Below, piece after piece: positions 1-32,150 of a stretch of 32,150 bases of DNA (its first letter is position 1; each line of letters starts with the position of its first letter). The translations under genes were made by a program, and so were the position numbers. The notes beneath the pieces were generated by a model. That model was not told the origin of the DNA. It made no database searches and saw only the letters and a program-made list of their open reading frames with translations. The stretch spans positions 1 through 32,150 of the forward strand of contig JAAYBR010000056.1 of the NCBI GenBank assembly GCA_012730045.1. Reading direction: 5' to 3'. Source of the stretch: Candidatus Hydrogenedentota bacterium. Lineage in GTDB: Bacteria > Hydrogenedentota > Hydrogenedentia > Hydrogenedentales > CAITNO01.

Positions 1-36
1 ACGGCTTCGGCTCCCTCCATCGCCCAAACCGCGCGC

Positions 37-142
37 CCCCTGGGATCGCCAAGCTCCAGCTTGGCCTCTTGGGTTCTTCCGCGCGGGCCTGTTCGATCCG
101 TATTTCCCCGAAAGCCAAGGGGAAGCTTGGCGATCCCAGGGG
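37..142. repeat. Palindromic intergenic repeat (inverted 19-mers plus inner palindrome)
   Basis: Positions 37-55 and 124-142 are exact reverse complements (19 nt, core TGGGATCGCCAAGCT). Inside lies a second perfect palindrome at 48-65 (GCCAAGCT-cc-AGCTTGGC). The sequence looks like a REP or MITE-type element and not like coding DNA. No gene is supported anywhere in 1-193; the short open frame over it has no ribosome site and no recognisable product. Confidence 0.6.
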
Positions 143-193
143 CGCGGCCTCTCCAGCGAACCCGGTACTTTCTTAGCAGGTCTTATCCGGCGG

Positions 194-910
194 TCAGGCC
201 GGGACGGGCCTCCACGCCTCCTGCCTTTTCCGGCAGAGGTAGACAGCAAGACTCTCGGCGGGGACGGCCTGCGAGACAATGTCAAACCCCGCCCTTCGCA
301 GGAGGCCCTCCATGATCCAGTCGTAGGTGCTGAACTCTTGGGCCACGTGCCGCGCGGCGGGAATCCGCATTTCCGGGAGGGACGCGGCGAAGCGCTCAAA
401 ATGGGGCTCGGGCGCCTCGTCGGCGGCGGGGGCGAACACCACATCCCGGAGGACAAATCTTCCCCCCGGCTTGAGCGCGCGCGCGACGTTGCGCAGGGCC
501 GCCAGCTTCCACAGGTCGGGCAGATGGTGCAGCGCCAGGCCGGAGACGGCGCCGTCGAAGGCGCCGTCCGGCAGGTCCATGGTCAGGAATCCGGCGTGGC
601 GGGTGGCGACGGTAGTTCCCGCGTCGGCGGCCTTCCGCCGCACGTAGTCGAGCATGACGGCGGAGACGTCCACCGCCGTGACGGCCATTCCCGCCGCAGC
701 CGCCGCCCGGGCAAACCGCCCCGTGCCGCAGCCGATCTCAAGCACGGCGGCCCCGGGAACCAGGGCGAGCATGTCCAGCGTCTCCCGGTTCTCGCCGTCA
801 ATGTCGCGGAAGGCACCCATGCGGGCGTCATAGGCCTCCACCTCGGCGAGGTCCGCATAGTCCGTCCCCACCTGGCGCATTTCATCCCACAGCCAGTCTT
901 TTTCTGTCAT
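194..910 (-). CDS. Class I SAM-dependent methyltransferase
   Basis: A 238-residue protein with the Rossmann-type methyltransferase fold. Motif I is VLEIGCGTGR (residues 56-65), the acidic end of strand 2 is at VDVS (Asp81), and LKPGGRFVLRD (146-156) is the usual post-III segment. It probably transfers a methyl group from S-adenosylmethionine to a small molecule in the cytoplasm; the substrate cannot be read from the sequence. The frame is open further upstream, but the ATG at 910 is preceded by GGAGGAG at good spacing and starts the conserved part, so the upstream 75 codons are rejected. It diverges from surE across 184 nt that contain a TACAAT box (minus strand, 965-970). Confidence 0.85.
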   Translation of the reverse strand: MTEKDWLWDEMRQVGTDYADLAEVEAYDARMGAFRDIDGENRETLDMLALVPGAAVLEIGCGTGRFARAAAAAGMAVTAVDVSAVMLDYVRRKAADAGTTVATRHAGFLTMDLPDGAFDGAVSGLALHHLPDLWKLAALRNVARALKPGGRFVLRDVVFAPAADEAPEPHFERFAASLPEMRIPAARHVAQEFSTYDWIMEGLLRRAGFDIVSQAVPAESLAVYLCRKRQEAWRPVPA

Positions 911-1094
911 GTTGGGGCTCCTCCGGCCGCGCGCGCGGCGCGCCCCCGGGCGCGGGGGCGGCCCATTGTACCGCACCCTCCCCGCCCGCGCGCATCCTGG
1001 GGCGTTCCGCGTCCGTGTGCCGGTTGCGCGGGGCGGGGCGCGGCGGCTACACTGGGGGGCCGTTTCCAAAGGACCTTGATCGCGAGGTTTTTCC

Positions 1095-1856
1095 ATGGTT
1101 TCCCCGCTCATTCTGGTGACAAACGACGACGGCATCGGCGCGCCGGGCCTGGCGGCGCTGGCCGCCGCGCTGGCGCCCCTGGGCGAGGTGCATGTCTACG
1201 CCCCCGACCGCCAGCGCAGCGCCGTGGGCCATGCCGTGTCGCTGCACACGCCCCTGCGCGTGACGGAGGCGGGGGAGCGGCGGCGCATGGTGGACGGCAC
1301 CCCGACGGACTGCGTCATGCTGGCCGTGCGCGGGCTGCTGCCCCGGCGGCCGTCGCTGGTGGTGAGCGGGATCAACTCGGGCGCGAACCTGGGCGACGAT
1401 GTGACCTATTCCGGCACCGTGGCGGGGGCCTACGAGGGCATGCTGCTGGGGATTCCCTCGCTGGCGGTCTCCAACACCGCCCACGCGCCGGAGCACTACG
1501 ATGCGTCCGCCGCCGTGGCGGCGCGGCTGGCGGCGCGGGTGCTGGCGCGGGGGCTGCCCGCCGGGGTCATGCTCAACGTGAACATCCCCGACCTCCCCGG
1601 GGACCAGATCGGCGGCGTCGCCGCCACGCGCATGGGCCGCCGCAACTACCAGGATGAGATCGTCGAGCGCGAGGACCCGCGCGGCGGACGCTACTACTGG
1701 ATCGGCGGCGCCCAGCCCGACCACTACCCGGAAACGGGCACGGATTTCGAGGCCGTTGGACGCGGCATGGTGAGCGTGACACCCCTGCAGCGCGACCTCA
1801 CGGCCCACGCCGCCCTGCCGGACCTCGCGGCGATGCTGGGCGGCCCGGACGCCTGA
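1095..1856 (+). CDS. surE: 5'/3'-nucleotidase SurE (survival protein)
   Basis: A 253-residue protein, the usual length for SurE. SurE removes phosphate from nucleoside 5'- and 3'-monophosphates, and in some species acts on short polyphosphate, in the cytoplasm with a divalent metal. The metal ligands are visible: the Asp pair in [12 protein letters not shown] (Asp11, Asp12), Ser42 in RQRSAVGH and Asn94 in SGINSGAN. The family segment [15 protein letters not shown] follows. The start sits 8 nt after GAGG. In proteobacteria surE often adjoins pcm and rpoS; here it does not, and it appears to be its own unit with a TACACT-like box about 45 nt upstream. Confidence 0.95.
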
Positions 1857-1893
1857 ACCGGCGGCGGGCGTGATTTTCCCGGTGCCGGGGGGG

Positions 1894-1899
1894 TACCAT
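1894..1899 (+). promoter_or_regulatory. Possible -10 box for the NagB-like gene
   Basis: TACCAT lies 70 nt before the ATG at 1969, with a TGATTT-like -35 at 1871-1876 (17-nt spacer) and a G run directly before the -10. Similar TACCAT or TACAAT boxes occur before several other genes in the window (965-970, 8349-8354 and 11413-11418 among them), which supports the reading weakly. Confidence 0.35.
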
Positions 1900-1968
1900 A
1901 CACGGCCATGCACGCGTTTCCGGGCAACCACGGGGCGGCCGCCCCGCAACATGACAGGAGAACAGGGC

Positions 1969-2925
1969 ATGTCCATCACGCTGATGAGCACGATCAAGGG
2001 TTCGCTGCTGGAGGGGTTCTTCCCGGAGGGATGGGACTTGGCGAAGCTGGACGCCCTGTGCGGGCGCAAGCCGGAGACCCTGGCGAAGGCGGAGAAGTGG
2101 TGGAGCAAAAAGTTTGAGGCGGTTCCCTGCGCGTCCCTGGCGGACTTCGACATGATGATGGGCCACGAGATCGCGTGGGAGATCGCCCAGGCGAAGAAGG
2201 CGGGCAGACAGATCCTCTTCATCCTGCCCGTGGGCCCCATGGGCATGTACCGCTGGGCGGTGTATTTCCTGAAGGAGTGGAACGTGGACTGCCGCCATGT
2301 CCACGGCTTCAACATGGACGAGTGGAGCGACGCGAAGGGCAACACGCTGCCGGCGAAGGACCCCGGGGCGTTCCAGAACGCCATGGAGCAGGCCTTTTAC
2401 GGCCCCCTGGGCAAACTGTCCGCGCCGAAGAACCAGCGGCACTTCGCGACGAAGACCTCGCTGCCGAAATACGCGGACGCCATCGCCGCACTGCGCGCGA
2501 AGGGCGCGCGGCTGGTCACGGTGTACGGCATCGGGCGCGCGTGCCACATTGCCTTCTGGGAGCCGCACTTTGCGAAGGAGTACGCCTCGGTGGCGGCGTG
2601 GAAGAAGGCGACCCACCGGCTGGGCGCGCGGCTCTGCCCGCTGACCATCGAGCAGAACGCGATCACGAGCTTCAAGAGCCGGACCACGCTGGTGCCCGCG
2701 ACGGCGAACACCGTCGGCCCGGGCCTCTTCCTCCAGTCCGACCGGTGCATCGGCGGGGCGGACGGCGCGCTGGGCCGCGGCATGATGTGGCAGGGCATGT
2801 CGCTGTGGGCGACGCTGCACCACGAGCCGACGCCGTGGATTCCCAGCACGTTCATGCCGACCCTGCCCGGGCGGCTCTTCTTCCTTCAGGAGCTGGCGGG
2901 GCCGCTTGAGCCGGAGTGCAACTGA
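1969..2925 (+). CDS. Glucosamine-6-phosphate deaminase-like (NagB-fold) protein, altered active site
   Basis: A 318-residue protein resembling NagB sugar-phosphate deaminase/isomerases (E. coli NagB has 266 residues). FNMDEW (114-119) matches the NagB FNMDEY motif that carries the proton-transfer Asp72. [13 protein letters not shown] (187-199) matches GVGNDGHIAFNEP: His143 and Glu148 equivalents are kept (His193, Glu198) but Asp141 is replaced by Ala191. The reaction may therefore be changed or lost. The start at 1969 is chosen because AGGAG lies 8 nt upstream; a GTG at 1870 and an ATG at 1951 are less likely. It heads a plus-strand chain with the oxidoreductase 3 nt downstream. I infer a cytoplasmic role on an amino-sugar phosphate or related sugar. 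Confidence 0.75.
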
Positions 2926-2928
2926 TCG

Positions 2929-3975
2929 GTGGTCATTTCCCGCGCATACGGCAGGCGCCCCGAGAAGCGCTTTGACGAGCGGTACCCCGTCGTGGTGGCG
3001 GGGGCCGGCGTGACCGGCCTCGCGGCGGCGCGCCTGCTCCAGTCCCTCGGGCTGGAGTGCGTCGTGTTTGAGAAGGGCGCCCGCGTGGGCGGCCGCTGCG
3101 CCACGCGCACGGCCGGAGACGCCGTGTTCGACTACGGCGCGCAGTTTTTCACGGCGCGCAGCGCGGAGTTTCAGCAGCTTGTGGGCGAGTGGACGGCGCG
3201 CGGCGTCGCGCGCGAGTGGACGCGCAGCTTCCCCTCGCTGGACGGCGTGGCCGAGCAGCCGGGCTTTCCCCGGTACATCGGGGCGGACGGCATGTCGGGG
3301 GTGGCGGAGACACTGGCGGAGGGGGTGGACGTGCGCTTTGACCGGCGGGTCAAGCGGATCACGGAGGCGCGCGGGTACTGGGACATGGAGATGGAGGAGG
3401 GCCCGGCGGTGCGCGCGGACGCGCTGCTGCTGACGATGCCGCTGCCGCTGGCGCTGCGCCTGATCAACGACGAGAACACCTGGCGCTTCGGCGCGCTGCT
3501 CGCGCCGGTCGCGGGGGCCCGCTATTTCCCCTGCTTCACCGCGATGGCCGTGCTCGACGGTCCCAGCGGCCTGCCGGGCCCCGGCGCGCTGCGGATGGAC
3601 GAGGGCCCCGCCGCGTGGGTGGCCGACAACCGGATCAAGGGCGTCTCGAAGGCCCACGCGGTGACCATCCACGCGACGCACGACTGGTCCGAGGCGCACC
3701 TGGACCTTTCGCCGCAGGAGGCCGCCCAGGCGCTCCTGGACGCCGTGCGGCCGCATCTGGCCGCCAGGGCCGCGCAGGTGCAGGGATACCGCTGGCGCTA
3801 CAGCGCGCCGGCCGCCGTGCTGCCGACCATGCATTACTATCTGGACTGCCGCGCGCCCCTGTGCTTCGCCGGGGACGCGTTCGGCGGCCGCCGTCTCGAG
3901 GGCGCCGTGCTCTCGGGCCGGTCGGCCGCGCGCGCGCTGGCCGCGCGGCTCTCCGGGGAGAACGACACACCATGA
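2929..3975 (+). CDS. Renalase-like NAD(P)/FAD-dependent oxidoreductase
   Basis: A 348-residue flavoprotein of the amine-oxidase/renalase type. The dinucleotide-binding loop is GAGVTG (25-30) with Glu48 closing the ribose site. VGGRCATR (53-60) and DYGAQFFTAR (68-77) are signature segments of bacterial renalase-like proteins, and the C-terminal CFAGDAFGGRRLEGA is the second FAD-contacting region. Known relatives oxidise dihydropyridine forms of NAD(P)H; the substrate here is not known. The start is a GTG only 3 nt after the stop of the NagB-like gene, so translation is probably coupled. Its stop overlaps the glpD start (ATGA). No signal peptide is present, so it is cytoplasmic. Confidence 0.8.
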   Translation: MVISRAYGRRPEKRFDERYPVVVAGAGVTGLAAARLLQSLGLECVVFEKGARVGGRCATRTAGDAVFDYGAQFFTARSAEFQQLVGEWTARGVAREWTRSFPSLDGVAEQPGFPRYIGADGMSGVAETLAEGVDVRFDRRVKRITEARGYWDMEMEEGPAVRADALLLTMPLPLALRLINDENTWRFGALLAPVAGARYFPCFTAMAVLDGPSGLPGPGALRMDEGPAAWVADNRIKGVSKAHAVTIHATHDWSEAHLDLSPQEAAQALLDAVRPHLAARAAQVQGYRWRYSAPAAVLPTMHYYLDCRAPLCFAGDAFGGRRLEGAVLSGRSAARALAARLSGENDTP

Positions 3976-5531
3976 GCTTTACCAGGGAAGAGATGGCCGC
4001 GCGCGCGGCCGACACCGGGACCGAATGGGACTTCCTCGTCATCGGCGGCGGCGCGACCGGCGCCGGGGTGGCGGTGGACGCGGCGTCGCGCGGACTCAGC
4101 GTGCTGCTGGTGGACCGCGGCGACTTCGGCAAGGGCACGTCGAGCCGCAGCACGAAACTGGTGCACGGCGGGGTGCGCTACCTCCAGCAGGGCAACATCT
4201 CCCTGGTGATGGAGGCGCTGAAGGAGCGCGGCATCCTGCGGGACAACGCGCCGCACCTCGTGCACGACCTCCCCTTTGTCGTGCCGAACTACACCTGGTG
4301 GGAGGCGCCCTTCTACGGCATCGGCCTGCGCATCTATGACCTCCTCGCGGGAAAGCACGGCTTCGGGCCGTCGCGGAACCTGTCGGTGGAGAAGACCCTG
4401 GAGCGCATCCCCACCATCGAGACCGAGGGCCTGCGCGGCGGCGTGGTCTACTACGACGGCCAGTTCGACGACTCCCGGCTCCTCATCAACCTCGTGCAGA
4501 CGGCCGCGGAGCACGGCGCCGCGGCGGTCAATTACATGGAGGCCGTGCGCATCCTGCGGCGGGACGACCTCGTCTGCGGCGCCGTGCTGCGCGACCGCGA
4601 GACCGGCGAGGAGCACACGGTGCGCGCGCGCGCGGTCATCAACGCGGCGGGGCCCTTCGTGGACGGCGTGCGCCGCCTCGACGAGCCGGACGCGGCGCCC
4701 ATGATCCGCCCGAGCCAGGGCGTGCACATCATCCTCGACCGGTCCTTCCTCCCCGGCGACAGCGCCATCATGGTGCCGCACACCGACGACGGGCGCGTGC
4801 TCTTCGCCATCCCCTGGCGCGGGCGCACGCTGGTCGGCACGACGGACACGCCCATTGACGACCTGCCCGGCGAGCCGCGCGCCCAGGACCAGGAGGTGGA
4901 GTTCCTGCTGAGCCACGCGGCGCGCTACCTCACCCGCGACCCCGGCCGGGACGACGTGCTGAGCGTCTTCGCGGGCATCCGCCCGCTGGCGGCGGGCGAC
5001 GCGGCCACCACGGCGGCGCTCTCGCGCGACCACACGCTGCACATCTCGCGCAGCGGGCTCGTGACCATCACGGGCGGCAAGTGGACCACCTACCGGAAGA
5101 TGGCGGAGGACACGGTGGACCAGGCGGCGACCATCGCGCGCCTCGACCCGCCCCCCTGCGCCACGAAGACCCTGCGCATCCACGGCCACGTCGAGCGCGC
5201 GGAGGAGTTCGGCGAGCTCGCCGTCTACGGCGCCGACGCGCTCTCGGTCCTCAACCTCGTGCGGGAGTCGCCGCAGAACGCCGAGCAGCTTCACCCGGAC
5301 CTCGAGACCATCGAGGCCGAGGTCATCTGGGCCGCGCGCCATGAGATGGCCCGCACGGTGGAGGACGTCCTCTCCCGACGCACGCGCTGCCTGCTGTTCA
5401 ACGCGGCGGCCAGCGTGGAGGCGGCCCCGCGCGTGGCGGCGATCCTCGCGAAGGAGCTGGGCCGCGACGCCGCCTGGCAGGCCGCGCAGGCGCGCGCCTT
5501 TGAGGAAACCGCGGCGGTCTACCGCCTCTGA
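3972..5531 (+). CDS. glpD: Glycerol-3-phosphate dehydrogenase (FAD, GlpD/GlpA type)
   Basis: A 519-residue protein of normal length for respiratory glycerol-3-phosphate dehydrogenase, which oxidises sn-glycerol 3-phosphate to dihydroxyacetone phosphate at the inner membrane and passes electrons to quinone. FLVIGGGATGAGVAVDAASR (21-40) is the FAD-binding loop, and GTSSRSTKLVHGGVRYL (55-71) is the classic GlpD signature. The substrate-binding region TLVGTTDTP and the GGKWTTYR segment are intact, and the C-terminal DAO_C-like helical domain is complete. The ATG overlaps the stop of the preceding oxidoreductase by ATGA. No glpK or glpF lies nearby, so the substrate may come from lipid turnover. 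Confidence 0.92.
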   Translation: MSFTREEMAARAADTGTEWDFLVIGGGATGAGVAVDAASRGLSVLLVDRGDFGKGTSSRSTKLVHGGVRYLQQGNISLVMEALKERGILRDNAPHLVHDLPFVVPNYTWWEAPFYGIGLRIYDLLAGKHGFGPSRNLSVEKTLERIPTIETEGLRGGVVYYDGQFDDSRLLINLVQTAAEHGAAAVNYMEAVRILRRDDLVCGAVLRDRETGEEHTVRARAVINAAGPFVDGVRRLDEPDAAPMIRPSQGVHIILDRSFLPGDSAIMVPHTDDGRVLFAIPWRGRTLVGTTDTPIDDLPGEPRAQDQEVEFLLSHAARYLTRDPGRDDVLSVFAGIRPLAAGDAATTAALSRDHTLHISRSGLVTITGGKWTTYRKMAEDTVDQAATIARLDPPPCATKTLRIHGHVERAEEFGELAVYGADALSVLNLVRESPQNAEQLHPDLETIEAEVIWAARHEMARTVEDVLSRRTRCLLFNAAASVEAAPRVAAILAKELGRDAAWQAAQARAFEETAAVYRL

Positions 5532-5559
5532 CCGCCCGACAACCACGGAGACCGGCGAC

Positions 5560-6495
5560 ATGAAAGCCCCCACGCGTCTTTGCCAGGTGCTCGCGGCGGC
5601 CGCCGCGCTGCTTGCGGCGGGGTTCGCCGCCGCGCAGGGCAAACCCTACGAACTGGTGAAGGACGTGCAGTACGGGGAGGCCAGGGGCGTCCCCCTGCTG
5701 CTGAACGTCTACAAACCGACCGGACAGAACCGCAACCCGCTCTACAAGCCCGGCGACACGGGGAAGGGCCTCGCCGTCATTGACGTGATCAGCGGCGGGT
5801 GGAACAGCAGCCCCGCGCGGGAGAACGAGCACGCGGCCGCCGGCATGTTCGACGTCGTGTGCGCGCGCGGCTACACCGTCTTCGCCGTGCGCGTGGGGTC
5901 GGTGCCGGAGTTCGACGGCCTGGAAATCACCGGGAACCTCCAGCGCGGCGTGCGCTGGGTGAAGGCCCACGCGGCGGAGTACGGGATCAACCCCGACCGC
6001 ATCGGCATGGTGGGCGCGTCGGCGGGCGGGCACCTCACGCTGCTCTCAATGGTGAGGGAAGAGCCCGGCGATCCGAAGGCGGAGGACCCGCTGCTCCGTT
6101 TCAGCACGCGCATCGCGGCGGTGGCGGTGTTTTTCCCGCCGACCCATTTCCTGAACTGGGGCGGCGGCAGGGCGCCCATTACCAGCGAGCCGGGGCTGCT
6201 GTTCAACGGCGGCGTGGCGGGGAGGACGGAGGCCGAGATTGACGCGCGCCTCAGGGAGCTGTCCCCCGCGCTCCAGGTGAAGCCCGGCCTGCCGCCCGCG
6301 CTGCTCATCCACGGCGACTCGGACCCCATCGTGCCGCTGGACCAGTCGGAGCAGATGGTGAAGGCGCTCAAGGACGCCGGGAACGGCGCGGAGCTGGTGG
6401 TGAAGCAGGACGGCGGGCATTTCTGGCTCACCATCACCGAGGAGATCATCCTCATCACCGACTGGCTCGACAAGCAGCTGGCGGGCGCGCAATGA
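5560..6495 (+). CDS. Secreted alpha/beta-hydrolase (esterase/peptidase-like)
   Basis: A 311-residue alpha/beta-hydrolase with a Sec signal peptide (hydrophobic residues 8-24, likely cleavage after AAAQ at 26). The catalytic triad can be read as Ser155 in GASAGGH, Asp255 in HGDSDPIVP and His287 in GGHFW. This is the BD-FAE/prolyl-oligopeptidase-like esterase group; the substrate is unknown, but export suggests an ester or acylated glycan outside the cytoplasm. GGAG lies upstream of the ATG. It follows glpD by 28 nt and overlaps the next hydrolase by ATGA, so the two are one transcript. The next protein is a clear paralogue lacking the signal peptide. Confidence 0.82.
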   Translation: MKAPTRLCQVLAAAAALLAAGFAAAQGKPYELVKDVQYGEARGVPLLLNVYKPTGQNRNPLYKPGDTGKGLAVIDVISGGWNSSPARENEHAAAGMFDVVCARGYTVFAVRVGSVPEFDGLEITGNLQRGVRWVKAHAAEYGINPDRIGMVGASAGGHLTLLSMVREEPGDPKAEDPLLRFSTRIAAVAVFFPPTHFLNWGGGRAPITSEPGLLFNGGVAGRTEAEIDARLRELSPALQVKPGLPPALLIHGDSDPIVPLDQSEQMVKALKDAGNGAELVVKQDGGHFWLTITEEIILITDWLDKQLAGAQ

Positions 6496-7433
6496 CGGAG
6501 ACGCGGGACGACGGGGAGCATCCTGTCGAGATGCTGCACCGGCCGGGGGCGCTGCTGCACGCGCGCCCGAAGACCCCGGGGCATTTCCGCCGCGCGCGCA
6601 ACCGCGTCTACGCCGAGGCCCTCGGCGTCGCGCTGGTGATGGACGTGTTCCAGCCGGAGGGCCCGTCGAACGGCCTCGGCGTGGTGGACGTCATCAGCAG
6701 CGGCTGGCGCTCCGACCGGATCGCGCTCAACGAGCATGTGGGCTTCGGCCTGTGCGACGCCCTGTGCGGCGCGGGATTCACGGTCTTTGCGGCGTCGCCC
6801 GGCGCCGCGCGCCTCTTCGAGGGGAGGGACCTCGTCCTGCATGTGCACGCGGCGGTGCGCCATGTGCGCCACCACGCGGGGGAGTGGGGCGTGGACCCCG
6901 GCCGCCTCGCCCTCGCGGGCACCTCGGCGGGCGGGCACCTCGCCGCGCTCGCCGCGCTGTCGCCGCAGAAGGGCCGCCCCGCGGCCCGCGAGCCCCACCG
7001 CAGGCACGACTCGTCGGTCGCCGCCGTCGCGGCCTTCTTCGCGCCGTCGGACCTCGAGGGGCTGTTCCGGGGGGACGCCTCCCTGGAGGCCGCGCGGCAG
7101 GGCATCGCGTGGGAGGAGATGCTCTTTCACGGAGGCCTGCGGGGAAGGACGCCGGAGGAGGTGACAGAGCGGATGCGCGAACTCTCGCCCGTTCACGCGG
7201 CCGCATCGTTCCGCGCGCGCCATCCCGGGCAGGCGCCGCCGCCCTTCCTGCTGGTCCACGGCGACGCGGACCCCGTGGTGCCCCTTGTGCAGTCGCTGCG
7301 GCTGGCGGACGCGCTGCGCGCGGCCGGCGGTGTCGCCGACGTGCTGGTGCGTCCGGGCGGCGGCCATCCCTGGCCGGACGCCGGCGCCGAATGCGCCAAG
7401 GCGGCCGCGTGGCTCGCCGCCCGCCTGCGCTGA
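6492..7433 (+). CDS. Cytoplasmic alpha/beta-hydrolase, paralogue of the preceding gene
   Basis: A 313-residue hydrolase that shares the order of motifs with its upstream neighbour: VVDVISSGW near residue 65, the nucleophile elbow GTSAGGH (Ser145), HGDADPVVP for the acid, and GGGHPW for the histidine. It starts with a hydrophilic stretch and has no signal peptide, so the pair places one enzyme outside and one inside the cytoplasm. The ATG overlaps the previous stop codon (ATGA). It is the last gene of the plus-strand chain; a large stem-loop follows at 7498-7573. The substrate is not known. Confidence 0.8.
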   Translation: MTETRDDGEHPVEMLHRPGALLHARPKTPGHFRRARNRVYAEALGVALVMDVFQPEGPSNGLGVVDVISSGWRSDRIALNEHVGFGLCDALCGAGFTVFAASPGAARLFEGRDLVLHVHAAVRHVRHHAGEWGVDPGRLALAGTSAGGHLAALAALSPQKGRPAAREPHRRHDSSVAAVAAFFAPSDLEGLFRGDASLEAARQGIAWEEMLFHGGLRGRTPEEVTERMRELSPVHAAASFRARHPGQAPPPFLLVHGDADPVVPLVQSLRLADALRAAGGVADVLVRPGGGHPWPDAGAECAKAAAWLAARLR

Positions 7434-7497
7434 CCCGCCCCGGCGCCCGCGCACGACCCTTTTGAAAACGCCGCATCTCACCCCCAAGGCGCTCCAA

Positions 7498-7573
7498 CGA
7501 CAAAACGCCCATGCCTTGTCTCCGGAAGGGTGTCTTTCGGCAGGCCCCGAAAACAAAGGCACGGGCGTTGTCG
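7498..7573. terminator. Large stem-loop between convergent genes, likely bidirectional terminator
   Basis: Arms at about 7498-7519 and 7552-7573 pair over roughly 20 bp with a few mismatches (shared core CGCCC and TGCCT), enclosing a loop with its own weaker pairing. It lies between the stop of the hydrolase at 7433 and the stop of the histone-like gene at 7628, which run towards each other. There is no clean T run, so intrinsic termination is inferred from position and structure. Confidence 0.5.
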
Positions 7574-7627
7574 CGCGGGACTTACCTCCCGTGCCGCGCG
7601 GGCCCGGGAGCGCCTGGCTGTGGGAGA

Positions 7628-7906
7628 TTACTTCTTCGCGACGGCCTTTTTCGCGGCCGGCTTCTTCGCGGCCGGCTTCTTCGCGGCGGCCTTCTTCACC
7701 GCCGGCTTCTTCGCGGCGGCCGGCTTCTTCGCGACGGCCTTCTTCACCGCGGGCTTCTTCGCGGCCGGCTTCTTCGCGACAGCCTTCTTCGCGGCCGGCT
7801 TCTTCGCCGCAGGCTTCTTCGCGACAGCCTTCTTCGCCGCGGGCTTCTTCGCCGCAGGCTTCTTCGCCGCAGGCTTCTTCGCCGCCGCTTTTTTCACATC
7901 CGCCAT
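7628..7906 (-). CDS. Histone H1-like Ala/Lys/Pro-rich DNA-binding protein
   Basis: A 92-residue protein made almost wholly of AAKKP and AVAKK repeats after the leader MADVKK. Lysine supplies nearly all charge; there are no aromatic residues and no acidic residue other than Asp3. This is the composition of the histone H1 C-terminal tail, as in chlamydial Hc2 and the AlgP tail, which bind DNA and compact the nucleoid. Tandem DNA repeats underlie it, so its length may vary among strains. The ATG at 7906 is set by AGGAGGA 8 nt upstream; the frame remains open to 8149, but that extension lacks such a site and is unlike the repeat part. A predicted promoter at 8248-8276 gives it a leader of about 335 nt with three palindromes. 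Confidence 0.8.
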
Positions 7907-7992
7907 TGCTCGTTCCTCCTGTCTTGAACGACCTCGTCTCTCTTCCGCACCGCGCGGAGGCGTCATCCCGGACAACAGGTCCGCGATGCGCC

Positions 7993-8019
7993 CGCCGTTC
8001 ATGCACACCATGAACGGCG
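7993..8019. promoter_or_regulatory. Perfect 11-bp inverted repeat, candidate operator or leader hairpin
   Basis: CGCCGTTCATG, a 5-nt loop, then CATGAACGGCG. It begins 87 nt upstream of the histone-like start codon, within that gene's predicted leader. It could be a protein-binding operator or an RNA hairpin. It does not match the CIRCE element or another operator I know. Confidence 0.5.
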
Positions 8020-8247
8020 CACTTCCACAGATGCGCTGCGCATCCGCAAAAGGCGTGGGAAAAGGCTCCGGGCTGGAAGGGGCCGCCGCGTCTTCCGCAA
8101 GCGCGGCGCCCCTTGACTCCGACGTGTCCGCTTGTTGGTCAGGCCACACGATAAAGAGTTCTTCGTTGCATTTTTTTCCGCGCGCGCCGTCGAAAAAAAT
8201 GGTCCGCGTTGAACAACCCGGAAACTTGATTCAACTGTGACGCCGAA

Positions 8248-8276
8248 TGTGTAGCAAACAAAGAGGAAAAAATCAA
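8248..8276 (-). promoter_or_regulatory. Predicted sigma70 promoter of the histone-like gene
   Basis: On the minus strand TTGATT (8276-8271), a 17-nt spacer and TACACA (8253-8248) form a fair sigma70-type promoter. The implied start is near 8241, giving a 5' leader of about 335 nt. The -10 is imperfect. Confidence 0.45.
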
Positions 8277-8399
8277 GCGTCAAGCCAAACTTTTTTTCTT
8301 TTTTTTGCGGGCGCGCGGCGGCGCTTTATTCGGCCGCGGCCGATTGGGTACCATGTGCGCGTCTGCGGAGATCACCGCAGAGGACGAAAGGAACCCGCG

Positions 8400-9875
8400 A
8401 TGACGGAAGACAGTCAACGGCACGGCGAACTGCTTGAGCGCTTCAGGAGCGTGCGCGTGATGGCGGTGGGCGACATCTACCTCGACGAGAACATCTTCGG
8501 CTCCGTGACGGAGGTGAGCCTCGAGGCGCCCATCCCCGTCTTCGAGGTGCATGAGAAAAGGCACAACCCCGGCGCCGCGGGCAACGCCGCGTGCAACGCC
8601 GCATCGCTCGGCGGCCGGGTCACCATGGTCGGCGTGGTGGGCGACGATGTGAACGCGGGCATTGTGCGGCGCGCCTTTGAGGAGCGCGGCGTGGACACGT
8701 CGGGCATTGTCACCGACCCCTCGCGCGCCACGAACACCTACGGAAAGCTGAAGGCCGGCGGGCACAACATCCCCATGCAGGAGGTGCTGCGCACGGACAC
8801 GCCGAAGCCCCGCATGGTGTCGGGCGGCGCCGAAGCCGCCGTCATCGCGCAGATACGCCGGCTCGCGCCGGAGGTGGACGCGGTCCTCATCGGCGACCAG
8901 GTGTCGGCCACGGTCTCCGACGCGGTGTACGCGGCCATCATGGAGTGCGCGGAGAAGTTCTCGCTGAAAACGGTCGCCGACTCGCGCGCCCGCGCCGGAT
9001 ACTTCGCCGGCGTGGACGTGATCAAGCCGAACGACCGCGAGGCCGGGCTCGCCGCGGGCATTGACGTGGTGGACGAGGCGTCGCTGATGCGGGCGGGGCG
9101 CTTCCTCACCACGCGCGCGAAGAACGCCATGGTCACGCGCGGCCCCGAAGGCATCACCGTGTTCGCCGCCGGCGGCTCCGTGGAGACGGTGCCCATCCGC
9201 CCGGTGCGCGCGGTGGACGTCACCGGCGCGGGCGACACCGTGGCCGCGGCGATCGTGCTCACCCTCGCCGCGGGCGGATCGCTGCGCGACGCGGCCGTGC
9301 TGGGCAATCTCGCCGCGGGCATCGCCGTGGCGCAGCCCGGCGTGGTCACCGTGTCCAACGACGAGCTGCGCGACGCCGTGCTCGGCCCGGAGGGTCCGGA
9401 GAAGCTCAAGTCGGTGGACCAGCTGCGCGGCGTGGTGGAGCGCCTGCGGCGCGACGGCAAACGGGTGGTGTGGACCAACGGCTGCTTCGACCTGCTGCAC
9501 GCCGGGCACATCTCCTACCTGCTCAGCGCGCGCGCGTGCGGCGACGCGATGGTGGTCGGGCTCAACACGGACGCGTCGGTGCGCGCGCTCAAGGGGCCGG
9601 AGCGCCCCGTGGTGAACGAGATGGACCGCGCGCTCGTGCTGTCGGCGCTGGAGTGCGTGGACTACGTGGTGCTCTTCGGCGACCCGTCGCCCCTGCGCCT
9701 GATCGAGACGCTGCGGCCCGACGTCTACGCGAAGGGCGGCGACTACACGCTGGATACCATTGTGCAGGAGGAGCGCCGCGCCGTGGAGGCCTACGGCGGG
9801 TCCATCGCCATCATCCCCGGCCGCGAGGGGAAGTCCACCACGGGCCTCATCAACAAGATATCCGGGAAACCCTGA
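8400..9875 (+). CDS. hldE: Bifunctional heptose-7-phosphate kinase / heptose-1-phosphate adenylyltransferase
   Basis: A 491-residue two-domain enzyme of ADP-L-glycero-D-manno-heptose synthesis for the lipopolysaccharide inner core. The N-terminal ribokinase-fold domain (about 1-325) has VGDIYLDE (23-30), the sugar-binding GAAGNAA (58-64) and the catalytic anion hole GAGD (276-279, base Asp279). The C-terminal nucleotidyltransferase (about 345-491) starts with TNGCFDLLHAGH (359-370), containing the HxGH motif. The length fits E. coli HldE (477). The ATG is chosen from an AAAGGA site and the conserved start. Upstream lies a TACCAT box (8349-8354). GmhA and GmhB are not in the window. The gene implies a heptose-containing outer-membrane glycolipid. 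Confidence 0.95.
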   Translation: MTEDSQRHGELLERFRSVRVMAVGDIYLDENIFGSVTEVSLEAPIPVFEVHEKRHNPGAAGNAACNAASLGGRVTMVGVVGDDVNAGIVRRAFEERGVDTSGIVTDPSRATNTYGKLKAGGHNIPMQEVLRTDTPKPRMVSGGAEAAVIAQIRRLAPEVDAVLIGDQVSATVSDAVYAAIMECAEKFSLKTVADSRARAGYFAGVDVIKPNDREAGLAAGIDVVDEASLMRAGRFLTTRAKNAMVTRGPEGITVFAAGGSVETVPIRPVRAVDVTGAGDTVAAAIVLTLAAGGSLRDAAVLGNLAAGIAVAQPGVVTVSNDELRDAVLGPEGPEKLKSVDQLRGVVERLRRDGKRVVWTNGCFDLLHAGHISYLLSARACGDAMVVGLNTDASVRALKGPERPVVNEMDRALVLSALECVDYVVLFGDPSPLRLIETLRPDVYAKGGDYTLDTIVQEERRAVEAYGGSIAIIPGREGKSTTGLINKISGKP

Positions 9876-9894
9876 CGGCCCGCGCCGCGGGTCA
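9873..9894. terminator. Small GC palindrome between convergent hldE and the purF-like gene
   Basis: CCCGCG-c-CGCGGG occupies 9879-9891, covering the whole 16-nt gap between the two stop codons. It can fold into a compact GC hairpin usable in both directions. No T run follows. Confidence 0.35.
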
Positions 9895-11343
9895 GAGCAG
9901 CTTTCCCGTCTCGCCGAAGCCCTCGCGCCTGCAGCCGCCCTCGCAGGCGTCCCAGCAGTAGGTGCAGAGGCTCTCCCTCGGCAGGGTGGTCGCCTCCACC
10001 ATGTCGTCCAGCCGCTGGTACTGGAGCGTCGTGAGCGACAGGCGCGTGCGGATGCGCTCGACCATCGCCTGGTGGCGGTCGGAGTCCGGGTCGGCGTACT
10101 CGTCCAGATGCCGGTCCGACTCGCCCTCCAGCTCCTTCACGGCGCGGCGCCCGGCGAGGTCCATCTCCGACTTCGACCGGGAGAAGTTGAGGAAGCGGCA
10201 GCCGTGCACCAGCGGCGGGCAGGCGGGGCGCATGTGGACCTCCAGCGCCCCCACGTCGTAGAGCCGCTGGATCGTGTCCTTGAGCTGCGTGCCGCGCACG
10301 ATCGAGTCGTCGCAGAAGACGATGCGCCGGCCCTGGATCAGCTCGCGGATGGGGATCAGTTTCATCCGCGCCACCAGGTCGCGCGTCGCCTGGGTCTGCG
10401 GCATGAAACTGCGCGGCCAGGTCGGCGTGTATTTGGCGAAGGGCCGCCCGTAGGGGATCTTCTTCTCGTTCGCGTAGCCGATGGCGTGGCCGGTGCCCGA
10501 GTCGGGGATGCCCGCCGCCACGTCCGCCTCCACCGTGTCCCGCCGCGCCAGCGCGGCGCCCGAGCGGTAGCGCATGGCCTCGGCGCTCACCCCCTCGTAG
10601 GACGACGCCGGGAACCCGTAGTAGACCCAGAGGAAGGTGCAGATGCGCAGGTCGTCGCCGGGGGCGACGCGGGTCTCCACGCCCTCCGCGGTGATGCGCA
10701 CCACCTCGCCGGGGCCCAGGAAACGCTCCGTCTCGTAGTCCAGGTTGGGGAAGGCCGTGGTCTCCATGGCCGCGGCATGCGCGCCCTGCTTGGCGCCGAC
10801 GGCCACCGCGGTGCGGCCGTAGCGGTCGCGCGCGGCGTAGAGCACCCCCTTTTCCGTCAGCAGCAGCAGCGAGAGCGACCCGTCCACCGCGCCCTGCGCG
10901 ATCTGGATGCCCTCCTCAAAGGTGGCCCCCTGGTTGATCAGCGTCGCCACCAGCTCCGTCGGGTTGATGCCCCCGCCGCTCATCTCCGAGAAATGCGTCG
11001 TCCACTTGGAGAACGCCAGCGACGCCAGGTCCGCCAGATTGTTGATCCGCCCCACCGTGACCAGCGCGTAGGGGCCCAGATGCGACCCGATCAGCAGGGG
11101 CTGCGAGTCCGTGTCGCTGATCACGCCCACCCCCGCGTGCCCCCGCATCTTCACGATGTCATCCTCAAACTTCGACCGGAACTGCGCCGTGCTGATGTCG
11201 TGGATGCGCCGGTCGAAGCCCGTCTCCCGGTCCAGCACCGCCAGTCCGCCGCGGTAGGTCCCCAGGTGCGAGTGGAAATCCGTGCCGTAGAAAAGGTCGC
11301 TGGTGCAGTCGTCCGCCGAGACGACGCCGAAGAATCCGCCCAT
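9892..11343 (-). CDS. Amidophosphoribosyltransferase-like protein lacking the glutaminase cysteine
   Basis: A 483-residue protein related to PurF, which makes 5-phosphoribosylamine from PRPP and glutamine. The PRPP loop IVFCDDSIVRGT (341-352) is intact. Four cysteines (235, 382, 460, 463) occupy the places of the 4Fe-4S ligands of B. subtilis PurF, with CTYC near the C-terminus. The N-terminal domain begins MGGFFG where PurF has a processed Cys-Gly-Val/Ile-Phe-Gly start, so the catalytic Cys is absent, and the AHNGN glutamine-binding segment is replaced by TVGRINN. Proteins starting this way are often annotated as PurF in Bacteroidota and relatives. Ammonia-dependent activity or another PRPP reaction is possible. 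The ATG has GGGAG upstream. Confidence 0.82.
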   Translation of the reverse strand: MGGFFGVVSADDCTSDLFYGTDFHSHLGTYRGGLAVLDRETGFDRRIHDISTAQFRSKFEDDIVKMRGHAGVGVISDTDSQPLLIGSHLGPYALVTVGRINNLADLASLAFSKWTTHFSEMSGGGINPTELVATLINQGATFEEGIQIAQGAVDGSLSLLLLTEKGVLYAARDRYGRTAVAVGAKQGAHAAAMETTAFPNLDYETERFLGPGEVVRITAEGVETRVAPGDDLRICTFLWVYYGFPASSYEGVSAEAMRYRSGAALARRDTVEADVAAGIPDSGTGHAIGYANEKKIPYGRPFAKYTPTWPRSFMPQTQATRDLVARMKLIPIRELIQGRRIVFCDDSIVRGTQLKDTIQRLYDVGALEVHMRPACPPLVHGCRFLNFSRSKSEMDLAGRRAVKELEGESDRHLDEYADPDSDRHQAMVERIRTRLSLTTLQYQRLDDMVEATTLPRESLCTYCWDACEGGCRREGFGETGKLL

Positions 11344-11412
11344 GAGACTGAACTCCCGCTGGTTGGGGGACGGTCTGTGCGCCCCGCCGGTCCGGCAACG
11401 CGCGCCGGGGCA

Positions 11413-11442
11413 ATGGTACAGAAGCCCCCCCCCCCGCCGCAA
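11413..11442 (-). promoter_or_regulatory. Predicted promoter of the purF-like gene with an 11-G tract in the spacer
   Basis: On the minus strand TTGCGG (11442-11437), an 18-nt spacer and TACCAT (11418-11413). The spacer contains eleven consecutive G (11435-11425). The box lies 70 nt before the start codon at 11343. Change in tract length by slippage would alter the -35/-10 distance. Confidence 0.4.
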
Positions 11443-11555
11443 CGGAAAAACTGCCGGATGCGCCGCCCGCGCCCGGCGGCGGCCATTTGCGCGCATGGCG
11501 GGAGGACGGGCAGAATGCCTTTGCCGCCGCGCGCCGGCGAACCGGAGGAACGACC

Positions 11556-12974
11556 ATGCCCGCCCCCGCCTGCCTCTTGCTGCTGGCCGTCCTGGCCGCC
11601 GGCGCCGACGCCCCCGCCCCGTCCGTGCGGATCGGCGGCGTGTTTCCCGCCCTCACTGTGTTCGCCCCCGGGGCGGGCAGCGCCAGCGAGACGGGCATCG
11701 GCGCGCTCATCCCCTGGGCCGACCGGCTGTGGGCCGTCGGCTATGTGGCCCACATCAAGGGCGAGGGCATCGGCCTCTACGAGATCCGCGACGACATGAC
11801 CATGCGGCTCCACCCCGGGGCGGTGACGGGCACCTTCGCCAACCGCATGGTCCACTGGGAGACGAAACAGGCGGTCATCGGCCCGCACGTCATCGCCGCG
11901 GACGGCACGGTGCGCACCGTGGACGCCCTCAGGGGCCACCGCCTCACCGCCACGGCCCGCCACCTGAAACACCCCGAAACGATGGCCTACTTCCTCACCA
12001 TGGAGGGGCTGCTGTTCGAGACCGACCTGGCCACGCTGGAAACCACGCGGCTGGCCGACCTCGTGAAGGAGCTGGAGATCGGCGGCCAGCCGCATTTCAA
12101 GGGCGCCCACTCGGCCCAGGGCCGCCTCGTCGTGGCCAACAACACCTACGAGGAGCCGGAGTATCTCGGGGAACGGGCGGCGGGCTGCCTCGCCGAGTGG
12201 GACGGCGCCGCCTGGACCGTGCTGGAGCGCAACCCCTTCGTGGAGGTGTCGGGCAAGCAGAACCCCGCAGCCGGGGGGCGCTACGGCAACACGCTCTACG
12301 CCGCGGGCTGGGACCGGGCGTCGGCCATCCTGCGCGTGCTGCACGACGGCCAGTGGACGCGTTACCGCCTGCCGAAGGGAAGCCAGTCCTTCGACCACAC
12401 CTGGAACACCGAGTGGATGCGCATCCGCGAGGCGCAGACGGAGCGCTACCTCATGGACCTGCACGGCCTCTTCTATGAGCTGCCCCCGCTGGTCTACGGC
12501 GGGAAGGTGTGGGGCGTGCGCCCCATCTGCGCGCACCTGCGCATCGTGCCCGACTTCTGCTTCTGGCGCGGCCTGTTCACGATGGCCGGCGACCAGACGG
12601 ACAACGCCGTCGGCCAGCCGCAGTCGGGCCTGTGGTTCGGGAACATTGACGACCTGTGGCGCATGGGCAAGCCCGCCGGATGGGGCGGCCCGTGGTGGGA
12701 CACGGAGGTGGCGGCGGACACGCCTTCGGACCCGTACCTCATGACGGGCTTCGACAAGAAGTGCCTCCACCTCACCCACGGCGCGGCGGAGACCGTCCGC
12801 TTCACCGTCGAGGTGGACTTCCTGGGCAACGGAACCTGGGCGCGCTACGAAACCTTCGAGGTGCCCGCGGGGGGCTACGCCCACCACGAGTTCCCGGACG
12901 GGTTCTCCGCGCACTGGGTCCGCGTGCGCGCCGACAAGGCCTGCCGCGCCACGGCCCACTTCACGTATTCGTGA
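11556..12974 (+). CDS. Secreted protein of unknown function
   Basis: A 472-residue protein with a short N-terminal signal peptide (hydrophobic residues 4-17, cleavage likely near GADA at 16-19). I recognise no catalytic motif. Repeated short segments that end in aromatic or GxxxY-type strands, such as LWAVGYVAH, LYEIRDD, TLYAAGWDRA and GLWFGNIDDLW, suggest a beta-propeller-like all-beta fold, and the last 90 residues (from about 385) look like a separate beta-sandwich. The start is set by GGAGG 7 nt before the ATG. It diverges from the purF-like gene, and its stop is 10 nt from that of the convergent Gfo/Idh/MocA gene. Export to the periplasm or surface is inferred. Confidence 0.65.
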   Translation: MPAPACLLLLAVLAAGADAPAPSVRIGGVFPALTVFAPGAGSASETGIGALIPWADRLWAVGYVAHIKGEGIGLYEIRDDMTMRLHPGAVTGTFANRMVHWETKQAVIGPHVIAADGTVRTVDALRGHRLTATARHLKHPETMAYFLTMEGLLFETDLATLETTRLADLVKELEIGGQPHFKGAHSAQGRLVVANNTYEEPEYLGERAAGCLAEWDGAAWTVLERNPFVEVSGKQNPAAGGRYGNTLYAAGWDRASAILRVLHDGQWTRYRLPKGSQSFDHTWNTEWMRIREAQTERYLMDLHGLFYELPPLVYGGKVWGVRPICAHLRIVPDFCFWRGLFTMAGDQTDNAVGQPQSGLWFGNIDDLWRMGKPAGWGGPWWDTEVAADTPSDPYLMTGFDKKCLHLTHGAAETVRFTVEVDFLGNGTWARYETFEVPAGGYAHHEFPDGFSAHWVRVRADKACRATAHFTYS

Positions 12975-12984
12975 GGCCCCGGGT

Positions 12985-14235
12985 TCAGCCCTCGCGGACC
13001 TCGCGCTTTTCGGGGTCGAAGACCATCCGCTTCCCGGAGTCGAGGGCCATCATGGCCATGACCACCGCGACGGCGTGCTGGTAGCCCGCGTCCATGGAGG
13101 CGTTGGGCGTCTTGCGGGTGCGCAGGCACTGGAGCCAGTCGAGCATGTGGTCCGGCATCTCCACATGCTCAACCTTGGTGACTTCGTTCTTCACCCCCGG
13201 CTTGCCCGCGCCGTCGGTGTAGACGAAGGGGTTGTCCCAGTCCACCAGGTCCATGCTGGCCTCGTTGCCGAAAATCTTGAAGCTGTCCCCGGAGCCGTTG
13301 CCGAAGTTGGTGGAGTAGGACACCATGAACCCCTCGGGATAGGTCCACAGCACCTGGGCGTGGTCCGGGCAGGTGAACTTGTACTCGTCGTCCCAGGTGT
13401 AGGTGCCGCCGAGGCCCACGGCGCTGTGGGGGAACTTCGCCCCCGTGATGTAGTGGACCAGGTCAATGAAATGGCTGCCGAACCCGGGGACCGTGCCGTC
13501 GGAGAAGTCGCGGTAGCCGTACCACCCCGTGAAGTGGACCGAGTTGTACGGGCGCATGGGCCGGTACATGAGGAACTCCTTCCAGTCCACGTCCTGCTCC
13601 CTCGCCTCCTTCACCCGGCTGTACCAGTAGGGGCGCGGGTCGTTGCGCATCTGCTCGACGCGCCCCACCTTCCCGAGCACGCCCGTCTTGAACACCTCGC
13701 GCGCCCCCGTCATGCTCGGCAGGCTGCGGAGCTGCGTGCCGATCTGCACGATGATCCCGCTCTCCTTCACGGCGTCGTAGGCCACGTTCAGGCTCTCGAT
13801 GTCCATCGAGAGCGGCTTCTCGCAGTACGCGTCCTTGCCCGCCTTCGCCGCGGCCTCCAGATGCCGCGTGTGCTGGTGGTCGCACGACGCGATCATCACG
13901 GCGTCCACGTCCGGGTTGTTGATCAGTTCCTGGTAGTTGGTGTACTGCTTTGCCTCGATGCCGTACCAGTCCTTCGCCATCTTCGCCGCCTCCTCCCGCA
14001 CCACGCTCCACACGTCGCACACCGCGCGGAACTCCACGTTCTGCGCCTTGTCGTGCGGGTGCACCCCCGTCATGTGGGCGCCCCGGCCCCGGTCGCCGCA
14101 GCCGATCATGCCCAGGCCGATCCGGTCATTCGCCCCCACCACGCGGGCGTAGCTCTTCGCGCTCATCGCGACCGCCGCGCTCCCGGCGACGGAGGCGGCT
14201 TTCAGAAAATCACGGCGGGTCGGCTTGGTGTCCAT
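12985..14235 (-). CDS. Tat-exported Gfo/Idh/MocA family oxidoreductase
   Basis: A 416-residue NAD(P)-dependent sugar or polyol dehydrogenase-type protein. It begins with a twin-arginine signal: RRDFLK at residues 7-12, then a mild hydrophobic stretch to about residue 30. The Rossmann loop follows as GMIGCGDRGRG (42-52), and the family motif CEKP is at 138-141, where Lys is the usual catalytic/cofactor residue. Tat export of a folded, cofactor-loaded Gfo/Idh/MocA protein is common in Planctomycetota and related phyla. The ATG is preceded by AAGGAG. The substrate is unknown. The promoter region is shared with the divergent phospholipase-D-like gene. Confidence 0.88.
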   Translation of the reverse strand: MDTKPTRRDFLKAASVAGSAAVAMSAKSYARVVGANDRIGLGMIGCGDRGRGAHMTGVHPHDKAQNVEFRAVCDVWSVVREEAAKMAKDWYGIEAKQYTNYQELINNPDVDAVMIASCDHQHTRHLEAAAKAGKDAYCEKPLSMDIESLNVAYDAVKESGIIVQIGTQLRSLPSMTGAREVFKTGVLGKVGRVEQMRNDPRPYWYSRVKEAREQDVDWKEFLMYRPMRPYNSVHFTGWYGYRDFSDGTVPGFGSHFIDLVHYITGAKFPHSAVGLGGTYTWDDEYKFTCPDHAQVLWTYPEGFMVSYSTNFGNGSGDSFKIFGNEASMDLVDWDNPFVYTDGAGKPGVKNEVTKVEHVEMPDHMLDWLQCLRTRKTPNASMDAGYQHAVAVVMAMMALDSGKRMVFDPEKREVREG

Positions 14236-14361
14236 GGCAGTGCTCCTTGGGTTGATGGGATGGGCAAACCGCCGTCCAGAATGCCACAACGCGCCGCGGT
14301 TTGCAAACAGACCCGCGCGGCCCGCGCCGGGATCATGCGGTGTTTTTGCTACGATGGGGCC

Positions 14362-15549
14362 ATGGGTGCGCCGTTCACAACCGTCTCCCGCCGCAGGCGC
14401 CGGGCCTGGCTGCTCTTCGGGCTCGTGCTTTTCTGCGCGCTGGTCCTCGTCCTGTCCCACGCCGCGGGGCGGCTGACCGCCGTTTCCGCCCCTGCGCCCG
14501 CGCCGGCGCCCGCGCCCGCGCCCGCAACGGCACCCGCGCCCGCGCCCGCGCCCGCGCCCGCAACGGCACCCGCGCCTGCGCCCGCGTCGGCCGGGCCGCA
14601 GGCGGTCGAGACGCTCTTCTTCCCCGCCGACCGCGCGGACCCCGCCGGGCCGCACGCGCGCCTGCTGGGGGCGTTGGCGGGGGCCCGGGAGTCCGCGCTC
14701 TGCGCGTGGTACGATCTGGACCTGCCCGAGGCGGCGGAGGTGCTGGTGGACCTGCACCGGCGCGGGGTGCGGACCGCCCTGGTCACGGAATATGACCACC
14801 GCGACCGCGCGCCCCTGCGGCGCGCGAGGGAGGCGGGGGTGCCCGTGGTCTTCGACAACGGCTCGGGCCTCATGCACGACAAGTTCTGCGTGATAGACGG
14901 GCGCACCGTGTGGACGGGCTCGGTAAACGTGACGGCGAACGGCTTCTTCCGCAACGACAACCACGCGCTGCTGGTGGCGTCGCCGGAGCTGGCGGAGAAC
15001 TACGCCGCCGAGTTTGACGAAATGTTCACCCGGCGAATGTTCGGGGCGGGGCCCTGCCTGCCGACGCCGCACCGCGAGGTCACGGCGGGGGGCACGCGGA
15101 TCGAGTGCCTCTTCTCGCCCGACGACGGGGTGGCGGAGGCCCTGCGCGCCTTTGTGCGCGGCGCGCGGACCCGGGTGGACTTCATGGCCTTCTCCTTCAC
15201 CTCGAAGGGGCTGGCGGAGGCGATGGCGGAGCGGCTGGCCGCCGGGGTGGCCGTGCGCGGCGTGTTCGAGCGGCGCGGCGCGGGGTCGGCGGCGTCGCGC
15301 GACGAGTGGCTGGCCGCGCGGGGCGCGGAGGTCTGGCTCGACGGGAACCCCGGCGCGATGCACCACAAGGTGATCGTCGTGGACGCGGCCGCCGTCGCCG
15401 CGGGCAGCTACAACTTCAGCGGGAGCGCGGAAACCCGCAACGATGAGAACCTGCTTATTCTCCACGACCCCGGCATTGCCGGGGCCTTCCTGCGCGAAAT
15501 GGACCGCGTGGTGGCGGCAGCCGCGGCGGCGGGGACCGCAGGGCGGTAA
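14362..15549 (+). CDS. Membrane-anchored phospholipase D-fold (HKD) protein
   Basis: A 395-residue protein with two HKD half-sites: His172-x-Lys174-x4-Asp179 and His334-x-Lys336-x4-Asp341, each followed by a GS(V/Y)N motif (186-189, 348-351). This is the phospholipase D/cardiolipin synthase/Nuc fold, which works through a covalent phosphohistidine. The N-terminus has basic residues (RRRRR) and one membrane helix (15-32), then an Ala-Pro-rich linker (about 43-76) that would hold the catalytic domain away from the membrane on the periplasmic side. Only one helix argues against a standard cardiolipin synthase; a lipase or nuclease role is equally possible. No strong ribosome site is seen before the ATG. 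Confidence 0.8.
   Translation: MGAPFTTVSRRRRRAWLLFGLVLFCALVLVLSHAAGRLTAVSAPAPAPAPAPAPATAPAPAPAPAPATAPAPAPASAGPQAVETLFFPADRADPAGPHARLLGALAGARESALCAWYDLDLPEAAEVLVDLHRRGVRTALVTEYDHRDRAPLRRAREAGVPVVFDNGSGLMHDKFCVIDGRTVWTGSVNVTANGFFRNDNHALLVASPELAENYAAEFDEMFTRRMFGAGPCLPTPHREVTAGGTRIECLFSPDDGVAEALRAFVRGARTRVDFMAFSFTSKGLAEAMAERLAAGVAVRGVFERRGAGSAASRDEWLAARGAEVWLDGNPGAMHHKVIVVDAAAVAAGSYNFSGSAETRNDENLLILHDPGIAGAFLREMDRVVAAAAAAGTAGR
14488..14589 (+). repeat. Ala-Pro codon repeat within the HKD protein
   Basis: A run of GCGCCC-type dipeptide repeats, twice interrupted by an ACG codon, encodes the proline-rich linker. Such low-complexity DNA can change in copy number. Confidence 0.7.
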
Positions 15550-15617
15550 CGCGGTGCATGACCCCAGAACTCATTCACGCCAGGCCCGGACGCCGTGAAG
15601 CCTGGGCACGGGCGATT

Positions 15618-15648
15618 TTGAGGCCGCGGGGGGCGCGGGGTGTATACT
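15618..15648 (+). promoter_or_regulatory. Possible promoter of the small membrane protein gene
   Basis: TTGAGG at 15618-15623 and TATACT at 15643-15648 are 19 nt apart (17 nt if TGTATA is the -10). The start codon is 42 nt downstream of the box. Confidence 0.35.
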
Positions 15649-15689
15649 TGCCCCCGACGGCATCAGGCCGTGAGGAGGGTTATCGCCGG

Positions 15690-15866
15690 GTGAGCGACGG
15701 CCAAGACATCCAGACCCCGCGCACGGCGCCGCCGCTGCGCACACGGAAACTGTCCTTCCTTCTGGGCGCCCTTTTTGTGCTGATCATGGCGGGCGCGCGG
15801 GTCGTGGCGGAAACCGCACACCGCCGGCTGCATGCCGACGGCCTGCTGGCACCCTGGGACAGGTGA
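15690..15866 (+). CDS. Small single-pass membrane protein (58 aa), unknown function
   Basis: A 58-residue product starting at GTG, with AGGAGG 11 nt upstream. The N-terminal 23 residues are polar with several Arg/Lys; a hydrophobic helix follows (LSFLLGALFVLIMAGARVV, about 24-42); a short polar tail ends the protein. The positive-inside pattern puts the N-terminus in the cytoplasm. No homologue is recognised. Support comes from the ribosome site, the promoter-like boxes and the membrane helix; its small size keeps confidence moderate. It converges with the GNAT-like gene, whose stop is 24 nt away. Confidence 0.5.
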   Translation: MSDGQDIQTPRTAPPLRTRKLSFLLGALFVLIMAGARVVAETAHRRLHADGLLAPWDR

Positions 15867-15890
15867 TTCCCTGACGGGCGCGCGGCGGGC

Positions 15891-17009
15891 TCAGCGCAGC
15901 TCCAGGAGCAGGCCCGCCACGGCGGCGGGGTTCACGGGGACGGGGGAGCCGAAATCCATCGCGCCGACGCGGTAGGTGCGCACGGGCAGGTAGCCCATGC
16001 GGCCCAGGGGCGCGCGGCACGCGCTGGCGGGCGCCATGACGGCGAAACAGCCCAGACGGTCCCTCGCCGCCGCCTCGACGGCGGACAGGGCCGCCGCCAC
16101 GGCGGCGGGGTCCAGTTCCGGGGCGAAGACCGCGCCGTCCACGGCGAAGTAGGCATCCCCGCCGCCGACGGGGTTCGCATAGCCGTAGACCACCCCGGCG
16201 AGGCGGCCGTTGCGGCGGACGGTCCAGCCCGCGCCGCGGAGGCCGTCCTCGTTCCAGTTCACATAGGCCGCGAGGCGTTCCGGGGCATACCGGCGGCGCA
16301 GGCCGACCCCCGGCTGGTGCCGCTCCAGAAAGGCGGCGGCCTCCTCCATATCCTCCTCCTCCAGACGGGCCACGGCGAGCCCGGCAGGCGGCGCGCCGCC
16401 CGAACGGTGCCGCCAGGTCATCCAGCGGAGCCCCAGCCCCTGAAAAAACGACAGGCCACCCAGGTGCGCGGCCCTGGCGCAGTCGAGGGCCTTGGCATAC
16501 AGCGGCACCGTGGCGGCGCGCAGCGCCGTGGGGGCGTCGCGGTCGGCCTCGGGCGCGCCGCCCGCCCGCCAGTACAGGCTGAAGGCGTGCCCCGCCAGCA
16601 GGCAGTTCAGCCCGTGGTGGAGCAGGAGGGCGTCCACCAGCCCCGAGTTTTCATATTCCGCCGAGGTGCAGAAGCCCGTGGTGATGGTGACCTCTCCGGC
16701 GTCCGGCGGCAGGTCCGCCGCCATGGGCAGGCCGAGAGCCACGGCGCGCACCCGGCCGTCCCGCCGGGCGAGGGTGACCAGACCGGGCGCGCCGCTGAAG
16801 GCGCGGGCCAGGCGCAGCAGGGAGGGGGTGTAGGCAATGCGGACGCGCCGCCCGTAGGCGCGCTCCCAGGCATCGGAGATGAGGGCGCAGATTTCGGGGA
16901 GCGGCGCGTCGTCCAGGGTGCGGGTTTCCCAACCCAGGCCGCTGAACGTGTCTCCATGGCGCTTTTGCAGGCGCTCCAGCCGCTTCTGGAAGAAGGCTTC
17001 GGAGGGCAT
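15891..17009 (-). CDS. GNAT-fold-like acyltransferase, possibly tandem domain
   Basis: A 372-residue protein whose two halves each look like a GNAT acyltransferase domain: the first (about 25-190) carries a central VTLARRDGRVRAVALGLPM strand pair, the second (about 210-355) carries WTVRRNGRLAGVVYGYA and ends with APLGRMGYLPVRTYRVG, a typical last-strand segment. A clear acetyl-CoA pyrophosphate loop is not visible, so assignment rests on overall pattern. It starts 5 nt after the stop of the LuxI/FeeM-like gene and lacks its own good ribosome site, so translational coupling is likely and the two probably act together. Confidence 0.55.
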   Translation of the reverse strand: MPSEAFFQKRLERLQKRHGDTFSGLGWETRTLDDAPLPEICALISDAWERAYGRRVRIAYTPSLLRLARAFSGAPGLVTLARRDGRVRAVALGLPMAADLPPDAGEVTITTGFCTSAEYENSGLVDALLLHHGLNCLLAGHAFSLYWRAGGAPEADRDAPTALRAATVPLYAKALDCARAAHLGGLSFFQGLGLRWMTWRHRSGGAPPAGLAVARLEEEDMEEAAAFLERHQPGVGLRRRYAPERLAAYVNWNEDGLRGAGWTVRRNGRLAGVVYGYANPVGGGDAYFAVDGAVFAPELDPAAVAAALSAVEAAARDRLGCFAVMAPASACRAPLGRMGYLPVRTYRVGAMDFGSPVPVNPAAVAGLLLELR

Positions 17010-17014
17010 CCGCG

Positions 17015-17629
17015 TCAGGAGGCCATTGCGCGGGCGTTCTCGGCGGACGCGCCGGCCGCGGCCTGCGCCGCGAGCACCCGCTGCGCCAGTTCGCTGATGT
17101 CCACCATCACCGGAATGGTCTCGGAACCCATGTAGAACTCCGGCTCCCCCATGTGCCGCATGGGAATGCCCCGGCGCAGCAGCCGGTCGTGGAATCCGGC
17201 GTCCACGGTGCTCACCGCGTACCGGAGACCGCTCATGATGCAGAACTCCAGGGCTTTGGAGAAAAGCGCGGCGTAGGCCTTGCCGCCCCGGTGCCCCGGA
17301 CGGATCACCATGGTGCCGACCTCCACCACAGAGGCCAGGTCGGCCCGGGCCAACAGCTCCCGCGCCCAGTCCTCAATGCCGAAATGGGTGAAGGAGGCCA
17401 GACGGAAAATGCTCTCGTGCCGGGGCTTCGGGTCAGTGACCAGCCGCAGCGACCCCACGGGCACGCCGTTCTCACTGGCCACAAAGTGGATAAAGTCGGG
17501 GTAGTCCTCGTTTTCCAGGACCACACCGTACTCGTTCGCCTCGATGTACCCTTCCTCCAGGTAGATTTCGTATTCCAGCTGCTTCGCCGCCTCGTTCCCG
17601 CCGGTATAGGCTTCCACGGTAATGCTCAT
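17015..17629 (-). CDS. LuxI/FeeM-like N-acyltransferase (GNAT superfamily)
   Basis: A 204-residue protein resembling N-acyl amino acid synthases and the exosortase-associated acyltransferases related to autoinducer synthase LuxI. The early segment YEIYLEEGYI with acidic residues, HFVASENGVPVGSLRLV (about 49-65), then VVEVGTMVIRPGHRG (about 101-115) follow the family order; the last one is the acyl-carrier pantetheine loop region. Such enzymes join an acyl chain from acyl-ACP to an amino acid or lactone. The substrate is unknown. The ATG at 17629 has AAGGAG 12 nt upstream. The next gene downstream is another GNAT-like protein. A TTGACA (minus strand 17754-17749) upstream may be its -35, but the -10 is poor. 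Confidence 0.65.
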   Translation of the reverse strand: MSITVEAYTGGNEAAKQLEYEIYLEEGYIEANEYGVVLENEDYPDFIHFVASENGVPVGSLRLVTDPKPRHESIFRLASFTHFGIEDWARELLARADLASVVEVGTMVIRPGHRGGKAYAALFSKALEFCIMSGLRYAVSTVDAGFHDRLLRRGIPMRHMGEPEFYMGSETIPVMVDISELAQRVLAAQAAAGASAENARAMAS

Positions 17630-17780
17630 GACTGTGGGATAACTCCTTGGCTTGCCTTGAGTTGTCCGGACCGAACCGCGCCGGTTCCGGAAAAAACCTC
17701 TGCGCACAATACCGGCGGCCCCGGGAAGTGTTACAGGTGCGCGGTTTTGTCAAGAGTTGACCGGCGCGCGCGGGAGGGGA

Positions 17781-19232
17781 TCAGACGTCCGCCCCGGGGA
17801 CACTGCGGGGACGGCGCGCGATGTCGCCCGCAATCACCCGGGCAATGTCTTCGGCGTCGTGGGAAGTGTGCGCCTCAAGATAGCGCTGGAGGCAGGCGGC
17901 GCGGGTCTCGATGGAGAGCCCCCAGCTCTTGCCGGTCGCCTCCCAGGTCTCCGCGCTGAGCAGCAGGAAGGCCTCGAAGGGGGAGGACTTCGTTGCGAAG
18001 ACCCGTTCCATGGTGCGCGGAAAGGCCCCGCAGTTGAAGTACCGGTCAAAATGGCGCGAAAAGCGCTTCAGCCGCTGAAGGGTGAAAAAGGAGAGTTCTT
18101 TTGTCTCAAGCACCTCGTAGGGGGGCTCCGGCGAGAACAGTGCGCCCTCGGGCGGGGCCTGGTCCATCGGCGAGCCGGGCAGGCACTTCAGGATGCCCAC
18201 CTGGATTTCCGGGATGCCCGTGGAAAGCAGCCGGTCGAACCCCTCGCCAAAGGCGGCCAGCCCCTCGCCGGGCAGTCCGGCGATGAGGTCCGCGTGGATG
18301 CGGGCACCGGTGTTCTTGCGGAGCGTATGAAGGGCCGCCAGGGCCCGGTCGGGGCTTTGGGGGCGGTGGACGGCTTCCAGGGTGGCGGGGGACAGGCTCT
18401 GGACCCCCACTTCGAGGTGAAGGCCGTTCCTCGGGAACCGCGCGAGCATCTCCACCATGGCGTCCGACAGCAGCTCGGGATGCAGCTCCAGATGCAGCTC
18501 CATGCCCGGCTGCCACCGCTCCAGGAAAAACTCCAGCACGGCGTGGAAGCGGTCCAGCCGCGCGTTGAACGTGCGGTCCACGAACTTGAAGCGCCGCGCG
18601 CCCCGCGCGAGGAGCGCGCCCATGGCCGCGAAGAGCGGCGGCAGGGGGAAGAAGCGCATTTTGTGCTCCCGCGCCGACACGCAGAACGCGCACCGGCCCA
18701 GGCAGCCCCGCGACGTCTCCACATACAGCACCCGGTGGGCGATGTCCTCGTCCGTGCAGGCGGCGTAAGGAAGCTCCAGGGTGTTCAGGTCGCACGGCGG
18801 CGGCGTGATCACCCGGCCCGGCGGCGGGGCGTTCTTAAGCAGTTTCACGCACAGCGCGGGGAACGCCGCCTCACCCTCGCCGCGCACCAGATAGTCCGCC
18901 GCGTAGTCCGTCTCCGCCGTGTCCGACCAGGTTTCCGGCCCGCCCACCACGACCCACAGCGCCGGACGCAGCCGTTTCAGCAGGCGGGCCAGCCGGCGGA
19001 CCGTGTCGGCGTTCCAGATGTAGGCGCCCAGGCCGACCACGCCGGGGTTGCACGCCAGAATCGCCTCCGCCATGTCCGCCGGGGCGTCGTCCTGCGTGAA
19101 CTCGAAACACCGGCAGCGCGGGCGGAGCGGGCCCATGTTGGCCGCGACACAGCGCTGCCCGAACGCGGTGTGCGAATACCGCGCCACCACGGTGGCCAGG
19201 ACGATGCTGTTTTCCCCGGGAACTTCGGTCAT
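17781..19232 (-). CDS. B12-binding-domain radical SAM protein (DUF4080-like)
   Basis: A 483-residue protein with an N-terminal cobalamin-binding-like Rossmann domain (about 1-140; VVGLGAYIWN and VVVGGPETW are its strands), a radical SAM core with the cluster motif CLGRCAFC (Cys177, Cys181, Cys184), and a C-terminal region of the type called DUF4080 (EIQVGILKCLPGSP, then QRLKRFSRHFDRYFN). KFVDRTFN (about 216-223) is also typical of that group. The family uses a 4Fe-4S cluster and S-adenosylmethionine to start radical chemistry; its reaction is unknown. It lies 151 nt upstream of the LuxI/FeeM-like gene, so it may or may not share a transcript with it. Confidence 0.82.
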   Translation of the reverse strand: MTEVPGENSIVLATVVARYSHTAFGQRCVAANMGPLRPRCRCFEFTQDDAPADMAEAILACNPGVVGLGAYIWNADTVRRLARLLKRLRPALWVVVGGPETWSDTAETDYAADYLVRGEGEAAFPALCVKLLKNAPPPGRVITPPPCDLNTLELPYAACTDEDIAHRVLYVETSRGCLGRCAFCVSAREHKMRFFPLPPLFAAMGALLARGARRFKFVDRTFNARLDRFHAVLEFFLERWQPGMELHLELHPELLSDAMVEMLARFPRNGLHLEVGVQSLSPATLEAVHRPQSPDRALAALHTLRKNTGARIHADLIAGLPGEGLAAFGEGFDRLLSTGIPEIQVGILKCLPGSPMDQAPPEGALFSPEPPYEVLETKELSFFTLQRLKRFSRHFDRYFNCGAFPRTMERVFATKSSPFEAFLLLSAETWEATGKSWGLSIETRAACLQRYLEAHTSHDAEDIARVIAGDIARRPRSVPGADV

Positions 19233-19334
19233 GGATTCCCGCCTCTTCCGTTTTCACTCGGGACACATGATCAGAACACGCGCCCCGGCGGCAAGTCAAG
19301 CGCCAAAGGGGCCCGGCGGACTGCTACGGCCACC

Positions 19335-19603
19335 CCCTGATCGCCGGATAAGATATTGCGAGAACCGAAGCCGAGGCGGGAACGAGGTTGCCGCGCTTCG
19401 GTCGCAATGACGGGAAAACGCGCGTCATTGCGGGGAGGCCGCCCCGGCCGACGCGGCAACCTCTTGTCGGAAAGCCCAAAAATTCTCCGCATCTCAATGG
19501 GTGAGTTAGCGCCTTTGACAGCGCCGATGCTGTCAGCGCGAACCCGCAAGGCGTGCCCTGCCTCGAACACATCCGCGACCGCCGCTTGTCCGGCGATCCG
19601 GGG
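19335..19603. mobile_element. MITE-like palindromic element with terminal inverted repeats
   Basis: The ends are near-perfect inverted repeats: 19339-19352 (GATCGCCGGATAAG) against 19585-19598 (its complement with one change), extended by C/G runs outside. Nested inside are perfect inverted pairs 19384-19395/19452-19463, 19403-19412/19423-19432 and 19516-19522/19529-19535. No transposase is encoded. Related ends occur at 30608-30624 and 31970-32040. Confidence 0.55.
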
Positions 19604-19652
19604 GGGGGGCGTGGCGGTCTGTCCCCCGTCCATGCCGGCCAACAGCCGGGAC

Positions 19653-19681
19653 TTGACGCGGGGGACGGAACACGCTAGTAT
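19653..19681 (+). promoter_or_regulatory. Strong sigma70-type promoter of the giant gene
   Basis: TTGACG (19653-19658), a 17-nt spacer and TAGTAT (19676-19681). The implied start near 19688 leaves a leader of about 67 nt before the ATG at 19755, which has AAGGAGG at 19741-19747. Confidence 0.65.
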
Positions 19682-19754
19682 TACAGTGCAAGTTATATGC
19701 ATGGTCGGTTGGTGCGGCACGGTCCCCTGTCGGGGATGACAAGGAGGTCTCTTG

Positions 19755-22700
19755 ATGAACAGAATGTGGGTGCTTCTTGGGGTGGCGGCGCTGGCGGGGG
19801 TTGCGTGTCTGGGGGTGGGGTGCAAGCCCGGGGAGCCGTTGGCGGGGTTCACCGCCGATCCGACGAGCGGGGTGGCCCCGCTGAAGGTCCAGTTCACGGA
19901 CCGCTCGGTCGTCACCAGGGAGTCCACGATCGCGGGGTGGTCGTGGACCTTTGGGGACGGGGGCACGTCCACGGAGCAGCATCCGGAACACACCTATGCG
20001 GCGGCGGGGAACTACACCGTCTCGCTCACTGTGACCAGCAGTTACGGAAAGACCAACGTGGTTACTCTGGCGGAGTATGTAAAGGTTGTGCCCGCGGGTG
20101 AACCACCGTTACCGGTCCCCAACGTGGTGGGCATGGTCCAGGCGGATGCAGAGGCGGCGATCACGGGCGCGGGCTTGGTGGTTGGGACGGTGACGGAGGC
20201 GCACCACGCCACGGTTCCCGCCGGGAATGTCATCAGCCAGAACCCGGCGGCGGGCGTCGAAGTCGCCTCCGGCTCCGCAGTCAGCCTGGTGGTGAGCAGG
20301 GGGCCGCAGCCAGTGGCCGTTCCGGATGTTGTGGACATGGCGCGCGTCGCGGCGGAGGCCGCCATTACCGCCGCAGGCTTGACCGCGGGCACGGTGACGG
20401 AGGAATTCAGCGCCACGGTTCCCGCCGGGAATGTCATCCGCCAGAACCCTGTGGCGGGCACCAGCGTGGCGCCGGGAAGCACGGTGGCGCTGGTTGTAAG
20501 TCTCGGGCCGGAGATGATCACCGTCCCGAGTGTAGTGGGTATGTCCCAGTCTGCGGCGCAGGCTGCTATTACGGGTGCCGGCCTTGCTGTGGGCACGGTA
20601 ATGGAGCAATATCACGCGACCATCCCCGCAGGCCAGGTCAGCAGCCAGAACCCTGCGTCGGGTACTGAGTTGGCACCAGGTTCGGTGATAAATTTGGTGG
20701 TTTCCCGCGGGCCGTGGCTCGGCGGGGACGCAGTGACGATCCTCCTTCCGGGGAACGTACCGCTGGAGCTGATGCGGATACCGGCGGGGAGTTTTCTGAT
20801 GGGCTCTCCGGATACGGAACAGGGCCGGAGCGAGGGCGATCGTGAGGGCCCGGTGCATGCGGTGACCATTGGGTATGATTTCTACATGGGGAAGTATGAG
20901 GTGACGCAGGGGCAGTGGCTGGCGGTGATGGGATCGTGGCCGGACAGGGCGCCGGAGTATTATGGAGTGGGGGCCAATTATCCCGCCTATTACGTCTCGT
21001 GGGACGACGCCCAGGCGTTCATCACGGCGGTGAACGCGCACATCACGGAGACGGGCCAGGGTACGGCGACGCTGCGTCTGCCGAGCGAGGCGGAGTGGGA
21101 GTATGCCTGCCGGGCGGGCACGCAGACGCGGTTCTACTTCGGGGACTCCTTGGGGGGGGAGGAAGAGTGGTGTGCGGATGATGGCGTACGTAGCCAGTAC
21201 ATGTGGTGGCACTGCGGACAAAACATGACTATTGCCAACAATCCAGTGGGCGGGCTGCTTCCGAACTTATTTGGATTGCACGACATGAGCGGGAACGTGT
21301 CGGAGTGGTGCGAGGACTGGTGGCACGATGACTACGTTGGAGCGCCGGTGGACGGTAGCCCTTGGATAGTTCCTTCGACGTCGGCCCGGATTGCTCGGGG
21401 TAGTGGCTACTACGCAATAGAATGCCGTTCGGCGAGTCGCGGCGCCTGTAGTCCGTGGGGCAGATTAGAATCAGTGGGATTCCGCTTGGCCTCAGATCAA
21501 GGCGAAGGTGAGGGTGAGGGTGAGGGTGAACCCGCCCTAATAACGGTCCCGAATGTAGTGGGCATGACCCAGTCTGCGGCGCAGGTCGCCATTACGGGTA
21601 GCGGCCTTGTCGTCGGGGCGGTAACCGAACAGTACCATGCGACCGTCCCGGCCGGACAGGTCCTCAGCCAGAACCCGGCGTCGGGTGTCAGCGTGGCAAC
21701 AGAAAGCGCGGTGGCGCTGGTTGTGAGTCTCGGGCCGGAGATGGTCACCGTCCCGAATGTTGTGGGCATGACCGAGTCCGAAGCGCAGACCGCTGTTACG
21801 GGTGCCGGCCTTGTCGTCGGGACGGTAACCGAACAGTATCACGCGACGGTCCCGGCCGGACAGGTGATTAGCCAGAACCCGGCGTCAGGTACCAGCGTGA
21901 CAGCGGGAAGCGCGGTGGCGTTGGTTGTGAGTCTCGGGCTGGAGATGGTCACCGTCCCGAATGTAGTGGGCATGATCCAGTCCGCGGCGCAGGCCGCTAT
22001 TACGGGTGCCGGCCTCCTTGTGGGCACGGTGACACAGCAGTATCACGCGACCATCCCGGCGGGACAGGTCATCAGCCAGAACCCTGCGGCGGGTGCCAGT
22101 GTGGCATCGGGTACAGCGGTGAACCTGGTGGTGAGCAGGGGGCCGCAGCCCGTGGCCGTTCCGGATGTTGTGGACATGGCGCGCGTGGCGGCGGAGGCCG
22201 CCATCACCGCCGTAGGCTTGACCGTGGGCACGGTGACTGAGGACTTTAGCGTCACGGTTCCTGCCGGTTTAGTCATCAGCCAGAACCCTGTGGCGGGCAC
22301 CAATGTTGCATCGGGTACAGCGGTGAACCTGGTGGTCTCCAGCGGCCCCTTTGTTGGTGAGACGGTGACGATCCTCCTCCCGGGTAATATGCCGCTGGAG
22401 CTGGTGCAGATACCGGCGGGGAGTTTCCAGATGGGCGCGCCAGAAACGGAGCGAGGTAATTGGGGTTCTGAGGACCTCGTGCACACGGTGACCATCGGGT
22501 ACGACTTCTACATGGGCAAGTACGAGGTGACACAGGGGCAGTGGCTGGCGGTGATGGGGTCGTGGCCGGGCGAGGAGGCACCGTCCTCCACCTACGGCGC
22601 GGGGGCCGACTATCCCGCCTATAACGTTTCGTGGGACGACGCCCAGGCGTTTATCACGGCGGTGAACGTGCACATCACGGCGACGGGCCAGGGGTCGGCG

Positions 22701-24365
22701 ACAATGCGCCTGCCGAGCGAGTCGGAGTGGGAGTATGCCTGCCGCGCCGGCACGCAGACGCGGTTCTACTTTGGGGACTCCCTGGGGGTGGCGGACTACT
22801 GCGAGGACGACGGCGTTCGCAGTCAGTACATGTGGTACTGCGGGAATAACGCGGACTATGGTAGCAAGCCGGTGGGCGGGTTGCTGCCGAACGGCCTCGG
22901 GCTCTACGATATGAGCGGGAACGTATACGAATGGTGTGAGGACTGGTTTCACGACGACTACACCGGGGCGCCGAGTGACGGAAGCGCGTGGGTAAGTCCA
23001 TCGGCCACGGCCCGGGTCGTCCGGGGCGGCAGCTGGTACTACGGCGCCCAGGACTGCCGCTCGGCGAATCGGTACTACGAAGACCCGTCGGGCCGGTACG
23101 ACATCATAGGATTCCGCCTGGTCTCAGTCCAGGGTGATGATGAACCTTTCCAAGTGACCGTCCCGAATGTTGTTGGGATGACGCAGATAACAGCGCATAG
23201 CGCAATTTTCGGTGCCGGCCTCCTTGTGGGCACGGTGACGCAGCAGCACCACGCGACTATTCCCGCTGGACAGGTCATTAGCCAGAACCCTGCGTCGGGT
23301 GCCAGTGTGGCATCAGGAAGCACCGTGGCGTTGGTTGTGAGTCTCGGGCCGGAGACGGTCACCGTCCCGGATGTTGTTGGCATGACCCAGTCCGAAGCGC
23401 AGACTGCTACTACGGGTGCCGGCCTTGTCGTCGGGGCGGTGACCGAACAGTACAACGCAATGGTTCCTGCGGGACAGGTCATCAGCCAGAACCCTGCGGC
23501 GGGTGCCGATGTGGTACTAGGTTCGATGGTAGATCTTGTGGTTTCCTGCGGGCCGTGGGACGGTGACGACACGGTAACGATACTGCTTCCAGGGGATGTG
23601 CCGCTGGAGCTGGTGCGGATTCCTGCAGGGAGTTTCCAGATGGGCGCGCCGTTCACGGAGTTGTTCCGGTTGAGTGCTGAGGGGCCTGTGCACACGGTGA
23701 CCATTGGGTATGATTTCTACATGGGGAAGTGTGAGGTGACGCAGGGGCAGTGGTTGGCGGTCATGGGAACAAACCCGGGCGGCAATACGTGGGATTCTGG
23801 GTCTGGTTTGGATTATCCCGCCTATTATGTGTCATGGGAGGACACGCAGGCGTTTGTCACGGCGCTAAACTCGCACATCACGGCGACGGGCCAGGGTCCG
23901 GCGACGCTGCGTCTGCCGAGCGAGGCGGAGTGGGAGTATGCCTGTCGCGCGGGCACGCAGACGCGGTTCTACTTCGGGGATTCGCTGGATGAAGAAGACT
24001 ACTATGACGCCCTCTGCTGGGATGACAGCGTTCGCAGCCAGTACATGTGGTATTGCGGGAACACCGGGATCTACGGAGAGCCTGGATGCGGAACCAGACC
24101 GGTGGGCGGGTTGTTGCCGAACGGTTTCGGGTTGCACGACATGAGCGGGAACGTGATGGAGTGGTGCGGGGACTGGTTTCACGACGACTACACGGGGGCG
24201 CCGACGGACGGGAGTGCCTGGGTGAGTCCTCCGGGCTCGTACCGGGTCTTCCGGGGCGGCAGTTGGGCCAACAGGACCCAGTACTGCCGCTCGGCGAGTC
24301 GCGGCTACAACACCCCGTCGTACGGGGGCAGCGGCGCAGGGTTCCGTTTGGCCTCCGTTCGTTAG
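19755..24365 (+). CDS. Giant PKD - nine PASTA - three SUMF1 domain predicted lipoprotein
   Basis: A 1536-residue protein. Order: signal peptide with a lipobox-like LGVGC (Cys23), PKD domain (about 32-112), PASTA 1-3 (121-324), SUMF1-1 (about 327-582), a Gly-Glu linker (583-592), PASTA 4-7 (598-869), SUMF1-2 (about 871-1126), PASTA 8-9 (1136-1271), SUMF1-3 (about 1273-1536). PASTA repeats (68-residue period, VPNVVGM start) usually bind cell-wall muropeptides in kinases and penicillin-binding proteins; PKD domains are surface modules. SUMF1 here lacks the first FGE cysteine (Tyr, Asn or gap where human Cys336 lies; the Cys341 position is kept), so it is more likely a structural or ligand-binding fold than a formylglycine maker. 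The ATG at 19755 has AAGGAGG 7 nt upstream. The gene is lower in GC than its neighbours. Confidence 0.88.
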   Translation: MNRMWVLLGVAALAGVACLGVGCKPGEPLAGFTADPTSGVAPLKVQFTDRSVVTRESTIAGWSWTFGDGGTSTEQHPEHTYAAAGNYTVSLTVTSSYGKTNVVTLAEYVKVVPAGEPPLPVPNVVGMVQADAEAAITGAGLVVGTVTEAHHATVPAGNVISQNPAAGVEVASGSAVSLVVSRGPQPVAVPDVVDMARVAAEAAITAAGLTAGTVTEEFSATVPAGNVIRQNPVAGTSVAPGSTVALVVSLGPEMITVPSVVGMSQSAAQAAITGAGLAVGTVMEQYHATIPAGQVSSQNPASGTELAPGSVINLVVSRGPWLGGDAVTILLPGNVPLELMRIPAGSFLMGSPDTEQGRSEGDREGPVHAVTIGYDFYMGKYEVTQGQWLAVMGSWPDRAPEYYGVGANYPAYYVSWDDAQAFITAVNAHITETGQGTATLRLPSEAEWEYACRAGTQTRFYFGDSLGGEEEWCADDGVRSQYMWWHCGQNMTIANNPVGGLLPNLFGLHDMSGNVSEWCEDWWHDDYVGAPVDGSPWIVPSTSARIARGSGYYAIECRSASRGACSPWGRLESVGFRLASDQGEGEGEGEGEPALITVPNVVGMTQSAAQVAITGSGLVVGAVTEQYHATVPAGQVLSQNPASGVSVATESAVALVVSLGPEMVTVPNVVGMTESEAQTAVTGAGLVVGTVTEQYHATVPAGQVISQNPASGTSVTAGSAVALVVSLGLEMVTVPNVVGMIQSAAQAAITGAGLLVGTVTQQYHATIPAGQVISQNPAAGASVASGTAVNLVVSRGPQPVAVPDVVDMARVAAEAAITAVGLTVGTVTEDFSVTVPAGLVISQNPVAGTNVASGTAVNLVVSSGPFVGETVTILLPGNMPLELVQIPAGSFQMGAPETERGNWGSEDLVHTVTIGYDFYMGKYEVTQGQWLAVMGSWPGEEAPSSTYGAGADYPAYNVSWDDAQAFITAVNVHITATGQGSATMRLPSESEWEYACRAGTQTRFYFGDSLGVADYCEDDGVRSQYMWYCGNNADYGSKPVGGLLPNGLGLYDMSGNVYEWCEDWFHDDYTGAPSDGSAWVSPSATARVVRGGSWYYGAQDCRSANRYYEDPSGRYDIIGFRLVSVQGDDEPFQVTVPNVVGMTQITAHSAIFGAGLLVGTVTQQHHATIPAGQVISQNPASGASVASGSTVALVVSLGPETVTVPDVVGMTQSEAQTATTGAGLVVGAVTEQYNAMVPAGQVISQNPAAGADVVLGSMVDLVVSCGPWDGDDTVTILLPGDVPLELVRIPAGSFQMGAPFTELFRLSAEGPVHTVTIGYDFYMGKCEVTQGQWLAVMGTNPGGNTWDSGSGLDYPAYYVSWEDTQAFVTALNSHITATGQGPATLRLPSEAEWEYACRAGTQTRFYFGDSLDEEDYYDALCWDDSVRSQYMWYCGNTGIYGEPGCGTRPVGGLLPNGFGLHDMSGNVMEWCGDWFHDDYTGAPTDGSAWVSPPGSYRVFRGGSWANRTQYCRSASRGYNTPSYGGSGAGFRLASVR
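20115..20726 (+). repeat. PASTA array 1 (three 204-bp units)
   Basis: Three consecutive 68-codon units start at 20115, 20319 and 20523. The second unit (VPDVVDMARV type) recurs almost unchanged as the seventh PASTA unit of the protein, which indicates duplication of whole cassettes. Confidence 0.85.
21402..21476 (+). other. Variable C-terminal segment of SUMF1-1
   Basis: Segment between the RG motif and GFR of the first SUMF1 domain. The part from Cys to GFR has the same 21-residue length as in the other two copies, with fixed C, R, S, A, R, P and GFR positions. Its third codon bases differ from the other copies, and it is two residues shorter before the Cys. Confidence 0.55.
21501..21530 (+). 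repeat. Gly-Glu linker repeat (GGTGAG units)
   Basis: Five Gly-Glu dipeptides coded mostly by GGTGAG join SUMF1-1 to PASTA array 2. Such linkers are frequent in large surface proteins of Hydrogenedentota-like genomes, as far as I recall. Confidence 0.8.
21546..22361 (+). repeat. PASTA array 2 (four 204-bp units)
   Basis: Units begin at 21546, 21750, 21954 and 22158. The fourth is the VPDVVDMARV type also seen as unit 2 of array 1. Confidence 0.85.
23037..23108 (+). other. Variable C-terminal segment of SUMF1-2
   Basis: Twenty-four codons between GGSW and GFR. Compared with the segment at 24267-24338, 15 codons change the amino acid and 13 of those keep the third base, so changes fall on first and second positions. 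Confidence 0.55.
23160..23567 (+). repeat. PASTA array 3 (two 204-bp units)
   Basis: Units begin at 23160 and 23364 and lead into the last SUMF1 domain. Unit counts per cassette are therefore three, four and two. Confidence 0.85.
24267..24338 (+). other. Variable C-terminal segment of SUMF1-3
   Basis: Twenty-four codons between GGSW and GFR at the extreme C-terminus of the protein, the place where variable repeats lie in known diversity-generating retroelement target proteins. It aligns without gaps to 23037-23108. Confidence 0.55.
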
Positions 24366-24747
24366 GCGCGTTCCGGTGTTCCTGTCGGGCTCAGGCACAA
24401 GCAGGCAGAGAAACGGAAACGACGCCGGGCAAGGCCCGTGCGCAGCCGGGATGCATCCGGTGACGGTGTCGGCAAGAATGGTGGTTTTTCGGCTGGAGGA
24501 CTGTTTGCCCTGTAAACATATTCGGAAATTTTCGTTGACATTCCAGCAGGCGCCAAGTAGTTGTCATAACGCACCTAAGCGACAAAGCAGAGTTAGATAC
24601 TAGCAAATGCGGCCCCGTTTCAAAAAGAAGTCCACGGACGGGTCACGGTCCCTTTCGCCCCTCCGGCGGCGCTTTTGATTTCCGTTGGGGGGGCGGCGTA
24701 TAGTCAACAGGCAAACCGGGGACCGATCCGGTCCGGGATTGCAGCCG
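24366..24747. other. Gene-free stretch between the giant gene and the HNH gene
   Basis: This 382-nt stretch has a small hairpin (CGGGC-aag-GCCCG, 24426-24438) without a T run, a palindrome around 24446-24460, and a TTGACA (24535-24540) followed after 17 nt by a poor -10. No template repeat matching the variable segments is visible, and no gene is supported. The HNH promoter lies at its right end. Confidence 0.5.
24675..24704 (+). promoter_or_regulatory. Promoter of the HNH endonuclease gene
   Basis: TTGATT (24675-24680), an 18-nt G-rich spacer and TATAGT (24699-24704). The start codon follows 44 nt after the -10 box. Confidence 0.55.
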
Positions 24748-25350
24748 ATGATGGACGCACAGGTGCTCGTGCTGAACAGGTCGTGGGTGGCGGTCAATGT
24801 GGCGCCGCTCCGGCGCGCCCTGCTGCTGCTCTTCCAGGGCCACGCGCGGGTGGTCCACCCGTCCGACTACTCCCTCTACGACTTCCCCTCCTGGTGCGCC
24901 CTGTCCCAGTTCGGCGAGTCGCTGCCGGACAGGCATTATGTCTGCACGGCCTCCCTGCGCATCCGCCACCCCGAGGTCATCGTGCTCACGGACTTCAACG
25001 AGTGCGTGCACCAGGCGGTGCGGCTTTCGCGCCGCAACATCTTCGTGCGCGACCGCCATGTCTGCCAGTATTGCGGGCGGCGCTTCGCCCGCGCCGAGCT
25101 GACCATTGACCACGTCGTGCCCCGGTCGCGCGGAGGCCGCGACACGTGGACCAATCTCGTGCTCGCCTGCGTGGCGTGCAACCTCCGAAAGCGCAACCGC
25201 ACGCCGGAGGAGGCGGGCATGCCGCTCCTGCGCCGGCCCGCCGAGCCGCGCTGGCTGCCCCGCTTCGGCACGCGCATCCCCCCCGACGAGCTGATCACCT
25301 GGCAGAAGTTCGTGGACCTCGCCTACTGGAACACCGAAATCGGCGAGTAG
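24748..25350 (+). CDS. HNH endonuclease family protein
   Basis: A 200-residue protein. The N-terminal part has VLVLNRSW and RRALLLLFQGHARVV, a conserved module of unknown role in a widespread stand-alone HNH group. The nuclease part has zinc-binding CQYC (106-109) and CVAC (141-144), DHVVPRSRGG (121-130) with the catalytic-type His122, and TN at 135-136 for the middle Asn. It probably cuts or nicks DNA with a divalent metal; no restriction or phage partner lies next to it. Starts at 24748 or 24751 (tandem ATG) are both possible, and no clear ribosome site decides. It stands alone with its own promoter. Confidence 0.85.
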   Translation: MMDAQVLVLNRSWVAVNVAPLRRALLLLFQGHARVVHPSDYSLYDFPSWCALSQFGESLPDRHYVCTASLRIRHPEVIVLTDFNECVHQAVRLSRRNIFVRDRHVCQYCGRRFARAELTIDHVVPRSRGGRDTWTNLVLACVACNLRKRNRTPEEAGMPLLRRPAEPRWLPRFGTRIPPDELITWQKFVDLAYWNTEIGE

Positions 25351-25442
25351 CGCGCGGCTTGCCACGGACCCGCGAAATGCTCCACAATGAAGGCAAAGCA
25401 AACCCGGCGGACGCCGCGTCGCCGCCAAAGGGAGGACACCGC

Positions 25443-26417
25443 ATGAATGTCGCAATCATAGGCTGCGGGGGCATGGGCGCGCTCCACGCCCAGATGGCCG
25501 CCAACTGCGGGCTGAAGGTCGCGCTCTGCGCCGACGTGGTGCGCCCCGCGGCCAAAGCCCTCGCGGAGAAGCACGGCGCGAAGGTCGCCGCGAGTCCCGA
25601 GGCCGCCTGCGCCGCGAAGAACGTGGACATCGTGGCGATCACCACGCCGACGCCCACGCACCTGCCGCTCATCCGCGCGGCGGCGAAGGCCGGCAAGCAG
25701 ATCTTCTGCGAGAAGCCCTTCTGCCGCACCGTGCCGGAATGCGAAAAGGCGATCCAGGCGGCGGAGAAGGCCGGCGTGAAGCTCTTCGTCGGACACGTGG
25801 TCCGCTACTTCCACGAGTTCGAGAAAATGCGCGGGCAGATCCAGTCCGGCGCCCTCGGCGAGGTGGGCTGGGCCAAGCTCTACCGGGGCGGCGTCTTCCC
25901 CGGCGGGCCGAAGAGCTGGTTCCGCGACTACAAACAGACCGGCGGGGCCACCCTCGACAGCATGATCCACGACCTGGACTGGGTGCGCTACGTCTTCGGC
26001 GAGCCCGAGCGGATTTTCTGCCAGACCCTCATGCGCTCCGAGCCCGTCGCCATGGACCACTCCCAGGTGACCCTGCGCATGAAGAGCGGCCTCATCGCCA
26101 CCGTCATCGGCACCTGGGCCCAGCCCAGCGGATTCCGTGTGATGGCGGAGATCTGCGGCAGCAGGGGCATGCTCCAGTACGACATGAACGAGGCACCCCT
26201 GCGCCTGGAGGCGCGCGCCACCGCCGCCGGGCCCAACTGGTTCGTCCCCATGAACCCCGTCGCAAAAAGCCCCTACCAGTCCGAATGGGAGGACTTCCTC
26301 GCCTGGCTGGACGGCAAGGGGACGCCCCGCGTCACCACGCGCGACGCCCTGGCCGCCGTGGCCATGGCCGAGGCGGCGTTGAAATCGGCAAAAACCGGCC
26401 AGCCGGTCACTTTCTGA
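25443..26417 (+). CDS. Gfo/Idh/MocA family NAD(P)-dependent oxidoreductase
   Basis: A 324-residue cytoplasmic dehydrogenase. The Rossmann loop GCGGMG is at 7-12, CEKPF at 89-93 holds the family Lys, and SMIHDLDWVRYVFG carries the active-site His in the C-terminal domain. Family members act on myo-inositol, glucose or other sugar and polyol substrates; which one is not readable. A good ribosome site (GGGAGG) precedes the ATG. It is the first gene of a three-gene run with a second family member 14 nt downstream and a TIM-barrel isomerase after that, a layout typical of inositol or sugar-acid breakdown. Confidence 0.9.
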   Translation: MNVAIIGCGGMGALHAQMAANCGLKVALCADVVRPAAKALAEKHGAKVAASPEAACAAKNVDIVAITTPTPTHLPLIRAAAKAGKQIFCEKPFCRTVPECEKAIQAAEKAGVKLFVGHVVRYFHEFEKMRGQIQSGALGEVGWAKLYRGGVFPGGPKSWFRDYKQTGGATLDSMIHDLDWVRYVFGEPERIFCQTLMRSEPVAMDHSQVTLRMKSGLIATVIGTWAQPSGFRVMAEICGSRGMLQYDMNEAPLRLEARATAAGPNWFVPMNPVAKSPYQSEWEDFLAWLDGKGTPRVTTRDALAAVAMAEAALKSAKTGQPVTF

Positions 26418-26431
26418 GGGAGGTTCACACC

Positions 26432-27415
26432 ATGACCAAGATCGGCATCATGAGTTTCGCCCACATGCACGCCCACGGCTACGCCGCCGCGCTCAACGCC
26501 CTGCCCGACGCCACCCTTGCGGCGGTGTGGGACGACGACGCGAAGCGCGGAAAGGCAGCCGCGAAGAAACACGGCGCGCCCTTCACCGCCTCGATGGACG
26601 CCTTCCTGGCCTCCGGCCTCGACGGTGTCATCGTCACCTCGGAGAATGTGAAACACCGCGCGATGGTGGAGGCCGCCGCCGCCGCCGGCCTGTGGATCCT
26701 TTGCGAGAAGCCGCTGGCCCCCACCGCCGCCGACGCCAGGGCCATGGTCGCCGCCTGCAAGAAGGCGAAGGTCGGCCTCGGCACCGCGTTCCCCTGCCGC
26801 TGGGCGCCGCCGCTGGCGGAGGCGAAGGCCAAGATCGCCGCGGGCGCCCTCGGCGAAATCCGCGCCGTCACCTGCACCAACCACGGCCAGGCCCCCGGCG
26901 GCTGGTTCGCCGACCCCGCCCTCAGCGGCGGCGGCGCCACGATGGACCACACGGTCCATGTGGCCGACCTGCTCCGCTGGATGCTGGGCCGCGAGTTCAC
27001 GAAGGTCTACTGCGAGCTGGGCAACCAGCTCCACCGGGGCGAACTCGCCACCGACGACATCGGCAGCGTCCATCTGGAGATGAAGGGCGGCGTGCAGGTG
27101 AGCCATCTGGCAAGCTGGAGCCGCCCGAAGAGCTTCCCCGCCTGGGGCGACGTCACCCTTCACTTCATGGGCGACAAGGGCGTCCTCTTTGTGGACGCCT
27201 TCCGGCAGAACCTGACCGCCTACGACGACAAGGACATGCGCGTGCGCTGGGTGGGTTACGGCGACAGCGCCGACGAGGGCCTCGTCGCCGACTTCGTCCA
27301 GGCCGTCCGCGAGCGCCGCGACCCGTCCGCCACCGGCGTGGACGGCCTGCGCGCCACCGAGGTCACCGAGGCCGCCTACCGCTCCGCCAAGACCGGCAAA
27401 GCGGTGAAGATCTAA
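26432..27415 (+). CDS. Gfo/Idh/MocA family oxidoreductase with divergent nucleotide loop
   Basis: A 327-residue protein of the same family as its upstream neighbour. The N-terminal strand is present (KIGIMSF), but the usual GxGxxG loop reads AHMHAHGYA (10-18). CEKPLA is at 91-96, and GGGATMDHTVHVADLLRWMLG holds the C-terminal active-site His. Because the glycine loop is replaced by a His-rich one, cofactor binding may be changed. GGGAGG precedes the ATG. It lies between the first dehydrogenase and the isomerase with 14-nt and 19-nt gaps, so all three are likely one operon acting on one sugar or polyol. Confidence 0.85.
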   Translation: MTKIGIMSFAHMHAHGYAAALNALPDATLAAVWDDDAKRGKAAAKKHGAPFTASMDAFLASGLDGVIVTSENVKHRAMVEAAAAAGLWILCEKPLAPTAADARAMVAACKKAKVGLGTAFPCRWAPPLAEAKAKIAAGALGEIRAVTCTNHGQAPGGWFADPALSGGGATMDHTVHVADLLRWMLGREFTKVYCELGNQLHRGELATDDIGSVHLEMKGGVQVSHLASWSRPKSFPAWGDVTLHFMGDKGVLFVDAFRQNLTAYDDKDMRVRWVGYGDSADEGLVADFVQAVRERRDPSATGVDGLRATEVTEAAYRSAKTGKAVKI

Positions 27416-27434
27416 CCCCACAGGAGAACCGGCT

Positions 27435-28310
27435 GTGAAGGAGAACACCACCGTGACAAGGCGGGCGGCGATGGGCGCGATGGCGGGGACGGTCGGGGCG
27501 GCGTGCCTCGCCACCGGCGCGTCCTGCGCGCAGGAGACTGCCCCGGCGGCGGCTGGCGGACGGATCAGGCAGTCCGTCTCGCGCTGGTGCTACGGCAAGA
27601 TCCCGATGGACGAGTTCTGCGCGGCCATCAAGGGCATGGGCATCCACGGCATGGACCTCGTCGGCCCCGAGGACTGGGACGCGGTCCTGAAGAACGGCGT
27701 CGAGGTGGCCCTGTCCACGGGCCCCGGCGACATCAAGGACGGCTGGAACGACCCGGCCAACCACGAGCGGCTCATCGCGGGCGCGGAGAAGATGTTCCCG
27801 GAGCTCCAGAAGCGCGGCATCCGCAACATGGTCGTCTTCTCCGGCAACCGCAAGGGCATGTCGGACGACCAGGGTTTGAAAAACTGCGCCGCCGGGCTGA
27901 AACAGATCCTGCCGGCGGCGGAAAAGGCCGGCGTGACGGTCATCATGGAGCTGCTCAACAGCAAGCGGAACCACAAGGACTACATGTGCGACCGCACCCC
28001 CTGGGGCGCGGAGCTCGCCGGGGCCCTTGGCGCGAAGAACTTCGGCCTCCTCTACGACGTCTACCACATGCAGATCATGGAGGGCGATGTCATGGACACC
28101 ATCCGCGAGTTCCACCCCGTCATCGCCCACTACCACACCGGCGGCGTCCCCGGCCGCCACGAGATAGACGGCGGGCAGGAGTTGAACTACCGGCGCATCT
28201 GCGAGACCATCGCCGAGACCGGGTTCACCGGATGGCTGGCCCACGAGTTCACCCCCACCCGGGCCCCCCTGACCAGCCTCCGCGAGGCCTACGACATCTG
28301 CAACGTCTGA
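27435..28310 (+). CDS. Tat-type exported sugar phosphate isomerase/epimerase (TIM barrel)
   Basis: A 291-residue xylose-isomerase-like TIM barrel, close in pattern to hydroxypyruvate isomerase-type proteins. VIMELLNSKRNH (metal Glu), GLLYDVYHMQIMEGD (Asp and His) and the late GWLAHEFTPT (Glu) are the metal-binding positions expected. The N-terminus has TRRAAMGAMAG and a hydrophobic run with Ala-rich end (to about 32), a twin-arginine or Sec signal, so the enzyme is probably exported although the two preceding dehydrogenases are not. The GTG at 27435 has AGGAG 8 nt upstream; a second GTG at 27453 is also possible. It ends the operon; an unusual inverted repeat follows. Confidence 0.85.
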   Translation: MKENTTVTRRAAMGAMAGTVGAACLATGASCAQETAPAAAGGRIRQSVSRWCYGKIPMDEFCAAIKGMGIHGMDLVGPEDWDAVLKNGVEVALSTGPGDIKDGWNDPANHERLIAGAEKMFPELQKRGIRNMVVFSGNRKGMSDDQGLKNCAAGLKQILPAAEKAGVTVIMELLNSKRNHKDYMCDRTPWGAELAGALGAKNFGLLYDVYHMQIMEGDVMDTIREFHPVIAHYHTGGVPGRHEIDGGQELNYRRICETIAETGFTGWLAHEFTPTRAPLTSLREAYDICNV

Positions 28311-28323
28311 GGGGGGCGGCAGG

Positions 28324-28417
28324 ATGGACGGCATGGACGCTATGGACAGGATGGACTGACCGCGCGGGAGGCGCGCATTTCCCTGTCCATGTTGTCCATA
28401 TCGTCCATCATGTCCAT
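28324..28417. repeat. Inverted array of four 9-nt ATGGACnnn units on each side
   Basis: ATGGAC occurs at 28324, 28333, 28342 and 28351; its complement GTCCAT occurs at 28385, 28394, 28403 and 28412, each at exact 9-nt steps. The two 33-nt arms can pair over four perfect 6-bp blocks, with a 28-nt loop that has its own GC hairpin. It lies between convergent genes and may stop transcription from both sides. Confidence 0.7.
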
Positions 28418-28430
28418 GGTTCCGTTCCAG

Positions 28431-29318
28431 TCACCCGGGGGCGTTGGCGTCGAAGAAGGCGATCATCCGCCGCATGAACTGGGGGTGGAGCATCGTGGTG
28501 ACGTGGTCGGTTCCGGGGAGGTGGACCAGCTCGTGGCGGGCCATGACGCCGGGGAGCTTGTCCGAGGCCTCGCGGATGCCGTCGCGGGCGCCGACCAGGG
28601 TGAGGGCGGGCACCGTGTTGTTCCGCAGGGCCTCCTCGGAAACCACCAGCGCCTCGAAGGTGCGGAAGACGTTCACAATGGCCGCCTTGTCGTTGATGAT
28701 CCCCATGAAGAAGTTGGCCAGGGCGCACTGGATCCACCGGGCCTTCTTCCCCGGGTCCAGCCAGTGGGTGATGGGGTCGAACACGCCGCGCTCCTCGATG
28801 GCCGCGACAATCTCGCGGAAGAGCGCGCGCTTGTCGTTGTCCAGCTGGTCCCATCCGGCGGCGCCGATGACGGCGCCCAGCAGACGCGACGGGTGGCGCT
28901 CGACGGTTTTAAGGACGATGAACCCGCCCATGGAGTACCCCGCGATGAAGGCCTTTTCGATTCCCAGGTGGTCCATCAGCCGGACAATGTCGTCGCACAG
29001 GTGGATGCCGTAGGCCGCCGGGTCGTGGGGCTTGCCGCTGAGGCCGTGGCCGCGCACGTCCAGCATGATGATGCGGTAGCCCCGGCGCAGGAGCGCGCGG
29101 ACGCAGCCGGGGCGCCGCCAGTTGAGGTCGGCGTGCACGGCGAAGCCGTGGATGAGCACCACCGGAACGCCCTCCCCCTCGTCGGTGTAGTGAATGGGCA
29201 CCCCCGCCGCATCGAAGACCTTTCCGCGCACCCTGCGGAACAGGACAAACCCGGCCGCGGCCGCGACAACGGCGGCCAGCAGCGCCAAAACGCACAGCAA
29301 TCCCGGGACCATGGCCAT
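28431..29318 (-). CDS. Membrane-anchored alpha/beta-hydrolase
   Basis: A 295-residue hydrolase with one N-terminal membrane helix (about 5-27) and no clear cleavage site. VVLIHGFA (53-60) is the oxyanion-hole region, GYSMGG (127-132) the nucleophile elbow with Ser129, LVGARDGI the acid region, and PGTDHVTTM the catalytic His. It is of the epoxide hydrolase/haloperoxidase/lipase type; the substrate is unknown. AGGAGG precedes the ATG at 29318; an internal ATG at 29312 is less well placed. A TACCAT-like box lies about 35 nt upstream. It is a separate transcription unit convergent with the sugar operon. Confidence 0.82.
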   Translation of the reverse strand: MAMVPGLLCVLALLAAVVAAAAGFVLFRRVRGKVFDAAGVPIHYTDEGEGVPVVLIHGFAVHADLNWRRPGCVRALLRRGYRIIMLDVRGHGLSGKPHDPAAYGIHLCDDIVRLMDHLGIEKAFIAGYSMGGFIVLKTVERHPSRLLGAVIGAAGWDQLDNDKRALFREIVAAIEERGVFDPITHWLDPGKKARWIQCALANFFMGIINDKAAIVNVFRTFEALVVSEEALRNNTVPALTLVGARDGIREASDKLPGVMARHELVHLPGTDHVTTMLHPQFMRRMIAFFDANAPG

Positions 29319-29433
29319 GACCGCGCCCTCCTATGTGTGACGGCGGCGTGGATGGTACCACACACCCGGCCCCCTGGAAAACAAGAACCGGGGCCGCCCG
29401 GAAGGGCGGCCCCGGCAGGAGGCGAAAGGGGGA

Positions 29434-30414
29434 TTACATCGCGGTGAACATGCCGATCAGCTGGGCCATCGGGCCGTTCACGGGCGCCTCGCCGTTCTGC
29501 TCGTAGCGCATGAACTCGACGTGGCCGTCCATGTAGAGGACGTTGCTGCCGCCGGGGACGTGGTTGAACGCGGCGGCGTTGGTGCTGATCAGGTCGAACA
29601 TGATGAACAGGGTGCTCTGCGCCATGTTGGCCGCGCCCGGGTTGTTGATGTCCGTGATCAGGAAGCGCTCAATGCCCTCGCGCAGGCGGTAGACCGTGTT
29701 GCCGCGGCCGTTGCCCATGCCGGGGTAGGTGTTGCTCACGTCAACGTCCTGGTCGGCCCGGGGATACCCGCCCCGCGCGCTGCCGGCAAGATACGGGGCG
29801 ATCTCTGTGGCGTTGAGGAGCCCGTTAAGCGCGGCACCCAGCTGGGTCGGCGCCAGGGAGTTGGGGTCCGGAATCTCGTCCGGATCAAGCAGGCCGCTCA
29901 GGAGGCCGAAGAACGGGAAGGTGTTGATCGCGACCTGGTTGTCGGAGTTGTCAATCACCCAGCCGAGGTAGGTGTAGCTGTTGTCAATGGTGCGCGCGCA
30001 ACGGCCGCCGTTGTTGTGCGTGTAGCCGAAGCACCAGTCGTTGGGGGGATTCTGCGAGTGCGCCTTGTCAATGTTCTCGTCCAGGCTCGCGCTTGAGGGG
30101 CAGAACGCGATCATCGGGTCGGTGAGGTATTCGGGGAAGATGGTGAACACGTTGGGGCCCGCGTCCAGGGCGCCCTTGTACGTGACGCCGTCTTCCGTGA
30201 GGTAGGAACCCGCCTGGATCGGGGGGAAAGACCCCTTGGCCTCGTTCGAGTACATCTTGTAGACCAGACCCCACTGCTTGAGGTTGTTCTGGCAGGAGGA
30301 GCGGCGGGCGGCCTCGCGGGCGCGCGCCAGGGCCGGCAGCAGGATCGCGGCCAGGATGCCGATGATGGCAATAACCACCAGCAGCTCGATCAGGGTAAAG
30401 CCGTGCTTCTTCAT
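29434..30414 (-). CDS. Prepilin-like protein with N-methylation motif and C-terminal H-x10-DG motif
   Basis: A 326-residue protein. It begins [21 protein letters not shown], the type IV prepilin/type II pseudopilin signal with cleavage expected after Gly5 and methylation of Phe6, followed by [20 protein letters not shown], the amphipathic helix. The globular part is long, and near the end H-x10-DG with GHVEFMRY matches the H-x9-DG type motif of the DUF1559/prepilin-like family that is greatly expanded in Planctomycetota, Lentisphaerota and Hydrogenedentota. Its role is probably an extracellular or envelope fibre component, not a classical pilin. AAGGAA lies 7 nt before the ATG. No pilus assembly genes lie nearby. 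Confidence 0.9.
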
Positions 30415-30607
30415 GATATAGTTCCTTAATCAGCCGGATTCGCCGGGTCGGAGAAGGCAACAGGCCTTCCCCAATCTGGACGAATGACACTCAATGCACT
30501 AAAGTCTACAACACTTCGGGGGGGGAGTGCAAGTGCCGCACCCCCGTTTTCTTCGCCCATGTGCCGCGCTCCCGGCGCTCCGAAGCGCGTCAAACGGGGC
30601 CGGCCGT

Positions 30608-30624
30608 CTTGTCCGGCGATCCGG
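30608..30624. repeat. Single end of the MITE-like element family
   Basis: Seventeen nucleotides identical to 19585-19601 (core TTGTCCGGCGATCC), lying just outside the stop of the coiled-coil protein gene at 30630. No second end is seen within a few hundred bases, so this may be a remnant. Confidence 0.4.
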
Positions 30625-30629
30625 CACGC

Positions 30630-31562
30630 TCAGCGTTTCTTGCGCCCCTTGACCGACTTGGGGTTGGGCTCGGCCCCGGAATCGCCTTCCGTGTCGGCCT
30701 TTTCGGCGTCTTCCGCCTGCGTCGGCGGCGCGGCGGGAAGCGTGTCTTCCTCCGAAGGCGCCTCCGCCGCCTCTAGAACCTCCGTCCCGCCCGCACCGTC
30801 CGGGGACGGCGGGTCCGCCCCCTCAAAGGCGACCGGCTCGGCTTTGCCCTCTTGAATGTAGAGGATGGTGTCGCGGCCCGAGGCCCGGTGGCGGCTGACG
30901 GAGAGCACCCGGCGGGCCGAGCCGCCTTTCTCGTCGTCGGCAAAGGCGCGGGCGGCCTCCGGGTCGTCAAAAACCTCTATGTTAATGTTGTCATACCCGG
31001 CGTACTCCGCCCGGAGCTCCCGTCCGAGGTTCTCCACGTCCTCCCGGCTGCTGCCGGGGGGCACCGCGCCGATCAGCCCCTTGAGGGTGGCGGCGTCCCC
31101 GCCGATCTCGGCGGCCGTCTCGGGGTCGCGGCCCCACTCGCGCACCACGGTGAACGCGAAAGGCGCGGGCGGCGGCGGGGCGGGCGCCTCCAGGAGCAGC
31201 GCCTCCAGCTCCTCCGCGCCGGGCCGGGGCACGAAGGCGGGCTCGGGCAGGCCGAGGGCCTCCCGCTGGGCGCGCAGGCGGCCCACCTCGTCGCGGAGCA
31301 GCTCGTTCTGCGCCCGCAGGTCCGCCATCATCTGGTTCACCAGCACGTCCAGCGTCTGCTGCAGGAGCCGGATGTCGTCGCGCAGGTCGGCCACCTCGTT
31401 GCGCAGCGCCGCCGTTTCCGACACCGGCGCCCCGGCGTCCGGCAGGGCCATTTCCGGTTTGGGCGGGGCCGCCGTCCCCCCGCCGGCGGACTGGGCCGCC
31501 GAAAGCGCGGCGAAGACCACCGGCGGCAGGGCCGCCGCCAGACGCCTCCAATCCAGCCGCAT
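30630..31562 (-). CDS. Secreted coiled-coil protein of unknown function
   Basis: A 310-residue protein with a Sec signal peptide (to about residue 23, AAQS) and a heptad-rich coiled coil (about 47-98, with repeated Leu at a/d positions in VADLRDDIRLLQQTL). A Pro/Ala linker follows (about 120-135), then a mixed alpha/beta domain (about 135-245; ENLGRELRAEYAGYDNINIEVF and a VSRHRASGRDTILYIQEG hairpin). A Pro/Glu/Asp-rich stretch comes next, and the protein ends in a basic tail (KSVKGRKKR). I do not recognise the family. The ATG at 31562 has AGGAGA upstream. It probably acts in the periplasm, where the coiled coil would make it an oligomer. Confidence 0.72.
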   Translation of the reverse strand: MRLDWRRLAAALPPVVFAALSAAQSAGGGTAAPPKPEMALPDAGAPVSETAALRNEVADLRDDIRLLQQTLDVLVNQMMADLRAQNELLRDEVGRLRAQREALGLPEPAFVPRPGAEELEALLLEAPAPPPPAPFAFTVVREWGRDPETAAEIGGDAATLKGLIGAVPPGSSREDVENLGRELRAEYAGYDNINIEVFDDPEAARAFADDEKGGSARRVLSVSRHRASGRDTILYIQEGKAEPVAFEGADPPSPDGAGGTEVLEAAEAPSEEDTLPAAPPTQAEDAEKADTEGDSGAEPNPKSVKGRKKR

Positions 31563-31777
31563 GACGCTTTCTCCTGTGTTCCGCCCCCCCGGGATAACGC
31601 GCGGACACAGCGCCCGGGGGACGCTGTCCGTGCAGGAAGCGTGGGCCAGCGGCCCGGGGCAAGTCAAGTTTCCGGAAGGGCCGCCGGAAATTCCATCCGA
31701 CCGATCGGTCGGACAAGTCGGACGGGTCGGACCCGCGCTCGGGGCCGGGTGGTGGTTGGTCCGGCGCCTTCCGGAAG

Positions 31778-31807
31778 TTGACACCCCTCCCGCACGCGGT
31801 GTATCTT
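31778..31807 (+). promoter_or_regulatory. Promoter of tRNA-Leu
   Basis: TTGACA (31778-31783), an 18-nt spacer and TATCTT (31802-31807). The -35 is a perfect consensus. A short GC hairpin (31822-31836) lies in the leader before the tRNA. Confidence 0.65.
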
Positions 31808-31850
31808 AGCCGCCGCCTCAGCCCCCCTCCGGGGGCCTTTCCCCTCCCGT

Positions 31851-31937
31851 GCCGGGATGGCGAAATTGGCAGACGCAGTGGACTCAAAATCCACCGGTAG
31901 TGATACCGTGGGGGTTCGACCCCCCCTCCCGGCACCA
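31851..31937 (+). tRNA. tRNA-Leu (anticodon CAA)
   Basis: An 87-nt class II tRNA. The acceptor stem GCCGGGA pairs with TCCCGGC, the anticodon stem is GTGGA/TCCAC around loop CTCAAAA, giving anticodon CAA that reads UUG. A long variable arm (CGGTAGTGATACCG) marks it as leucine, the T-arm GGTTCGACC is present, and CCA is encoded. A T run follows at 31942-31949 and probably stops transcription. Confidence 0.95.
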
Positions 31938-31969
31938 TTTCCTTTTTTTCACCCCCCCGCGCCCCCTTG

Positions 31970-32150
31970 GTCGCCGGATAAGGTGTCGTGAGAACCGAAG
32001 CCGCAGCGGGAACGAGATTGCCGCGCTTCGCTGCTAATGAAGTGGACGTATTCTTCCGCGCTCCAAGCCGCCGGTTTTTCTCTGCCAAACGTGGAAATGG
32101 CCGAAAGCGAAAGTCTTGGGCATCCCGGAGGGATGCAGGACATTAGCCGG
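31970..32150. repeat. Second partial copy of the palindromic repeat, then another palindrome at the window end
   Basis: About 31970-32040 aligns with 19340-19410 (shared blocks TCGCCGGATAAG, GAGAACCGAAGCCG and TTGCCGCGCTTCG), but the inner second half is missing. Further right, GCATCCC-gga-GGGATGC (32120-32136) is a separate perfect palindrome followed by a sequence cut off by the window end. No gene is supported here. Confidence 0.55.

Follow-up and report, generated by a model that had tools for sequence, protein, structure and literature searches.

The stretch of DNA analysed here (the window; 32,150 nt, positions 1 to 32,150 of contig JAAYBR010000056.1 from a Candidatus Hydrogenedentota bacterium) carries a gene that we believe, with a probability of roughly 0.8, to encode a lipid-anchored surface protein in which a PKD domain and PASTA repeats form a stalk for three heads of C-type-lectin fold, these heads being target domains of a diversity-generating retroelement (DGR), a bacterial mutation engine. 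We ascribe the tips of the heads to a DGR because a one-cassette gene in a relative of the same genus (locus L001) is a DGR target, and because the tips of window heads 2 and 3 differ from the template repeat (TR) of that relative almost only at TR adenines.

The gene is a single open reading frame (Table 1), in which Pfam recognized a PKD domain (PKD_4, 1.7e-16), nine PASTA stretches (4e-138) and three FGE-sulfatase/SUMF1 stretches (7e-151). The PASTA units (9 × 68 residues) are spaced at exactly 204 nt and fall into runs of three, four and two, with a SUMF1 domain after each run, as the sequence-only reading had proposed. Its assignment of the 68-residue repeats to PASTA also held, as the PASTA profile matched above its gathering score over nine stretches (450 bits) and the PDB relatives of the repeats are the PASTA chains of Ser/Thr kinases, for example PknB. 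Assembly duplication does not explain the triplication, because the three heads are only 77–79% identical to one another at the nucleotide level when the variable tip is excluded. The proposed PASTA stalk presenting three SUMF1 heads, with a lipoprotein anchor, is upheld as a prediction; judged by eye from the translations, the lipobox cysteine is residue 23 of the window protein (LGVG-C), and the L001 protein reads LFAG-C. In the L001 gene, CGGAGG stands as far from the ATG as AAGGAGG does in the window gene. The best named matches of the window protein were to Hydrogenedentota MAGs. Among the neighbouring genes in the window, those recognized by Pfam have mainly metabolic or enzyme functions (including radical SAM/B12, an HNH nuclease and Gfo/Idh/MocA oxidoreductases), and a tRNA-Leu(CAA) lies at 31851–31937, close to the contig end.

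Table 1. Features of the window gene and of the DGR at the same-genus locus L001 (contig JAKPUV010000648); A and nonA, mismatches at adenine and non-adenine positions of the L001 TR.
Feature	Position	Strand	Basis or remark
Window: Shine–Dalgarno AAGGAGG	19741..19747	+	Read in sequence
Window: open reading frame, 1536 aa (ATG at 19755, stop ending at 24365); signal peptide/lipobox - PKD - PASTA3 - SUMF1 - PASTA4 - SUMF1 - PASTA2 - SUMF1	19755..24365	+	
Window: predicted signal peptide with lipobox-like end LGVG-C (Cys23)	19755..19823	+	By eye from translation
Window: PKD domain	19836..20093	+	Pfam PKD_4
Window: PASTA run 1, three units	20109..20720	+	Pfam and repeat spacing
Window: SUMF1/C-type-lectin head 1	20733..21494	+	Pfam
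Window: VR-equivalent tip of head 1, probably decayed	21396..21485	+	A 24/31, nonA 18/59 vs L001 TR, best gap placement
Window: PASTA run 2, four units	21540..22355	+	Pfam, repeat spacing, PDB relatives
Window: SUMF1/C-type-lectin head 2	22365..23126	+	Pfam, PDB sequence relatives, Foldseek
Window: putative DGR variable region (VR), head 2	23022..23117	+	A 15/31, nonA 3/65 vs L001 TR
Window: PASTA run 3, two units	23154..23561	+	Pfam and repeat spacing
Window: SUMF1/C-type-lectin head 3, C-terminal	23574..24356	+	Pfam
Window: putative DGR variable region (VR), head 3	24252..24347	+	A 17/31, nonA 8/65 vs L001 TR
Window: 3′ end and 3′ flank of gene	24340..24460	+	83% over 121 nt to L001 3455-3575
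L001: variable protein (VP)	2158-3480		
L001: VR	3342-3472		
L001: HRDC-domain accessory ORF	3676-4149		
L001: reverse transcriptase (RT)	4996-6105		IGNLTSQ motif
L001: TR	5993-6123		AAC codon-rich

The L001 locus belongs to a genome (G001) of the same genus as the window genome. Its 440-aa, one-cassette PKD-PASTA-SUMF1 gene is followed by the HRDC-domain ORF, a GIY-YIG ORF, the RT and the TR, which translates as RGGNWNNNAQNCRSANRNNNNPSNRNNNIGFR, and the VR differs from its own TR at 17 adenines and one cytosine; this gene is the target of a complete DGR. The two loci match at both ends of the gene, with 71% identity over 146 nt of the 5′ flank in addition to the 3′ match in Table 1; they diverge beyond position 24460, and their neighbouring genes are different. 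Recent transfer, which had been read from the low GC content of the window frame (64.1%, compared with 69.7% in the remainder of the window), is therefore unsupported, because the nearest relative is from the same genus and has matching flanks at both ends. Nor is the dip alone a sign of transfer, as the L001 gene has a GC content of 65.3% in a contig of 65.0%. Some smaller elements were also seen in these regions. The 3′ flanks of the L001 target (3472–3506) and of its TR (6122–6156) form inverted repeats of 35 nt at 86%, and the element in the target flank is retained in the 3′ flank of the window gene. REP-like palindromes (CGTCATTCCCGCGCAGGCGGGAATCCAG) occupy L001 4181–4992, between the accessory gene and the RT, and there are none in the window. 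Approximately 60 nt beyond the window stop lies a short GC hairpin, CGGGC-AAG-GCCCG, which falls outside the described IMH stem/loop rule.

As the reference for the window tips is the TR of a relative, the mismatch counts in Table 1 mix DGR change with divergence of the TR. Mismatches against it were concentrated at adenines in head 2 (Fisher test, p=1e-6) and in head 3 (p=2e-5). However, the TR adenines coincide with exposed lectin positions that vary naturally, so an adenine excess alone is weak proof, and we therefore added controls on the conservation of the non-adenine bases, relative to paralogues, own flank and shuffled sequence, and on codon positions. When the L001 TR was slid across the window, the two lowest non-adenine counts were 3 (at 23022) and 8 (at 24252), and the third-best position gave 26; shuffled windows gave minima of 27–30, and the other SUMF1 domains of the window genome (18 loci) differed at 20–30 of the 65 non-adenine positions. 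The non-adenine rate of head 2 was 4.6% in the VR but 19% in its own flank (p=0.001). Outside the VR, the divergence between the window heads and the L001 head is 18–23%, with an odds ratio for adenine of just 1.4–1.9, and codon position 3 takes most of the changes, whereas in the VRs of heads 2 and 3 it is positions 1 and 2 that have changed (p of about 0.001–0.002). At adenines changed in both of these heads, the same base was found at three of nine, matching the one-third expected for independent events, and the two tips are thus independent. Because the non-adenine bases are kept relative to paralogues and shuffles, the codon positions show this pattern and the tips are independent, heads 2 and 3 appear to have been written by a DGR and to be DGR variable regions within one polypeptide. 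The domain reading offered from the sequence alone thus stands, but it had missed this nature of the heads.

Head 1 is less clear. Its tip is two codons shorter than the L001 TR and has a non-adenine rate of 30%, compared with 23% in its own flank, which makes it not separable from an ordinary SUMF1 tip. It was probably once a DGR variable region; the choice lies between an old, decayed variable region and a tip that never was one. The L001 head groups with the three window heads in a single supported clade (98/87) and is 78–82% identical to them. The VR of head 3 ends 5 aa ahead of the stop codon, and that of head 2 is internal, 415 aa ahead of it.

None of the RT, TR and accessory gene lies downstream of the window gene, where L001 has all three, and cis DGR machinery is missing from the window locus. 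Searches of the window assembly (155 contigs, 97.5% complete) with the RT family and with RT proteins found no DGR-type RT. The L001 TR, used as a DNA probe, matched heads 2 and 3 and otherwise gave short, weak matches in the assembly, so no TR was found there; a protein search of the assembly for the HRDC accessory gene gave matches that cover the HRDC part alone, the best of them in a 668-aa ORF, and no match looks like the accessory gene. The sole RVT_1 match of the assembly (C147, L081) was rejected as a DGR RT: it has GTPQG in place of the SQ motif, has no VR-like match nearby and is of the intron type. With DGR RT, TR and accessory gene all missing from the assembly, the array has the look of a DGR target that is either an orphan or a fossil.

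The sequence-only reading had known of no parallel to this arrangement, but the PKD-PASTA-SUMF1 order recurs in one-cassette form in the window genome itself (L031, 621 aa) and in the relatives L001 and L169, and variants occur in genome G007 (L159, PASTA5-SUMF1-PASTA4-SUMF1) and at L002, whose PASTA3-PKD-SUMF1 target has its own TR (nonA 1/82, A 22/35). The L002 target (5845–9849) also carries a lipase-like alpha/beta-hydrolase stretch (Palm_thioest/PGAP1) before its SUMF1 head. A TR/VR pattern like that of L001 was found, with SUMF1 targets, at seven more loci of relatives; at L133 (G018 C154), a single TR (3120–3239) stands with two target genes, with VRs at 1023–1142 and 4753–4872. A second three-headed SUMF1 ORF (L156; G036 C136, 4076–9001, 1642 aa) occurs in another family of the order. 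Measured against the TR of G013 (L140, another genus), its tips have, from the N-terminal to the C-terminal head, 6, 3 and 2 non-adenine mismatches of 84 and 14, 16 and 15 adenine mismatches of 33; a TR matching these tips was not found in the G036 assembly. The L156 heads are 89–94% alike and monophyletic, with differing tips, and because they form a clade of their own, apart from the window heads, three-headed targets have arisen at least twice here. Larger arrays exist: L153 (G016 C44), L154 (G003 C23), L155 (G026 C9) and L157 (G036 C181) are ORFs of ~2500–2700 aa with six SUMF1 domains each. L153 and L154 share identical tips in heads 1 and 2, and L154 and L155, which are from different families, have nearly the same head 3; this sharing suggests transfer and fixed tips. 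The window genome also has giant PASTA-rich ORFs, L033 (G000 C114, 4800 aa), L036 (C138, 3911 aa) and L034 (C18, 2968 aa), with no SUMF1 domain within the parts of the ORFs examined.

Ordinary diversifying selection on the exposed ligand-binding loops of a SUMF1-fold surface protein, with no DGR, would be in keeping with an assembly that has no DGR machinery, and some adenine bias is expected in any non-DGR SUMF1 domain, given where the TR adenines lie. It is very improbable, and for heads 2 and 3 already strongly disfavoured: these heads retain 62/65 and 57/65 of the non-adenine TR bases, against the differences seen in the genome's other SUMF1 proteins, head 2 is better conserved at such bases in its VR than in its own flank, and the same-genus orthologue is a DGR target. 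That the multi-head target is still active, with a DGR RT and TR that act in trans and are missing from the assembly, seems improbable to us. The assembly is fragmented into contigs and just short of complete, and trans action and distal targets have been reported (PMC3521204, PMC10907252), but the RT, TR and accessory gene are absent together, and heads 2 and 3 already bear non-adenine differences from the L001 TR, some of them synonymous (for example TTT to TTC), whereas the intact targets of relatives mostly show 0–2 non-adenine mismatches to their own TR.

The array might instead have grown as a ratchet, in which only the C-terminal head, which alone keeps the 3′ flank, can be rewritten and duplications push older, fixed heads inwards, so that past specificities would stay on record in the protein. 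VRs are near-universally C-terminal in surveys, a position ascribed to downstream cis elements (PMC8144416), and in DGR 4 of Thiohalocapsa the third and last VR is most often variable at some sites (PMC10907252); the non-adenine counts of L156 drop towards its C terminus, head 1 is the most decayed in the window, and the flank conserved with L001 follows head 3 only. We nevertheless consider it possible but doubtful, as internal head 2 is nearer to the L001 TR than is head 3 (3 and 8 non-adenine mismatches), and internal VRs are able to vary too in Thiohalocapsa. Capture of ready-made heads, by unequal recombination among alleles or paralogues with different VRs and with no rewriting inside the array, is consistent with the presence of more than one DGR or SUMF1 target in the genomes of some relatives, with window heads that are about as distant from one another as from the L001 head, and with the independence of the head 2 and head 3 tips. 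The three window heads, however, cluster with the single L001 head and not with separate paralogues, and those of L156, although alike and monophyletic, differ in their tips, so we think it rather unlikely. Rewriting of every head within the array would be a third route to differing heads in one ORF.

In the history that we favour for a DGR-written array, a one-headed DGR target would have been the ancestor, PASTA-SUMF1 cassettes would then have been duplicated, adenine-mutagenic retrohoming would have rewritten the tips before, during or between the duplications, and the cis DGR machinery would later have been lost from the window locus, after which three specificities would remain, either fixed or drifting slowly. 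The PKD domain and PASTA runs would serve as stalk and spacers presenting three SUMF1/FGE-like binding heads. The protein is predicted to lie at the surface and may contact peptidoglycan; most likely it binds external ligands (particles, cells or phage), either multivalently or with several specificities. A more tentative and on balance unlikely extension is that, through cassette duplication together with DGR mutagenesis, a single surface protein comes to hold its binding specificities as a heritable archive; diversification would act on the terminal head, inward duplication would fix useful versions, and the repertoire would outlast loss of the DGR. If that is true, L156, in another family, is an independent case. 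Whether internal heads are rewritten or retained as a record thus becomes a testable question. An adenine-only signature against the TR of a relative can also expose former DGR targets missed by searches based on TR or RT.

The window heads are predicted to have the C-type-lectin fold that bears the VR, and SUMF1 folds are standard among DGR targets. The closest PDB sequence relatives of head 2 (phmmer) were PvdO and then Treponema TvpA (2y3c), and Foldseek ranked PvdO, TvpA and FGE in that order for an AlphaFold head model (15 sequences; pTM 0.75, pLDDT 67, a moderate value that was lowest in the VR). In a model of PASTA4-SUMF1, the PASTA folds were confident and the head was poor (pTM 0.41). 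Formylglycine-generating enzyme activity was rejected: when head 2 was aligned with human FGE, and the heads with one another, none had a cysteine at the position of FGE Cys336.

Among known systems, PvdO (the best PDB match) and the formylglycine-generating enzyme share the FGE-sulfatase family fold with the heads, although the active-site cysteine pair of FGE is not kept, each of the three heads having another residue in place of Cys336. TvpA of Treponema denticola, a Treponema variable protein and DGR target, shares the SUMF1-type lectin fold with the VR at its tip, but has one head and neither PASTA nor PKD. PASTA Ser/Thr kinases (PknB/PrkC) also carry PASTA units of this family in tandem, whereas the window protein has no kinase domain and alternates PASTA with SUMF1 heads. 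The L001 DGR is like the window in its PKD-PASTA-SUMF1 target, its homologous start region and 3′ flank, and a TR that matches heads 2 and 3; it differs in having one cassette rather than three, RT, HRDC ORF and TR downstream, and other neighbour genes. Our literature search found no paper linking PASTA with FGE-sulfatase, or Hydrogenedentes with PASTA or with DGRs, and a paper found to name both PASTA and DGRs treats them in separate passages. As far as the literature searched shows, the PASTA-stalk lipoprotein form, such targets in Hydrogenedentota and the orphan state are new. Single ORFs with several VRs are already known (31 DGRs in one survey; PMC6642488). Multi-headed DGR-written proteins have been seen in a few bacteria, with one suspected artefact; the window and L156 add Hydrogenedentota, and show that an assembly can hold an array of this kind and yet lack the matching DGR genes. 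In Marichromatium purpuratum 984, three VR-bearing FGE-sulfatase (SUMF1) paralogues likewise lie in tandem in one ORF, and the authors were unable to decide whether this was an artefact (PMC3521204); a later description makes the ORF the target of a VMAP conflict system (PMC10907252). Unlike the window, it has its own DGR, and a PASTA stalk or lipoprotein is not reported there. The targets of DGRs 4 and 5 of Thiohalocapsa PB-PSB1 similarly carry three tandem lectin domains per protein, with several VRs that differ in activity (PMC10907252), but they have an N-terminal vWA domain, a predicted place in a conflict system and observed DGR activity, in contrast to the PKD/PASTA lipoprotein of the window, which stands without DGR genes.
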